Source: a virus. Taken from it: a stretch of DNA of 47,134 nucleotides. This document shows, one piece after another, positions 1 through 47,134 of this stretch. Location: IMG/VR virus record IMGVR_UViG_3300017605_000338, positions 1-47,134 of that record. The stretch is one strand, 5' to 3'. How positions within the stretch are numbered: position 1 is the first letter of the stretch; every line of letters starts with the position of its first letter. A program made the position numbers and the translations under genes. The notes under the pieces were generated by a model, which did not search any database, was not told the origin of the DNA, and saw only the letters and a program-made list of their open reading frames with translations.

Positions 1-141
1 AGCGCTGCGACGGAGGTGCGAGTCCGGGAAACTCTGCGAGCAACGCCAAACGGCGAAGGATAGTCCGCGCGAGCTCGGCTGCGGCGGCAGGGTCTCGGCT
101 TTCTTCAAGCGCCATGACGGCGCGCAAGTGCGCTCGCGCGC
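1..141. repeat. Terminal overlap, left copy
   Basis: These 141 bases are identical to 46994-47134. The toxin gene continues in frame across the join, so this is one sequence seen twice where a circular or circularly permuted genome was cut. 141 is also the largest k-mer size of a common metagenome assembler, which fits an assembly overlap better than a biological terminal repeat. Confidence 0.93.
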
Positions 142-166
142 GTTGCGTCCACTTGATGCGCGTCAC
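1..166 (-). CDS. RelE/ParE-family toxin, N-terminal part
   Basis: The gene starts at GTG 166-164, which overlaps the antitoxin stop TGA (165-163) as GTGA, the usual coupling of antitoxin and toxin. It runs off position 1 and continues at 46993 down to 46881: 279 nt in all, 92 residues. The first residues, MTRIKWTQRARAHLRAVMAL, carry the RelE/ParE opening (a strand ending in WT, then a helix around HL). The family are small ribonucleases or gyrase poisons neutralised by the upstream antitoxin. Which of the two activities applies cannot be told from the sequence. Confidence 0.8.
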   Translation of the reverse strand, partial: MTRIKWTQRARAHLRAVMALEESRDPAAAAELARTILRRLALLAEFPGLAPPSQR

Positions 167-423
167 TGGCGCGCCGCTCGCGCGCGGTCGATGACCTGTT
201 GCAGCTCGCGCGCGACGTCTTCATGGTCGACGACCTCGCCGCGTGCGGCCTGTTCGTCACTCTCGGCGACCATTTCCCAGAGCTCGGCCTCGCCGGCGAG
301 GTCGTCGTCGAGCGGCTCGAGCAACTCGCCGAGCAGGTCGGTCGGCGCGCGGTTATGCTCGGCGGCGAGACGCTCGAGGGCGGCTGCCTGTGCCTCGGTT
401 AGCTGGTAGCTTGGTTTGGCCAT
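163..423 (-). CDS. Antitoxin, ParD/PaaA-like
   Basis: This 86-residue acidic protein lies directly upstream of the RelE/ParE-type toxin and is translationally coupled to it (GTGA). It is predicted helical. The C-terminal half (EAELWEMVAESDEQAARGEV, then VDHEDVARELQ) has the pattern of antitoxins that wrap the toxin: acidic helix, GE(V), then V-x-x-x-L. No clear ribbon-helix-helix is seen at the N-terminus, so the family (ParD, PaaA or RelB) is open. A 5-bp inverted repeat at 433-445, just upstream of the start, is a likely autoregulatory operator. In a plasmid prophage this pair would kill cells that lose the element. Confidence 0.75.
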   Translation of the reverse strand: MAKPSYQLTEAQAAALERLAAEHNRAPTDLLGELLEPLDDDLAGEAELWEMVAESDEQAARGEVVDHEDVARELQQVIDRARAARQ

Positions 424-432
424 ACTGCCCTA

Positions 433-445
433 GCCTAGCATAGGC
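433..445. promoter_or_regulatory. Inverted repeat upstream of antitoxin (putative operator)
   Basis: GCCTA-gca-TAGGC lies in the 66-bp divergent gap between the antitoxin (424 leftward) and the gene at 490. Its place ten bases before the antitoxin start suits autoregulation. The half-site TAGGC recurs in the inverted repeat at 41871-41886. Confidence 0.4.
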
Positions 446-489
446 CGCGCTAGTTTCATTTAGCGCCGGTAATCGGTACGATCGCCGCG

Positions 490-879
490 ATGCCGGACTT
501 CAAGCCGACGGGCACTTGCTTTGATGACGCGCTCGATTTCTTCTGCCGGGTCGCACCGGATAAGCGTCATGTTCACCGACTCGTGCACGCGATCTGCCAG
601 GCGCCGGGCGATATAACCACGCGTGCGCCGGGCGAGCTATTCGCGCACGCATGGGTCGAGGCTGCACTCGCGACCGGCACGTTCTGCATTGAGGGTGTGA
701 TCGCGGATGGCGTGCGAGCCTATCGAATGATCCCGATACTGCAGTTGTACGATCGGTTTATCGTCGTCGAGACAGCGCGCTACACGTTCGCCGAGGCAGA
801 CGCGGAGAATGAGCGTCACAACACGTTCGGCCCATGGATTCCGCGCTATCTCTCGCTCGCGAAGCCGAGGCCCGCATGA
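490..879 (+). CDS. Conserved phage/plasmid protein of unknown function
   Basis: A 129-residue protein with a Cys near the N-terminus (TGTCFDDALDFF), a central HAWVE motif, and a late NTFGPW motif. I recognise this general layout from small proteins found often on phages and plasmids but cannot assign a function. A conserved Cys followed by His-Ala-Trp could suggest a cysteine-peptidase-like fold; this is speculation. Its stop overlaps the recombinase start (ATGA at 876-879), so the two are co-translated. Confidence 0.7.
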   Translation: MPDFKPTGTCFDDALDFFCRVAPDKRHVHRLVHAICQAPGDITTRAPGELFAHAWVEAALATGTFCIEGVIADGVRAYRMIPILQLYDRFIVVETARYTFAEADAENERHNTFGPWIPRYLSLAKPRPA

Positions 880-1835
880 CCACAGCGATCACACAGGCGC
901 GGCCTGCGCAGCTTGCCCTATTCGCCGAGCGCGCTCGCAACTACGAGCGCGCCTCACGCTCGAAGCGTACGCTCGCCGAGTACGCTCGGCAGTGGCGCCT
1001 TTTCTGTGTGTGGTGCGAGGCGCGCGAGCTCGAGGCGATGCCCTGCCCTGCCGAGACGCTCGCGCAGTGGCTGACCGAGAGGGCGCACGAGGTCAGTATC
1101 AGCACGCTCTCGGTCGCACTCTCGGCGATTGCTTGGATCCATACCAATAGCGGGAACGTCACGCCGACGAGTGATCCACGCATCAAGCGGCTGTGGGAAG
1201 GCATCCGCCGCACGCATGGGCAGCCACAGCGGCAGGTCTCGCCGCTGACCTCTGTCGAGCTGCGAAGCGTGTGCACTGCCCTGCCCGACTCGCCGATCGG
1301 CGTGCGTGATCGCGTGATCTTGACTCTCGGCATGGGTGGCGCGCTGCGCCGGTCCGAGCTCGCAGCGCTCGAGGTGCGCGACGTCGAGCGCACGAAAGCC
1401 GGCCTCGTGGTGCTGATCCGTCGCAGCAAAACGGACCAGCATGGCAAAGGCCAGCGCGTAGGCATCGCACGCGGGCGTAATCGGCACACGTGCCCGATGC
1501 GCGCGCTCGAGGCCTGGCTCGAGCTGTCCGGCTTGAAACGCGGTCGGCTGCTGCGCCGGATGTCGCGCAGCGGTCGAGTGCTCGAGGCCGGCCTGCGCGG
1601 CGCAGCGATCGCCGAGGTCGTCAAGCGCAGTGTCGAGCGCGTCGGCCTCGAGTCCGCTCGATACTCCGGGCACTCGCTACGGTCAGGCCTCGCGACGTCG
1701 GCTGCAGCGGCGGGCAAAACGGACCGAGCGATCATGCAGCAAGGTCGATGGCGAGGGCGCGAGATGGTCGACCGATACGTGCGCGACGCTCGCCTACTCG
1801 ATGAGGCGAACGCGAGCAAAGGGATCGGCCTGTGA
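876..1835 (+). CDS. Tyrosine recombinase (integrase or dimer resolvase)
   Basis: 319 residues with an N-terminal SAM-like core-binding domain (about 20-110) and a C-terminal catalytic domain. Catalytic residues are visible: Arg in LRRSEL (158/159), Lys185 (RRSKTD), His266 and Arg269 (GHSLRSG), Trp292 in the H/W position (GRWRG) and nucleophile Tyr301 (DRYVRD). I chose the ATG at 876 because it overlaps the upstream stop as ATGA; an in-frame ATG at 834 lies inside the upstream gene. The family does site-specific recombination through a 3'-phosphotyrosine link. Given the ParA and Rep genes, a Cre-like role in resolving plasmid dimers is as likely as integration; no tRNA-derived attP was seen. 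Confidence 0.92.
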   Translation: MTTAITQARPAQLALFAERARNYERASRSKRTLAEYARQWRLFCVWCEARELEAMPCPAETLAQWLTERAHEVSISTLSVALSAIAWIHTNSGNVTPTSDPRIKRLWEGIRRTHGQPQRQVSPLTSVELRSVCTALPDSPIGVRDRVILTLGMGGALRRSELAALEVRDVERTKAGLVVLIRRSKTDQHGKGQRVGIARGRNRHTCPMRALEAWLELSGLKRGRLLRRMSRSGRVLEAGLRGAAIAEVVKRSVERVGLESARYSGHSLRSGLATSAAAAGKTDRAIMQQGRWRGREMVDRYVRDARLLDEANASKGIGL

Positions 1836-2104
1836 GCGCGAGCCGCTCGAGGCGCGAGCAGCTGCGGGTGATGACGGCGCTCGCGATGGATGCGTGCAAG
1901 CTGCTACTGCGATTTGTCGACGGCATCGCGGTCGCGCGCAGGCTGTTTCCGCAGGGCGTCGATTTCGTGGTGATCGCGCTCGACGCGCACAGCGACATCG
2001 GCGCGCATGCCGTGACGACAACGATCGAGGGCGCCGAGCCGATGCGTCGCGCTCTCGCCATTGTGAACGCCGAGCTCAAACGGCACAGCGCTCGAACGGA
2101 CTAG
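1832..2104 (+). CDS. Small hypothetical protein coupled to recombinase
   Basis: 90 residues, beginning at a GTG that overlaps the recombinase stop (GTGA, 1832-1835). It has an Arg-rich start, a helical middle and an even alternation of hydrophobic residues. No domain is recognised. A directionality factor or accessory DNA-binding protein is possible from its position, but the sequence does not show it. Confidence 0.6.
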   Translation: MSASRSRREQLRVMTALAMDACKLLLRFVDGIAVARRLFPQGVDFVVIALDAHSDIGAHAVTTTIEGAEPMRRALAIVNAELKRHSARTD

Positions 2105-2404
2105 CCGAGCGGTCGAAACCGCTCACTCGCTAGCTCTCTCGTGCGCTAGCGCGCGTGTGTGCGAGTGCTCTAAAGGTTGAGAGAGTGAGGGCCCGATCGC
2201 CGGTGCCTTGGACAGCGAGCGGGCCCTCGAGAGGAGAGTAACCAGACCGGGCCCTACCTCGTGAGAGTCGCGGGCCCGCCTAGATTGTAGGGTGGTCGGC
2301 TCGCAATCGAAACCCCGGTTCTACCGCTAGCGCCTTGGGTTCGCTTCAATGGGGCCCGCCTTCGCAAGCGGGAAACGAGCCGACCGTCGAGGATCCTAAC
2401 CGGG
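2105..2404. other. Convergent intergenic region with GGGCCC cluster and large inverted repeat
   Basis: A 300-bp gap between two converging operons with no supportable reading frame. It holds five GGGCCC sites (2189, 2221, 2249, 2272, 2352) and a perfect 10-bp inverted repeat (2294-2303 with 2376-2385) enclosing three small hairpins. It may hold a bidirectional terminator, a recombination site for the nearby recombinase, or a structured RNA. Confidence 0.5.
2294..2385. ncRNA. Candidate branched RNA or recombination-site structure
   Basis: The arms GGTCGGCTCG (2294-2303) and CGAGCCGACC (2376-2385) pair perfectly across 72 nt. Inside are three local hairpins: CGGT-tct-ACCG (2316-2326), CCTTG...CAAtGG (2333-2352) and CCCGC...GCGGG (2355-2372). 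The fold is cloverleaf-like, but no TTC T-loop sits beside the closing stem, so it is not a normal tRNA. Because the outer stem is symmetric, either strand could form it. Confidence 0.25.
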
Positions 2405-2881
2405 TCAGCGGTGCGACCGCAAGAACACGAGCGCGGCGGCGTAATGCTTGTGAGCTGCCGTGAGCTCGGGCTCTGTGAGTTGGGCTACGTCGCATTCGAG
2501 GTAGCGCGCGAGGTCGGCGTCGTATTCGTCCGACCATATCGCATCGACGTCGGCGTCGAGCTCGGGACGCATGGCGCCGACGGCGTTTGCGCTGTGGTCC
2601 TTCCGAGCCTTCTCTCGCGCGAAGTGCGCGGCGAGCTGCCTGCGGTCGCAGAGCGCGCGGCTGAGGTCGTCGACGTAGTCTCGCCAGCCCTGCGTGTATC
2701 CAGGGTCGGCTCCGTCGAGGCATTCCTCGAGCAGCTGCGCCTCGGTGGTCGCGCCGCTGATCAGCTGCGCGAGGTCGGCCTGCACTTCGCGCGCCGACAG
2801 CCCCGCGGCTGTGATGACGTCGGCTGCCTCGGTGGTTAGGTCGATGCCGCCAATTGATACTCGTGTTTGCGTCGTCGTCAT
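2405..2881 (-). CDS. Hypothetical acidic protein
   Basis: 158 residues, acidic and mostly helical, with no recognised domain. Its start overlaps the stop of the gene at 2878-3636 (ATGA), making it the last gene of the 4454-2405 operon. It ends three bases before the structured convergent gap. Confidence 0.65.
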   Translation of the reverse strand: MTTTQTRVSIGGIDLTTEAADVITAAGLSAREVQADLAQLISGATTEAQLLEECLDGADPGYTQGWRDYVDDLSRALCDRRQLAAHFAREKARKDHSANAVGAMRPELDADVDAIWSDEYDADLARYLECDVAQLTEPELTAAHKHYAAALVFLRSHR

Positions 2882-3636
2882 GTTGGGTCCTGTGGGTCGA
2901 GGGTTCCGTATTTCGCATGCAGCTCGCTCGCGCGGTCGCGATGGTAGTCGGGCGTAAACGCCGAGCTAGTCGGGTCGCGATCGGCCTCGCGCGCGTCTGC
3001 TTCGTGCTTGGCGGCTGCGCGCTGCAGTACCGCGTCGGTGCGTGCGATTGTTGCGGCGTAGGTCTGATCGCCGGTTGGGGTTCGGCGCGTAGCTCGAGCG
3101 TGTGCGGCGCACAAGTCGAAGTCTTCGGCGAGCTCGACGTCGAGCAGCACGCGAACGGCCAATGACAGCGCGGCAGCGCGCTCGCCGTGCCCGACGGCGA
3201 GCTCGGGAAATGACTCGCGCATGCTGCGCGCGTCGGCGTATAGGTTGCGCGCGAGCGCCTGCAGGATGTAGGAGGCGTCTCCGCGCAGCTCGACGTCGGC
3301 GATCTTGTGCAGCATGCGCGCGAGCGCAGGATCTTCGCCGGTGTCGGCTGCTGTGATCGCGAGCCTCGCGCCCTCGACGACGTCGCCGAGCGAGCAGCCG
3401 TCTCGGTCGGCCTCGGCGCGCAGCCATTCGTCGGTCTCGGGCGACACTGAGATTGTGACGCGGCGCCGCTCGAGCTCGAGCTGCGGGCGTCCGACCCGTT
3501 TACGTCTGGCGTCTGCAAGGTGCACGGCCTGTCGTGACGTGCCGAGCTTGCGAGCGACCTCGGACGGTGCGAGGCCTTTGTCGAGTAGCGTGCGCGCGCG
3601 TGCGGCGTCTGACTTTGGTTTGCGTTTGTTGGGCAT
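2878..3636 (-). CDS. DNA-binding protein with HTH and ribbon-helix-helix-like segment
   Basis: 252 residues. Residues about 8-40 form a helix-turn-helix (ARTLLDKGLAPSEVARKLGT, then SRQAVHLADARRKR). Residues about 50-80 look like an Arc/CopG ribbon-helix-helix (RRVTISVSPETDEWLRAEAD). The rest is a long helical region. It probably regulates phage genes or occupies DNA sites such as the divergent promoters upstream of the operon. I placed the start at the ATG giving MPNKRK, next to the HTH; an in-frame ATG at 3702 would add 22 residues that look non-conserved. Confidence 0.7.
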   Translation of the reverse strand: MPNKRKPKSDAARARTLLDKGLAPSEVARKLGTSRQAVHLADARRKRVGRPQLELERRRVTISVSPETDEWLRAEADRDGCSLGDVVEGARLAITAADTGEDPALARMLHKIADVELRGDASYILQALARNLYADARSMRESFPELAVGHGERAAALSLAVRVLLDVELAEDFDLCAAHARATRRTPTGDQTYAATIARTDAVLQRAAAKHEADAREADRDPTSSAFTPDYHRDRASELHAKYGTLDPQDPT

Positions 3637-3706
3637 GGTTCGCTCTCGTGGGTGCACGAGCGTCGCCGGCAGCTCGAGGCCGTCGGCGACGCTCGCGCGC
3701 ATGGTG

Positions 3707-4147
3707 TTAGTTTGCTTGCCCGCCGATCCACACGATGCGTGCGGCGGTCTCGTGCGTTAGGTCGCAGTAGAACCAGAGCTTGACCCAGCTTTCGCCGGGC
3801 GAAACGTAGTCTGCGAGCGACAGCCGAGCCTTCACGCGCGCGAGCGCGCCGTCGATGTTTTCGGCTTGGACGTAAGCGGTGTCTGTGTTGCCCGAGCTGC
3901 CTAGGGATACCTTCCAGTCGCGGACCTCGCCGGCCTCGATGACGTGCGCGCGTGCGGCGTCGAGTGCGGCGTCTTGTGCGCACAACTCGAGGTAGTGGTC
4001 GCACTCCTGGTCTCCGCCGAGTGCTGTGCAATCGCACTCGTGCCAAGCCTCCTCGGCTGCTGCGTGCATGGCGAGCGCAGCGATCAGCAGCGCTGCGAGC
4101 GGTCGTGTCATTGGGTTGTGGTCAGTGGTATCGTTCGTGGTGGACAT
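3707..4147 (-). CDS. Putative exported Cys-containing protein
   Basis: 146 residues. A hydrophobic stretch after the second methionine (PLAALLIAALAMHAAA) is a convincing signal peptide core with an A-x-A cleavage site. It is followed by a short Cys-rich segment (WHECDC, ECDHYLELC) and a later YCDL. If the second ATG (4111) is the start, the signal peptide has a normal N-region; the first ATG (4147) has slightly better upstream spacing. The predicted mature product is periplasmic or extracellular with disulfides. In a prophage accessory operon it may be a moron, for example acting in exclusion. Function is not recognised. Confidence 0.6.
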   Translation of the reverse strand: MSTTNDTTDHNPMTRPLAALLIAALAMHAAAEEAWHECDCTALGGDQECDHYLELCAQDAALDAARAHVIEAGEVRDWKVSLGSSGNTDTAYVQAENIDGALARVKARLSLADYVSPGESWVKLWFYCDLTHETAARIVWIGGQAN

Positions 4148-4271
4148 GGTGACTTGCTCTCACTGTGTTCGGGCCCTCGCCGTTCGGAGCGGCGGGGGCT
4201 GTTTGTCGTGACGTCGAGCGCGAGGCGCTCGCGGATAGCGGCGACCGATGTCGCCGCACACCGCGAACGTC

Positions 4272-4454
4272 TCACCACTTCGCGGGGTAGAACTCGATCA
4301 TGGCGAGCTGCAGCTGCGCGACCATCCATGCAGTGCCGGCGCAGTATCCGAACCATTGGCGCGCCTTGCCGTAGTACGCGAGCTGCCGTGCGGTGTGGTG
4401 CCCGAGTGCGAGCTCGATGCCTGCGGTCTGAATCTGTTTTGCGGTGTAGGTCAT
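4272..4454 (-). CDS. Small hypothetical protein, first gene of leftward operon
   Basis: 60 residues, weakly hydrophobic C-terminal half (GTAWMVAQLQLAMIEF). It is the first reading frame downstream of the leftward promoter at 4497-4525. No family recognised. Translation is supported by ordinary amino acid composition compared with the Arg-rich shadow frames around it. Confidence 0.5.
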   Translation of the reverse strand: MTYTAKQIQTAGIELALGHHTARQLAYYGKARQWFGYCAGTAWMVAQLQLAMIEFYPAKW

Positions 4455-4496
4455 TCGCTTTACTGCTTTCGTCCGAGCGCCTTGCTCGATGACTAG

Positions 4497-4525
4497 AAGC
4501 TATCTCGCAGCCGTCTTGACGTCAA
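4497..4525 (-). promoter_or_regulatory. Leftward promoter with palindromic operator
   Basis: On the minus strand, TTGACG (4525-4520), a 17-bp spacer and TAGCTT (4502-4497) make a good sigma-70-type promoter for the 4454-2405 operon. The -35 lies in a perfect 10-bp palindrome, TTGACGTCAA (4516-4525), a likely operator. The core TTGACGTC is repeated in the opposing promoter at 4632. Confidence 0.6.
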
Positions 4526-4631
4526 CTGGTTTACGTCTACTTTTATCCGTATACCCCATCGGGGGATCTGTCGACTAGTGCATCGGTGCTCTTGTGCCCT
4601 AGCACGCTAGACCACTCGCACGCGCGCTAGC

Positions 4632-4661
4632 TTGACGTCTGGACGCTATAGCGCGTAGGCT
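4632..4661 (+). promoter_or_regulatory. Rightward promoter of the partition operon
   Basis: TTGACG (4632-4637), an 18-bp spacer and TAGGCT (4656-4661) precede the gene at 4701. An AGGAG ribosome site (4688-4692) lies eight bases before its ATG. The -35 carries TTGACGTC, matching the palindrome in the divergent promoter, so one regulator, perhaps ParA or its RHH partner, may control both. Confidence 0.6.
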
Positions 4662-4700
4662 CTAGCCTCGAGACGCACACCGCACACAGGAGCTGCAGTT

Positions 4701-4952
4701 ATGGCGATCGTTCGGTACTCGGCGGACGGCCTCCCATGGGGGGTCTACGAGGTCACGTATTACAGGCTGTTTAGCGACGGGCGACTCGTCGCCGTGTCGA
4801 GTGATCACGACGTGACGGCGGCCTACGCCGAAAGCATGGCGGGTCAGGTCGTCGGCAACCAAGCCTTACAGGCGGTGTGCCGGTCGCAGCCGGGCGGCCT
4901 GTGGGCGTACGGCAGCGCGGCGGTCGAGCGAGCGGCGGCGAGCGATGCGTAA
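4701..4952 (+). CDS. Small hypothetical protein leading the partition operon
   Basis: 83 residues with strand-rich sequence (YEVTYYRLFSDGRLVAVSS) and a good Shine-Dalgarno. Its 3' end overlaps the ParA start by eight bases. No domain is recognised. It is co-transcribed with the partition genes. Confidence 0.65.
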   Translation: MAIVRYSADGLPWGVYEVTYYRLFSDGRLVAVSSDHDVTAAYAESMAGQVVGNQALQAVCRSQPGGLWAYGSAAVERAAASDA

Positions 4953-5697
4953 GCGAGCCTGGATTGTCGCTGTGGTCGGCGCGAAGGGCGGCGTCGGCAA
5001 GTCTACAACGGCGATCTCTCTCGCCGTCGAGTGGCATCGCATAGGCCTCGCCGTGCTGATCGTCGATGCCGATCCGCAGGGTACGCTGCGCACGTGGTTT
5101 GACGTGCGGACGGAGCGCGCCGAGCACGATGAGCGGCTGCAGGTCGTCCACCTGGACAGCGCGCCGTCGGGTCGGCGGGCCTCGCGGCAGTCGAGCGACG
5201 AGCAGACAGCCGCGCTTATTCGGCGCGTCGTGCCGACGCTCGCCGAGGGTTTCGACGTCTGCCTGCTCGATACGCCTCCGTCGAATGCGGACGTGCAGCA
5301 GGCGGCGATCGCGATCGCCGATCAGGCGGTGCTGCCGACGGGCCCGCATGCCGCCGATCTGTGGGGGCTCGTGCCCATGCTCGAGCTCGTGCGCCTCGAG
5401 CAGCGCTCGAAGCGGCCTGCGCTGATCGCGTCGGTGTTGCGTAACAAGGTCGATCGGCAAACGGTCGCGGCGCGTGACGCTGACGAGGCGCTCGCAGAGT
5501 CCGAGTTGCCGCTGCTCGCGGCGCAGCTTGGCGCGCGCGAGGATTTCGGCCGGGCAACGTCGGCCGGCCTCGGCGTGACGACCTATCGGAATTGGGGACT
5601 CGCTGCGACGGAGGTGCGGGATCTCGCGCTCGAGCTCGAAGCGGTCTCGGGCGGCGGCATCCCGGCAATGGACCAGAAACGGAGGAAACGGGCATGA
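4945..5697 (+). CDS. parA: ParA-family partition ATPase
   Basis: 250 residues. It has a deviant Walker A box (GAKGGVGKSTT, residues 12-22), Walker A' (VDADPQGT, 40-47) and a Walker B region around LLDTPPSNAD. No N-terminal HTH is present, so this is the small type Ib ParA, in which DNA binding and autoregulation are done by a small partner. The protein would move plasmid copies over the nucleoid before division. It is directly followed by the RHH-type partner (ATGA overlap). Phages that carry such a gene (P1, N15) live as plasmid prophages. Confidence 0.93.
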   Translation: MRKRAWIVAVVGAKGGVGKSTTAISLAVEWHRIGLAVLIVDADPQGTLRTWFDVRTERAEHDERLQVVHLDSAPSGRRASRQSSDEQTAALIRRVVPTLAEGFDVCLLDTPPSNADVQQAAIAIADQAVLPTGPHAADLWGLVPMLELVRLEQRSKRPALIASVLRNKVDRQTVAARDADEALAESELPLLAAQLGAREDFGRATSAGLGVTTYRNWGLAATEVRDLALELEAVSGGGIPAMDQKRRKRA

Positions 5698-6125
5698 GTG
5701 CAGGCAAGGCGGCAAAGGCGACTCTACGAGGGCGGGGCACGGCCTCGCGATCGGTTCAAACGTTTATCCCGGGCACGTCGCCGGATGCCGCGGCGAACAA
5801 GCCGGCGCCTGCGCATCGCGGCGCCAAGGGTAGCGCGAGAGGCCTCGTGCATCGCGAGCGCGGCGACGAGCTCGACAGGTTTACGGCCTACCTGCCGCGC
5901 GAGCTCGGCGAGCGGCTGCGCCGGTATGGTTTCGAGCAGCGGCAGGAACTGTCCTCAACCATCGGGCGCGCCGTCGATGCATACCTCGGCGGCGTCGAGT
6001 CACTCTTGACCGACGAGCAGCGCGTCGAGCTCGAGGCGCTCGCCGAGCGCAGCGGTCGCACGCTCGCCGCCGAGCTTGCCTACGCGGTGCAGGCCTACCT
6101 GCGGCGCGATGGTCGCAAGGTCTAG
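5694..6125 (+). CDS. Ribbon-helix-helix centromere-binding partner of ParA (ParB/ParG role)
   Basis: 143 residues. A basic, disordered N-terminal half (about 1-55) is followed by a ribbon-helix-helix unit (RFTAYLPRELGERLRRYGFE, then a second helix SSTIGRAVDAYL). A similar two-helix unit follows (DEQRVELEALAERSG, AAELAYAVQAYL). The start overlaps the ParA stop (ATGA) after a GGAGG site. In type Ib systems the flexible N-terminus stimulates the ATPase and the RHH binds the centromere and the par promoter. The inverted repeat just downstream (6137-6169) could be its site. Confidence 0.75.
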   Translation: MSAGKAAKATLRGRGTASRSVQTFIPGTSPDAAANKPAPAHRGAKGSARGLVHRERGDELDRFTAYLPRELGERLRRYGFEQRQELSSTIGRAVDAYLGGVESLLTDEQRVELEALAERSGRTLAAELAYAVQAYLRRDGRKV

Positions 6126-6136
6126 GCCTCGGGCAG

Positions 6137-6169
6137 CTCGAGGCCGGCAGCGCCGCCTGCGGCCTCGAG
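6137..6169. repeat. Long inverted repeat after par operon (centromere or terminator)
   Basis: The arms 6137-6150 and 6157-6169 pair over 13 bp with one bulged base and a 6-nt loop (CTCGAGGCCGGCAG / CTGCGGCCTCGAG). There is no T-run after it, so it is a poor intrinsic terminator; a centromere-like site is an alternative. A second, shorter inverted repeat (CGCTAT ... ATAGCG, 6171-6192) follows at once. Confidence 0.45.
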
Positions 6170-6283
6170 ACGCTATCGGGCAGCGTATAGCGCCGGCAAT
6201 GGTGCGCGCTGCGTGCTAGGTTGCGAGTGTGCGAGTGGGCTAGACCGCTCGCCGCCGAGTGTGTGAGCGAGTGAGGTGTTGCG

Positions 6284-6610
6284 ATGGAACTGTCGATCAA
6301 GGCGCTCGAGGCGCGAGGCGCGCGAGGTGAGGGGCTAGAGCTGCGGCGATGGCGGCAGGCGCAACGGCACGCTAGCGGTCGGCCGATGAGCCTCGGCGAC
6401 CTCGCGCAGCTCGCCGATTGCTCGGTCGACACGCTGGGTATGTATGAGCGCGGCGTAAGGTCGCCGGGGCAGCGTCTGCGCGCGCGCCTGTGGGCGATCG
6501 TGCTCGCTACGGGCGCCGAGCGGCTGCCGCTGCGACCGATGGTCAAGGCGCGTCGGTCTGCATCGCCCGAGCTCGAGGGCGGGCAGCTCGCGCTGCCGCT
6601 GGTAGGGTAG
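6284..6610 (+). CDS. XRE-family helix-turn-helix protein
   Basis: 108 residues. The central part (LRRWRQAQRHASG, MSLGDLAQLADCSVDTLGMY, ERGVRSPGQRLRARLWAI) is a standard lambda-repressor-like HTH with the E-R-G-x-R-x-P turn. There is no oligomerisation or protease domain, so it is a small repressor or activator. The inverted repeat at 6171-6192 upstream is a possible operator. Confidence 0.75.
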   Translation: MELSIKALEARGARGEGLELRRWRQAQRHASGRPMSLGDLAQLADCSVDTLGMYERGVRSPGQRLRARLWAIVLATGAERLPLRPMVKARRSASPELEGGQLALPLVG

Positions 6611-6617
6611 GGCGGGC

Positions 6618-6884
6618 GTGGGCGCGGTGTCGGCGTTCCACGTCACGCTGCCGCATGGGCGCTGCGCGCAGCTCGACGCGTACGCTCGGCGCCTGCCCGA
6701 CGGCAGAATACAGCGGCGCTGGGTCCTACTCGGGCGCATGCCCTCGGCGCGCGGATACCGACCGACGCTCGCCGCAGGCTCAGTCGGTCCCGGCGGCTCG
6801 TGCGTGGTCGACTACGGCTGCGCGTCGCTCGAGGTGCTCGAGGCGCTGCGGCTCGCCGCGACGAGCTCGAGGCTGGGGCTGTAG
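6618..6884 (+). CDS. Small hypothetical protein
   Basis: 88 residues from a GTG start eight bases after the HTH gene. No domain is recognised. Its last 73 bases overlap the convergent gene 6812-7045, so the C-terminal end of one of the two may not be functional. Composition is more normal than in shadow frames. Confidence 0.45.
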   Translation: MGAVSAFHVTLPHGRCAQLDAYARRLPDGRIQRRWVLLGRMPSARGYRPTLAAGSVGPGGSCVVDYGCASLEVLEALRLAATSSRLGL

Positions 6885-7045
6885 GTCACGACGTAGCGCG
6901 GCCTGCCGCCGTTCCCATGCTCGCGCAGGATCGTCGCCGTGCGGCCTCGGTGCCCTCGCCACATGCCGCCGATCACATCGTAGCGATAGCCTGCAGCGCG
7001 CAGCGCGGCGTCGGCCTCGCGATAAGTGGGATGGGACTCCTGCAT
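6812..7045 (-). CDS. Small hypothetical protein
   Basis: 77 residues. The N-terminal 55 (YREADAALRAAGYRYD, GGMWRGHRGRTATILRE) look like a compact alpha/beta protein, while the last 20 are low-complexity Ser/Ala where it overlaps the gene on the other strand. It lies past the end of the late operon, 110 bp downstream of the BppU-like gene. No function is recognised. Confidence 0.5.
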   Translation of the reverse strand: MQESHPTYREADAALRAAGYRYDVIGGMWRGHRGRTATILREHGNGGRPRYVVTYSPSLELVAASRSASSTSSDAQP

Positions 7046-7157
7046 CGCCCGAGCATTACGCCGCTCGAGCTGCCGCGTCTAGGTCTCACATTAGGCTCTG
7101 CGCCATGTGGTGACCTGTGAGCGCGGCGACTACACTGCAGCCTATATCGCCGACGCT

Positions 7158-7544
7158 CTAGTAGGGCGTAGGCGTCGGAACCAGCATCGCGGGCGGGTCG
7201 GTCGGGTTGCGTAGGATGCTGGCCTGCAGCGTTGGGCTGCGGTAGATGGCGCCGCCGTAGGTCGCGACGAATTGGCAGAGGTAGATGCCTGCTACGTCGA
7301 CGTTCCAGGCGGCGGGCTGATAGGTGACGACGCCATCTGCGTTGCCTGCGCCGGCGCCTCCGGCGAGTTTGATCTCGCCGGTCAGCGCGTTGGTCATGCT
7401 GAATGTTACGACCGCGTTTGTGAAGTCGATCGGGCGCATGTACCACTCGGCGCGCCATACGTAGGCCTCGCGCGTCGAGCCGACCATGCGATCGGCGAAA
7501 CGGTATCCGAGGTCGATTGTGCTTGGGTTGCCAAAGCAGCTCAT
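7158..7544 (-). CDS. BppU-like baseplate/fibre-associated protein
   Basis: 128 residues. The pattern (IDFTNAVVTFSMTNALTGEI, a small Gly-Ala loop, GVVTYQPAAWNVDVAGIYLC, then QFVATYGG) matches the Ig-like N-terminal fold seen in phage baseplate upper proteins. It is the last gene of the structural operon and its ATG overlaps the stop of the glycosyltransferase-like gene (ATGA). Probable role: a small adaptor or decoration on the tail fibre or baseplate. Confidence 0.65.
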   Translation of the reverse strand: MSCFGNPSTIDLGYRFADRMVGSTREAYVWRAEWYMRPIDFTNAVVTFSMTNALTGEIKLAGGAGAGNADGVVTYQPAAWNVDVAGIYLCQFVATYGGAIYRSPTLQASILRNPTDPPAMLVPTPTPY

Positions 7545-8290
7545 GGCGGCGGCTCCTCTGTGCGTCGATTGTACGGCGTGAGTAGTATCCTCGGTGCGCG
7601 ATATGGGTGCACGTCCTGATCGCCGATGGCGCGCAGGTCGGACCAGTCGAGGCCGGCGCCGAGGCCATGCTCGCCGAGCCATGCGCGCGCGCGCGCGGAC
7701 TCCGGCGCAAAGTAGTGCCCGAACGTCGACGCGATCGTGCCGTCTCCGCCGAGATGGTCGCAGATATTCGGCACGGGGACGTAGCTATCGAGGCCGTGCG
7801 CGAGCGCAAAAGCGCGCAGCCGCTCATCGTCCCACGTGTGCCACAGGTCGCCGAGCTGCGCCTCGCGCGCTGCAATCCAGCTGATCGCGCGATCGCCGAG
7901 CTCGCGCGGCATCGCGAGACACTGCACAAAGTGCAGGCTACGGGTCGAGGCCCATCGCAGGCCGGCAGCGTGCGCGATGCTGACTTGGTCGCGCGGCAGC
8001 CAGCCAGCGACGATGCTCTCGGGACGTGCTGCGACGAGCGCGTCGAGCGTCGCGCGGAAGTCGGCACACACAGCGATGTCGTCGGCGAGTATCGCGATGT
8101 GGGTCGCGTCGAGCTCGCTGCGGGCGCACAGTTCCCATGTCGAGCGCCACCCATGCCAGCAGCCACGCGGGGGATCGTCGACGTACACATGCACGCTGCC
8201 GCCGATGCGCGCTGCGAGTCGCGCGAAGTGCTCTCGACGCGACTCGACTGCCATTATGCCGATTGAAACGCTCGTGGGTCGCTGCGGCAT
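7541..8290 (-). CDS. Glycosyltransferase-like protein
   Basis: 249 residues. The N-terminus (SVSIGIMAVESRREHFARLA) and an internal acidic motif (THIAILADDIAVC) resemble GT-A glycosyltransferases in which DxD-like residues hold the metal and nucleotide sugar. A pair of His/Asp motifs follows (NICDHLGG). It lies immediately after the giant tail fibre and before the BppU-like gene, so it may glycosylate a virion protein or modify the host surface. The acidic motif is DD rather than a clean DxD, so the exact family is uncertain. Confidence 0.55.
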   Translation of the reverse strand: MPQRPTSVSIGIMAVESRREHFARLAARIGGSVHVYVDDPPRGCWHGWRSTWELCARSELDATHIAILADDIAVCADFRATLDALVAARPESIVAGWLPRDQVSIAHAAGLRWASTRSLHFVQCLAMPRELGDRAISWIAAREAQLGDLWHTWDDERLRAFALAHGLDSYVPVPNICDHLGGDGTIASTFGHYFAPESARARAWLGEHGLGAGLDWSDLRAIGDQDVHPYRAPRILLTPYNRRTEEPPP

Positions 8291-8299
8291 GTGGTGCGC

Positions 8300-11200
8300 C
8301 TAGTATCCGAAAAACGTATTTGCGGGGTAGCGTCGCAGGTAGTCGATAGCGACGTGCCTTTGACCTGCGCCGGTGTTGCCGCTGTGCACGATGAATCCGA
8401 ATGTTGTCGCGGTGTCTGCGATCGCTGGCGTCAGATACCAAAACTCCACCACCACAGCGGGCATGATGGCCTTGCGAATTGACATGCCCCACTCGCTCGT
8501 CACTGTGCCCTTGGAGAGCACGAACACGTCGGCGTCGTCGTTAGACGTAACCGGCGCGTTGCCTGTCGACGAAATGGCGCCTGTGCCGGTCTGCGATGAT
8601 CCGCCGACGATTGGCGTCGAGGCCGATCCATCGACAAATCCGGCCATAACCTTCTTTGATGTGCTGTATGTGTTGCCGTCGGCAACAAACACGCCGCAGC
8701 GCTGCGACGTGTTCACGACGACGTTACTCGGCACAGCTCGGACGGCGATGCAGCCAAAAGGCGCGGACATGGTCTTGGTAACGGTCATGAGCGCGCCCGT
8801 CTGCAGATACAACCAGGATCCGATGATGGTCGAGTTGTATTGCGTCGAGGTGAGCGCCGGCGTAGTTGCGAAGTTGACATTGCCTGCGCGCGTCATTGTC
8901 GCGCCTGTCGATGCGTTCTTGCACGTGTAGCCAAGTGTCGCGAGGTCCGGACTCGAACCAGGCGCAAACTCGTCTGCATACAGCAGCGATCCGGGATTGG
9001 TCTCGACGATAAACGGCGCGTCCTGCGTCGCGACGAGTAGGTCGAGCGCTGTTTTGTCCGCAGCGGATAGGAAACCCGAGACGCTCGGCGTAGCGACCGC
9101 AGGCATCGCGTGTGCATGGTCTGATCGCGCGTGCGTGTTCGCGACTCCGCCTGCCTGTGCGCCGCCGACGGTCAGCGCTGCGGGCAAACCTGGGGCGCTG
9201 AATGCCATCGCGGTTGCACTGGTGGCGATGAGTGCCGAGCCGGCTGCGGGCGCGCTGCCCTGCAGGCGGACCATTGTCGAGGCATCGACGGAGAGTGTCG
9301 ACGCAGCGAGGCCGGCATACACGATCGGTTTCCAGTAGGGCGAATCGGGGTTGTAGGAGCTGTTACCGCGTCCGCACACCCACTCGATCAGGCTGTTAGT
9401 GACCGGCAGGAAAGTCGCGCTCGTTGGCCACTGCCCGCCTGCGGTGTATGGCGGCTGAATGTGGCTAGGTGATGTCGGCGTGATCGTGACGGTGAACGTG
9501 TTTGCTGTCTCGACCTCCAGGCCGAACACGACGCCGCGCAATACCTGCTCGGAACCAGGCGGCGAAACGAGTGTGAGGTTTGCGTTCGCGCCTGCGACAA
9601 GCGATGTGATGTTATAGACCCATCCCGGATAGATGGTCGTCGGCGCGACCGTATCGCGAGGCCATATTTGCGGCGGGCCTGGAATCTCGACGAACAGACC
9701 AGACGATGACGAGACGGCTCGGAATTGCCGGTTGCAATAGGCGTAGCCAGTTGGGCCGGTGCGCACGACGATCGTCGCGCCGTTGAACAGGCCGACATAC
9801 GTGCCGAGGTAGGCTGCGGATAGGACTAGGTCTAGTTGCCACGGTGTGCCGACGGTGCCCGGGGCGATGACCTTGTAGAGTCCGCAGTTTGCCGCAGACT
9901 CGAACAGGACCAGCACTAGATTGTTCGCCGCGACTGCGATGCCGTCGACGGTGAGCGCGCCGTTCGCCGTTGCTGTAAGGCGAGGCTGGTTCGTGCTGAT
10001 CGTGGTCGCGTTGTAGGCCGGCAGCGTGGTCGCGGTCGCGACGAGTGCATTGATCGTGACTGTTGCGCCTGTCGTGATCGCGTCGAGCGCGCCCTTGTCG
10101 GCGCCTGGCATGAATCCCGAGGCGCCGCTCGTAGCGTCCACGTGTCCACCGGTTATCACACCGTGCGAGTGCACGTGATCGGCGCGAGCGGCTGTCGTTC
10201 CTACGCCGACGACCGCAGCGGTCCCGACATTCGCAGGCGCAGCGCTCGCGAGCGCTGCAGCACTGGTTGCGATGCCGTCGAGCTTTGTTTTGTCGGCGGC
10301 GAGCATGAAGCCGTCGCCTGCACCACTCGCGAGGCCTGGCATCGCGTGCACGTGATCGGAGCGCGGCAGCGTGACGGCGACTCCCGCCGAGCTCGCCGCG
10401 CCGACAGTCAGCGCGGCAGGCGCAGCCGTCGCCGGCAGCGCATGCACGTGGTCGCTGACTGCTAGCGTCGCCGCCGAGCCTGCCGAGTTGCTGCCGGCGA
10501 GCGTGAGTGCGACGGGCGTGCCCGCTGCCGGCATAGCGTGCACGTGGTCGGAGCGCGGCAGCGTGACGGCAACACCTGCCGAGCTCGCTGCGCCGACAGT
10601 GAGCGCAGCAGGCGCAGCCGTCGCCGGCAGCGCATGCACGTGGTCGGACAGCGCGAGCGACGTAGCAGATCCGGCAGCGGTCGTGCCTGCGAGCGTGAGA
10701 GCGACGGGCGTGCCGCTCGTGGCTTGGTGCGTGTGGTCCTGTCGCGCGGCAGTGGTCGCAACGCCGACGGCTGCGGCTGCGGCTGTCACGTTCGGCGATG
10801 CCGAGCTCGCGAGCGGCGTGTTAGTCGCTCCCGTTGTCATGCCGTCGAGCCGAGTTTTGTCGGCGCCGCTCATGAATCCGGCAGCGCCGGCAGCGATGAC
10901 CGTAGCGTGCAACGTGCCGCCGCCTCGAGTGCCGTGCTGCGCATCGGTCGCTAGGACGCCGACTTTGATGTCGTCGGCGGCGACCACGATCGACGCGTCG
11001 GCGTTCGCGACGACGTTCAATGTGTTGCCGCTCTTGACCATGCCGGCGCCCGCCGTGATCTGCCCGGCGCCTGTGACCTGCGCGAACGTTAGCGCGGTTG
11101 TTCCGAGTACGATCGGATCGGGCGTGATCAATGCCCAGCCGCTGTCAGCGTTCGCCGTGCCCTCGACGATAAATGTGTACATGCCGGCAGTGACGTCTGC

Positions 11201-14047
11201 GGATACGTCGGCGTCTGCTGCGCGGGCCCATGCGCCGGCCGGGTTGGTTAGGTAGATTCCGTTCGCTGCCGGTGCTGACTGCGCGGTGAGCAGCACGCGG
11301 TCGGTCGCGGTTGTAACGCCGTCGATTACCACTGCGCCTGTGAGCGCCGATACGTTGCTCGTGGCGACGAGCCTGCACGATTGTTTGATGTCGAGTCCTT
11401 GCGCGATCGCGTCCGTGTACGCTTTCGTCGCGACGTCCTGCGCGGCTGTCGGGTCGGCGACTCCCGAAATACGCTGCGCATTGAATCCGACTGCAGAGGT
11501 CGCTGCGCCGAGCGCGACCTGCACGCGCGAGAAAGTGACGACCTGCGCGCCGGCCTCGATGCCGTCGAGCTTTGTTTTGTCGGCGGCGACCATGAAGCCA
11601 TTGGCTGCGCCGGTCGCGAGGCCTGGCATAGCGTGCACGTGATCGGCGCGCACGAGCGAGCTGCTCGAGCCGTCGGCAGCGGCAGCGCCGACAGTGAGCG
11701 CGCTCGGGGAGCCTACGCGGACTTGATGCCTGTGATCGATGCGCGAGGCCGTGATCCCGGTTCCCGCGTCGCCTGCGGCAGTGTCGACAATGCTAGCCAC
11801 CGATGAGCCGAGCGCGGCAGCGCCGGTCGCCATGCCGTCGAGGCGCGTTTTGTCGGTCGCAGCCATGAAGCCGTCGACACTCGTCGTCGCGAGTGCCGGC
11901 ATGGCGTGCTGATGATCGCTGCGCGCGAGGCTAGCGTTTGAGCCTTGCACGTTCGCGCCGCCGATGGCGAGGGCGATAGGCGCATTGATAGAGACTGTGT
12001 GCTTATGGTCCTGTCGCGCGGCAGTGGTCGCGACTCCGACCGCGGACGCGCCGCTGTCGACATTGACGGGCGCTGTCGAGGTCAGCGCGGCAGCGCCGGT
12101 CGCCATGCCATCGAGGCGCGTCTTGTCGGTCGCAGCCATGAAGCCGTCGACACTCGTCGTCGCGAGTGCCGGCAATTGGTGCACGTGGTTTGCGCGCGCG
12201 AGGCCGGTGCCAGATCCCGCGCTGTTCGCGCCGCCTATGCCGAGCGTGACAGCAGTGCTGACTAACACGGCGTGCGTGTGATCGTCGCGCGCGGCTGCGG
12301 TGCCTACGCCGACGACCGCCGTAGTCGCGCCGACGCTCGCCGGTGTCGTGTTCGTGAGCGCGGCAGCGCCGGTCGCCATGCCGTCGAGCCGAGTTTTGTC
12401 GGCTGCACTGATGAATCCGGCGACTGTCGTGCTCGCCGCAGCGTGCAGCGTCCCGTCGGTCTGCGCGCCGTGCGCGTGCGTGTGGTCGCCTCGAGCGGCT
12501 GTCGTGCCGGCGCCGACGGCACTCGAGAAAGCTACGGCAGGCGGCGCGGTGCTCGTGAGCGCGGCAGCGTCGGTCGCCATCGAGTCGAGCCGAGTTTTGT
12601 CGCTGGTACTGAGAAACCCTGCGACCGCAGTCGTCGCTGCGGCGTGCTGCGCGCCGTCGGTCTGCGCGCCGTGCGAGTGCACGTGATCGGCTCGAGCGGC
12701 TGTCGTGCCTACGCCGACGGCTGCGGCAGCGCCGACGTTCGCCGGCGCCGAGCTCGCGAGCGCGGCAGCGCCGGTCGCCATGCCGTCGAGCCGAGTTTTG
12801 TCGGCCGCACTGAGAAACCCTGCGACCGCTGGCGTCGCTGCGGCGTGCTGCGAGCCTCCGCCTCGCGCGCCGTGCTGTGCATCGGCTGCGAGCGTTCCGA
12901 CCTGCACGGCGTCTGCAGACGCGACTATCGAGCCGTCGGCGTGTCCGACGACGTCGACGACGTTTCCAGTTTTGACGAGGCCTGCGCCGGCGACGAGCTG
13001 CGCTGCGCCGGTGAAGCGCGTAAACGTGAGCGCAGAGGTCCCGAGCGCGAGCGGCGGATCGGTCGCGAGGATCCACCCACTCTCGGCGTACTCGGCGCCG
13101 TCGGTCACAAATACGACCATGCCGGGCAGTAGCTCGGCCGTCGCATCGGCATCGACGGCACGCACCCATGCGCCGGCATCGCTGGCGACGTAGATGCCAT
13201 TGTCGGCCGGCGAGGCCTGCGCTGTGAGCAGCACGCGGTCGGCGTTGACCGTCGATTTTGTGTCGATGACCTGTGTATTCGAGGCCGTGACGGGCGTGGT
13301 AGCGACGAGCCGACAGGGCGATCGCGTGCCTGCTCGATTGACTGCGGCGAGCAGGGTGCCGAGCGGCACAGCGTCGCCGGCGGCCACAGGCGCGCCGAGG
13401 TTCGCGATCGTATGCCCGGCTGCATCCTGGCTGCCTGTGAAAGGGATCGAGCCGTCGGCGCGCAGCAGATTGTCGGACAGCTCGGGCGCGAGCTTATCCT
13501 CTGTGATCGAGCCGTCCGGGATGACTCCGCCGCCGCCGCCGCTCGTACCCTCGAGCGCCTCGACTAACTCGCGGTGGAAGTCAACGATCGGGCGATTGGT
13601 GCTGCCCTCATTCATCTCTGTGATCTCGACGCTCGGCGTCGTCGGCACAGCGGTCGCGTTCGGGTCTGTGCGCTCGGACAGCGCCGGATATGCGATGTGA
13701 TAACCCGGCGAGCGGATCGATATGCGGCGCGTTACAGACGCTACGACAGCATCGTTGATCGTCGCCGTGACTCGCACGCGGAACGGTCCCCAACAACCGA
13801 CGTCAAATTCTAGCGTCCAAGTCTCGGACGAAAGCTGCGTGAGTAGCGGGTTGCTGTTCGGCGGTTCGTCGAGCAGCAGCACGTCGATCGTCGAGGTCGG
13901 CGGGATGTTGCCGATCGTAATCGTGACCGGATACGCGCGCGTCGCGGCGATCGCGCCTGTGCTCTTGATATCCGTTCGACCTCTGTCGACGGAGCCTGCC
14001 GGGATGCCTGCGCCTGCCTGATCGAAAGTGAGCGTGATTGTCGGCAT
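8300..14047 (-). CDS. Giant repeat-rich tail fibre protein
   Basis: 1,915 residues from the ATG at 14047 (the longer open frame upstream overlaps the next gene). Residues about 1-190 form an Ig-like N-terminal region that should attach to the baseplate. Next comes a mosaic with 15 copies of a DHxH motif (for example RADHVHSHG, RSDHVHAMP) and 10 DK-T/G-x-LD motifs (ADKTRLDGM type), the pattern of phage tail repeats. A longer adhesin-type module (DRVLLTAQ ... NGIY ... GAW.RA.DAD) occurs twice. DNA repeats with periods of 192 bp (from 10361 and 10553) and 273 bp lie inside. The C-terminal 250 residues are non-repetitive, lectin-like beta sequence and likely bind the receptor. HxH residues in T4 gp37 bind iron; the same is possible here. 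Confidence 0.88.
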   Translation of the reverse strand: MPTITLTFDQAGAGIPAGSVDRGRTDIKSTGAIAATRAYPVTITIGNIPPTSTIDVLLLDEPPNSNPLLTQLSSETWTLEFDVGCWGPFRVRVTATINDAVVASVTRRISIRSPGYHIAYPALSERTDPNATAVPTTPSVEITEMNEGSTNRPIVDFHRELVEALEGTSGGGGGVIPDGSITEDKLAPELSDNLLRADGSIPFTGSQDAAGHTIANLGAPVAAGDAVPLGTLLAAVNRAGTRSPCRLVATTPVTASNTQVIDTKSTVNADRVLLTAQASPADNGIYVASDAGAWVRAVDADATAELLPGMVVFVTDGAEYAESGWILATDPPLALGTSALTFTRFTGAAQLVAGAGLVKTGNVVDVVGHADGSIVASADAVQVGTLAADAQHGARGGGSQHAAATPAVAGFLSAADKTRLDGMATGAAALASSAPANVGAAAAVGVGTTAARADHVHSHGAQTDGAQHAAATTAVAGFLSTSDKTRLDSMATDAAALTSTAPPAVAFSSAVGAGTTAARGDHTHAHGAQTDGTLHAAASTTVAGFISAADKTRLDGMATGAAALTNTTPASVGATTAVVGVGTAAARDDHTHAVLVSTAVTLGIGGANSAGSGTGLARANHVHQLPALATTSVDGFMAATDKTRLDGMATGAAALTSTAPVNVDSGASAVGVATTAARQDHKHTVSINAPIALAIGGANVQGSNASLARSDHQHAMPALATTSVDGFMAATDKTRLDGMATGAAALGSSVASIVDTAAGDAGTGITASRIDHRHQVRVGSPSALTVGAAAADGSSSSLVRADHVHAMPGLATGAANGFMVAADKTKLDGIEAGAQVVTFSRVQVALGAATSAVGFNAQRISGVADPTAAQDVATKAYTDAIAQGLDIKQSCRLVATSNVSALTGAVVIDGVTTATDRVLLTAQSAPAANGIYLTNPAGAWARAADADVSADVTAGMYTFIVEGTANADSGWALITPDPIVLGTTALTFAQVTGAGQITAGAGMVKSGNTLNVVANADASIVVAADDIKVGVLATDAQHGTRGGGTLHATVIAAGAAGFMSGADKTRLDGMTTGATNTPLASSASPNVTAAAAAVGVATTAARQDHTHQATSGTPVALTLAGTTAAGSATSLALSDHVHALPATAAPAALTVGAASSAGVAVTLPRSDHVHAMPAAGTPVALTLAGSNSAGSAATLAVSDHVHALPATAAPAALTVGAASSAGVAVTLPRSDHVHAMPGLASGAGDGFMLAADKTKLDGIATSAAALASAAPANVGTAAVVGVGTTAARADHVHSHGVITGGHVDATSGASGFMPGADKGALDAITTGATVTINALVATATTLPAYNATTISTNQPRLTATANGALTVDGIAVAANNLVLVLFESAANCGLYKVIAPGTVGTPWQLDLVLSAAYLGTYVGLFNGATIVVRTGPTGYAYCNRQFRAVSSSSGLFVEIPGPPQIWPRDTVAPTTIYPGWVYNITSLVAGANANLTLVSPPGSEQVLRGVVFGLEVETANTFTVTITPTSPSHIQPPYTAGGQWPTSATFLPVTNSLIEWVCGRGNSSYNPDSPYWKPIVYAGLAASTLSVDASTMVRLQGSAPAAGSALIATSATAMAFSAPGLPAALTVGGAQAGGVANTHARSDHAHAMPAVATPSVSGFLSAADKTALDLLVATQDAPFIVETNPGSLLYADEFAPGSSPDLATLGYTCKNASTGATMTRAGNVNFATTPALTSTQYNSTIIGSWLYLQTGALMTVTKTMSAPFGCIAVRAVPSNVVVNTSQRCGVFVADGNTYSTSKKVMAGFVDGSASTPIVGGSSQTGTGAISSTGNAPVTSNDDADVFVLSKGTVTSEWGMSIRKAIMPAVVVEFWYLTPAIADTATTFGFIVHSGNTGAGQRHVAIDYLRRYPANTFFGY

Positions 14048-14049
14048 GT

Positions 14050-14649
14050 CTAAATGACTCCGGTGAGCTTGCCGCCTGTGGTTTGCGCTGCGTCTGCGAA
14101 GCCGCGATTGACGTCGATGTCGGGCGTTGATGCCGCGCTGCCGAACGAGAAATTCTCGCCAGCTGCCGACGAGCTGTAGAGCATGTCGATCCGTACGCCT
14201 GCGGCCTTCGCCTCCTGCAGCATGTCGGCGATCTGCAGCGCGGTCTGCGCGTCGACGATGCCGGATAGGTCGAGCGAGACGTCGCCGGGGAAGTACTCGA
14301 TCAGGGTGATCGTAACCGTGAGCGGCAGCACTGCGCGCACGACTGCGATCAGGTCTTGCGGCCTGCCGCTCGAGGTCGCGAGGCGCGCTCGAGCGGTGAT
14401 CCACAGCTTATAGGTTGCGTCGTCGCGTCCGCCTCTCGGCTGCCCGACGAGCGCGCCGAGCATGTCGAGCGCGTCGCCGACGGCTGCGGGCAGCATGGTC
14501 CCGATGTAGACCGACCATGCGGCGTCCTCGAGCTCTTGAATCTGCACGAGGTAGGTCTGCAGTAGGCCGTTGAATATCGGGCGCCGCAGGTCGTAGATCG
14601 GCAGCGATAGGCCCTGCGCGATGACGGTCGTGTTATGCGCGAGGGTCAC
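14050..14649 (-). CDS. Baseplate protein, DUF2612-like (gpI-like)
   Basis: 199 residues starting at GTG and overlapping the gpJ-like gene (GTGA at 14646-14649). The sequence (RRPIFNGLLQTYLVQIQELE, LGALVGQPRGGRDDATYK, ARARLATSSGRPQDLIAVV) fits the family that sits between baseplate J and the fibre in P2-like and Pam3-like phages. It links the wedge to the fibre that follows. Confidence 0.75.
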   Translation of the reverse strand: MTLAHNTTVIAQGLSLPIYDLRRPIFNGLLQTYLVQIQELEDAAWSVYIGTMLPAAVGDALDMLGALVGQPRGGRDDATYKLWITARARLATSSGRPQDLIAVVRAVLPLTVTITLIEYFPGDVSLDLSGIVDAQTALQIADMLQEAKAAGVRIDMLYSSSAAGENFSFGSAASTPDIDVNRGFADAAQTTGGKLTGVI

Positions 14650-15833
14650 GGGCCCACCCAGTTGGCGCCGACGAGCGTCGCGAGGTCGCGCGGGCCCATG
14701 GCGAGCGTGTTGTCGGGCGCGGTCGGGATGGCATCGGGCGGCAGCGTCGGCGCGACTGCGGCGTCGAGCGAGACGTTGATCACGCCGATTGACTCGTCGT
14801 CGGCGACCTTGAGCATGCGCACGAGGTAGACCGGCTTGCCGATCTGAAAGTGCATCGGCGAGGCCGGGTCGATGCTGGCGATCTGCAGCTTGGAGCGGAT
14901 CGCGGTGGGCACATAGTTCGATGTGACCTCGGCGCGATAGTTGACATTGATGACCTTGAGAGACGGGCGCGAGAATCGGACGGTATGAACGATGCCCTCG
15001 CTGTCTGTGACGGGCGCGCTCGAGGTCCCGTGCGTCTCGATGCCTGCCGGCTTATTGGCCCATATGCTCGTTGCGATCGCACTGTCGGTGCCGCCGCTGA
15101 CTACGACCTCGAAGCTGTGCGGCGGCAGGCCGTTCGCGTCGATGGTGTCGGTCACGTTCTCGTAACCTGCCGCTGTGATCACGCCATTCAGGCGCCGCAC
15201 ATCGGCGACGATGCCGTCGAGCGTCGAGCCTTGCGTCGCCGCTCGCAGCTGCTGCTGCCGCAGTCGATAGGCCTCGTCACTTTCGATATCCGTGCCGGGC
15301 ACGCCTGCGAGCGGGTTCGTGACGGCTGTCCAGCCGCTCACGGGGCTTTCGATCTTGGTCAGCGTGAGAGCGGGCACGATGAGCGCGCCTGCCGTCTCGG
15401 CGGCTGCAGTCGCGAGCACGAGGCCTCCGACTAGGCTCGTGATCGCATCCTGCGTCGTGACAAATCGCACTGTGGGTCGCAGTGGGTCACTAACTACGCT
15501 GCCCGTCGGCACGACTGTAAGAGGCGCGAGCGTGAGCTGCAGCGACACGGTTGCCTTCGTCGCCGGCAGGCGCGGAATGCCGAGCAGTGCGCCGGTGTGA
15601 TCGGCTGCGATGCCCTCGGCTGTCGCCGGGTCGTGCGCGTCGTATATCTCGGCGAGCATTTCCCACACAGCGCCGAGCTGCAGTGCGAAAGCCATATTCA
15701 AGTTGGCAATGACGCCTGTGCTGCTCGTGTTGAGGGTGCCGTCGATGGTGCTGCGCTGTGCTTGCTGCAGCTCGGCGATAATCTCGGCGACAGTTTTCGG
15801 CGTGAACCCGAGCGGCGTCAGACCTGCGGTCAT
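14646..15833 (-). CDS. Baseplate J-like protein (gp6/gpJ)
   Basis: 395 residues. Typical features are an N-terminal helical part (TVAEIIAELQQAQRSTIDGT), ATAEGIAADHTGALLGIPRL, a duplicated beta module, GVPGTDIESDEAYRLRQQQL and a C-terminal beta domain. This protein forms the wedge ring of contractile tails. It overlaps both neighbours by four bases. Confidence 0.88.
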   Translation of the reverse strand: MTAGLTPLGFTPKTVAEIIAELQQAQRSTIDGTLNTSSTGVIANLNMAFALQLGAVWEMLAEIYDAHDPATAEGIAADHTGALLGIPRLPATKATVSLQLTLAPLTVVPTGSVVSDPLRPTVRFVTTQDAITSLVGGLVLATAAAETAGALIVPALTLTKIESPVSGWTAVTNPLAGVPGTDIESDEAYRLRQQQLRAATQGSTLDGIVADVRRLNGVITAAGYENVTDTIDANGLPPHSFEVVVSGGTDSAIATSIWANKPAGIETHGTSSAPVTDSEGIVHTVRFSRPSLKVINVNYRAEVTSNYVPTAIRSKLQIASIDPASPMHFQIGKPVYLVRMLKVADDESIGVINVSLDAAVAPTLPPDAIPTAPDNTLAMGPRDLATLVGANWVGP

Positions 15834-16303
15834 GGTGTGGCTCCAGCGAGAAACGTTCTCGCCGTCGAGCTCGAGCCGAGCTGCGTGCTCGATGCTTGCG
15901 ACTCCGGCGCGGTCGAGGGCTCGAGCAGGATGTCGCGGTAGATCGGCACGAGCGAGCCGTCGGCGGCCTGTACGGTGGCTTGTATCGTGAGCGTGCGCGA
16001 GCCTCTCTCGTAGTCGAGCACGAGCCGAGTCACTGACTGCACTCCGGCAGTCTCGCGGAGCACTTGGTCATACACAGCGCGCACGACTGCATCGGGCGGT
16101 CTGACGTCGAAAAACAGGCTGCGATAGTCGATGCCTACGCGCAGGTCGAGCGGCCATTCGCCTTTGAACAAGGCAACGCGTAGGTTCGCGTCCTGCGCGA
16201 TGGCATCGGGCCCTCGAATGAGGGCGAAGTCGCCGGCCTCGATCACGAGGTCGCCGGTTACCGGGTCGAGCGCGAGGTCAGTCACAGGCGCAAATACAGT
16301 CAC
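15830..16303 (-). CDS. Baseplate wedge protein, gp25/gpW-like
   Basis: 157 residues beginning with GTG. It has the gp25 pattern: an opening beta segment (DLVIEAGDFALIRGPDAIAQ), then a helix and GEWPLDLRVGIDYRSLFF, followed by the core EAGxxxVxxLxxDY-type strand (VQSVTRLVLDYERGSRTLTI). It joins sheath to baseplate wedge. The last 30 residues are an extra Ser/Thr-rich tail. Confidence 0.85.
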   Translation of the reverse strand: MTVFAPVTDLALDPVTGDLVIEAGDFALIRGPDAIAQDANLRVALFKGEWPLDLRVGIDYRSLFFDVRPPDAVVRAVYDQVLRETAGVQSVTRLVLDYERGSRTLTIQATVQAADGSLVPIYRDILLEPSTAPESQASSTQLGSSSTARTFLAGATP

Positions 16304-16369
16304 GACGCCGAGCGCGCAAGTGTGCTCGTGCGTGAGTTAGCTAGTGCGCGAGCGGTCGAGTGGTCTAGC

Positions 16370-17128
16370 CTACTTGGCGTGTAGGATGCTCGAGGCGACG
16401 CTCGGATACGTCTGCGGGATGGTCGCCGTGTCGGTGGCAAACTGCACGGCAGAGGCTGCGCCGGCAGCGGTGTCGAGGGTGGCTAGGGCGGTCGCGGTCG
16501 CGGTCTTTAGGGTCGCTATATCGTCGTGAATGGCAGTCAGGCGGGCGTTGACCAGGTTTCCGAGGGCGACCCAGTCGGTCGCATCGGATCCGCCGAGCTT
16601 GATCAGGCTCGAGCCGATCCGCAGGCCTAGACCGTTCTCCGAGCCGATGACGAGCTCGGTCGGCGAGGGTGTCACGAGTAGGTTAGCGTTTGGCGCGGGC
16701 CCGAGCGGCAGCGCGATCGCGCCGTCGAGTGGGTGCGTGCCGAGGTCGCCGGTCGAGGTGGTCGCCGCCGAGGCCTTCGCCGCAGTCGCCAGCCAGTGAT
16801 CGATGTTGCGGTCAGCGAAAACCAGCGTCACGAAGTCGCCGACGGCGAGCGGCCAGCTGATCGAGAATCCGCCGCCTTGTGGGAAGGCTACGGGCACGCG
16901 GGGGATCGTGGGTAGCTCCTCTTCGACGAACGGCTCGGCCGTCTCTGAGTCCTCGTCCGTCTGCAGGACTACGCGCAGGCTCGGGCGTACGTCCACATAC
17001 TGATTGCGGCTCGTGCTGTCGTTGTAGACCGCGGAGATCTGACCGGGCATGCAGACGCGCAGGTCGCCGAGAGCGGACTCGGTGATCAGCCGCAGGAGGT
17101 CGCCGAGGTCCGGTGTAGCGGATGCCAT
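16370..17128 (-). CDS. Baseplate spike/central puncturing protein (gpV / Gp138-type)
   Basis: 252 residues from ATG 17128 (a GTG at 17146 would add six). The N-terminal half (MPGQISAVYNDSTSRNQYVD, VRVAFPQGG-like, SWPLAVGDFVTLVFADRNID) is the OB-fold of Gp138/gpV spikes. The Gly-rich middle (ELVIGSENGLGLRIGSSLIKLGG) is beta-helix spike sequence and the C-terminus is helical. It would sit under the hub and pierce the outer membrane. Confidence 0.8.
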   Translation of the reverse strand: MASATPDLGDLLRLITESALGDLRVCMPGQISAVYNDSTSRNQYVDVRPSLRVVLQTDEDSETAEPFVEEELPTIPRVPVAFPQGGGFSISWPLAVGDFVTLVFADRNIDHWLATAAKASAATTSTGDLGTHPLDGAIALPLGPAPNANLLVTPSPTELVIGSENGLGLRIGSSLIKLGGSDATDWVALGNLVNARLTAIHDDIATLKTATATALATLDTAAGAASAVQFATDTATIPQTYPSVASSILHAK

Positions 17129-17168
17129 GCCGGGCACTACAGGCACGCCGCTCGCGCGTCAACATGGC

Positions 17169-18014
17169 CTAGCGCGCGAGCGCCTTCAGCTCGAGCTCGA
17201 CATGCCACGTGTGAATGCTGTCAGATTCGCCTTGATGGGTGGCGGTCTCGATCCTGTAGATGCCGCTCGTGTAGCGCGACTCGAGCTCGACGGGTCGGCC
17301 GGGGTAGAGTCCCGGTATCATGAGCGCGCGGCATTTCACGATCTGATCCTTGCCGAGCTCGGGCGACTCGATGAGTCCCGAGGTCGTCGTGAGCCGCACA
17401 GGCGGGTCAGTGGTCGCGCCGCCGATGACGATGAATTGCAGCTGTCCATCTTGGATAGACCAGGACAGACCGCAGGATCGCGAGATGCGGTCGAGCTGCG
17501 AGACGGCGTCGCCGCTCGCCGTAAACCCCTTGGAAACGGTCGCCTGTTTGGTCTTCCAGTACTTCGCGAGCGGCGCGATCACGTTGGTATTGCCGAGGCC
17601 CACATCGAGTTGACCTGCGAGGTCGCGAATAATGGTCTGCAGAGTCGTCCCGTTTAGGTAGTTTTTCTGCACTCGTTTGGTGCGGCGTTTGGTGCCGCCG
17701 TCGTCGCTCGTGATCGTCGTGACCCACTCTGTGCCCTCGCGCGCGCTCCATGACTCGACTAGGTCGCCGCGAAAGATCACTGAGGTCGCGTCCCGATAGC
17801 CTGCCTCGAGCGAGACAAACACGTTACGCATCGCATGCAGGTGCTTGCGGGTTTCGCTCGACAGGTTGTAAACGGCGAGCTCGCAGCGTCCGGCGACCTT
17901 CGCCGAGAGGCTGCGCTTGACGGTAAATGTGATGTTGAGTCCCGCTACCGCGATGTCTTCGATCTGCAGCGTGTAGCGTCGGTCGAATAGCTCGATGTCT
18001 GCGCCGGTTGCCAC
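17169..18014 (-). CDS. Baseplate hub protein (gp27/gpD-like)
   Basis: 281 residues starting at GTG. It opens with a strand-rich domain (YTLQIEDIAVAGLNITFTVK), CELAVYNLS, SLEAGYRD and a FRGDLVESWS motif, typical of hub subunits that form the trimer between tube and spike. The late motif GTTLQTIIRDLAGQL fits the second hub domain. It is followed by the spike gene, as usual. Confidence 0.8.
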   Translation of the reverse strand: MATGADIELFDRRYTLQIEDIAVAGLNITFTVKRSLSAKVAGRCELAVYNLSSETRKHLHAMRNVFVSLEAGYRDATSVIFRGDLVESWSAREGTEWVTTITSDDGGTKRRTKRVQKNYLNGTTLQTIIRDLAGQLDVGLGNTNVIAPLAKYWKTKQATVSKGFTASGDAVSQLDRISRSCGLSWSIQDGQLQFIVIGGATTDPPVRLTTTSGLIESPELGKDQIVKCRALMIPGLYPGRPVELESRYTSGIYRIETATHQGESDSIHTWHVELELKALAR

Positions 18015-18017
18015 GGC

Positions 18018-18344
18018 TCACCATTGCCCGTCTGTGACGTAGTACAGTCGAAACCTGTCACCCATGCCGGCGAGCGTTGGCTTCGCCTGTGCGTCGCGCG
18101 TGTCGATGAACCATAGCTCCCCTACGGGCAGCGCCGGCATGTAGTGGAAGCGCCACAGCAGCGGATACAGCGTGACCATGCGCAGTCCTGAGATGATGGG
18201 TGCTCCGACAGTGTCTGCGATATGCAGGTGAAAGCACTCGCCGCGCTGCGACCAGACGATCCGCATGCTGTAGCTCGTGCTGTCGAGCTGCACGCGTATC
18301 GTCGTGTCGACGTCGGGCGTAGTCGGGATGCGGATAGATGCCAT
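18018..18344 (-). CDS. Baseplate plug-like protein (Pam3 gp18 type)
   Basis: 108 residues from ATG 18344, two bases after the upstream stop. An earlier in-frame ATG lies inside the upstream gene. Pattern: a beta-rich opening (RVQLDSTSYSMRIVWSQR), HLHIAD, GLRMVTLYPLLWRF and PVGELWFID. The same small protein lies between the Dit-like and hub genes in simple contractile phages, where it plugs the tube end. Confidence 0.7.
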   Translation of the reverse strand: MASIRIPTTPDVDTTIRVQLDSTSYSMRIVWSQRGECFHLHIADTVGAPIISGLRMVTLYPLLWRFHYMPALPVGELWFIDTRDAQAKPTLAGMGDRFRLYYVTDGQW

Positions 18345-18346
18345 GC

Positions 18347-19231
18347 TTACGGCTCCGGCGGCGAAGGTGGTGCAGGCTTGCCGTTGAACCATCCGGCAGC
18401 GGAGTCGAATGCTTGCGAGGCTGCGCTTGCCTTGTCTTTCGCGGCCTCGGGCACTTCGCCGGGCTTGGTCGGCACTGCGTTCTGTGCGCCTTTGTTGGTC
18501 GCCGGGATGGCGCGATCTTGCGACGGGACGGGCTGCCCTGTCGTCGATTTCACAATGCGGATGACCTGACCGGCAGCGGTGAAAAACAGCGAGGCGCCGC
18601 TGCTGGCGTCACGCTGAATGTTCAGCTCGGTCAAGATAACGTTCTCGTAGACGTGCAGGCCGGTGACGACAGTGATCGCTTTACGGGCGACGAACGTCGC
18701 GCGCATGGCGTCGTGCGCGAAGGCTACTCGGTTCGTCTCGGCGAGGTATTGCCACGAGTAGCCAGCCAAGCCGACCTCTTTTACCTCGTAGTCGGCGACG
18801 AGCATGTTCAATTTCTTTCGCGGCAACTGGTCCGGCGAAGTGAACGGCAGCGTAGTCGCGCCGATGAGCGGTATCAGGCTGAAATAGCCTGCGGTCGGTC
18901 CGCCGAGGATCTCGTGACTCTGCCAGCCCACGTGCTCGTTGCGCTTGATCGGCTGCCCGTCGGCCGTTCGCAGCTGCAGCGTTGTCTCGACGGATCCCGG
19001 GTCGCCGTCATAGGCCGGTCGCGTTCCGATCGGCGTGTTCGTGATGATGCCCTCGAGCCGCAGCGAGTCGGGCTGCGCGCGCACGTGGTCGGTGATGTCG
19101 GGCCCTTCCTCGACGGCGAACTGCGAACACTGTGCGGCCTGTACGTGCTGCTCTCGCACGCTGCAGTCGATCCACAGTGCGGCGATGCGCAGGTGCGATA
19201 CGTTAGTCCAGGGTGGCGGACGATCGGCCAT
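18347..19231 (-). CDS. Dit-like baseplate protein
   Basis: 294 residues. The region QHVQAAQCSQFAVEEGPDIT, then DHVRAQPDSLRLEGIITNTP, is the characteristic N-terminus of Dit-like proteins in phages with simple contractile tails, after which come galectin-like beta strands. The Ala/Pro-rich C-terminus is probably disordered. It follows the tape measure by one base and should form the tail-end ring from which the baseplate grows. Confidence 0.72.
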   Translation of the reverse strand: MADRPPPWTNVSHLRIAALWIDCSVREQHVQAAQCSQFAVEEGPDITDHVRAQPDSLRLEGIITNTPIGTRPAYDGDPGSVETTLQLRTADGQPIKRNEHVGWQSHEILGGPTAGYFSLIPLIGATTLPFTSPDQLPRKKLNMLVADYEVKEVGLAGYSWQYLAETNRVAFAHDAMRATFVARKAITVVTGLHVYENVILTELNIQRDASSGASLFFTAAGQVIRIVKSTTGQPVPSQDRAIPATNKGAQNAVPTKPGEVPEAAKDKASAASQAFDSAAGWFNGKPAPPSPPEP

Positions 19232-19232
19232 G

Positions 19233-20984
19233 CTAGCGCCTTACCTTCCCGGCAGCTTGGCGGATGGCGTCGTGCGTCCGCCTGCGTTCCATTTCCGCCG
19301 AGCTTTGGATCGCGCGCCTGTAGTCGTCGGGGTTGGCGCCTTGCGGTAGGCTCATGTTGATTATCACGTCGCCGGTCTCGACGGACATATTCGGGCCCGA
19401 GTCGACAGGCTCGGATATCTGCGCGCCGGCGAGGTCGAGCGCGAGCTCTGGATCGCCGGGCGCAGGCGCTGCGAGGTTGCCGTAAATCTTATTCGCCTCG
19501 CGCAGCAGTCGGCCGGCTCGAGCGCGGTCGAAGTGCGCGCGGTTTCCGGAAGCGTCGGCAGCGTCGGCAGCGTCTTGCTGCGCCTCCTCGGAGTCGAGGT
19601 CTGCATACGTGCGGTAGCCTGTTTTGTCGCGGTTTTCTCCGGGCAGCAGGTCATTCGGGCCCTTGCCCAATAGCCAGCGCTTCGCATTGAAACTGACTTT
19701 AGCTAGCGCGGTGTCGAGCAGCTTGAGCTTGTTTACAAAGTCGTCCCACGTCTCCGACCACTTGGCAGTGCGGAACGTCTCGACTAGCGCCAGCCAGTCG
19801 CGTCTGATGTCGCGCAGCGCGCGCGAGATGGCCTCGAGCCATTTTGTGCTTGTGCCCTCGCCGCCGAGCGCATTGAGAAAGCGTCCGATCAGGCTGGTAT
19901 TGCCCTGCGCGAAGCTGATGATGTCGTCGATTAGAGCGCTGATGAGGCCTAATTTCAGGCCAAACATAGTCAGTGCCCACAGCTTGCCGCCGAATGTCTG
20001 CAGGATGACTATGCCCAGCGCAGCGAGCGAGCCTTGAAACAGATTTGACGTATCTGTGAGGCGCGCGAGCGAGCCGAGCATGTCGGTCGTCCACTTGTAG
20101 AAAGCTTTTAGCGCAGGCAGTAGACGCTTGCCGAGCTCGGTCGCGAGCTCTTTCACGCGCGCCTCGAGTCCTCGCAGCACGTTTGCATACTCGCCGGCAG
20201 TGCGTGTCGCGTCGCCTGTCGCCTTGGTCGACTGCTCGAGGATGACCTTGAAGCGAAGCAGAGTTTTCTCTGCCTGCGTCATTTTCTCGATCGATTTGTG
20301 TATGCCGTGCGTGCGCGCGTACTCTTTCAGCGTCGCGTCTTGGACGTTGATCGCGTATTTCAGCAGCGGCTCGGACTGCCCGATCAGCGCCGAGCGCAGC
20401 GCTAACATGGCCTCCTCGTCGGTCGTGTTGTAGAAGCTCGCGAGGTCGATGCCGAGCACAGCGAGCTGCTCGGACATTTGGCGCACGGCGTCGGTGTCTT
20501 TCGTGACCGGTGTCAGTAGCGCGCCGAACGTGCCTGCGGACTCGCGGAGCTGATACTTGCTGCGGTTGAGGGTGACGCTCGTAGCGTCCGACCACTCTTT
20601 TATCTGGTCCACTCCCGGCTGCCCGAATAGCTCGCGCAGCACGTTCTCGGTCTCATTCGCCGCCGAGGCCATATCGGTCATGGCCTTCAGGCCGGCGAAC
20701 ACCGCAGCGCCGCCGAGGTAGCGCTCGAACGTATCTGCCGCCGACGGGCCCTGCTTGGCGCCTCTGCGGACTGCTGCTGCCTGCTTGGTTACGTGCTGCT
20801 CTGTCGCCTGCGCCTGCTCGCGCGCGCCTCGCACGAAGCGGCCTCGAGCGTCGCGGCCGGTCGCGCTTACGTCCTCGAGTCCTTTCTTTACCTTCTTTAG
20901 GCCGTCGTCGGCCTTCTTAAAAGCGGCCTCATCGACGGTCAGCCCGAGCTTGGCGACGAGCTCGCGAAGGACTGTTGCGCTCAT
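19233..20984 (-). CDS. Tape measure protein
   Basis: 583 residues. A Lys-rich coiled-coil start (FKKADDGLKKVKKGLEDV) and long helical segments are followed by hydrophobic stretches (GSLAALGIVILQTFGGKLWA, MFGLKLGLISALIDDIISFA) typical of tape measures. At about 1.5 angstrom per residue it implies a short tail near 90 nm. Its ATG overlaps the end of the frameshifted chaperone gene (ATGA). Confidence 0.88.
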   Translation of the reverse strand: MSATVLRELVAKLGLTVDEAAFKKADDGLKKVKKGLEDVSATGRDARGRFVRGAREQAQATEQHVTKQAAAVRRGAKQGPSAADTFERYLGGAAVFAGLKAMTDMASAANETENVLRELFGQPGVDQIKEWSDATSVTLNRSKYQLRESAGTFGALLTPVTKDTDAVRQMSEQLAVLGIDLASFYNTTDEEAMLALRSALIGQSEPLLKYAINVQDATLKEYARTHGIHKSIEKMTQAEKTLLRFKVILEQSTKATGDATRTAGEYANVLRGLEARVKELATELGKRLLPALKAFYKWTTDMLGSLARLTDTSNLFQGSLAALGIVILQTFGGKLWALTMFGLKLGLISALIDDIISFAQGNTSLIGRFLNALGGEGTSTKWLEAISRALRDIRRDWLALVETFRTAKWSETWDDFVNKLKLLDTALAKVSFNAKRWLLGKGPNDLLPGENRDKTGYRTYADLDSEEAQQDAADAADASGNRAHFDRARAGRLLREANKIYGNLAAPAPGDPELALDLAGAQISEPVDSGPNMSVETGDVIINMSLPQGANPDDYRRAIQSSAEMERRRTHDAIRQAAGKVRR

Positions 20985-21627
20985 GCGTGACGCTCCTTCG
21001 CGAGTCGTGCCTGTTGGCGGTCTAGGTTGTCGTAGAGGTCGAGCACGTCGTGAGCGTCGTAGAGGTCGTCAAGCGTCCACTGCTCGCAGACCTCGACTAG
21101 GCCTGCGGCGATGCGCTCACTTGAGACGATCCGCCAGATGTCCCAGTCGATGTGTTTTGGGATTGCGACAGTAACCCGATCAACGTCTGCAGGCGCTGCG
21201 CGAGCGGCCTCGAGTCGCTGCGCGCGCCGTCGAAAAAACTCGAGAAATTTGCCTCCAATGCGAAGGCAAGCCAGGCGGCGAGGTCGCCATACCTGCCGGC
21301 GAAGTGGTCGTCATAGATTTTGTCGAGCGATATCGATCGCTGTTCGTCGAGCACGACGATCGTTAGCTTGGATAGCTCGTCACTGATAGCGGTCAGGTCG
21401 GCGTCTGACAGCCGCTGTGTGACCTCGCGTATCGCATCGCCCGCACCCATGGCGAGCGAGGCCGTCAAGTCTCCTTTGGCGTGCAGCATGCCCTCGATGA
21501 ACGATGCCGTAGCGGGCCCGAGCAGTTTGGTCAGGCGCACGAGCATGGATCGGCCGGCCTTCGCGCCGAGCAGCGTTACCTGATACCGGTGTTCGCCGAT
21601 CGTCTTCTCGCGCACTGGTCTAGTCAT
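20981..21627 (-). CDS. Tail assembly chaperone, frameshifted GT-type product
   Basis: If ribosomes slip -1 on TTTTTTC at 21238-21232, translation passes from the upstream chaperone frame into an open frame ending at TGA 20983-20981. The product is 132 plus 83 residues (215). The second frame contains a well-formed conserved-looking block (VAIPKHIDWDIWRIVSSERI, EQWTLDDLYDAHDVLDLYDN). It has no good start of its own and ends exactly at the tape measure ATG. This is the G/GT arrangement of lambda and many other phages. The long isoform would recruit tape measure and tube subunits. Confidence 0.82.
21097..21627 (-). CDS. Tail assembly chaperone, unshifted G-type product
   Basis: 176 residues, the zero-frame product. 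It is a helical protein (AGRSMLVRLTKLLGPATASF, LSKLTIVVLDEQ, FEANFSSFF-like end) of the kind found between tail tube and tape measure. After the slip site the zero frame continues only into a Ser/Gly/Gln-rich tail, as expected when most conserved coding lies in the -1 frame. Confidence 0.8.
   Translation of the reverse strand: MTRPVREKTIGEHRYQVTLLGAKAGRSMLVRLTKLLGPATASFIEGMLHAKGDLTASLAMGAGDAIREVTQRLSDADLTAISDELSKLTIVVLDEQRSISLDKIYDDHFAGRYGDLAAWLAFALEANFSSFFDGARSDSRPLAQRLQTLIGLLSQSQNTSTGTSGGSSQVSASPQA
21232..21238 (-). promoter_or_regulatory. Programmed -1 frameshift site TTTTTTC
   Basis: The heptamer T-TTT-TTC is in the correct phase: codon 130 AGT, then TTT TTC. Coordinates confirm frame, since 21627 minus 21240 is 387, a multiple of three. 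The -1 frame stays open for 83 codons afterwards. Confidence 0.82.
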
Positions 21628-21630
21628 GGA

Positions 21631-22068
21631 TTACCGGCCTCCGAATGTGCTTGTGCGAGCGTCTGCGAGGTCGATTTTCCACTCGTAGACCTGCACGGTT
21701 TTTCCGAGCCGCACGGCAGGCGGCGCGATGATCCACGCGCGCGGACTCGTGAGAATGAGAAAGCCTCCGCTGTCGCGCGCGGTGAACACACCGGCAGCTG
21801 CGCCGTTTAGCGTCGATATGTCGACCGAGAGCTGCGAGCTGAGCACGGTGTTCGCGTCGGCCGTTTGCGCATACTTGAGCGTGACGGTCGCGCTGAAATT
21901 GTTCGTGCGCGTTCTCGTGACCTCGCCGTCCGCTCCCACGTATTTGGTGAACCAGTCCTCCGTCCAGTCGACGGTCATTACCTCGTCTTCGGCGTATCCG
22001 CCTGTAGACAGGATCGTCGTGTTGAGGCTGATCGTTAGCTCGTTGATGTTCCAGGATTTGAAGCCCAT
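21631..22068 (-). CDS. Tail tube protein (DUF3277-type)
   Basis: 145 residues. The sequence (WNINELTISLNTTILSTGGY, EVMTVDWTEDWFTKYVGADG, RTNNFSATVTLKY) matches the tube proteins that accompany DUF3383 sheaths. It lies directly after the sheath gene, the normal order. Hexameric rings of it form the inner tube. Confidence 0.85.
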   Translation of the reverse strand: MGFKSWNINELTISLNTTILSTGGYAEDEVMTVDWTEDWFTKYVGADGEVTRTRTNNFSATVTLKYAQTADANTVLSSQLSVDISTLNGAAAGVFTARDSGGFLILTSPRAWIIAPPAVRLGKTVQVYEWKIDLADARTSTFGGR

Positions 22069-22098
22069 GACCTGTTGTGTCCTCTCGGCTCGAGCTGG

Positions 22099-23418
22099 TT
22101 AGACCTGGACAATGCCGACCACACGCACCTTGTGGATCGCGCCTGCGAGCACGTACGTGTATTTCATGTCGGGCAGAATGCGCTGCGTCTTGAGGTTCGG
22201 ATCGATGGTCGCAAGCGCAGGCGCGGTCGCGCTGAATGGCTGCTGCCCGTCGATGATGCCGCGCGTAATGCCCTCGAGTATCTGCGAGTAAATCTCGGAC
22301 CGTACGAGCTCGATGCCCGATGCGGTGTAGGGCACGACGTCGTTGTTTCTGAGCAGCGCGACGATGCGATCTTCGATCTGGACGTCGAACCAGTCGATCG
22401 CGACAGTGACGTCGAGGTAGCGACCGCTCGCAGCCCAGCCCCACAGCGTGAAGCCAAGCCCCTTGATGTTGATGTAGCAGTCGGCGCTCTTGCCCTTGAG
22501 TGCGGCGCGCTGCGACGCGTCGGGCGTAGCCATAGTGACCGCTGCGAGGCCCTTGTTTGAAAACGTGATGGGTCCGGGCAGCTTGGGCAGCAGCGCGCCG
22601 CAGACAGACGCGTCGAGGTATTCGGTGGGGTTGGGGTGCCACCATATCGAGGTGCGCGAGTACTTCGCGGCCTGCAGCGTGCTCGCGATGTCGCTCGTCG
22701 CGCTCGACGGGACGTCACTCGCCGCCGTGGCGGACAAGTATAGGCAGCGCTCGGCCTCGGCCCATGCAGCGGCTGCAGTGACCGCAGAGGTGCCAGGAAT
22801 CAACATCACCAGCGCATACCAGTCGCCGTCAAAGGCTCGGATCGCAGCGAGGTCGGCGGCAATGGCGCCTGTCGGCGTAGCAGCGGCTGTCGTGTCTGCG
22901 AGCGCGAGGTTCGGCGAGATGCCGCCGACAGCATGCACGACGTTCGCCGTGTCGCTCGTGACAGTGACGGAAGTGGTGCCAGTGGCTGTCACGTCGACGA
23001 TCGCGTTGATCGCGGTGACCAGCTGCAGCACGACGTCGGCTGCGGTGCTCGGCGGCGAGAGCACGATGTCGACAGCTGTGCCGTCGATCGTGATCTTGTA
23101 GTGCTCGTTTGCAGCCGATGGCGCGCTCGGCGTGAGCGTAAACGTCTGCATGAATGCAGCCGTCATGCGTCCGACCTTGAAGGTCGGCGGTGAGGGCTGC
23201 TGGCTCTTGAGCTGTCGAGCGGCGAGATACAGCGACGACGTCGTCGGGACGTTGTAAGGCGCCTTGGTCATGTCCGAGGCGTCATTGAACGTTCTGACAC
23301 GCTCGGGCCAGTAGGTGTGATTGAGCGCGATCAGGGGGACGCCGAAACCGAATTTCGTCACGGTTGCGTCGGCGACGCTCACAGTGTGCTCGATAACCTC
23401 GATCTCTGATCCTGCCAT
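22099..23418 (-). CDS. Tail sheath protein (DUF3383-type)
   Basis: 439 residues. Features include an N-terminal FGVPLIALNHTYWPERVRTF stretch, an Ala/Thr-rich beta insertion (about 90-190), and the C-terminal core (GFTLWGWAASGRYLDVTVAI, DWFDVQIEDRIVALLRNNDV, LEGITRGIIDGQ). Its presence shows the tail is contractile (myovirus morphology). It is rather small for a sheath and fits the compact machine implied by the short tape measure. Confidence 0.88.
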   Translation of the reverse strand: MAGSEIEVIEHTVSVADATVTKFGFGVPLIALNHTYWPERVRTFNDASDMTKAPYNVPTTSSLYLAARQLKSQQPSPPTFKVGRMTAAFMQTFTLTPSAPSAANEHYKITIDGTAVDIVLSPPSTAADVVLQLVTAINAIVDVTATGTTSVTVTSDTANVVHAVGGISPNLALADTTAAATPTGAIAADLAAIRAFDGDWYALVMLIPGTSAVTAAAAWAEAERCLYLSATAASDVPSSATSDIASTLQAAKYSRTSIWWHPNPTEYLDASVCGALLPKLPGPITFSNKGLAAVTMATPDASQRAALKGKSADCYINIKGLGFTLWGWAASGRYLDVTVAIDWFDVQIEDRIVALLRNNDVVPYTASGIELVRSEIYSQILEGITRGIIDGQQPFSATAPALATIDPNLKTQRILPDMKYTYVLAGAIHKVRVVGIVQV

Positions 23419-23428
23419 TGATGGGCCT

Positions 23429-24049
23429 CTATTTGTCGATCTGCCGCTCGGGCACGATGATTGTTTGGGTGTCGAGGTTGAAAGGCGCGCCGACGATGCC
23501 GCTCACACGCACGTGTTCGATCGTGCCGATGGTCTCGGCCGGCAGGTCGTCGGCGCCGCACTCGCACAGCGTGTCGTAGCCATAGAGCAGCCGCAGCTCG
23601 AGCGATGCGCTGCTCTCTTTTCGGAAGTCGAAAACGTGATTCAGGTCGACGAGAATGCTCGGGCCGTCGAGGCCAAACCCTAGATCGCTGAATAGCTGCT
23701 GCGTGCTCGGCAGAAACAACGCATCGCGCATCCGCTCGAGGTAGCGAAACGCTCGGCCCCATGGCGTGCCGTCACGCGTGAACACGATCGTTTGCAGCGT
23801 GATCGCGCGGTTGCCGACGATGCGCACGAGCGCGTCTTTCCCCGGGCCCTGCGACACATAGCGAACTTCGTCGCTGTTGAGTGCAACGTCGCTGATACCG
23901 TAACCAGGTGAGCCGAGCAGGTTGAGGCGCGCTTTCGGGTAACCCTGCGCGCCGAGCGGTTCGCCCTCCCAATAGATATCGTCGAGCTGGATGCGCGTCG
24001 TGTTCGCGATCCAAGTCTTCATACCATCGGCGAAGGCCTGCCAGTCCAC
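23429..24049 (-). CDS. Neck/tail terminator protein (LIC_12616-like)
   Basis: 206 residues beginning at GTG 24049, which shares one base with the upstream stop. The start WQAFADGMKTWIANTTRIQL, followed by DDIYWEGEP and ITLQTIVFTRD, is typical of neck proteins next to sheath genes in this phage type. A longer open frame upstream overlaps the gp10-like gene and is rejected. Confidence 0.68.
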   Translation of the reverse strand: MDWQAFADGMKTWIANTTRIQLDDIYWEGEPLGAQGYPKARLNLLGSPGYGISDVALNSDEVRYVSQGPGKDALVRIVGNRAITLQTIVFTRDGTPWGRAFRYLERMRDALFLPSTQQLFSDLGFGLDGPSILVDLNHVFDFRKESSASLELRLLYGYDTLCECGADDLPAETIGTIEHVRVSGIVGAPFNLDTQTIIVPERQIDK

Positions 24050-24531
24050 TACGCGGCGCCTCCGAGCTTGTAAGTGATGCTGCGGCGCAGCGTTCCGTAC
24101 TGCACGAGCGGCGTGTCGCTGCCCTTCTTTTTCTTCGTGTACTCCGAGAGCGGCGGATCGATATGCGCAGTGATCCGCTGCTGAATGAGCCGCACGGCCT
24201 CCTGCCCGAGTATCTGCAGTGCGTAGGCCTCGCTGATCGGTCCGTGCGGATCGGCCTCGCCGAGCAGCACGCGACGACCTAGCGTGAACGCGGTTTCTGC
24301 GAGCTCCTTTTGGTACTGATCGATCGCGTCGCGGATAAACGAGCGTCGAGGCACGCCGAGGCCGAACTCGTGAATGGTGCCGAGCGCTAGGTTCGTGAGG
24401 CCGTCGTCGCGGTGCTCGGCGTCGCCCTCGCTGCCCTGTATGCCGACGAGCACGTATGCGCTGCCGTCGCTCATGGACTCGACGCGCTCGCCGAGCGCCT
24501 GCCATCCCATGTCCTTGTCGGTGACAGTCAT
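24049..24531 (-). CDS. Head-tail joining protein (HK97 gp10 / gpG-like)
   Basis: 160 residues from ATG 24531, overlapping the upstream stop (ATGA). It contains VLVGIQGSEGDAEH, GTIHEFGLGVPRRSFIRDAI and a late helical part with KKKKG. The E-F/Y-G-x-G-x-x-x-R-x-F/P-R motif is the hallmark of virion-morphogenesis/gp10-type connector proteins. Confidence 0.78.
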   Translation of the reverse strand: MTVTDKDMGWQALGERVESMSDGSAYVLVGIQGSEGDAEHRDDGLTNLALGTIHEFGLGVPRRSFIRDAIDQYQKELAETAFTLGRRVLLGEADPHGPISEAYALQILGQEAVRLIQQRITAHIDPPLSEYTKKKKGSDTPLVQYGTLRRSITYKLGGAA

Positions 24532-24860
24532 ATCACCAGCGCGAGCACGTTGTAGGCGGCCTGTAGTTGGTTGAAAGTGCGCTCGTAGATGCTGCGCGCG
24601 CCGTCGGGTTCCTTGCTTGGATCGAGGCGCGCGAACTCTCCGACGGGCGCGAGCGCGAGCGTCGCTGCGGTCAAGTACTTTACAAACAGGTCGCGCGTCG
24701 GGTCGTAGCTGGTGCCGTCCGGCAGCTTCACGGGGTTCGCGCCCGAGATGTCGAGCGCGATGCGAGCCTCGGCGTCGCCTAGCTTGGCGGCGACTAGCTC
24801 GTACTTCACTCGAGCGAACTCGGGGAATTCCGCGTAGAACTGTTGGACGGTGATGGTCAT
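24528..24860 (-). CDS. Head completion/connector protein, DUF4054
   Basis: 110 residues. The opening QQFYAEFPEFARV, the KLGDAEARI helix and the DLFVKYLTAATLAL helix match DUF4054 adaptor proteins that attach below the portal. Neighbours are the gp10-like gene (four-base overlap) and the capsid genes. Confidence 0.82.
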   Translation of the reverse strand: MTITVQQFYAEFPEFARVKYELVAAKLGDAEARIALDISGANPVKLPDGTSYDPTRDLFVKYLTAATLALAPVGEFARLDPSKEPDGARSIYERTFNQLQAAYNVLALVI

Positions 24861-24863
24861 GGC

Positions 24864-25235
24864 CTAGCGGCGGCGAGCAGTCGTCGGCGGCGTCTCGGGC
24901 GTCTCGGGCAGCGGTGTCGGCGCCGGCAGCTCGGGCAGCGGCGAGACGATAGGAGTGCCGGGCAGCGGCAGCGTCGGCACGGTGGGAGGCGTCGGCGCCG
25001 GGCACTCGATGACAGGCGGCGGATCGCTGCGATGATCCTCGAACGTTGGCAGCGAATACGTCACGCTGCCGTCGGCGACGAAAGGCGCGAACGGACCGAC
25101 GAGCGCGTATCCGACCGGCTCGACGTCCTCTGCTGATACGACAACGGTCACGAGCGGCGGAAACTTGAGCAGCTTGCTCGGCGACTGCACCCACAGAATG
25201 CGCGCTGTCCCGTTGGTCACTGTTGCGTCTGGCAT
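24864..25235 (-). CDS. Hypothetical protein with Pro/Thr-rich tail
   Basis: 123 residues. The first 75 are beta-type (ARILWVQSPSKLLKFPPLV, PVGYALVGPFAPFVADGSVT) and the last 45 are almost only Pro, Thr, Leu and Ser, likely unstructured. It sits between the major capsid and connector genes; a capsid accessory or neck-surface role is a guess from position. Confidence 0.6.
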   Translation of the reverse strand: MPDATVTNGTARILWVQSPSKLLKFPPLVTVVVSAEDVEPVGYALVGPFAPFVADGSVTYSLPTFEDHRSDPPPVIECPAPTPPTVPTLPLPGTPIVSPLPELPAPTPLPETPETPPTTARRR

Positions 25236-25287
25236 GGTGCTGTAGAGCTCTCTTGCGGCGTGTTGTTAGGTGTTGCGGGTTTGGCGT

Positions 25288-26373
25288 CTAGATGCCGTCC
25301 ATGTAGACAGCGGAGAGCGGATACTCCCAGCAGACTCCGCCTGCGCGAGTCCATGACTCGACGGACAGCGCGAGGTTTTTCGGCTGCGGCGGCAGCTCTC
25401 GCGGCGGCATCGTCAACTCGAAATGCACGTAGCGAGGATCGCGCCGATACCACAGCGCGCGCGGTCCGTTGCCGCCGCTGTTCGCGAGCGCGAGAGGCAG
25501 CCACCAGTCGACGTTAGTCACATAGGCGCTGCGCTGCAGGTAGACGCGCAGGATCGTATCCTCCGGGTCCGATCCTGCGCCGGTATAGAGCGGCGTGTTC
25601 TGGACGTAGCGAAATTTCGCGAGCGGTAGCAGCAGCGTGTCGGGCGACTCGACGCCTTGCGTCGCCGTGACGATGCTGTCTTCGGCGGCGATCATATCTT
25701 TCAGGACGTCGTCTGGCGTCTTCGTGCCAGCGCCCCACGCCGAGCCGGCGCCGACAGTGGTCGCGGCGATCACGGGCACGTTAGGGTGATTCAAAAGCCC
25801 CTTGATGTTCGTGCCGACCTGCCCGAGCGATGCGAGCTTCTCGAATCGCAGCTCGAAACCGCGGCGCACTGCGTCGGCCTGCAGGTTCTGATAGTTGACG
25901 CCTGCCATCGACGCGCGCTCGATGTCGAGCACGGTGTAATCGTAACCGAGTGCCCAGCTCGCGATGTCGTATGAGAACTTCTGCGCGGTCACTCCTACGC
26001 GGCGAATGTCGTCGCTGAAATTCGCGACAATTTCAGCCATGCCGACCGCATCCCACATCTTGTAAGACCACGTCTCAGCGCCGGCAGGCGCCTCGCTTGT
26101 GACCGGGACAAACTGCCTCCACTTGAGCTCGGGCCGGTGAATGTCGCGCAGGCGCGCCGAGATGTACTCGAGGTCGCGCCCGAACAATGCAGTCTCGTTC
26201 GCGTCGAGGCGCTCGAGGCCGTACACGCTCGCGCGCGTGTGTGCCATCGCGAGCACGATGTTCGCGAAGGCCTGATCGTCGAGCCGCTGCCCGAGCTGCG
26301 CGAGCTGCAGCTCGAGCAGATTCGCGTCGAGCCGGTCGAGCACGTGCGCATTAACTAGGGATGTGCCTGGCAT
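25288..26373 (-). CDS. Major capsid protein (DUF2184)
   Basis: 361 residues. Diagnostic features are a long N-terminal helical part (LANIVLAMAHTRASVYG-like), EYISARLRDIHRPELKWRQF, VPVTSEAPAGAETWSYKMWD, and the late PLALANSGGNGPRALWYRRD and EYPLSAVYMDGI. All belong to the DUF2184 HK97-fold capsid family. It follows the cement protein and protease, the usual order. Confidence 0.92.
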   Translation of the reverse strand: MPGTSLVNAHVLDRLDANLLELQLAQLGQRLDDQAFANIVLAMAHTRASVYGLERLDANETALFGRDLEYISARLRDIHRPELKWRQFVPVTSEAPAGAETWSYKMWDAVGMAEIVANFSDDIRRVGVTAQKFSYDIASWALGYDYTVLDIERASMAGVNYQNLQADAVRRGFELRFEKLASLGQVGTNIKGLLNHPNVPVIAATTVGAGSAWGAGTKTPDDVLKDMIAAEDSIVTATQGVESPDTLLLPLAKFRYVQNTPLYTGAGSDPEDTILRVYLQRSAYVTNVDWWLPLALANSGGNGPRALWYRRDPRYVHFELTMPPRELPPQPKNLALSVESWTRAGGVCWEYPLSAVYMDGI

Positions 26374-26418
26374 GGTTCGGGAGCTTTCCGAGCGATAAAC
26401 GCGCTAGTGGGTGAACGG

Positions 26419-26904
26419 TTAGAGGTTGATCTCGACGATCGAAATGCCGCCTGCGGCGGCGCCTTGAACGACAGTCAGATAGGGCGCAGCGACTGCGGTC
26501 GCCGTGTCTGCATCGGCTCGCAACGCGCCGAGCACGGTGCCGCCTGCGCCGGGCGCAAACCGCACGAACGGCACTGTGTGAGAAACGAGCGCGGTCTCTG
26601 CGGCGATCGCAAAGCGGCCCTTACGCATGACGGGCAGCGACGAGCCGACTCGATAGGGCGGCTCGGGATAGGTCTGGTCCCACATCGCGAGGCCCGCCAC
26701 GCCGAGCACAGTCGTCACGTCTGCGGTCGCGACGACCCACTTAACCGAGGCCGGATCGCGGCCTGCGGCGATATCCCACATGACGATCGTGCCGACCGGA
26801 ATGATCACGCTCGAGGCGAGTCCGGTGTCGATGGCGCTCGGCCATGCCTCGATCTTTTGCCCGTGCACGCCGAGCGGTGTCGTCGCTGAATAGGTGAGCT
26901 GCAT
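26419..26904 (-). CDS. Capsid decoration/cement protein (DUF2190-like)
   Basis: 161 residues, small beta-barrel pattern (IIPVGTIVMWDIAAGRDPAS, VLGVAGLAMWDQTYPEPPYR, VMRKGRFAIAAETALVS). It lies between protease and major capsid genes, where DUF2190/Gp24-type cement proteins normally are. Confidence 0.75.
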   Translation of the reverse strand: MQLTYSATTPLGVHGQKIEAWPSAIDTGLASSVIIPVGTIVMWDIAAGRDPASVKWVVATADVTTVLGVAGLAMWDQTYPEPPYRVGSSLPVMRKGRFAIAAETALVSHTVPFVRFAPGAGGTVLGALRADADTATAVAAPYLTVVQGAAAGGISIVEINL

Positions 26905-26956
26905 GTGTCCGCCTGTCGCTGTGTGTTGGCTTGTTAGGTGTGAGGGTGGGTGCGGC

Positions 26957-28180
26957 CTACTCGCGCGAAACGGTGAGCTTGGTGCGCCATGCAGGCGGCG
27001 CGAACTTGGTCGGCTCGCCGCCGTCTACTCGGTGCTGCCCTGATAGGATCGCGCGCACATCGACGGTCGCTGCCGGCGCAGGCCCGAGCACGCTGCGCCG
27101 CACGTCGTCGGCGTTTACTCCGCGCTTCGGTGGCTGCTGATCGAGCGCCTCGAGCGCGCCGTCGAGCCGAGCGTCGATGTATGCGTCTGGTTCCTTCGCG
27201 AAGTCTGCGCCGGGTTTCAGCTTGGCGAGCGCCTTCAGCTTGATCTCTCGAGGCGCGAGGCCGTCGAGCTTGGCCTCGGCGCCGAGCACAGGTCGCACGC
27301 GATCGAGCAGCGCCATGCGCGAGCGCACAGAGGCCTCGAAACGCTCGGGATCGGATGCCTCTGCGAGCTTCGCTTTCGAGGCGTCGAGCTCGCCGCGCAG
27401 AGCGTCGTGTCGCTGCTGTAGCGCCGTGAGCTGTGCAGTCTGCTCGGCGAGTTTGGTGTCGCGCTGCTCGAGCGTGCGTTGCACGATCTGTGCTGCGCTC
27501 GGCGTGACCTGCGCCTCGAGTCCGTCGAGTCGGATCGTGACTAGTTCCATATGTCGTCCTTTGCTGTCGTCGTCGTCGTCGCGCAGCACAGCGTGTGCAG
27601 CGTCATTGGGGAGCGCGTGATCGTCGGCGCTGCCGTCGAGGCGCAGCGCGACCTCGGAACCAGCGCGGCCCCATTTCTGCGGCCCTAGACCGACATGGTT
27701 GTATGTAATTGAGGTCTGCTCGGCGTCGTACTTCTCGCCGTTGTAGACGCCGGGCTTGTCTACGAGCACGCAGCTGTAACCGCAGCTGACCTCGCGTCGA
27801 TCGCCGGCCTCGATGGCCTTGATCATGCGGGCGTCTGTGATGACGAGCTCGGCCTCGACGTAGCGCCCAGCGTCGGCGCGCGCGCTCGTGCCCGAGACGT
27901 GCCCGACGGAGAGCGCCTTGGCATTCGAGGCCGTGACCATTTCCCGCGGATGCAGGTCAGTCACAGGCGCGTCGGCGAGCGTCGCAACGGACTCGGCAGC
28001 GAATACGTGCTCGGGCCGGCGCAGCTCGCGCACTACGGTTCCGTCGGCTCGCCGGTAGACGAGCACACCGGTCCGAGTGACTCGGGCAGGCGCGCGCAAA
28101 AAACCCTGCGGAGTGCGCCGCGTGTTGCCGAGCTTGGCAGCGTCGTATCGTGTGACCTGCACGGCGGCCACTACAGTCAC
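26957..28180 (-). CDS. Prohead protease with scaffold tail (DUF2213)
   Basis: 407 residues starting at GTG. The N-terminal half is a DUF2213 protease: EVSCGYSCVLVDKPG, a His in TSITYNHVGLGPQKWGRAGS and a Ser shortly after, consistent with a His-Ser herpesvirus-type active site. Residues about 200-300 are a coiled coil (QIVQRTLEQRDTKLAEQTAQ onward), typical of a fused scaffold. It would cut scaffold and itself during head maturation. Confidence 0.8.
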   Translation of the reverse strand: MTVVAAVQVTRYDAAKLGNTRRTPQGFLRAPARVTRTGVLVYRRADGTVVRELRRPEHVFAAESVATLADAPVTDLHPREMVTASNAKALSVGHVSGTSARADAGRYVEAELVITDARMIKAIEAGDRREVSCGYSCVLVDKPGVYNGEKYDAEQTSITYNHVGLGPQKWGRAGSEVALRLDGSADDHALPNDAAHAVLRDDDDDSKGRHMELVTIRLDGLEAQVTPSAAQIVQRTLEQRDTKLAEQTAQLTALQQRHDALRGELDASKAKLAEASDPERFEASVRSRMALLDRVRPVLGAEAKLDGLAPREIKLKALAKLKPGADFAKEPDAYIDARLDGALEALDQQPPKRGVNADDVRRSVLGPAPAATVDVRAILSGQHRVDGGEPTKFAPPAWRTKLTVSRE

Positions 28181-28422
28181 CGTATGCGGCTGTCAAGGTC
28201 ACTCGCCAGTGAGCGAGCGAGGGCGCGAGTGGGTCAAAGGTTGGCGCGGCGTTCAGCGCCCAAATTGGTGCTGACTTCCGGCTTTTCGACCTCGAAAGAG
28301 GGTCGCCGAGGCCTCGGCGAGGCCTGCCCGGGGTTGGGCCGGCGCAGTGGTCGAGTGCTCGAGCGGTCGAGTGAGCGAGAGGGCTAGCGAGCGAGCGGGT
28401 CTGCCCGCCTGAGCGTTAACCG

Positions 28423-28431
28423 TTATCCACA
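28423..28431 (+). promoter_or_regulatory. DnaA box TTATCCACA
   Basis: Exact match to the strict bacterial DnaA box, preceded by GTTAACC. No iterons or initiator lie next to it, so it may regulate the adjoining promoter or be chance, but exact boxes are rare in such GC-rich DNA. Confidence 0.45.
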
Positions 28432-28456
28432 GCGCATACAACGCGATCGGCGTGCG

Positions 28457-28486
28457 TTGACGCGCGTGTGCAGTCGGCGCTATAGC
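28457..28486 (+). promoter_or_regulatory. Promoter of the lone rightward gene
   Basis: TTGACG (28457-28462), 18-bp spacer, TATAGC (28481-28486), then AGGAGGT (28498-28504) and ATG at 28513. The -35 and spacing match the promoter at 4632, suggesting the same class of sigma-70 promoter. Confidence 0.62.
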
Positions 28487-28512
28487 GAGTAGTGCATAGG
28501 AGGTTGTGACCC

Positions 28513-28920
28513 ATGGCGCATTGGATCCTGAGTGAGGGTGACGAGCCGTATACGGTCGTCGATGTAGAGGCAGACAACGGCGACCAGGCGGTCGAGCTCG
28601 CGCTTGCGATGGCGATCGCGCGCGTCGATGTCGAGGTGCAAGCGTACGGCAGCCGCTCGACGCGTCTGCTCGAGGTCTCCGCTGTGTGCGAGCAGACCGG
28701 GCAGAGTGGTCGAGCCTACGTCGAGGTCCCGCCGCAGGCGCCGCCGTGCAAGCCTTGGGGCTCGGCGCATGCATGGCTGCCCTACGCCGCGCAGGGTGGC
28801 GTGCGGCTCGAGCTGTGCCAGCGCTGCCGCTGCGCGCTCGCTACAATCGAGAGCGCTCGAGGGCCCGACGGGCGCACATACAAGCGGGTCGACTACACGC
28901 TGCTAGACGAGCTCTCTTAG
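28513..28920 (+). CDS. Hypothetical protein with possible Cys-rich ribbon
   Basis: 135 residues with a strong ribosome site and its own promoter, the only rightward gene inside the 34-kb leftward block. The N-terminal 70 residues form a small alpha/beta domain (TVVDVEADNGDQAVELALAM). The C-terminal part contains CQRCRC, preceded by two more Cys further back, and a basic end. Position and independent promoter suggest it is expressed in the prophage, so it could be a moron. No family recognised. Confidence 0.7.
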   Translation: MAHWILSEGDEPYTVVDVEADNGDQAVELALAMAIARVDVEVQAYGSRSTRLLEVSAVCEQTGQSGRAYVEVPPQAPPCKPWGSAHAWLPYAAQGGVRLELCQRCRCALATIESARGPDGRTYKRVDYTLLDELS

Positions 28921-29183
28921 ATGATCGGCCAGCCCTGCCAGCGCGGCAGCGGCTGCCCGAGCGCGGCGAAGTGTTCGGCGCGCAGCCGAGCGACCTCGGG
29001 CGTGAACCGCTGCAGCTCGTCCTCGCGCATGCTCGAGCCTGTCACCAGCTCGTAAACGAGCTCGGGCGACGCGTCGCCGTGCTGCGGGTCTGCGAGGTAG
29101 GCCTGCACGACTCGGAGCGCGCCGTCATAGGTCCACGGGTAGAGCGACTCGGCGAGGCGCTGCGCTGTGCTTAGGTCTGCCAT
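28917..29183 (-). CDS. Small hypothetical protein
   Basis: 88 residues from ATG 29183, which overlaps the upstream stop (ATGA). Helical start (STAQRLAESLYPWTYDGALR). Its stop overlaps by four bases the stop of the rightward gene at 28513. No domain recognised; it ends the leftward head-gene segment that starts with TerS. Confidence 0.6.
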   Translation of the reverse strand: MADLSTAQRLAESLYPWTYDGALRVVQAYLADPQHGDASPELVYELVTGSSMREDELQRFTPEVARLRAEHFAALGQPLPRWQGWPII

Positions 29184-29437
29184 CAGAAGCACGTGCTCGC
29201 GAGCATTCCGCGGCCGTTGGCGGCGACCCATTCGCTGCAGGTTCTGGTCTCGCGCGCGCCATCATCATTGCGGATCGTGAGCTCGGCGGCGTTGTAGAGC
29301 TCGACACACGAGGCGCCGGGATCGGCTTCGCATCCCATTTGCTCGTGTAGCACTGCGAGCGCGTCGGGCGCAGAGGCAGCGATCACGTGGTGCCGCTCGC
29401 CGTGATCTACGATTGTCCACACATGCAGTGCGCTCAC
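29183..29437 (-). CDS. Small hypothetical protein
   Basis: 84 residues with strand-helix-strand sequence (ALHVWTIVDHGERHHVIAAS, APDALAVLHEQMG) and four Cys. Lies 9 bp after the MuF-fusion gene. Being immediately downstream of a likely toxin-bearing protein, it or its neighbour at 28917 could be a cognate immunity protein; this rests on position only. Confidence 0.55.
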   Translation of the reverse strand: MSALHVWTIVDHGERHHVIAASAPDALAVLHEQMGCEADPGASCVELYNAAELTIRNDDGARETRTCSEWVAANGRGMLASTCF

Positions 29438-29446
29438 AGTGCCCTC

Positions 29447-32044
29447 CTACGGCTTGGCGAATAGGTCGTAGTGATGGCGCTCGAGCAGCGCGTCGCGGTC
29501 GGCGAGCGACTCTGCGAATGCTGCTTGCTGCTCGGCGTCGAGGCCGGGCACGAGGCTCGCGAAGTGCGTGCGCGCCTCGAGCTCGCTGTGAAATGACAGC
29601 GCGGATCGCTTCCAGGCATGCGAGGCCTCGACAAGCGCGTCTGTAACCTGACCTGGACTCCATGCAGTTGCATCGCGTAGCGCATGCTGCGTCGCCGCGA
29701 TGTAAACGTCAAACGGCCTCGAGCGCACTACCGAAAAACTGCCGCGCAGGTCGCCGGGCTTGCCTCGAAAGCCAGGCATCGCGAGAGGGTGTCGGTCGCG
29801 CAGATGTCGAGGCAGGCCGGCGAGCTCGGCCGTCACGTCGCGCGCAGCGATCTCCGTTGTTAGTTCGGAGAGCAGAAACCGAGTGCCGCTCGTGCCGTGG
29901 AACTCGAGCGCGGGCCCGAACGCGTGCGCCTCCTCGTGCACGAGCGTCGCGAGCGCCCGCAGCTCGTTGTCGGTCGGCACTTGGCGCAGCGATAGCGCCT
30001 CGGCTGCATGGGTGAGCTCGACGGCAGTGTCGACGGCCATGCGCAGCGCGCCGCTGTGCTCGTTGCGTGTCGCAGCGATGCCGCTCGCAGCGTCGGCAGC
30101 CGTCGGCTCGAAGGTGCGGATCGCATTCGAGGTCGCGGTCGCAGCGCGGCCTGCTCGCTGGTATCCGATGTCGTCGAGCATGCCCTGCACAGGCGCGCGC
30201 ACGAGGCTGCCCTCGATCGGGCCCTTGGCAACGCCTAGGCCGATATCCTCTACGCCGCGTGCGAGGTCGGCAGCGATGCGCTGCCGGTCCGGTATTCTCG
30301 CCGGCCTCGAGCTCGGCACGTCGGGCGGTGCGGGTCGCGGTACGCGAACGATCAGCTCGGATATCGGGCCCGAGCTCGGCGGCGCTGTTGCCGTGGTGAG
30401 GGTGTAGTTCGGCCCTCGAGTGATCGTCGGCGCGCCGAGCGGCCTGCCCGAGCTCGGCAGCGGCGCAGGCGCTCGAGCGGGCCCGCCGACGGCCTCGGCA
30501 GCGCGCGAGCTCGGCGACCTCGGCAGCGGCGCGCCTGGGGCAGTCGGCAGCGACGAGCGGATCGGCGGCGGCGGCGGGATGCCCGGCAGCGAGGCCTGCT
30601 GCGGTCGCGCAGGCCGGGTCGGGCGCGCGTATGGGCTATCAGGCGGCGGCCTGATCGTCGCCGGATCGATGACCGGCAGCGCGACGCATCGGCACGCGTA
30701 GTAGTGGGTGTCGTAACCTGGGTGAGCTCTCTTGCCTGTCTTGGGATTGACGACAGGCGGCGAGTCCCATGCTTGCCGCGTGCCCTCGAGCGCGCGATGT
30801 CCAGGCCTGACCTTGACGTCGCCTGCGGTGTGCCAGTCGTAGTGTGTGATCCCGAGCGCCTCTTGACGGACCTTGGTTGTCTCGGCGTGAAATTTCCCGA
30901 CGGCATCGTTCGCGATGATCACGGCCTGTTGTTCCGAGATGCCATCGACGGACTTTAGAAGCTTCGCGGCGAGCGCGTCGGGTCGCAGACCTTGCTCGAG
31001 GCCGTGCCGCACAGCGGCCTGCGCGGCGCTGTAGGTCGCGTCGGTCATGTCGCGGACGCGGATAGTCTGCGCGCGCACGAACTTGTCGAGGTGCTCGCCG
31101 AGGCCGGCCTCGACGTCGAACACGTTGATCGCGACGAGTGGGTCAGAGTCTGGCGGGCCGTCGAGGCGCTGCAGCTGCTCGAGCTGCAGCGTGTAGCGCG
31201 GCACGCGAAACGCTGCGGCGATCTGGCGCTCGAGCTCGGCGCGACCGTAGTCGAGCGTCCGCAGGCCTGCGCGCACGATGTCGGCGCGAATGTCGTAGCG
31301 CAGCGCTGCTCGAGCTCGAGCGAATGCCGCTGCGAGCACGTCGTCGCTCGAGTCGCGGCGAGCAGAGGCGACCTCGGGCGGCTGCACGTTCGCGTGCACG
31401 TAGTCGAGCGCGCCCGGGTCGAGCGGCGTCACGACACGCACACCGCGTCGCCCGAGCTCGTAAAGGATGCCGTCGAGCAGCGTGCCCTGCGCCCGCCACA
31501 TAGCGCGCTGCTCGGTCGTGAGCGGCTCGCGCGCCTCGGGCAGGATGACCAGCGCGTCGACTGGTCTGCCCGGGCTCTCGTCCAGAGCCTTACGCAACGC
31601 ACGCACGATCGACACGCCCTCGAAGATGCCGCCGCCGTCGGCTGCGAGTATCTCGTGCGCGAGCCTCGAGCTTGCCTCGGACCAGCCGAGGGCGATCAGG
31701 TCGTCGGCATGCCGCACAGGCAATGCGAGCTTCCAGCCCAGCCCTAGCGCGAGCGTTGTCTTGCCTGCTCGAGGCCCGCCGACAATCGCGACTCGCATCG
31801 GCGCAGCGTCGCGTCGAGGCGCAGCCGCTCGAGCCGCAGCCGCTCGAGCGGCGACGAGTGTCGGCAGCTCGGGCAGGACATGCTGCGAGATGGTCTCGCG
31901 CACTCGTTTGCCTACGCCGAGCAGCGCGGCGAGGTAGCCGATCAACGGCAGCCGCGGAAACTCTGCCGGCCTCGAGATGACCGGCGATATCGCAGCGTCG
32001 ATGCGCACAACGCGTCGGCGAGCGGCGAGGGCTGCGAGCGTCAT
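29447..32044 (-). CDS. MuF minor head protein with inserted P-loop kinase-like domain and C-terminal zincin-like domain
   Basis: 865 residues from ATG 32044, overlapping the portal stop (ATGA). Residues 1-82 are the start of a phage Mu gpF/SPP1 gp7 head protein. Residues 83-208 are an inserted P-loop domain: Walker A GGPRAGKTT (89-97), acidic HADD (112-115), then EGVSIVRALRK and a Walker-B-like VDALVILPE. MuF sequence resumes at about 230 and ends with its signature (HYDWHTAGDVKVRPGHRALE, PGYDTHYYACRCVALPVID, 401-460). A Pro-rich linker (about 460-590) leads to a C-terminal domain with HEEAH (703-707) and Glu in SELTTE (727-731), the layout of a zinc metallopeptidase. MuF proteins enter the virion, so both extra domains could be delivered to the host. 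Enzymatic activity is inferred. Confidence 0.82.
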   Translation of the reverse strand: MTLAALAARRRVVRIDAAISPVISRPAEFPRLPLIGYLAALLGVGKRVRETISQHVLPELPTLVAARAAAARAAAPRRDAAPMRVAIVGGPRAGKTTLALGLGWKLALPVRHADDLIALGWSEASSRLAHEILAADGGGIFEGVSIVRALRKALDESPGRPVDALVILPEAREPLTTEQRAMWRAQGTLLDGILYELGRRGVRVVTPLDPGALDYVHANVQPPEVASARRDSSDDVLAAAFARARAALRYDIRADIVRAGLRTLDYGRAELERQIAAAFRVPRYTLQLEQLQRLDGPPDSDPLVAINVFDVEAGLGEHLDKFVRAQTIRVRDMTDATYSAAQAAVRHGLEQGLRPDALAAKLLKSVDGISEQQAVIIANDAVGKFHAETTKVRQEALGITHYDWHTAGDVKVRPGHRALEGTRQAWDSPPVVNPKTGKRAHPGYDTHYYACRCVALPVIDPATIRPPPDSPYARPTRPARPQQASLPGIPPPPPIRSSLPTAPGAPLPRSPSSRAAEAVGGPARAPAPLPSSGRPLGAPTITRGPNYTLTTATAPPSSGPISELIVRVPRPAPPDVPSSRPARIPDRQRIAADLARGVEDIGLGVAKGPIEGSLVRAPVQGMLDDIGYQRAGRAATATSNAIRTFEPTAADAASGIAATRNEHSGALRMAVDTAVELTHAAEALSLRQVPTDNELRALATLVHEEAHAFGPALEFHGTSGTRFLLSELTTEIAARDVTAELAGLPRHLRDRHPLAMPGFRGKPGDLRGSFSVVRSRPFDVYIAATQHALRDATAWSPGQVTDALVEASHAWKRSALSFHSELEARTHFASLVPGLDAEQQAAFAESLADRDALLERHHYDLFAKP

Positions 32045-33489
32045 GCGTCGTAACGCGGTGGCACTGCAGGCGGCGCAGGCGGCACGGCAGGCGGCTCCGG
32101 CTCCGGATTCGGCTCGGGCTCCGGCTCGGGGTTGGCGAGGCGCTCGAGCTCGTAACGCAGTGCGACCTCGCGACTCTCGACGTCGAGCTCGTCTAAATCG
32201 CCGCACTTCGCGAGGTGTAGCGCGGCCTCCTCGGGCTGGATGATCCGAGCGTTTGCCAGCGTAGCGAGCGCGTCGCTCGTGATCTTGAGAGTCTCGGCTT
32301 TTTCCTTCGCCGTCGGTTGCCACAGCGGCGGATAGGTGACCTCGAATTCATCGACGATCACGCCTTTCGTCGGCCCTCCGTCGATGGCCATCACACAGCG
32401 CACGAGCTTATCGATCTGCGGCGTGAGCCGCTGCGCGCGCTCCGTCGCTACCTTGTCGTACCAGGCTCGAGTGTCGCTCTCGCCGGTCGCATTGAGTCCG
32501 GCGGGGCTGCGTCCAAACAACACTGTAACGGGCGTCTCAGCAGCGGACGCAACGCGCATCATAAAGCGATCGAGCAACTCGGGCACACCGGTAAACGGTG
32601 TCGGCGTGCGCTCGAAAGTCTCGCGCTCATCGATCAGCAGCGAGCGGCAAACGCTGCGACCCAGATCCATCAGCCGGATCCGCTGCCGCAGCTTTTCCTC
32701 GCCGGCGCTGGTCAGCAGCTGCATAAAGTTGTTGATCTTCAATACGCCTTGCGACGCGTCTGTCATGAGGTGCGCTGCGCTCATCCACGACGACGACGAC
32801 GCCTGCACGGCTTGGTACACACGCTGTAATACCGAGTCGTCCCATTGACTCGCAGACTGCAGGCCCCATCGCGACGTCGGCGCGCCTCGAAACGCTAGGA
32901 GGCGCGACTCGTGCACGATGTAGTCGATCGTCTTGTTCGTCGAGGTCTGCCGGTTCGCCGAACCACGGGGCAGCGTCGGCGTCGATATGCGATAGGTCTC
33001 GACGCGACCGTAGTTCGGCGCTGCGATGTCCTCATAGTATGACTCTTGCTGCAGCTGCGGGCGGCGGATGACAGTCAGGTGCGAGAGCGAGCGCACAGCG
33101 CCGAGCTCGAGCGGCTCATTGAGCGGCAGGCCGTCATTGACGCCGAGCAGCACAGCGCCGAATCCGTAGAGGCGCGCCCATATCCAGGCCTCGCGCAGCG
33201 CGGCATCGGCGCCGAGCGCGTTGAGTAGCTTTTCGATCTGCTTGGCGCTGCTCGACGCGTCTACCATCGAGTCGGCCGGCAGCGAGACGCCGAATCCAGC
33301 GCGCAGCGCGTCGCCGGGCAGCTGCTCGATAATCCGAGCGCATATGTCGTCGTCGGTGTGCAGCGCCTCGAGCGCGCTATCGGGCAGCTGCGACGACATG
33401 CGCGGGACGTGCGCGCGCAGCTTGTCTCGGAGCGTGCCGAGGCCGGTGATCGCGTTTTCCCAACTGTCGAGCCGCAGGTCGAGTGCCAT
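32041..33489 (-). CDS. Portal protein (DUF1073)
   Basis: 482 residues. The features ICARIIEQLPGDALRAGFGV, AWIWARLYGFGAVLLGVNDG, PVTVLFGRSPAGLNATGESD and YDKVATERAQRLTPQIDKLV are those of DUF1073-type portals. The last 40 residues are Pro/Glu repeats (PEPEPEPNPEPEP), probably flexible. It is the dodecameric DNA channel; the next gene is the MuF minor head protein, as in SPP1 and Mu. Confidence 0.9.
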   Translation of the reverse strand: MALDLRLDSWENAITGLGTLRDKLRAHVPRMSSQLPDSALEALHTDDDICARIIEQLPGDALRAGFGVSLPADSMVDASSSAKQIEKLLNALGADAALREAWIWARLYGFGAVLLGVNDGLPLNEPLELGAVRSLSHLTVIRRPQLQQESYYEDIAAPNYGRVETYRISTPTLPRGSANRQTSTNKTIDYIVHESRLLAFRGAPTSRWGLQSASQWDDSVLQRVYQAVQASSSSWMSAAHLMTDASQGVLKINNFMQLLTSAGEEKLRQRIRLMDLGRSVCRSLLIDERETFERTPTPFTGVPELLDRFMMRVASAAETPVTVLFGRSPAGLNATGESDTRAWYDKVATERAQRLTPQIDKLVRCVMAIDGGPTKGVIVDEFEVTYPPLWQPTAKEKAETLKITSDALATLANARIIQPEEAALHLAKCGDLDELDVESREVALRYELERLANPEPEPEPNPEPEPPAVPPAPPAVPPRYDA

Positions 33490-33501
33490 GGATCAGCTGC
33501 C

Positions 33502-33783
33502 CTATCTCTCGCTCTCGCCGAGCTCGCGCGTGACGTTGTTTGCAGTGCCGTCGAGGATTGGCGCGCCGAGCGGCTCGAGGTCGCGCGACAGCTTGGCGCG
33601 CACGGCGGCATCTTTGCTCTCGAGTAGCTTTCGCAGCGCGACGGTTCGCTCGGCGTTGCGAGGCAACGTGTCGATGATGTGCTGCGCGAGCACGCCGAAC
33701 GGTTCACTCACTGCGCGCAGCTCGGGCGGCAGGTGTGCGAAGCCGAAAAACTGCGCGATCTGCTCTCGGTGCTGACTCGACAT
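33502..33783 (-). CDS. Acb2-like small protein (candidate cyclic-nucleotide sponge)
   Basis: 93 residues from ATG 33783. The sequence is helical: FFGFAHLPPELRAVSEPFGV, LAQHIIDTLP, NAERTVALRKLLESKDAAVR. The C-terminal pattern (N/S-x-E-R/K-T/S-x-A-L-x-x-L-x-x-x-x-x-A) is that of Acb2-like proteins, which bind and hide cyclic oligonucleotide signals of CBASS and Thoeris immunity. Its place between terminase and portal is not required for assembly. The assignment is by pattern recall only and needs a profile search. Confidence 0.55.
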   Translation of the reverse strand: MSSQHREQIAQFFGFAHLPPELRAVSEPFGVLAQHIIDTLPRNAERTVALRKLLESKDAAVRAKLSRDLEPLGAPILDGTANNVTRELGESER

Positions 33784-33864
33784 GCGGGCACATATAGTCA
33801 CTGCGCGCGCCTGTCCAGTGATCTCGGCCTACTGTGCCAGTCGGGAAAAGGGAACCGCTGCGGA

Positions 33865-35334
33865 TCAGAGGTCGCTGAGCGCGTCGAGGCCGGCGAGATA
33901 GTCGCCGAATCCGCCTGCGAGGCACCACCTTAGCGCCTGGGTCTGCGCGTCCACTCGATCGTTCGCGACTCCACGGGGGAAACGTTTGTGCTCGATGACC
34001 CAATCGAGGATCCACGGCTCGAGCGATGGGTCAGGTAACCAGACATTGCCGGCAGCGAAGATCGGTTGCGTCGCGTAGGCTCGCGCGATTTTGGAGCCGT
34101 CGGGCAGAATCGCGATGATGCCCGGGATCTGTGATTTGAGCGTCTCGATTACCGCAGGCCCGTTCGCCTTATCCTCGATCAGGATCGCGTTTGCCTCGGG
34201 GAAACGAGCGTAAAGCGTGCGCACGGCAGCGATAGTGCCGATAAAATCGAGGTGTTCTCGGACCTCGGCGAGCAGGTAGAAGTCGGGCGGCTTGAATGCC
34301 CACACCTGACCGGCGACATACGAGGCCGTCTCGTGCGACTTGAATGCGCAGTCAAAACTGATCACGACGAGCGCGCCCTCGAGTCGCGGGCGCGTCTTGT
34401 AATACTTGTGCATCCACTCGTCGTGATAGATCGCGCCGCCTGCCGGAACCGGGTCCTGTTGATCCTGCGCTGCCCACCCATCCGGACCAAATTCAGCTTT
34501 GCGCCGGTCTACTTCGGCATCGTTCCATCGCGCCTCGCACAGCAGCTCGCCCTCGCGCGTGCGTGGGTCCACCCATCCGAGCGGCGTCGGCGCTCGAGCG
34601 GCTGCGCTGTAGTATCGCATCGGCATCGACAGGACCGCGTAACCCTGCTCGGCTGCCTGCCCTGCGAGGTCGCGGTCGACAAGCCTCTGCATGATGATCG
34701 TGCGCGTGTTATTTCCCGGCAAAACACGGGACGCCATTGTTTCAAACCACCAGCGCTCGCAGCGCTCGAGCGCGCTCGGCGAGTGCGCCTCGAGCGGTTT
34801 GATCGGGTCGTCCACCACTTGCCGATGCGCGTGAAAACCAGTCGGAGAGCCTCCGACGGATATCGCTTGGCGGATGCCGCCTTTGTCGTTCTGCAACCAA
34901 TTTGCCAGCCAGCGACCGCGCTGCGGCGTCCAGACGTCGCCGAATAGATCGCGGTACCATTCGCCCTCGAATAGGCTGCGGCAGCGCAGCGAGTCACGCA
35001 CAGCGAGCGTGTCGGCATAGGCGCCGAATTGCCACTGCGTGCCCGGGGACCAGGACCATTCCCAAGTCGGCCACATGACGCAAACGGTCGTCGATTTGCT
35101 CGAGCCGGGCGGCACGTTGATCACGAGCCGAGGCAGCTGCCCTCGCGACTGCGCCTCGAGATGCTCGCACAGCGCGCCCACGTGCCAATTGTCGACAAAT
35201 GGCGCGTTAGGCACGACAATCGGCCACGCCGCACGAATGTACTCGTGCAGCGTAGCGGGTCGTCGTGCGCGTCGCGTCGCTCGCCGTGCGTGCTCTGAGA
35301 TCAGAGCGGCGAGCTTGTTTTTAGGGTGTGCCAC
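33865..35334 (-). CDS. terL: Terminase large subunit
   Basis: 489 residues starting at GTG. ATPase domain: Walker A VPPGSSKST (74-82) and HRQVVDDPIK as a probable Walker B. Nuclease domain: VVISFDCAFK, ILIEDKANGP and NDRVDAQTQAL supply the three acidic clusters of an RNase H fold. It translocates and cuts DNA at the portal. A circularly permuted map would suggest headful packaging. Its start overlaps the small upstream gene by 14 bases. Confidence 0.94.
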   Translation of the reverse strand: MAHPKNKLAALISEHARRATRRARRPATLHEYIRAAWPIVVPNAPFVDNWHVGALCEHLEAQSRGQLPRLVINVPPGSSKSTTVCVMWPTWEWSWSPGTQWQFGAYADTLAVRDSLRCRSLFEGEWYRDLFGDVWTPQRGRWLANWLQNDKGGIRQAISVGGSPTGFHAHRQVVDDPIKPLEAHSPSALERCERWWFETMASRVLPGNNTRTIIMQRLVDRDLAGQAAEQGYAVLSMPMRYYSAAARAPTPLGWVDPRTREGELLCEARWNDAEVDRRKAEFGPDGWAAQDQQDPVPAGGAIYHDEWMHKYYKTRPRLEGALVVISFDCAFKSHETASYVAGQVWAFKPPDFYLLAEVREHLDFIGTIAAVRTLYARFPEANAILIEDKANGPAVIETLKSQIPGIIAILPDGSKIARAYATQPIFAAGNVWLPDPSLEPWILDWVIEHKRFPRGVANDRVDAQTQALRWCLAGGFGDYLAGLDALSDL

Positions 35335-35506
35335 CTAACAGCTTGTTGATCTCGGTCTGCAGCTCGCCAAACTCGTGTGTGAGTGCGTACCACTGGACAG
35401 TTGCCAGTGTGGCGCCTTGCCGCTCGACGATGATCGCGCGCTGCCGAGCGATCAGCAGCGAGCAGCGCTCGAAACGCTGCTCGGCCTGCTCGGCAGTCTC
35501 ACCCAT
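35321..35506 (-). CDS. Small helical protein next to TerL
   Basis: 61 residues (GETAEQAEQRFERCSLLIAR, ALTHEFGELQTEINKLLGG), entirely helical. It overlaps both neighbours (8 and 14 bases), indicating coupled translation. It could be a terminase or head accessory protein; unrecognised. Confidence 0.6.
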   Translation of the reverse strand: MGETAEQAEQRFERCSLLIARQRAIIVERQGATLATVQWYALTHEFGELQTEINKLLGGTP

Positions 35507-36743
35507 TGCGAGGTCCCGGGTCGTCGTATGTGATCGCCACGCCGTAGAGTCTGTTAGTGCCGGCAGCGTTGGCCTTGAGAGTGATTCGCGCGTAGTAGTT
35601 CTCGGCGTACGGCTGCGCAGGACCAGCGATCGGCGTGACGAGCGAGGCAGTCTGCGCGAACGTCGGCGAAAACACGGTAGCGACGCGAGTGCCGATGTTT
35701 TCGGCAGGCGGCGGTGTGCTCGAGGCGAGCGTGAAGTCTCGAACGTGCCGGAACACAGCAAACGCGTTTGCGTGGGTGGTGATGTCCGGTGTCATCCACA
35801 GGACCTCGAAATTCCAATTTTCGGCCTCGCGCGGTGGGTGCAACTCATACTCGATCGTCCGATCGGCGCCTGTCGTCGTGTGCAGGTAACCGTTGATGTA
35901 GTCGTAGTTAGTCCGGATGTTCCCATCCCAATCGGTGCCGCTCAGTAGCGGTATCTGAATGCGCCGGCGAGGCTTCGGACTCGTGTGCACGATGTCGACG
36001 GAGTCGTCGAGGTAGAGGTGCGCGGCGTTCACGTGAACGGGCCCGTTGAAGTCGGCGCCACCATTCGCCGAGAGTAGGCCCGCAGCAGTGATCGTGCCTG
36101 CGGTGTCGAGGCCAAGCACGGTATTTATCCCGCCACTGACGAGCATACTCGCGTCGATCACGGTGCTAACTCCGGTCGGCTGCGTGACGTGCAGCGTCTT
36201 GACGGAGAGCGACGAGAATGCGCCGACGGTCCACGCTGCGTCCGTCCACGATGAGGCGGTAGCGGCGTGATAGAGGAGCTCGAGCGCGCTGCCGCTCGTA
36301 GTGCCGTCATTGACGAGCGCGAATGCGGTCGCGGGCTGCGTCGAGTTGTCCGCAAGCCAACTCGATCCGCCCCACACAGCGTTGTATACGACCAGAAACC
36401 GGCGAGAGGTTGAGCCGGCATAGATCCGCACGTGCATTGACGTGTTGATCTTGAGTCGCGCGACCAGCCGATAGTTAGTGGTCGCAGGCGGCACTGTGAC
36501 GTCGAGCAGCGCCGCGAATACGTCGGTGTTCGCGAAGTTGAGCAGCAGATCGACGATCGGCTGTCCGCTCGTGACGTCGGCGAGAAATTTCAGCCATAGA
36601 TCGCGGTTGTTGTCTAACCAGTTGATCCACTCTGCAGGCGGCCTCTCGTTGACTGTCCAGCCTGCAGTGATTTTGCCTGCGCTGGGGGCGATCTTGCTGC
36701 CCGTTTGGGCCCAATTAGTCGGTGCTGTAGGTGGTCTAGCCAT
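35499..36743 (-). CDS. Fibre-like or virion surface protein between TerS and TerL
   Basis: 414 residues from ATG 36743. The N-terminus (TNWAQTGSKIAPSAGKITAG, WTVNERPPAEWINWLDNNRD) is the short conserved anchor seen at the start of several phage fibre-like proteins. After it come beta-rich segments (VHVNAAHLYLDDSVDIVHTS) like a fibre stalk, and a beta C-terminus. Placement within the packaging genes suggests a head fibre or a mobile adhesin module. Confidence 0.65.
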   Translation of the reverse strand: MARPPTAPTNWAQTGSKIAPSAGKITAGWTVNERPPAEWINWLDNNRDLWLKFLADVTSGQPIVDLLLNFANTDVFAALLDVTVPPATTNYRLVARLKINTSMHVRIYAGSTSRRFLVVYNAVWGGSSWLADNSTQPATAFALVNDGTTSGSALELLYHAATASSWTDAAWTVGAFSSLSVKTLHVTQPTGVSTVIDASMLVSGGINTVLGLDTAGTITAAGLLSANGGADFNGPVHVNAAHLYLDDSVDIVHTSPKPRRRIQIPLLSGTDWDGNIRTNYDYINGYLHTTTGADRTIEYELHPPREAENWNFEVLWMTPDITTHANAFAVFRHVRDFTLASSTPPPAENIGTRVATVFSPTFAQTASLVTPIAGPAQPYAENYYARITLKANAAGTNRLYGVAITYDDPGPRNG

Positions 36744-36747
36744 ATGC

Positions 36748-37326
36748 TTACGGTCCCGTGTCTGTGGGTGATGGCGCGCGCACATAACCGTGCGCAGCGA
36801 TCGCTGCCTCGAGCTCGGCGTCTGTCATCTCGCCGGGCGTCTTCTCGAGTTTGACGTGCTGCCGCTGCCCGTAGCGTTTGGGAAAACGCCGCTCGAGCCA
36901 CCACGCGCCCGCCTTCCAGTTTTCGCGCGCGGCAGCGACGACACTCTGCATGACGGCGACCTCGGAGCGCGCGAGCGCGACCTCGACGCCGCGAAAAAAT
37001 GTCGCGAATGGTTCCTCGCCGAGCTTGGCGCGGGCCTTCCAGTCGTAGAACGTCGCGCGCCCGATGCCCTCCTGCATGCACGATGTCGAGATGGGCATTC
37101 CGCCTGCGATCCACATGCAGATCCGGTCGCCGAGCGCGTCGCTGTAGCGCGTAGGCCTGCCGCCGAGCGCGTCGAGTTTGATCGGCAGCTCGAGCTGCGC
37201 GAGCACGTCGGTCGCGGCAGGTTTCCGGACAGTCGCTGCCTGTTTACGCGCGCGCGAGCGTCCGGAAACTGTCGCCGCCTTTCGCTTGGCGGTCTTTCGT
37301 TTGGCGGTCTTGGGCTTACCACGCAT
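36748..37326 (-). CDS. terS: Terminase small subunit
   Basis: 192 residues. A basic N-terminus with repeated Lys-rich units (KTAKRKTAKRKA) is followed by a DNA-binding HTH (GDRICMWIAGGMPISTSCMQ, EGIGRATFYDWKAR) and a helical domain ending WLERRFPKRYGQRQHVKLE, as in TerS proteins that mark pac sites. It lies upstream of TerL with two inserted genes. Confidence 0.82.
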   Translation of the reverse strand: MRGKPKTAKRKTAKRKAATVSGRSRARKQAATVRKPAATDVLAQLELPIKLDALGGRPTRYSDALGDRICMWIAGGMPISTSCMQEGIGRATFYDWKARAKLGEEPFATFFRGVEVALARSEVAVMQSVVAAARENWKAGAWWLERRFPKRYGQRQHVKLEKTPGEMTDAELEAAIAAHGYVRAPSPTDTGP

Positions 37327-37654
37327 CGGCAGTCTTTCTCAGTCGGTGCTCGTCTCGCATCCTGCAGCGGTTGCACTGCAGCGAGCGGCTGTTGCGCCAC
37401 TCGGCTTGACTCATAGTTCGCACGTATCCACAGGCGCATTTGACGCGTAGTCGAGTGACGACCTCGCCGCTCGGCAGCTTCGCAGGCCGACGCTCGAGGA
37501 TCACCCATTTGCGCCGCGTAGGGTCCTCTAGACGCGGCGGCGCATGCGTAACGATGCAATCGCCGCACAGCCCGCCATAGCGCCGCAGCGGCGGCAGCTC
37601 GGAGCTGCAGCGGCGGCAGTGGGTCGGCTTGGTCGGGATTGGCTTGGCCTGCAT
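37316..37654 (-). CDS. Zinc-ribbon-like protein
   Basis: 112 residues from ATG 37654. Two Cys pairs are visible near the start (CRRC, CGDC) and two near the end (CACG, CNRC), so two zinc sites are likely, with basic segments between. Possible DNA-binding early protein. It overlaps TerS by 11 bases. Confidence 0.65.
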   Translation of the reverse strand: MQAKPIPTKPTHCRRCSSELPPLRRYGGLCGDCIVTHAPPRLEDPTRRKWVILERRPAKLPSGEVVTRLRVKCACGYVRTMSQAEWRNSRSLQCNRCRMRDEHRLRKTADAW

Positions 37655-37656
37655 GG

Positions 37657-38349
37657 TTAGTAGATCTTGGGATTCCGGTAGCGTGCGAGGCGCTCGGCAG
37701 GCGTCGCGCCGTTGCGTATGTCCTCGGCGCGCGCCGATGGCGCCGGGGGCTGTGGTGCCGCCTGGGTCGTGCGGGCGGCCTCCTTGGCGAGGCGCGTCTC
37801 GCGTTGATGGTTCGTGAGCTCGGCGGCACACTTAATCATCAGCTCGCAGAGCTCGGGCGATAGCTCGCTGTCTGGCGTGTCGAGGTAGGTCGTCGCGCGC
37901 CGCAGCAGACCGACAATGGACTGCTCGCAGTCGGCACGGAAGTCGGCGCGCTCGCGCTCGAGCGTCACGATTCCGCGTGTGAGCTCGTCTCGCTTCCATT
38001 GGGTTTCGCGCAGCTGTTGCTCGGCCTGCACGATCTCGGTTCGCAGCTGCTGCAGCTGCCGCTCTTTTGCGGGCAGCTCGCCGGCGATTGCGGCCTCGCG
38101 CCGAGCGGCGTCTGCGATGGCCTGTTTGCGCGTGGTCGAGTCGTACTCGAGCAGCGCGAGCGCCTCGCGCTCGATGCGCGTCGGGTCGTGCGCCGGGCAG
38201 TAGGCGGCATCTTTGCGGATGATCGTAAAGCACGGATCGCCGGTGCTGCGTTTGGGGCAGCCGCAATACTTGAGGCCTCGACGCTTGAGCCTCGCCGCGA
38301 TCTTCTTTTGCCGCTCGAGCTCGGCGGCCTGCTTGGTTGGGTCTCTCAT
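37657..38349 (-). CDS. Coiled-coil protein with N-terminal Cys/His cluster
   Basis: 230 residues. A Cys/His motif (YCGCPKRSTGDPCF, then YCPAHDP) lies at residues about 28-55. A long coiled coil follows (about 60-140, ERQLQQLRTEIVQAEQQLRE), then a Pro-rich tail. Function unknown; the layout of zinc knuckle plus coil suggests an oligomeric nucleic-acid-binding protein. Confidence 0.65.
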   Translation of the reverse strand: MRDPTKQAAELERQKKIAARLKRRGLKYCGCPKRSTGDPCFTIIRKDAAYCPAHDPTRIEREALALLEYDSTTRKQAIADAARREAAIAGELPAKERQLQQLRTEIVQAEQQLRETQWKRDELTRGIVTLERERADFRADCEQSIVGLLRRATTYLDTPDSELSPELCELMIKCAAELTNHQRETRLAKEAARTTQAAPQPPAPSARAEDIRNGATPAERLARYRNPKIY

Positions 38350-39023
38350 GGCGTGCCCTTAGCGTGCACCGTGAGACGCGCTCGAGGGTGCCGGCGCAGG
38401 TCGATCAGCGCGCAGGGTAGGGCGGTCTGCAGAGCGCTACTCGTGCGCGCTGTGTATCCGAGGCATACTGCGGCAGCAGCGTCGCCGCCGAGCTCGGGCC
38501 GGCTGCTGAGGCGCGCGACGTCGCGAATACGCTGCGCTGTGATCTGCTCGAGGCGCCGGGCGTCCTCGCGAGGCATGCTGCCGGTGCCGAACATGCGCTC
38601 TCGCCATTCGGTCGCGAGCACGTCGATCACGCGTCGAGGATGCTGCTCGTATGCGACCCAAGTGTCGCGCCACAGCGCAGCGGTCTCGGCGAGCGATAGA
38701 AGCGTCTTGAGAGGCCCGCCGAATGGGACCTCGAGCACGAGGCCGATCGGCCTGTCGAGCGCCACTGAGAGCCGCAGCGCCTCGGCGACGACCTCGGCGC
38801 GCTCTTGCGGCACGCGCGAGCTGCATTCGCCGTACGTGTGCAGCTGCCCTCGGGCGTAGACAGCCCAGCCTGAGCAGCGCGCCGAGTCGACGGCGAGCAG
38901 CACTGCGTCGAGCGGCGCGATCGTCGAAGCGGACAGCGACTGCCGTCGGCGTTTCCAGCGAATGACGCGCGAGCGCCAAGGTCTAGCAACGCGGAGCGGC
39001 GGCGTGATTTTGGTTGGGGTCAT
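38346..39023 (-). CDS. RuvC-like Holliday junction resolvase
   Basis: 225 residues from ATG 39023. RNase H-fold acidic residues are in the expected order: Asp in AVDSARCSGWAVY, Glu in LVLEVPFGG, and Asp in ELGGDAAAAVCLG. The basic N-terminal 35 residues are extra. Such phage enzymes debranch replicated DNA before packaging; its position between replication and terminase genes fits. Confidence 0.78.
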   Translation of the reverse strand: MTPTKITPPLRVARPWRSRVIRWKRRRQSLSASTIAPLDAVLLAVDSARCSGWAVYARGQLHTYGECSSRVPQERAEVVAEALRLSVALDRPIGLVLEVPFGGPLKTLLSLAETAALWRDTWVAYEQHPRRVIDVLATEWRERMFGTGSMPREDARRLEQITAQRIRDVARLSSRPELGGDAAAAVCLGYTARTSSALQTALPCALIDLRRHPRARLTVHAKGTP

Positions 39024-39307
39024 GGGGTCCTGTTGGGAGGCACGAAAAAACAGCCGCAGGGCGAGCGCTCGCTGTGAGAGCCGCTCGAGTCGACAGCCAC
39101 GATCGTCACGAGCAGAGGTCGCCGGCAGCGCTCGCATATGCCGTCGAGGCAGGCGCACTCGTGCCCGACGATGAGCGGCGCGAGCTTGCCGCGCATGAGG
39201 CAGCGCGGGCAGTGTCGCGCGCGCACGACAGGCTTAGCTCGCGGTGTCTGGTCGGCGACCAGGGCGGCGAGCTCGAGCAGCGGCTCGACGTTGCGGCGGG
39301 TCGACAT
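39020..39307 (-). CDS. Small Cys-rich zinc-binding protein
   Basis: 95 residues. CPRC, a middle C-A-C, and CERC pairs plus a late CGC indicate a zinc ribbon. It overlaps neighbours by four bases and one base. Role unknown. Confidence 0.65.
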   Translation of the reverse strand: MSTRRNVEPLLELAALVADQTPRAKPVVRARHCPRCLMRGKLAPLIVGHECACLDGICERCRRPLLVTIVAVDSSGSHSERSPCGCFFVPPNRTP

Positions 39308-39837
39308 TAGTGCTCGCCCTCGCTGTTCTGACCGGTCGGCGGCGCACTCGAGCGTCGAGGCCGGCTCGAGCGCTCGGCGAGGCGACGCTCGCGCGCGTAT
39401 GCGATCAAGCTGTCGGCGAGCGCTGTAGAGGCCTCGGCGACTGCCAGCAGCGGCGCCGATGGCGCAGGCGCGCCTGCGCCGCCGTCGAGCAGGATATCGC
39501 TCGCGCGCGTCTGCAGGCGCTCGACGCTCGCAGCGAGGTCGGAGTCGAAAACCTCGAGGTAGCGATTCAGTCGGGCGACGTCTTCCTCGAGGGCGACATT
39601 CGCCTCGCATATCTGCTGCATGACGCCGAGCGCCTGCTCGAGCTCGGCGACTCGGTCGGACAGCCTCTGCTTTTCCTCGCCGAGGATGCGCAGCGCCTCG
39701 CGCGCTAGCCACAGATCATGATTGTCCCGTCGCTCGTGCGCGTCGGCGATCGCTTGCCGTGCGCCGGTCATGGCTGGTTCGCCGGCGATCGGGTCGCCGG
39801 CATCGACGCCGACCTCGTCGCGCACTCGTCGGCTCAT
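39307..39837 (-). CDS. Coiled-coil early protein
   Basis: 176 residues. The middle (LAREALRILGEEKQRLSDRV, AELEQALGVMQQICEANVAL) is a heptad-type coiled coil and the C-terminus is basic and Pro-rich. Its ATG overlaps the DnaC-like gene stop. Could be a replication accessory factor. Confidence 0.62.
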   Translation of the reverse strand: MSRRVRDEVGVDAGDPIAGEPAMTGARQAIADAHERRDNHDLWLAREALRILGEEKQRLSDRVAELEQALGVMQQICEANVALEEDVARLNRYLEVFDSDLAASVERLQTRASDILLDGGAGAPAPSAPLLAVAEASTALADSLIAYARERRLAERSSRPRRSSAPPTGQNSEGEH

Positions 39838-40529
39838 GGCGTGCCCTCGACAGGCGGCGCGCACGAGCGCGAGAGCGACACATGCCAGGCGGATTGCTCG
39901 AGCATGTGCTGCAGCGGCGCGTGTTTGTAGCGCTCTGTGTAGGCGGCCTGCGACAGCTGCGTCGTGATGATCGTGCGCCGGCGCAGCCGAACCGGCAGCA
40001 GACCTAGCAGCGCGTCGAGCGTGTGCGCGACGGGGGCTGCCTCGGCGCCGAGGCCGTCGATCACGAGCAGAGGCGCCTGCTCGAGCGCATGCCTGCGCGC
40101 GAGCGCCTCGGCATAGCGGCTCATGTAGGCCTCGGAGAGGTCGCGCGGATAGGCCCACAGCGCGCCGGGTCGCACGACAGCCGCAGCGGCAGCGGCGACG
40201 CTCTTACCGGTGCCTGTGGCGCCATGCAGCAGCAAGAACGGCCTCGGCTCGCTCGGCTTGGCTTGCGGGTCGGCGTGCTTGTCCTTGGTACGCGGCGCCA
40301 TGAATCGGCGGACGGCGATCAGCGCGGTTGTCTGCTCGAGCTCGTCTCGCTCGAGGGCCCGCAGCATCTTCTCGGAGAGCGGCAGCGGCAGCCGAGCGAT
40401 AGCCTGTCGTCGCGCCTCGCGCGCTCGGCGTCGATCTTCGGCCTCGAGCTCGACAGCAGCCGCAGGCGCCGAGGCCTGCGCCTGCAGGCGCTCGAGCAGC
40501 GTGCGCAGTTTGGCCATGCCTGCGGTCAC
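39834..40529 (-). CDS. DnaC/IstB-like helicase loader ATPase
   Basis: 231 residues from GTG 40529, overlapping the initiator stop (GTGA). N-terminal helical region (about 1-85), then an AAA+ core: Walker A LLHGATGTGKS and Walker B PLLVIDGLGAE, followed by a sensor-like TIITTQLS. Directly downstream of the initiator it forms an O/P-like or DnaD/DnaI-like pair that would load the host DnaB at the phage origin. Confidence 0.88.
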   Translation of the reverse strand: MTAGMAKLRTLLERLQAQASAPAAAVELEAEDRRRAREARRQAIARLPLPLSEKMLRALERDELEQTTALIAVRRFMAPRTKDKHADPQAKPSEPRPFLLLHGATGTGKSVAAAAAAVVRPGALWAYPRDLSEAYMSRYAEALARRHALEQAPLLVIDGLGAEAAPVAHTLDALLGLLPVRLRRRTIITTQLSQAAYTERYKHAPLQHMLEQSAWHVSLSRSCAPPVEGTP

Positions 40530-41512
40530 GGTGTAGCGGCCTCCTGCAGCCATTCGGGGTTAGCGCCTGCCTCGCGCTCGAGCTCGTCTGCGCTGCGCTC
40601 GAGGTCGGCTGCCGTGAGCACAGGCGCGCCCGAGTTGGGCCCGTGCGGCGGCGATCCGTCGACGTACTGCGGCCAATAGGTCTCGAGGTGTAGCGGCGTG
40701 ATGAATCGGGCCCGCAGCTCGCCGCGACGTAGCCTGTCGCGCAGCAGCTGCCCGACCTGCTCGCGCTCGTGCGCCGGTCGCTGCGCGATGTAGCGGTAGC
40801 TTTTCTCCCATTTCGTGCCGATGGCATTCGGCGCGAACGTGGCAGCTGCCTCTGTCAGAATCTCGTTTAGCCAGACCTGCGCCGCGACTGCAGGCTCGCG
40901 CGCGTGTACGCGGTCTGCAGTAGTGAGAATGGTGGCTGTTTTAAGATCTGTATCTTTCTCTCTCTGAGATCTTAAGAGCGCGCGCGCGGGAAAAACAGCG
41001 TGACTGTCACGCTCGCCGCCGTGACTGTCACGCTGCCCGAGTGCGTGACTGTCGCCGTGACTGTCACGCTTTTTCTGCGCCCGTTGTCGGCGTTTTCGCT
41101 CGGCTGCTTGGCTTTCTTGCGTGTGCCAGTAGCGCACGACGACCCATGTTCCGTCGGGTTTTTTGGCGAGCTCGCCGAGGCGCTCGAGTTGCTGCATGGC
41201 GCGAGTCACGAGGTGCCTGTCGAGCTGCACGCTACGCACGATGTCTGCGAGCGTGAGCGAGCGCAGGCTCTCATCGAGCAGCGGCGCCGCAGGCCATCGG
41301 TCGAGCGCGTGACTGTCACGGCCTCGAGCGTGACCGTCACGCTGCGCCGGTGCGTGACTGTCGCCGTGACTGTCACGCTGCGGCGATGCCAGAAATAGGC
41401 ACTGGACCCAGACAGCACGAGCGATGCCGTCGAGCGGCGAGTCTGCCTCGAAATACAGGTCAGGCAGCTTGATCGTTCGGCGTTGACTGCCGCGGAGCGT
41501 GGCTGTACGCAT
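40526..41512 (-). CDS. Lytic replication initiator with internal iteron arrays (O-like role)
   Basis: 328 residues, strong AGGAGG ribosome site. A winged-helix-like part follows the first repeat (SLTLADIVRSVQLDRHLVTR, AMQQLERLGELAKKPDGTWV). Two repeat segments (about residues 45-70 and 148-172) encode peptides such as RDSHGDSHA that reflect repeated DNA, not a protein domain. The C-terminal part (WLNEILTEAAATFAPNAIGT, HLETYWPQYV) looks like a helicase-loader interaction domain. As in lambda O, the origin seems to lie inside the gene. It precedes the DnaC-like loader. Confidence 0.75.
   Translation of the reverse strand: MRTATLRGSQRRTIKLPDLYFEADSPLDGIARAVWVQCLFLASPQRDSHGDSHAPAQRDGHARGRDSHALDRWPAAPLLDESLRSLTLADIVRSVQLDRHLVTRAMQQLERLGELAKKPDGTWVVVRYWHTQESQAAERKRRQRAQKKRDSHGDSHALGQRDSHGGERDSHAVFPARALLRSQREKDTDLKTATILTTADRVHAREPAVAAQVWLNEILTEAAATFAPNAIGTKWEKSYRYIAQRPAHEREQVGQLLRDRLRRGELRARFITPLHLETYWPQYVDGSPPHGPNSGAPVLTAADLERSADELEREAGANPEWLQEAATP
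40941..40975. repeat. AT-rich inverted repeat in the initiator gene (possible unwinding element)
   Basis: TTAAGATCT (40941-40949) and AGATCTTAA (40967-40975) pair perfectly around a pyrimidine-rich 17-nt loop. This is a striking AT-rich island in GC-rich coding DNA and adjoins the first iteron array, the relation of iterons to AT-rich DNA in lambdoid origins. Confidence 0.6.
40998..41069. repeat. Iteron array 1 inside initiator gene
   Basis: Four copies of the near-palindrome GTGACTGTCAC: 41000-41010, 41021-41031, 41045-41055 (ending CGC) and 41057-41067. Start-to-start spacing is 21, 24 and 12 bases. Probable binding sites of the initiator. Confidence 0.75.
41307..41378. repeat. Iteron array 2 inside initiator gene
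   Basis: Four copies at 41309-41319, 41330-41340 (GTGACCGTCAC), 41354-41364 (ending CGC) and 41366-41376. Spacing is again 21, 24 and 12, and the third copy carries the same variant, so the whole unit was duplicated. Confidence 0.75.
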
Positions 41513-41591
41513 AGGCCTCCTGCACGCACACGTTGTGCAGTCGTAGTCGTCGCGCGAAGGGGTCGCGCGGCGGCTGCGCCTGCGGCTCGGG

Positions 41592-41858
41592 TCAGGCGGC
41601 AGCAGCCGACGGCTGCGGAGACCTGCGGCGAGCGCGAGCTCGAAGCGGTTTGCGCTTCGCCGGCCTCGCGCTGCGGAATACGCCGTCGACGGTCACAGCC
41701 AAACCGGTCGCCTGCGCGAGCGCGTTTGCGGACGCGTAGGTAGGCCTAGATTTGCCGTGCACAACGCGGTGGACCGCTGTGTAAGACAGCCCAGACCCGT
41801 ATTGCAGGCGCGTTATAGCGCCGGCGCCTTCGCTTTTTACCCACTGCCGCAGGTTCAT
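41592..41858 (-). CDS. Cro-like helix-turn-helix protein
   Basis: 88 residues. Residues about 18-52 (GSGLSYTAVHRVVHGKSRPT, ASANALAQATGL) form an HTH of the Cro/LacI-like type; the basic Ala/Arg C-terminus looks disordered. It is the first gene of the leftward block, divergent from the repressor-like gene at 42041 with palindromes between, the usual lysis-lysogeny switch layout. Confidence 0.7.
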   Translation of the reverse strand: MNLRQWVKSEGAGAITRLQYGSGLSYTAVHRVVHGKSRPTYASANALAQATGLAVTVDGVFRSARPAKRKPLRARARRRSPQPSAAAA

Positions 41859-42040
41859 GCAGACGGGTCTATAGGCTTTTGCCTATGGCGGCAAGTTGCC
41901 GCGCTGTGAAGCTGCGAGCACACATGTCGGACAAAAATCGGGGCAAACTTGAGTGACGGCCTCGTGCAGGATCTAGCGAAAGCGAAGTGAGCCGTATAGG
42001 TTAGGCGCTATAGCCTGCACAGGTTAGAAGGTGCCGAGGC
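41859..42040. promoter_or_regulatory. Divergent control region of the repressor switch
   Basis: Contains ATAGGC-tttt-GCCTAT (41871-41886), a 15-bp odd palindrome GCGGCAAGTTGCCGC (41888-41902) and, near the repressor, two AGGTTAG direct repeats flanking GGCGCTATAGCC. These are likely operators and promoter elements. The -10/-35 positions are not clear. Confidence 0.55.
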
Positions 42041-42709
42041 ATGTCCTACCGTAAGGTCCCGTTGAAGCCAGCGCCCGAGATGGGTGCAGATCCGTACGCT
42101 GAAAGCAGCGTGCAGCGTCGGCTGTGGGCGTTGCGCGCGTCGAAGGGAATCGCGCGCATACGGTTCGCGGCGCAGCTCGGCGTGTCCGGCTCGACGCTCG
42201 ATGACTGGGACCGTGAGCGCTCGACGCCGACGCTCGCGCTGTTCGTGCGGGCGATGCTGCTGCTCGATGCGGATGTCGAGCGCACGCTGTTCGGTCTCGC
42301 CGGTCGCGCAGCAGCGGCTGCGGAGATCGAGACGCCGACGGTGCTCGATATTGCGTCTGTGCGGCAGTGGCTCGAGCAGCGCGGCGAGTCGCGCGAGGTC
42401 GCGCTCGCAGTCTTGCGAGCGATCAGAGGCCGGCAGAAACCGGCAACGCTCGAATGGTTGACGGCGACTGTCACTCGTATGGCGACCACAGAAACTGATC
42501 CAAATACCGCTCGGTCTTCCCCGAACCGGTCGGCATTAGGACGCGCTGCGACAGCTCCGCCCAGTCTCGAAGCTCCTGATCGCGCTCGAGCAAAAGCGGA
42601 CTCCGCTCGAAGGCATCTCGCAGCGCGCGGCGGAAAGTTGGATCCCGCAAAAATGCGAGCAGCGGGCGACGCGGACGCACGGCGACGGAAGCGACCAGCG
42701 CGAGCCTAG
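42041..42709 (+). CDS. XRE-family repressor-like protein
   Basis: 222 residues. Residues about 24-85 are a lambda-repressor-type HTH (QRRLWALRASKGIARIRFAA, LGVSGSTLDDWDRERSTPTL). A second helical part (about 95-145, SVRQWLEQRGESREVALAVL) may be a dimerisation domain. No autocleavage Ser-Lys site is seen, so regulation would not be LexA-like. Its last 80 codons overlap the leftward gene 42471-43037 on the other strand and look low in complexity; the true functional end may be earlier. Confidence 0.72.
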   Translation: MSYRKVPLKPAPEMGADPYAESSVQRRLWALRASKGIARIRFAAQLGVSGSTLDDWDRERSTPTLALFVRAMLLLDADVERTLFGLAGRAAAAAEIETPTVLDIASVRQWLEQRGESREVALAVLRAIRGRQKPATLEWLTATVTRMATTETDPNTARSSPNRSALGRAATAPPSLEAPDRARAKADSARRHLAARGGKLDPAKMRAAGDADARRRKRPARA

Positions 42710-43037
42710 GCCGGCGCTGCGGCACAGCGCAGCCGCAGCACTGCAGCAGCGCGAGGCGCAGCGCGGATCGGCCATGTTGCCAGTGGTAGACGCGACGCAC
42801 GTGCTCGGCGAGCGCGTCTGCGAGGCGCTCGTCTGACCATGCCCAGACGTCGCGGGACCAGCCAGCGCCGGGCAGGTCGAGCGCCATCGCGAGCGCGAGC
42901 AGTCGCGCCGACGGCGTCTCGCTGTCTTGTGTGGCCTGTGAACTGTGGTCGGGCGCGTGCTCTCGGACGAACGCGGCTGCCTCTGCAACGTCGGCGTCCG
43001 GTGGGTGATCCTCATAGCGGCGGCGGCGACCTGACAT
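42471..43037 (-). CDS. Hypothetical protein, antisense-overlapping the repressor gene
   Basis: 188 residues, mixed composition with plausible helices (PSARLLALAMALDLPGAGWS, DERLADALAEHVRRVYHWQH, RALRDAFERSPLLLERD). No family recognised. A GSGKT near the C-terminus is not in a P-loop setting. It overlaps 239 bases of the convergent repressor-like frame; the smoother protein pattern here suggests this strand is the selected one in the overlap. Confidence 0.55.
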   Translation of the reverse strand: MSGRRRRYEDHPPDADVAEAAAFVREHAPDHSSQATQDSETPSARLLALAMALDLPGAGWSRDVWAWSDERLADALAEHVRRVYHWQHGRSALRLALLQCCGCAVPQRRPRLALVASVAVRPRRPLLAFLRDPTFRRALRDAFERSPLLLERDQELRDWAELSQRVLMPTGSGKTERYLDQFLWSPYE

Positions 43038-43282
43038 ACAGTGGGGGGCCTTCCATGCGTCGCCGTCATGGCGAGGCAGTCACAGTGCCACACCTGCGGC
43101 GACCTAGTAATGACCTCTATTCCCGAGCATGGGAAAAGGTCTGATAAAAACACTCTAGGGAATGTGTGCAATGTCGCAGGGTTGCGCACACTAGCGCCTA
43201 GGCTAGCGCGGTCACACGCTAACTAGCACGCTCGTGCACGAGCGCTCTAGTGTGCTGGACAGCTCGAGGCTAGGCTCGGCGC
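43038..43282. promoter_or_regulatory. Divergent control region with palindromes
   Basis: 245 bp without a gene. It contains GTGTGCAA...TTGCGCACAC (43164-43191) and a perfect 14-bp palindrome GCTCGTGCACGAGC (43230-43243) upstream of the gene at 43283. Both could be operators. No clear -35/-10 pair was found. Confidence 0.4.
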
Positions 43283-44002
43283 ATGGCGTCCCGTGCATGC
43301 AGGCCGGTCGTGCTGTCGACGCCGCAGGCTCGACGGATCGATCGGCTCGAGCAGTGGCAGCTGCGGCGCGTTGTTCGTGTGCCAGAGGGCGGCGTCGTCG
43401 AGGGTTGGATACGAGACGAGCAGGACCAGCTGCGCGCTGTGTGCGCGCGCGCAGGCGCGAGGCCGTCGCTCGTGGGCTGCCCATTCGGTGCGGTCGATGA
43501 CTGGCTATGGGTGCGCGAGCGGTGGCACGTCGAGGGCGGTCGAGCTCGGCGCCGGGTCGTGTATGAATCGACGGAGGCAGCCGACCCATTGACGCCAAGG
43601 CGCGCATGGCTGTCGGCGATGTTGATGCCGCAGGCCTCGGCGCGCCTGTGGCTGCGCCTCTACAACGTACGGTGTCAACGCGTGCAGGATGCTGTCGCCA
43701 TCGACTATGCAGCCGAGGGCGTCGCCTGCCCGGCGCACGATACCGAATACAGCCACTGTCAAGCCGAGTGTCCGGCTCGCCGAGGGGCGTTTGCTCGCGC
43801 ATGGGATGCCGCGCACAGCGGCGCGCAGCAGTGGTCGTCGAATCCCTGGGTATGGGCGATATCGTTCACGAGGTTTGACAGCGAGGGTTTCGCTCGCGCG
43901 ACTGCCGAGACGGATCGCGCGCTCGCGAGCTCGGCGCCGAGCGGCACTCGCAGACCTCGGCGAAAAGCGCCGGGCCGTCGAGCTGCCGCGCGTAAAGCGT
44001 GA
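43283..44002 (+). CDS. ASCH/PUA-like domain protein
   Basis: 239 residues. CPFGAVDDWLWVRERWHVEG, then RAWLSAMLMPQASARLWLRL, YNVRCQRVQD and SNPWVWAISFTRFD follow the common phage ASCH-type pattern (CPYG..GD.LWVRE.W ... W.. .MP..ASR..L.. ..V..E..Q... NPWVW...F). The fold binds RNA or modified nucleotides. The C-terminus is basic. Role in phage biology is unknown. Confidence 0.7.
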   Translation: MASRACRPVVLSTPQARRIDRLEQWQLRRVVRVPEGGVVEGWIRDEQDQLRAVCARAGARPSLVGCPFGAVDDWLWVRERWHVEGGRARRRVVYESTEAADPLTPRRAWLSAMLMPQASARLWLRLYNVRCQRVQDAVAIDYAAEGVACPAHDTEYSHCQAECPARRGAFARAWDAAHSGAQQWSSNPWVWAISFTRFDSEGFARATAETDRALASSAPSGTRRPRRKAPGRRAAARKA

Positions 44003-44040
44003 CGGCTGCGTGCAATTTTGTTGCGCTCGAGGCGTCTGAG

Positions 44041-44058
44041 GCGCTCTAGTTAGAGCGC
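44041..44058. repeat. Inverted repeat before the Rep gene
   Basis: GCGCTCTA-gt-TAGAGCGC, perfect 8-bp arms, between the ASCH-like gene and the TrfA-like Rep. There is no T-run, so an operator for rep control is more likely than a terminator. Confidence 0.45.
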
Positions 44059-44149
44059 TGTGGCCTCGGCGCCATAGCGTGACACCCCACTGTTACTAGC
44101 AGCGGAGTGTCGGGGACTCGATGCGGTTACACATCTGGGAGTCGTGGCG

Positions 44150-44953
44150 ATGAGTAGAGCAGAAGGTTCGGACGATGGCAATAACTCGAGTGTGCGCGCC
44201 CGAGTCGCACGAATGGCGGCGCAGGCTGGCGCAGGCTCGCCGCGTATTCCATGCTGGGAGCCGAGGCGACTGCCGATGCCGAACGTGTTTTTAGCTGCGA
44301 GCGTTTTCGGGCTTGCCCTGCCGCAGGCTGCGCCTGTCATGGTGCGCAAGATGCCGCTCGAGGCAGCGCCGGGCTACACAGCGCACTACAGCGGGCGCTT
44401 ACTGAGTCAGACGCACGCGGATCTTACGATGGCGCTTATGTCGCTCGCGAGCGGCGTCGAGCAAGGCTCGACGGTTACGCTGCGCGCGTGCGACCTCGAG
44501 CGCGTGCTTGAGCACAGCTCGGGCCGCCGCAATCGCGAATCGCTCGAGGGGCTGCTGCACGACATTGCAAACGCGACGCTTTATGTGAAGTGGAACAACT
44601 CGACGCTATACGGCTCGCTGTTGCCGCTCGGGCGCGCCGACGGCGACCTGCATACGCTGCGGATCAATCCCGAGATGATGGCGCTTGCGCTCGAGGGGTT
44701 CACGCTAGTTGACCTCGATGCTAGGCGGCGACTGGCGCGCAGGCCTCTTGCGCAGTGGCTGCAGCTGTTCACGGCGTGGCAAGAATCCCAAGGCGTGCGC
44801 GCCGTCGAGCTCGGCGAGGTGCACCGCGTATCTCGCAGCGCCGTTGACATGCGCATGATGCGTTTCCGCGTGCGCGAGGCGCTCGCCGCGCTCGGGGATG
44901 CTGGCGTGCATGCGTGGCGACTCGGCGCCGACGACCGCCTGCGCGCGGCCTGA
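44150..44953 (+). CDS. TrfA-like plasmid replication initiator
   Basis: 267 residues from ATG 44150, eight bases after GGGAG (GTG at 44144 is an alternative). The region YTAHYSGRLLSQTHADLTMA, followed by LMSLASGVEQGSTVTLRACD and RRRLARRPLAQWLQLFTAWQ, resembles the two winged-helix domains of TrfA from IncP plasmids (YTGxxLxQxDxDLW-like start, later L-x-P-x-A-x-W/R-L). The 22-bp iterons and DnaA box just downstream support an iteron-binding initiator. It would replicate the prophage as a plasmid. Confidence 0.82.
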   Translation: MSRAEGSDDGNNSSVRARVARMAAQAGAGSPRIPCWEPRRLPMPNVFLAASVFGLALPQAAPVMVRKMPLEAAPGYTAHYSGRLLSQTHADLTMALMSLASGVEQGSTVTLRACDLERVLEHSSGRRNRESLEGLLHDIANATLYVKWNNSTLYGSLLPLGRADGDLHTLRINPEMMALALEGFTLVDLDARRRLARRPLAQWLQLFTAWQESQGVRAVELGEVHRVSRSAVDMRMMRFRVREALAALGDAGVHAWRLGADDRLRAA

Positions 44954-44971
44954 GTTTTCGGCTCGCCGACC

Positions 44972-45012
44972 AAGCGCCCGAGCGTTCCGACGGATCGCAA
45001 GGGCGCTTTTTT
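44972..45012 (+). terminator. Intrinsic terminator of rep
   Basis: AAGCGCCC (44972-44979) pairs with GGGCGCTT (45001-45008) and is followed by a T-run (to 45012), 19 bp after the Rep stop. It would stop rep transcripts before the origin. Confidence 0.8.
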
Positions 45013-45037
45013 GCGTCCTGAGCGCGTCGCTGCGCGA

Positions 45038-45046
45038 TGTGGATAA
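45038..45046 (-). promoter_or_regulatory. DnaA box at the plasmid origin
   Basis: TGTGGATAA here is TTATCCACA on the minus strand, the strict DnaA consensus. It lies 25 bp before the first iteron, the usual distance in iteron origins. Confidence 0.75.
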
Positions 45047-45070
45047 CTTTGCCAACGTCCCTGATATTGG

Positions 45071-45133
45071 GGGCCGGACAAGCAACGCTCGAGGGCCGGA
45101 CAAGCAACGCTCGAGGGCCGGACAAGCAACGCC
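45071..45133 (+). repeat. Three tandem 22-bp iterons
   Basis: The unit GGGCCGGACAAGCAACGC-TCGA occurs at 45071-45092 and 45093-45114, with a third lacking the last bases at 45115-45133. The copies are identical over the shared part. A 22-bp period (two helical turns) is like that of TrfA iterons. Confidence 0.82.
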
Positions 45134-45206
45134 TTCCCGATTGGCAATCGCGCGCGCGCGCGCATGCATCGGCGTGTTAAAGCGCCTTCTTCCGTCTGCA
45201 CGTCTG

Positions 45207-45222
45207 CGGATCTGCAGATCCG
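45207..45222. repeat. 16-bp perfect palindrome in the origin
   Basis: CGGATCTGCAGATCCG is a perfect inverted repeat, 75 bp after the iterons and next to the AT-rich stretch. It could be a Rep or regulator site or a recombination site for the tyrosine recombinase. Confidence 0.55.
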
Positions 45223-45533
45223 GGAGACTCAGAATCAATCCGGGATCTCGCTCTTAATACAGCGTGTAAGAGCTAGATGCGTTTAGGTTGAGGTGTCTTG
45301 AAACCGCGCACGCGCGAGCGTACAGGCCTCGGCGTGGCATGTGTCAAGAACAATCGACAGCTGCAGCTAGCGCGTCGAGGCTATAGCGCGGGCGCTACGG
45401 CGCGCACGACGTTCGCCCGAGAGGCTAGGGAGTAGTCGAGAGGCGCGAGCGTCCGACCTCGACGGTCGCTGCCGGCCTGCGGTCACGTAGTCCGGTCTAG
45501 CCACCGATCGCGCTGCGCGATAGGCTGCGGCCT

Positions 45534-45860
45534 ATGTCCGATGATGTCGCCGAGCCTGAACCGTTGTCGCTCGAGCTCTCCACGATGACCGGCGACGAGC
45601 GACGCAAGCTGCGCGCGGATGCCTCGAGCGGCGACTCGTTCGGGGCGTACATGCGCCTGCGCGCCTCCGAGCTGCGGCAGCACGCCGACGCACTCGAGCC
45701 GCTGCTGCCGGTGCGGATCGTCGCGTGCGTGCGGTCAGGCGGCAGCCTGGACACTGATCCTGTCTATCGGGCCCTGTCGGCGGCGACTGCGTTACTGCGC
45801 GTCGAAGCGGCGCGCGTCGAGTGCACGGCGGATGCCGTCGGCGCGGTCGTCGATGAGTGA
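45534..45860 (+). CDS. Small hypothetical protein
   Basis: 108 residues, acidic start then helical (ERRKLRADASSGDSFGAYMR, LRASELRQHADALEPLLPVR). First of three overlapping rightward genes beyond the origin. No domain recognised. Confidence 0.6.
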   Translation: MSDDVAEPEPLSLELSTMTGDERRKLRADASSGDSFGAYMRLRASELRQHADALEPLLPVRIVACVRSGGSLDTDPVYRALSAATALLRVEAARVECTADAVGAVVDE

Positions 45861-46182
45861 CGCCGAACACCGGACTCGGCAGCAGCTGCTGCGGGATGCG
45901 ATCAGCACGTTCGCGCGCGAGCTGATCCGTCGCGATGCGACGTTTGCAGACGTCGGGTTTACGCTGATCGTGCACTCGCGCGATCTCACAGTGCACGGTT
46001 ACGAGATAGTAACCTCGCTGCCCGAGCGCGATTTGATGCGCGCAGTGTTGAGCGATCTGGTCGGCGACGAGTTTGTCGCCGAGGCGCGCGCGGCAGGCGT
46101 CGCGCAGGATGAGATCGGCAAGTGGTGCGGCGACATGGCGCTGCGCGGCGTGCAGGCACTCGATCGGCGCCGGGGCAGCTGA
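45853..46182 (+). CDS. Small hypothetical protein
   Basis: 109 residues from ATG 45853, overlapping the previous gene by eight bases. Alternating strands and helices (TFADVGFTLIVHSRDLTVHG, ERDLMRAVLSDLVGDEFVAE) suggest a compact domain. The upstream part of the same frame is a shadow of the previous gene. Unrecognised. Confidence 0.6.
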   Translation: MSDAEHRTRQQLLRDAISTFARELIRRDATFADVGFTLIVHSRDLTVHGYEIVTSLPERDLMRAVLSDLVGDEFVAEARAAGVAQDEIGKWCGDMALRGVQALDRRRGS

Positions 46183-46457
46183 TGTCCTGGGTCGTGCGCG
46201 TGATCGAGTCATGGCGCGCAGGTCGGCGCGATGACGAGCTGATGATCCTAACGCTGTTGACTGCGCCTGCATCCGCGGGCGCTCCCTATCTGCTGCGGGC
46301 GCAGTACGCCTCGAGCAAAGTGCGGGACGCGGAGCCGATACTCACCTGCGCGAGTGAAGCAAGCGCGCGGCGCCTGGTCGAGCAGTTGCTGCCTGACCTT
46401 GTGCCGATGGCGCCTCACCCATCCGACGGCCCAACGATCGTCATGACTTGGTTTTAG
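46182..46457 (+). CDS. Small hypothetical protein
   Basis: 91 residues from ATG 46182, sharing bases with the previous stop (TGATG). WVVRVIESWRAGRRDDELMI, then a Thr/Ala-rich stretch and a TIVMTWF end. No domain recognised. It ends 21 bp before the converging XRE gene. Confidence 0.58.
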   Translation: MSWVVRVIESWRAGRRDDELMILTLLTAPASAGAPYLLRAQYASSKVRDAEPILTCASEASARRLVEQLLPDLVPMAPHPSDGPTIVMTWF

Positions 46458-46478
46458 GCGCGCCTGAGCGCGTCTGTC

Positions 46479-46871
46479 TTAGGCGTCCGGCGCAGCGCCC
46501 TCGAGCAGCACGCGCGCGAGCTTCGCGTAGAGTGTGACGGTGGGCGGCCTCGCCGTGCGCAGCCGCTGCAGCACCGGAACTAGGCCGTGTTGTGCCGCCG
46601 CCTGCCCGAGCTCGGTCGAGAGAAACTCGACGAGCGCGCCCGTCTGCGGTGGCAGCTCGGTCGGCACGAGCAGCGCGGAGACCGTGCATCGCAGCGCGTC
46701 GGCGAGGGCTAGAACTTGGCGCACGATAGGTTCCGACTCGTCGCGCTCCCATGCTTCATAGGTGGCGAGCTCGACGCGGCAGCAGCGTGCGAGCAGGCGC
46801 GCGTCGAGGCCTACCGTCAGGCGCAGGCGGCGCAGTCGGCGTCCGAAACTTTCCGCGGTGTCGTCGGTCAT
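46479..46871 (-). CDS. XRE-family regulator downstream of the toxin
   Basis: 130 residues. Residues about 8-67 (FGRRLRRLRLTVGLDARLLA, RCCRVELATYEAWERDESEP, LALADALRCTVSALL) are an XRE HTH. It starts nine bases after the toxin stop on the same strand, so antitoxin, toxin and regulator make one operon. Such a third gene is known in PaaR-PaaA-ParE modules, although there the regulator comes first. Confidence 0.75.
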   Translation of the reverse strand: MTDDTAESFGRRLRRLRLTVGLDARLLARCCRVELATYEAWERDESEPIVRQVLALADALRCTVSALLVPTELPPQTGALVEFLSTELGQAAAQHGLVPVLQRLRTARPPTVTLYAKLARVLLEGAAPDA

Positions 46872-46880
46872 GGCTGCAGG

Positions 46881-47134
46881 TTAGCGTCTCTTGCGTAGCG
46901 CATGGTGCCACATGCCGACAATGGTCACGCATTCGCGCGCCTCGCGGTAGATCAGCAGGTAGGGCGTGCCCGTGATCACGAGCTTGCGCGTCGAGCGCTG
47001 CGACGGAGGTGCGAGTCCGGGAAACTCTGCGAGCAACGCCAAACGGCGAAGGATAGTCCGCGCGAGCTCGGCTGCGGCGGCAGGGTCTCGGCTTTCTTCA
47101 AGCGCCATGACGGCGCGCAAGTGCGCTCGCGCGC
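46881..47134 (-). CDS. RelE/ParE-family toxin, C-terminal part
   Basis: Continuation of the gene that starts at 166; here the 5' end is cut by the contig end. The final 79 residues contain AAELARTILRRLALLAEFPG, STRKLVITGTPYLLIYREAR and VTIVGMWHHALRKR. The core of two strands ending in YLLIYR and a late HH-x-x-R-K/R is typical of RelE/ParE toxins (G-Y-x-I/V-Y-x ... I-x-x-V-x-H-x-x-R). It is complete and intact once the circle is closed. Confidence 0.85.
   Translation of the reverse strand, partial: ARAHLRAVMALEESRDPAAAAELARTILRRLALLAEFPGLAPPSQRSTRKLVITGTPYLLIYREARECVTIVGMWHHALRKRR
46994..47134. repeat. Terminal overlap, right copy
   Basis: Exact copy of 1-141. Joining base 46993 to base 1 restores an uninterrupted toxin gene and an antitoxin-toxin-regulator operon, and gives a unique genome length of 46,993 bp. 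Confidence 0.93.

Follow-up and report, generated by a model that had tools for sequence, protein, structure and literature searches.

A predicted gluzincin-type zinc metallopeptidase domain on the MuF protein of an uncultured phage, with a linked companion gene

Gene layout around the MuF gene

The window analysed in the present study is the whole of a 47-kb IMG/VR virus record (IMGVR_UViG_3300017605_000338; 47,134 nucleotides), whose source is an uncultured, probably temperate phage; a temperate lifestyle is suggested by the presence of a tyrosine integrase gene. The head module, which also contains the major capsid protein gene, is encoded on the minus strand, and the MuF gene lies between the portal and head protease genes. 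The DUF2213 head-maturation protease encoded downstream is a separate assembly protease. The genes relevant to this study are as follows:

834-1835, plus strand: tyrosine integrase (Pfam PF00589, E=1.1e-11)
33865-35334, minus strand: large terminase of the head module
32041-33489, minus strand: portal protein, directly upstream of the MuF gene (Pfam PF06381, E=4.1e-80)
29450-32044, minus strand: MuF minor head protein, 865 aa (stop codon 29447-29449)
29183-29437, minus strand: small gene, 84 aa, with a GTG start and GGAGG upstream of the start
28917-29183, minus strand: companion small gene, 88 aa, candidate immunity or inhibitor gene (family A), conserved behind the zincin-MuF gene
26957-28180, minus strand: DUF2213 head-maturation protease (Pfam PF09979, E=1.6e-40; phrog_530, E=3.7e-85)

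Both small genes, with starts at 29437 and 29183, are located where an earlier reading of the window from its letters alone (hereafter the sequence-only reading) had placed them. The ATG of the MuF gene at 32044 overlaps the stop codon of the portal gene (ATGA), the 88-aa gene begins with an ATG that overlaps the stop codon of the preceding gene (TGATG), and GGAGG precedes the 84-aa gene, so that these genes look translationally coupled. Directly past the companion gene, a 135-aa gene without a Pfam match is encoded on the opposite strand (28513-28920, plus strand) and is kept in L001 and L002, two near relatives of the window phage; at its start it is similar to the 84-aa gene, and the two are possibly paralogues. 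In addition to the integrase, the phage encodes a ParA/MinD-type ATPase (4945-5697, plus strand) with a possible role in partition.

The MuF protein itself is composed of several regions, and the two motifs discussed below lie in the last of them:

31340-31807, minus strand: N-terminal P-loop (nucleotide-kinase-like) domain, residues about 80-235, with the Walker A motif GGPRAGKT
30650-31144, minus strand: MuF domain region, residues about 301-465 (Pfam, PHROG and NCBIfam matches)
30300-30649, minus strand: Pro-rich linker joining the MuF domain to the protease domain, residues about 466-582, recognised from the sequence
29450-30298, minus strand: predicted gluzincin-type zinc metallopeptidase domain, residues about 583-865 (alignment, AlphaFold2 and structural matches)
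29924-29938, minus strand: HEEAH, residues 703-707, two putative zinc ligands and the putative catalytic Glu704
29852-29866, minus strand: ExxTE, E727-E731, with the predicted third zinc ligand E727 and the supporting E731

The MuF domain was recognised by Pfam (PF04233, E=6.9e-11, residues 342-455), by TIGR01641 and by the PHROG head morphogenesis annotation. The Pro-rich linker noticed in the sequence-only reading does precede the C-terminal domain, at residues about 466-580, and is gapped and faster-evolving among relatives. For the P-loop domain, the matches are weak (NCBIfam PRK08118, E=0.001; AAA_18 in the homologue L105) and point to nucleotide-kinase-like P-loop families. This domain and the C-terminal domain had been proposed to form a single injected effector with a kinase-like and a peptidase-like function. 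In the phage loci L126 (2145-2732) and L134 (5716-6093), however, the P-loop has a gene of its own, located between the MuF gene and a gene for a portal-zincin fusion. A free-standing P-loop together with a zincin carried on the portal indicates that the P-loop and protease are separable modules, and the two-function proposal is weakened accordingly.

The C-terminal domain of the MuF protein

HEEAH at residues 703-707 and a later glutamate in SELTTE (726-731), which had been taken for a zincin active site, were both confirmed in the 865-aa protein, E727 lying 20 residues past H707. The chance expectation of an HExxH motif is 0.036 for a protein of such length and composition. Relatives were collected in two ways. 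First, a portal-profile scan of IMG/VR, in which the motif was not used, yielded 80 neighbouring phage loci. Second, domain-profile scans of IMG/VR enlarged the family to about 30 distinct members. The near relatives, L001 and L002, match the window protein in architecture, with C-terminal regions 94% and 84% identical to that of the window, and, these two aside, the about 30 relatives are 17-26% identical to the window domain. Members retrieved with motif-bearing patterns are not independent evidence of motif conservation; the active site is also kept in the eight carriers found without the motif (the window, L001, L002, L017, L025, L033, L054 and L023).

In the 30-sequence alignment (A6), both histidines and the glutamate of HExxH, the later glutamate (E727 in the window) and one alanine are invariant, and T730, E731, an arginine four residues past E731, a tyrosine and an isoleucine are nearly so. 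The spacing from the second histidine to the glutamate is 17-21 residues across the family, and the ExxTE motif has two exceptions among about 30 relatives, namely one ExxTD (in the portal-fused L023) and one ExxNE. Thus, the loss of HExxH that might have been expected of a spurious motif was seen neither in L001 and L002 nor in any zincin-type C-terminal domain reached through the portal gene. This conservation also bears on the idea that the domain is a catalytically dead or purely structural head extension retaining the zincin fold, for which phage Mu provides a parallel, the C-terminal domain of its own MuF protein having been described as an inactive PBECR domain (PMC5512222). Such a role is very unlikely here, as the catalytic residues are all invariant while neighbouring positions vary, and many MuF relatives lack an extension altogether.

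The fold of the domain was predicted using AlphaFold2. With three sequences the model was poor (pLDDT 43.7, pTM 0.31), and with 30 sequences it was confident (pLDDT 84.7, pTM 0.88), showing short strands followed by the HEEAH helix (model residues 110-124) and a glutamate helix (138-159). The C-terminal location proposed in the sequence-only reading was thus borne out, and the extent given there, 29447-30000, proved too short, since the modelled domain covers residues about 583-860 (29450-30298). When the top 1000 chains were re-aligned using VIA, the best 50 rows were all zinc metallopeptidases (M1, M4, M49 and M61; Z 9.2-5.8), nearly all of them gluzincins. M1 aminopeptidases and LTA4H come first at Z 9.2 to 8 (the best row having an rmsd of 4.9 over 188 residues), followed by thermolysin-like M4 enzymes, DPP III and an M61 enzyme. 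The best Foldseek matches in the PDB, collagenase G, vibriolysin, ProA and LasB, are insignificant (E 0.2 or worse). Although the structural Z values are moderate, the uniform match list and the conserved residues give good support to the gluzincin assignment. A first guess from the sequence, an IrrE/ImmA-like assignment, was rejected because its sole support was one IrrE chain (3dti; Foldseek E=4.8).

Taken together, the invariant HExxH, the ExxTE motif, the predicted fold and the metallopeptidase structural matches agree with the proposal of a zincin active site on the MuF C-terminal domain, and they strongly support the prediction that the C-terminal 280 residues are a gluzincin-type zinc metallopeptidase. 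The opposite view, that HEEAH arose by chance in an extension of low complexity and high GC content, could have drawn on the poor three-sequence model; it was rejected as extremely improbable in view of the conservation across ~30 diverged sequences, the confident fold and top structural matches consisting only of metallopeptidases.

By its sequence, the domain is placed outside families M1 and M4. The window domain gave no match in Pfam or NCBIfam at E up to 10, and the full-length relatives gave no M1/M4 profile match in either database at 0.01. Also, no PHROG match, no relative among PDB sequences and no significant match in a BFVD structure search were found. As judged from codon substitution, the zincin core of the window clade is under purifying selection (dN/dS 0.08-0.12); the P-loop domain and the linker have higher ratios, 0.16-0.32 and 0.25-0.39, respectively. 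Within the L017-type group, the ratio of the core (0.25-0.56) exceeds that of the MuF domain (0.10-0.18).

Carriers of the domain and their companion genes

Several carrier architectures were observed. Among the loci of the portal-profile scan, L017 and L025 encode the P-loop-MuF-zincin arrangement, and L033 and L054 encode a MuF-zincin protein without the P-loop; most other MuF proteins are short or bear a different extension, and many have no extension at all. The MuF C-terminus of related phages therefore varies, being a zincin, an ADP-ribosyltransferase-like domain, another domain or absent. The ADP-ribosyltransferase-like case, read from the sequence, is L010 (6383-7855; MW202455, a GenBank environmental phage). 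L067 (2296-3882), with a portal 50% identical to that of the window phage, has a MuF C-terminal domain that looks ParB-like, and L041 (4291-6252) has an apparent intein/Hint insertion directly before the conserved CRC motif of the MuF domain. In L116 (3691-6531), the MuF protein has a GNAT acetyltransferase-like domain (Acetyltransf_7 in Pfam, E=4e-4, below the cut-off) ahead of the zincin.

The zincin carriers as a whole form 10 lineages that are less than 40% identical to each other, one of which consists of portal proteins. The zincin is fused to the portal instead of MuF in L023 (982-4746), L126 (3-2039) and L134 (2571-5396), and, close to its C-terminus, the L023 fusion bears a second domain of a different kind, with HEWGH. 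Outside IMG/VR, tblastn searches with the domain of 50,697 GenBank phages (four versions) and 72,556 plasmids (two versions) returned no relative, a weak plasmid match (H41, E=0.3) being discarded as a short unrelated reading frame without HExxH; a pattern scan with the family profile across 84,980 species, each represented by one genome, returned no cellular or prophage relative.

Both small genes downstream of the MuF gene had been put forward as immunity candidates, and only the second has gained support. L001 and L002 lack the 84-aa gene at the corresponding position, and a scan of IMG/VR with this single protein recovered no relative within its sensitivity, which makes the gene a poor candidate. 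The 88-aa gene, by comparison, is conserved behind the zincin: family A homologues follow the zincin-MuF gene in L001, L002, L017, L025, L101-L103, L105 and L109. In the other zincin lineages, the same place is mostly occupied by a different small ORF belonging to subfamilies B and C, which are homologous to each other (hhalign 91.6%); homology between family A and B/C was not detected by hhalign (probability under 1%).

A companion ORF was found behind 23 of 29 zincin carriers and behind none of 55 other MuF genes. The corresponding Fisher test (p=1.9e-15) overstates the significance because the carriers are related, and a fairer account is given by the presence of a companion in 8 of 10 carrier lineages (the other two having no recognised companion) together with the reciprocal scan, in which family B alone led to five loci, one of them (L143) new to the set, and in every one the companion immediately follows a zincin-MuF gene. 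Moreover, the L054 MuF protein is 52% identical to that of L081, which has neither zincin nor companion, suggesting that the companion tracks the protease there and not the MuF type. Family A was seen in a single carrier lineage and has no detectable homology to B/C, and its own link to the zincin could therefore reflect shared ancestry. We consider that the companion gene probably shields the cell against the protease.

The companion and the carrier arrangement are informative about the main rival to a delivered protease, namely a self-processing peptidase. Such an enzyme would cleave the protein that carries it, for instance within the Pro-rich linker, either while the virion is assembled or once the protein has been delivered, thereby freeing MuF, P-loop or other parts. 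The linker is indeed long and Pro-rich, and the zincin MPTases of phage polyvalent proteins have been proposed to be autoproteolytic, P1 DdrB being processed before packaging (PMC5512222). However, self-processing would leave the zincin-specific downstream companion unexplained; no domain follows the zincin in MuF or in the L126 and L134 portals, so that there is no effector behind it to be released; and the phage already has a separate head-maturation protease. For these reasons, we regard self-processing as unlikely.

Proposed role and comparison with known systems

Herein, we propose that the locus encodes a zinc protease that travels in the virion and reaches the host as part of the MuF protein, and that the companion is its inhibitor in the producing cell, a reading that we consider reasonably probable. 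First, H703 and H707 of HEEAH and E727 of ELTTE would bind zinc, with E704 serving as the general base and E731 in support. Second, the MuF domain would anchor the protein at the portal or head, and the protease would most likely be carried in the virion and enter the host with the DNA, by analogy with other MuF-type proteins. Third, inside the host, the protease would have one or a few host proteins as substrates, and it might be moderately toxic or help infection or lysogeny to become established. Finally, the 88-aa companion (28917-29183), encoded in the same operon, would most likely bind and neutralise the protease in the virion-producing cell.

A related alternative is that the delivered protease is not a toxin and, upon entry, eliminates one particular defence protein or repressor of the host, with the companion as a chaperone or inhibitor that silences it during assembly. 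MuF delivery and a linked companion would fit this account equally well, host proteins may be among the substrates of polyvalent MPTases (PMC5512222), and the faster core of the L017-type group is compatible with a changing target. PADLOC, however, found nothing, and in the window clade the core shows strong conservation and not diversification; this alternative therefore appears rather improbable to us. Returning to the proposed delivered protease and its inhibitor, a broader version, which we put forward only tentatively, is that an uncatalogued family of phage-delivered gluzincins and its own inhibitor immunity families form a two-gene cassette that moves between unrelated MuF and portal proteins of environmental phages and cuts a defined host protein at infection.

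Phages of this type may thus introduce a protease into their bacterial hosts, and the products of the companion genes would be naturally occurring proteins that inhibit a new family of metallopeptidases. With named residues and linked candidate inhibitors, both the host action of virion-borne proteases and the immunity conferred by the downstream ORF are directly testable. To our knowledge, the companions and the portal-fused form of this zincin family have not been described. The new elements of the present study are the gluzincin family, which has no Pfam, NCBIfam or PHROG model and which the profiles of earlier surveys may overlap, its companions and its portal-fused form.

The predicted fold and the HExxH-(16-20 residues)-Glu active site resemble those of clan MA enzymes, that is, M1 aminopeptidases (ERAP1 and LTA4H) and M4 thermolysin-like proteases, from which the domain differs in its low identity (about 7-14%), in having no M1/M4 Pfam match and in lacking the extra domains of M1 enzymes. 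A C-terminal HExxH metallopeptidase on a delivery protein is also a feature of the Tox-MPTase1-5 and PVC-metallopeptidase toxins (Zhang et al. 2012, PMC3482391), although those have other carriers and show no sequence match to the domain through Pfam. The zincin-like MPTase domains of phage polyvalent proteins such as P1 DdrB, of which 12 clades have been described (PMC5512222), likewise place an HExxH zincin on a virion-associated phage protein; as judged from the description of those clades, the present family is set apart by its compact MuF or portal carriers and its linked companion gene.

MuF-delivered toxins have mostly been predicted, and before Bxa only the alarmone synthetases Apk2 were named as characterised (PMC11699363). 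For Bxa and Apk2, downstream immunity genes have been shown experimentally (PMC11699363). The window locus shares with them a MuF carrier, a C-terminal (candidate) toxin and small downstream genes, whereas their toxins are an experimentally proven ADP-ribosyltransferase or (p)ppApp synthetase and the one here is a protease predicted from sequence. MuF-metallopeptidase fusions are already known from the survey of MuF polymorphic toxins by Jamet et al. (2017; PMC5576092), in which a metallopeptidase domain was present in 20% of 191 putative toxins, and these toxins are typical of temperate phages (PMC5576092). Compared with them, the window protein has an added N-terminal P-loop domain, and its protease is outside Pfam, NCBIfam and PHROG models, overlap with the metallopeptidase profiles of that survey being possible. 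In common with them, it combines MuF with a variable C-terminal enzyme in the head/packaging module of a probably temperate phage, followed by a small downstream ORF. The locus appears to be a clear protease version of a MuF toxin, with named putative catalytic residues and linked candidate inhibitors.

Follow-up and report, generated by a model that had tools for sequence, protein, structure and literature searches.

A small phage protein from a family with remote kinship to the Acb2/Tad1 hairpin proteins: a candidate nucleotide sponge

A 93-residue protein encoded by an IMG/VR virus record of 47,134 bases, the whole of which is referred to here as the window, is best described as divergent from, but related to, the Acb2/Tad1 hairpin proteins (PF24729); it is neither a member of PF24729 as defined nor Acb2. 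Remote homology between the family of this protein and the Acb2/Tad1 hairpin, with a shared fold, is strongly indicated. The best single explanation of its function, with roughly even chances of being right, is that of a nucleotide sponge; the main rival is that the same fold has been put to some other use, which is possible but clearly less probable. Sponges are a main phage route to silencing the defence systems CBASS and Thoeris.

The gene and its neighbours

The gene lies between the genes for the large terminase subunit (terL) and the portal protein (Table 1). Its ORF begins with an ATG at 33783 and the product is MSSQHREQIAQFFGFAHLPPELRAVSEPFGVLAQHIIDTLPRNAERTVALRKLLESKDAAVRAKLSRDLEPLGAPILDGTANNVTRELGESER; were translation to start at the GTG at 33801 instead, the product would be six residues longer (99). 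A sequence-only reading of this DNA had described a helical protein of 93 residues with the pattern E-R-T-x-A-L-x-x-L-x-x-x-K-D-A-A-V-R, and this description holds: the ORF is exact, the protein is helical in AlphaFold2 models, and the pattern is present at residues 45–62. Compared with its nearest relative (L001) over the first 70 codons, the gene shows a pN of 0.072 and a pS of 0.399, and the resulting dN/dS of 0.13 indicates purifying selection on its product. The ORF is a real gene, far beyond chance.

Table 1. Features of the gene, of its product and of the adjoining genes in the window
Feature	Position	Strand	Evidence
93-residue gene, phrog_1761/phrog_5120 family	33502..33783	-	ORF and sequence; phrog_1761 4e-25; dN/dS 0.13 against L001
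Short N-terminal helix, residues 8–13	33745..33762	-	AlphaFold2, pLDDT 91.8
First hairpin helix, residues 20–39, with conserved S26	33667..33726	-	AlphaFold2; conservation
Second hairpin helix, residues 44–68	33580..33654	-	AlphaFold2
Family signature, E45–R62, ERTVALRKLLESKDAAVR	33598..33651	-	Alignment A5, 64 members
Variable C-terminal tail (last 25 residues, 69–93), low confidence	33505..33579	-	Low AlphaFold2 confidence (pLDDT); diverges from L001
terL (terminase large subunit), upstream neighbour	33865..35334	-	PF17289, phrog_38
Portal protein, downstream neighbour	32041..33489	-	PF06381 4e-80, phrog_146

On the same strand, the portal gene is followed by a MuF gene, and a gene resembling that of the terminase small subunit lies further upstream. 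The MuF domain (PF04233) occupies residues 435–548 of a 958-codon ORF at window positions 29447–32323 on the minus strand. Motifs read by eye in this ORF include a P-loop-like stretch, GGPRAGKTT, before the MuF domain and a zinc-metallopeptidase-like HEEAH after it. The true start of the ORF may lie downstream of its GTG.

The family

In PHROGs, the protein is assigned to phrog_1761 (4e-25) and phrog_5120, both listed as ‘unknown function’, and the family motif strings found no match in the literature searched. With the protein as tblastn query, 314 of 50,697 phage records were matched at a cut-off of E ≤ 1, rising to 321 when the cut-off was relaxed to E ≤ 10. The hosts of these phages include Vibrio, Erwinia, Acinetobacter, Brevibacterium, Gordonia, Ruegeria, Myxococcus and Microcystis. 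Members were also found by a pattern-based scan, in 152 IMG/VR contigs (80 of which were kept) and, within GTDB, in 46 bacterial contigs. Since the scan selects contigs that carry KLLESKDA-type patterns, the first alignment (A2) lacked breadth (Neff 1.96), and sequences from annotated phages, from relatives in actinophages and from prophages in GTDB were added to it.

Among the 64 diverse members of alignment A5, six positions are invariant (E45, R51, L53, E55, K57 and V61), and F13, H17, L18, P19, L22, S26, L50, K52, D58, A60 and R62 are kept in at least 90%. The family has a signature of its own, LRKLxExKDxxVR. On an ideal helical wheel, R51, E55, D58 and R62 fall within 60 degrees of one another.

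In Cellulosimicrobium phage DS1 (L176:2590-3177) the family protein is fused to an N-terminal C2H2-like finger, and in Ochrobactrum phage vB_OspP_OH (L351:765-1133) to an N-terminal CxxCxGxG/anti-TRAP-like module; both modules score below the Pfam cut-off, and the product names ‘sliding clamp’ and ‘anti-TRAP’ on these records do not fit the hairpin part. The gene of Streptomyces sp. SPB074 is broken across two reading frames and is probably a decayed copy. One IMG/VR contig (L072) carries two near-identical copies about 1.7 kb apart, at positions 97 and 1838.

Predicted structure

AlphaFold2 modelling of residues 1–69 from 85 sequences gave a mean pLDDT of 91.8 and a pTM of 0.79, and a full-length model from 59 sequences agrees with it. 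The Acb2 protomer consists of one short N-terminal helix and two long antiparallel helices, as described in a review (PMC12043709). The predicted structure of the window protein shows the same layout, a short N-terminal helix followed by two antiparallel helices.

In Foldseek comparisons with predicted viral structures, named Acb2/Tad1 hairpin proteins made up 13 of the best 50 matches in one search and 12 of the best 50 in another, nine of the latter within the first 20; in these lists they rank after the family's own members. The E-values to single Acb2/Tad1 hairpin models, from 0.04 to 3 (best 0.042, probability 1.00), are weak when taken one by one, and it is the recurrence of one family name that points to a structural kinship of the models. 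The best fold matches in the PDB were generic helical bundles (Z up to 6.5), which are read as a common arrangement. Solved Acb2 and Tad1 structures were absent among the PDB rows from the sequence search, Foldseek and VIA-align 2, an absence which excludes nothing.

Kinship with the Acb2/Tad1 hairpin

The window protein matches no Pfam family at E ≤ 1, PF24729 included. Among the 64 diverse members, PF24729 was nevertheless the commonest Pfam match, found in six at E ≤ 1 (best 5e-4); with a cut-off of 27 bits, these six matches would count as sub-threshold. PF24729 was matched in none of seven family-bearing records in one set. In another, none of 39 records (39 of the 136 loci) held a PF24729 gene over the cut-off, and a PF24729 gene co-occurred in one of 12 host genomes, counts which tell little without a background rate.

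Besides classic Acb2, PF24729 holds a second, nonclassic branch with the consensus FxYHxPxxxQ...IR...LAx7PxGREKALALTxLEEAxMWANAxIAR. This branch corresponds to phrog_1454 in PHROGs and includes proteins of Lactococcus phage 1706, Paenibacillus phage Sitara and Streptomyces phage KimJongPhill, as well as a solved relative, PDB entry 9ptq (‘Acb2 homolog 43’). It is to this branch that the family is linked by profile comparison. With hhalign, a family profile of 135 sequences matched 12 nonclassic proteins at 88.9% (P 2.4e-6, 42 ungapped columns) and 97 nonclassic proteins at 86.6% (P 4.5e-6, spanning residues 8–56). Leaving out the members found by the IMG/VR pattern scan (72 sequences remaining) gave 89.1%, 40 random subsamples gave 67–90% (median 85%), and alignment A5 against A4 gave 79.7%. 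As a yardstick, the nonclassic branch and classic Acb2, which share one Pfam family, scored 76.9% and 81.4% against each other; the score of the family against the nonclassic branch (80–89%) is therefore no worse than that between the two branches of PF24729 (77–81%).

None of 300 and none of 150 column-shuffled controls reached the observed scores, and reversed profiles gave 0.2%; rotated columns were discounted as a null, since a local alignment can still catch an intact part. In a blind comparison with ten families obtained by clustering ORFs of the loci, the sole non-self match was the nonclassic PF24729 family (69.6%), all others scoring at most 0.3%; this null is small, as the ten include the query's own family, the nonclassic one and classic Acb2 (0.3%), and among the remaining seven several are reverse-strand ORFs. 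The nonclassic set was reached by starting from a protein that Foldseek had placed near the window protein, which introduces a mild selection effect.

Searches with HMMER point in the same direction. phrog_1454 was matched by 46 of the 64 members at E ≤ 0.1 (best 5.9e-5), while each PHROG other than this one, phrog_1761 and phrog_5120 was matched by at most two. The window protein itself reaches phrog_1454 at just 0.028 and, reciprocally, one PF24729 protein reached phrog_1761 at 0.09.

The kinship does not extend directly to classic Acb2. Compared by hhalign with p26-type proteins, the family showed no match (0.2% and 0.4%); against ten PF24729 proteins sampled evenly across genomes, most of them classic, it scored 0.2% with the register unchanged, and against classic and nonclassic proteins pooled it scored 48%.

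The family of the window protein and the nonclassic branch both consist of small phage proteins with a short helix followed by a hairpin and an F-x-Y near the N terminus, and they share LA-x7-P-x3-E-[RK]-x2-A-L-x2-L in one ungapped register. They differ in that the window protein is about four residues shorter before or within the first hairpin helix, lacks the basic residue of the IR motif (Ser26 in its place) and falls below the Pfam model; where the nonclassic branch has LTxLEEAxMWANAxIAR, the family has its own signature. Classic Acb2 (PaP2 p26 and T4 Vs.4; PDB 8h2j and 7uq2) has the same overall anatomy, but its loop differs in length. By way of the nonclassic branch, F15 of the window protein (a position held by Tyr in most family members) aligns with Tyr11 of Acb2 (8h2j numbering), which is the invariant Tyr within GYRDL; R62 aligns with an Arg that is invariant in the last Acb2 helix. 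The position of Acb2 Lys26 (8h2j numbering; the Lys of NRVKEL, Arg in the nonclassic branch) is occupied by S26, and by Ser in at least 90% of family members. Tad1 (PDB 7uav and 8kbb–8kbh) aligns by its C-terminal hairpin with the nonclassic PF24729 profile at an E-value of about 0.02; according to a review, it also has an N-terminal beta-sheet domain, which the window protein lacks.

The sequence-only reading had called the protein Acb2-like, and the pattern that it singled out does carry meaning. As a statement of remote kinship this stands, on the profile scores, the phrog_1454 matches, the predicted topology and the Foldseek neighbours, but not as a statement of identity: the failed PF24729 model, the Ser at the K26 position and the family's own signature rule out Acb2 proper.

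A candidate nucleotide sponge

The family is most readily explained as a branch of the Acb2/Tad1 hairpin superfamily that has diverged and may act as an oligomeric nucleotide sponge with another ligand preference, a reading which, on this analysis, has about as much chance of being correct as not. The hairpin of two helices, together with the short helix before it, would assemble into a small homo-oligomer, a hexamer by analogy with Acb2. Nine conserved polar residues (H17, S26, E45, R51, K52, E55, K57, D58 and R62) would line candidate pockets, which would hold a nucleotide second messenger of the host. Once the messenger was captured, an effector of CBASS, Thoeris or type III CRISPR type would stay off. 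The oligomer, the ligand binding and the anti-defence role are all put forward here as parts of a model, and the action against CBASS or Thoeris in particular is a conjecture.

In Acb2, Tyr11 and Lys26 contact the cyclic dinucleotide. Where the first hairpin helix of Acb2 conserves a basic residue, the family conserves a Ser, from which a different ligand preference is predicted; S26 in place of K26 may mean either such a change of ligand or a change of function.

The second of these possibilities is the core of the main rival explanation, in which the Acb2/Tad1 hairpin fold was inherited by descent but is used otherwise, for instance to bind a host protein or metabolite as a host-takeover or regulatory factor. 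Besides the Ser in place of the conserved Lys, the family's own charged signature would fit such a use, as would the fusion of two members to zinc-binding-like modules, which are commoner in regulators, and the gene neighbourhoods, which are very different among phages. Against this, those proteins of this hairpin type whose function has been tested, Acb2 and Tad1, are nucleotide sponges, according to review passages. A different use of the fold is a possible reading, though one to be held with some doubt.

Genomic context

A third explanation is that the protein is a packaging or head-neck accessory working with the adjoining terminase or portal. The order terL–gene–portal is found in the window and in six close-relative loci, and in DumpsterDude (a Gordonia phage) and Ab105-3phi (an Acinetobacter phage) the gene is found within or beside a group of head genes. 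The sequence-only reading had remarked on the place between terminase and portal, which is correct for the window, but as an argument it is weak: homologues of the window's terL or portal lie near the family gene in 12 of 136 loci, and the order is kept in six of these (the close relatives L001, L008, L009, L010, L013 and L015 only) and absent in the other six.

Elsewhere the setting is quite different, as seen from the neighbourhoods of the gene in 12 annotated phages, one of which, BirdsNest, has a member found by tblastn at E=5 with a profile E-value of 3.8e-14. The gene adjoins the endolysin gene in Mx4, lies among early small genes in Pupper, between minor tail and lysin genes in Nocardia phage NS-I, between topoisomerase and rIIA in Acj133, 3' of an exonuclease gene in DSS3phi2, and a few genes upstream of terL in vB_OspP_OH. 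PF24729-type genes recorded as hypothetical proteins are themselves found directly after the portal gene in Gordonia phages Schomber and FlyingTortilla (L206 and L211) and one gene before terL in Arthrobacter phage Jasmine (L208), so that a sponge-type gene in this position is nothing out of the ordinary. The earlier reading had seen no assembly role for the protein and had named a head-neck family match as a finding that would speak against a sponge; no packaging or head-neck family in PHROG, Pfam or NCBIfam matched the protein at E ≤ 1. The position of the gene does not support an assembly role, and a packaging accessory is unlikely.

In Gordonia phage Pupper, the family member belongs to a series of small genes close to the left genome end, possibly an anti-defence cluster, and is separated by about 2.3 kb from a presumed nicotinate ribosyltransferase gene, so named in the annotation (gp7 and gp17).

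Convergence of amphipathic two-helix hairpins with unrelated functions, which would agree with the lack of a direct match to classic Acb2, with the Foldseek E-values to single models and with how common helical hairpins are, is the least probable explanation, and a very improbable one, as profiles that were shuffled or reversed gave no such scores and phrog_1454, but hardly any other PHROG, is matched by 46 of the 64 members.

Implications

If the family does consist of nucleotide sponges, it would enlarge the known sponge repertoire, with members in the 321 of 50,697 phage records matched by tblastn at E ≤ 10 that sit under PHROGs of ‘unknown function’ and below the Pfam model. A bolder suggestion, offered tentatively, is that it forms a further, unrecognised sponge branch, in phages of Proteobacteria, Actinobacteria and others, for a signal which the known Acb2 and Tad1 proteins disfavour and which is possibly undescribed; the stripe formed by R51, E55, D58 and R62 would then be the pocket. 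The conserved polar residues are unlike those of Acb2, and could therefore point to a signal molecule that nobody assays.
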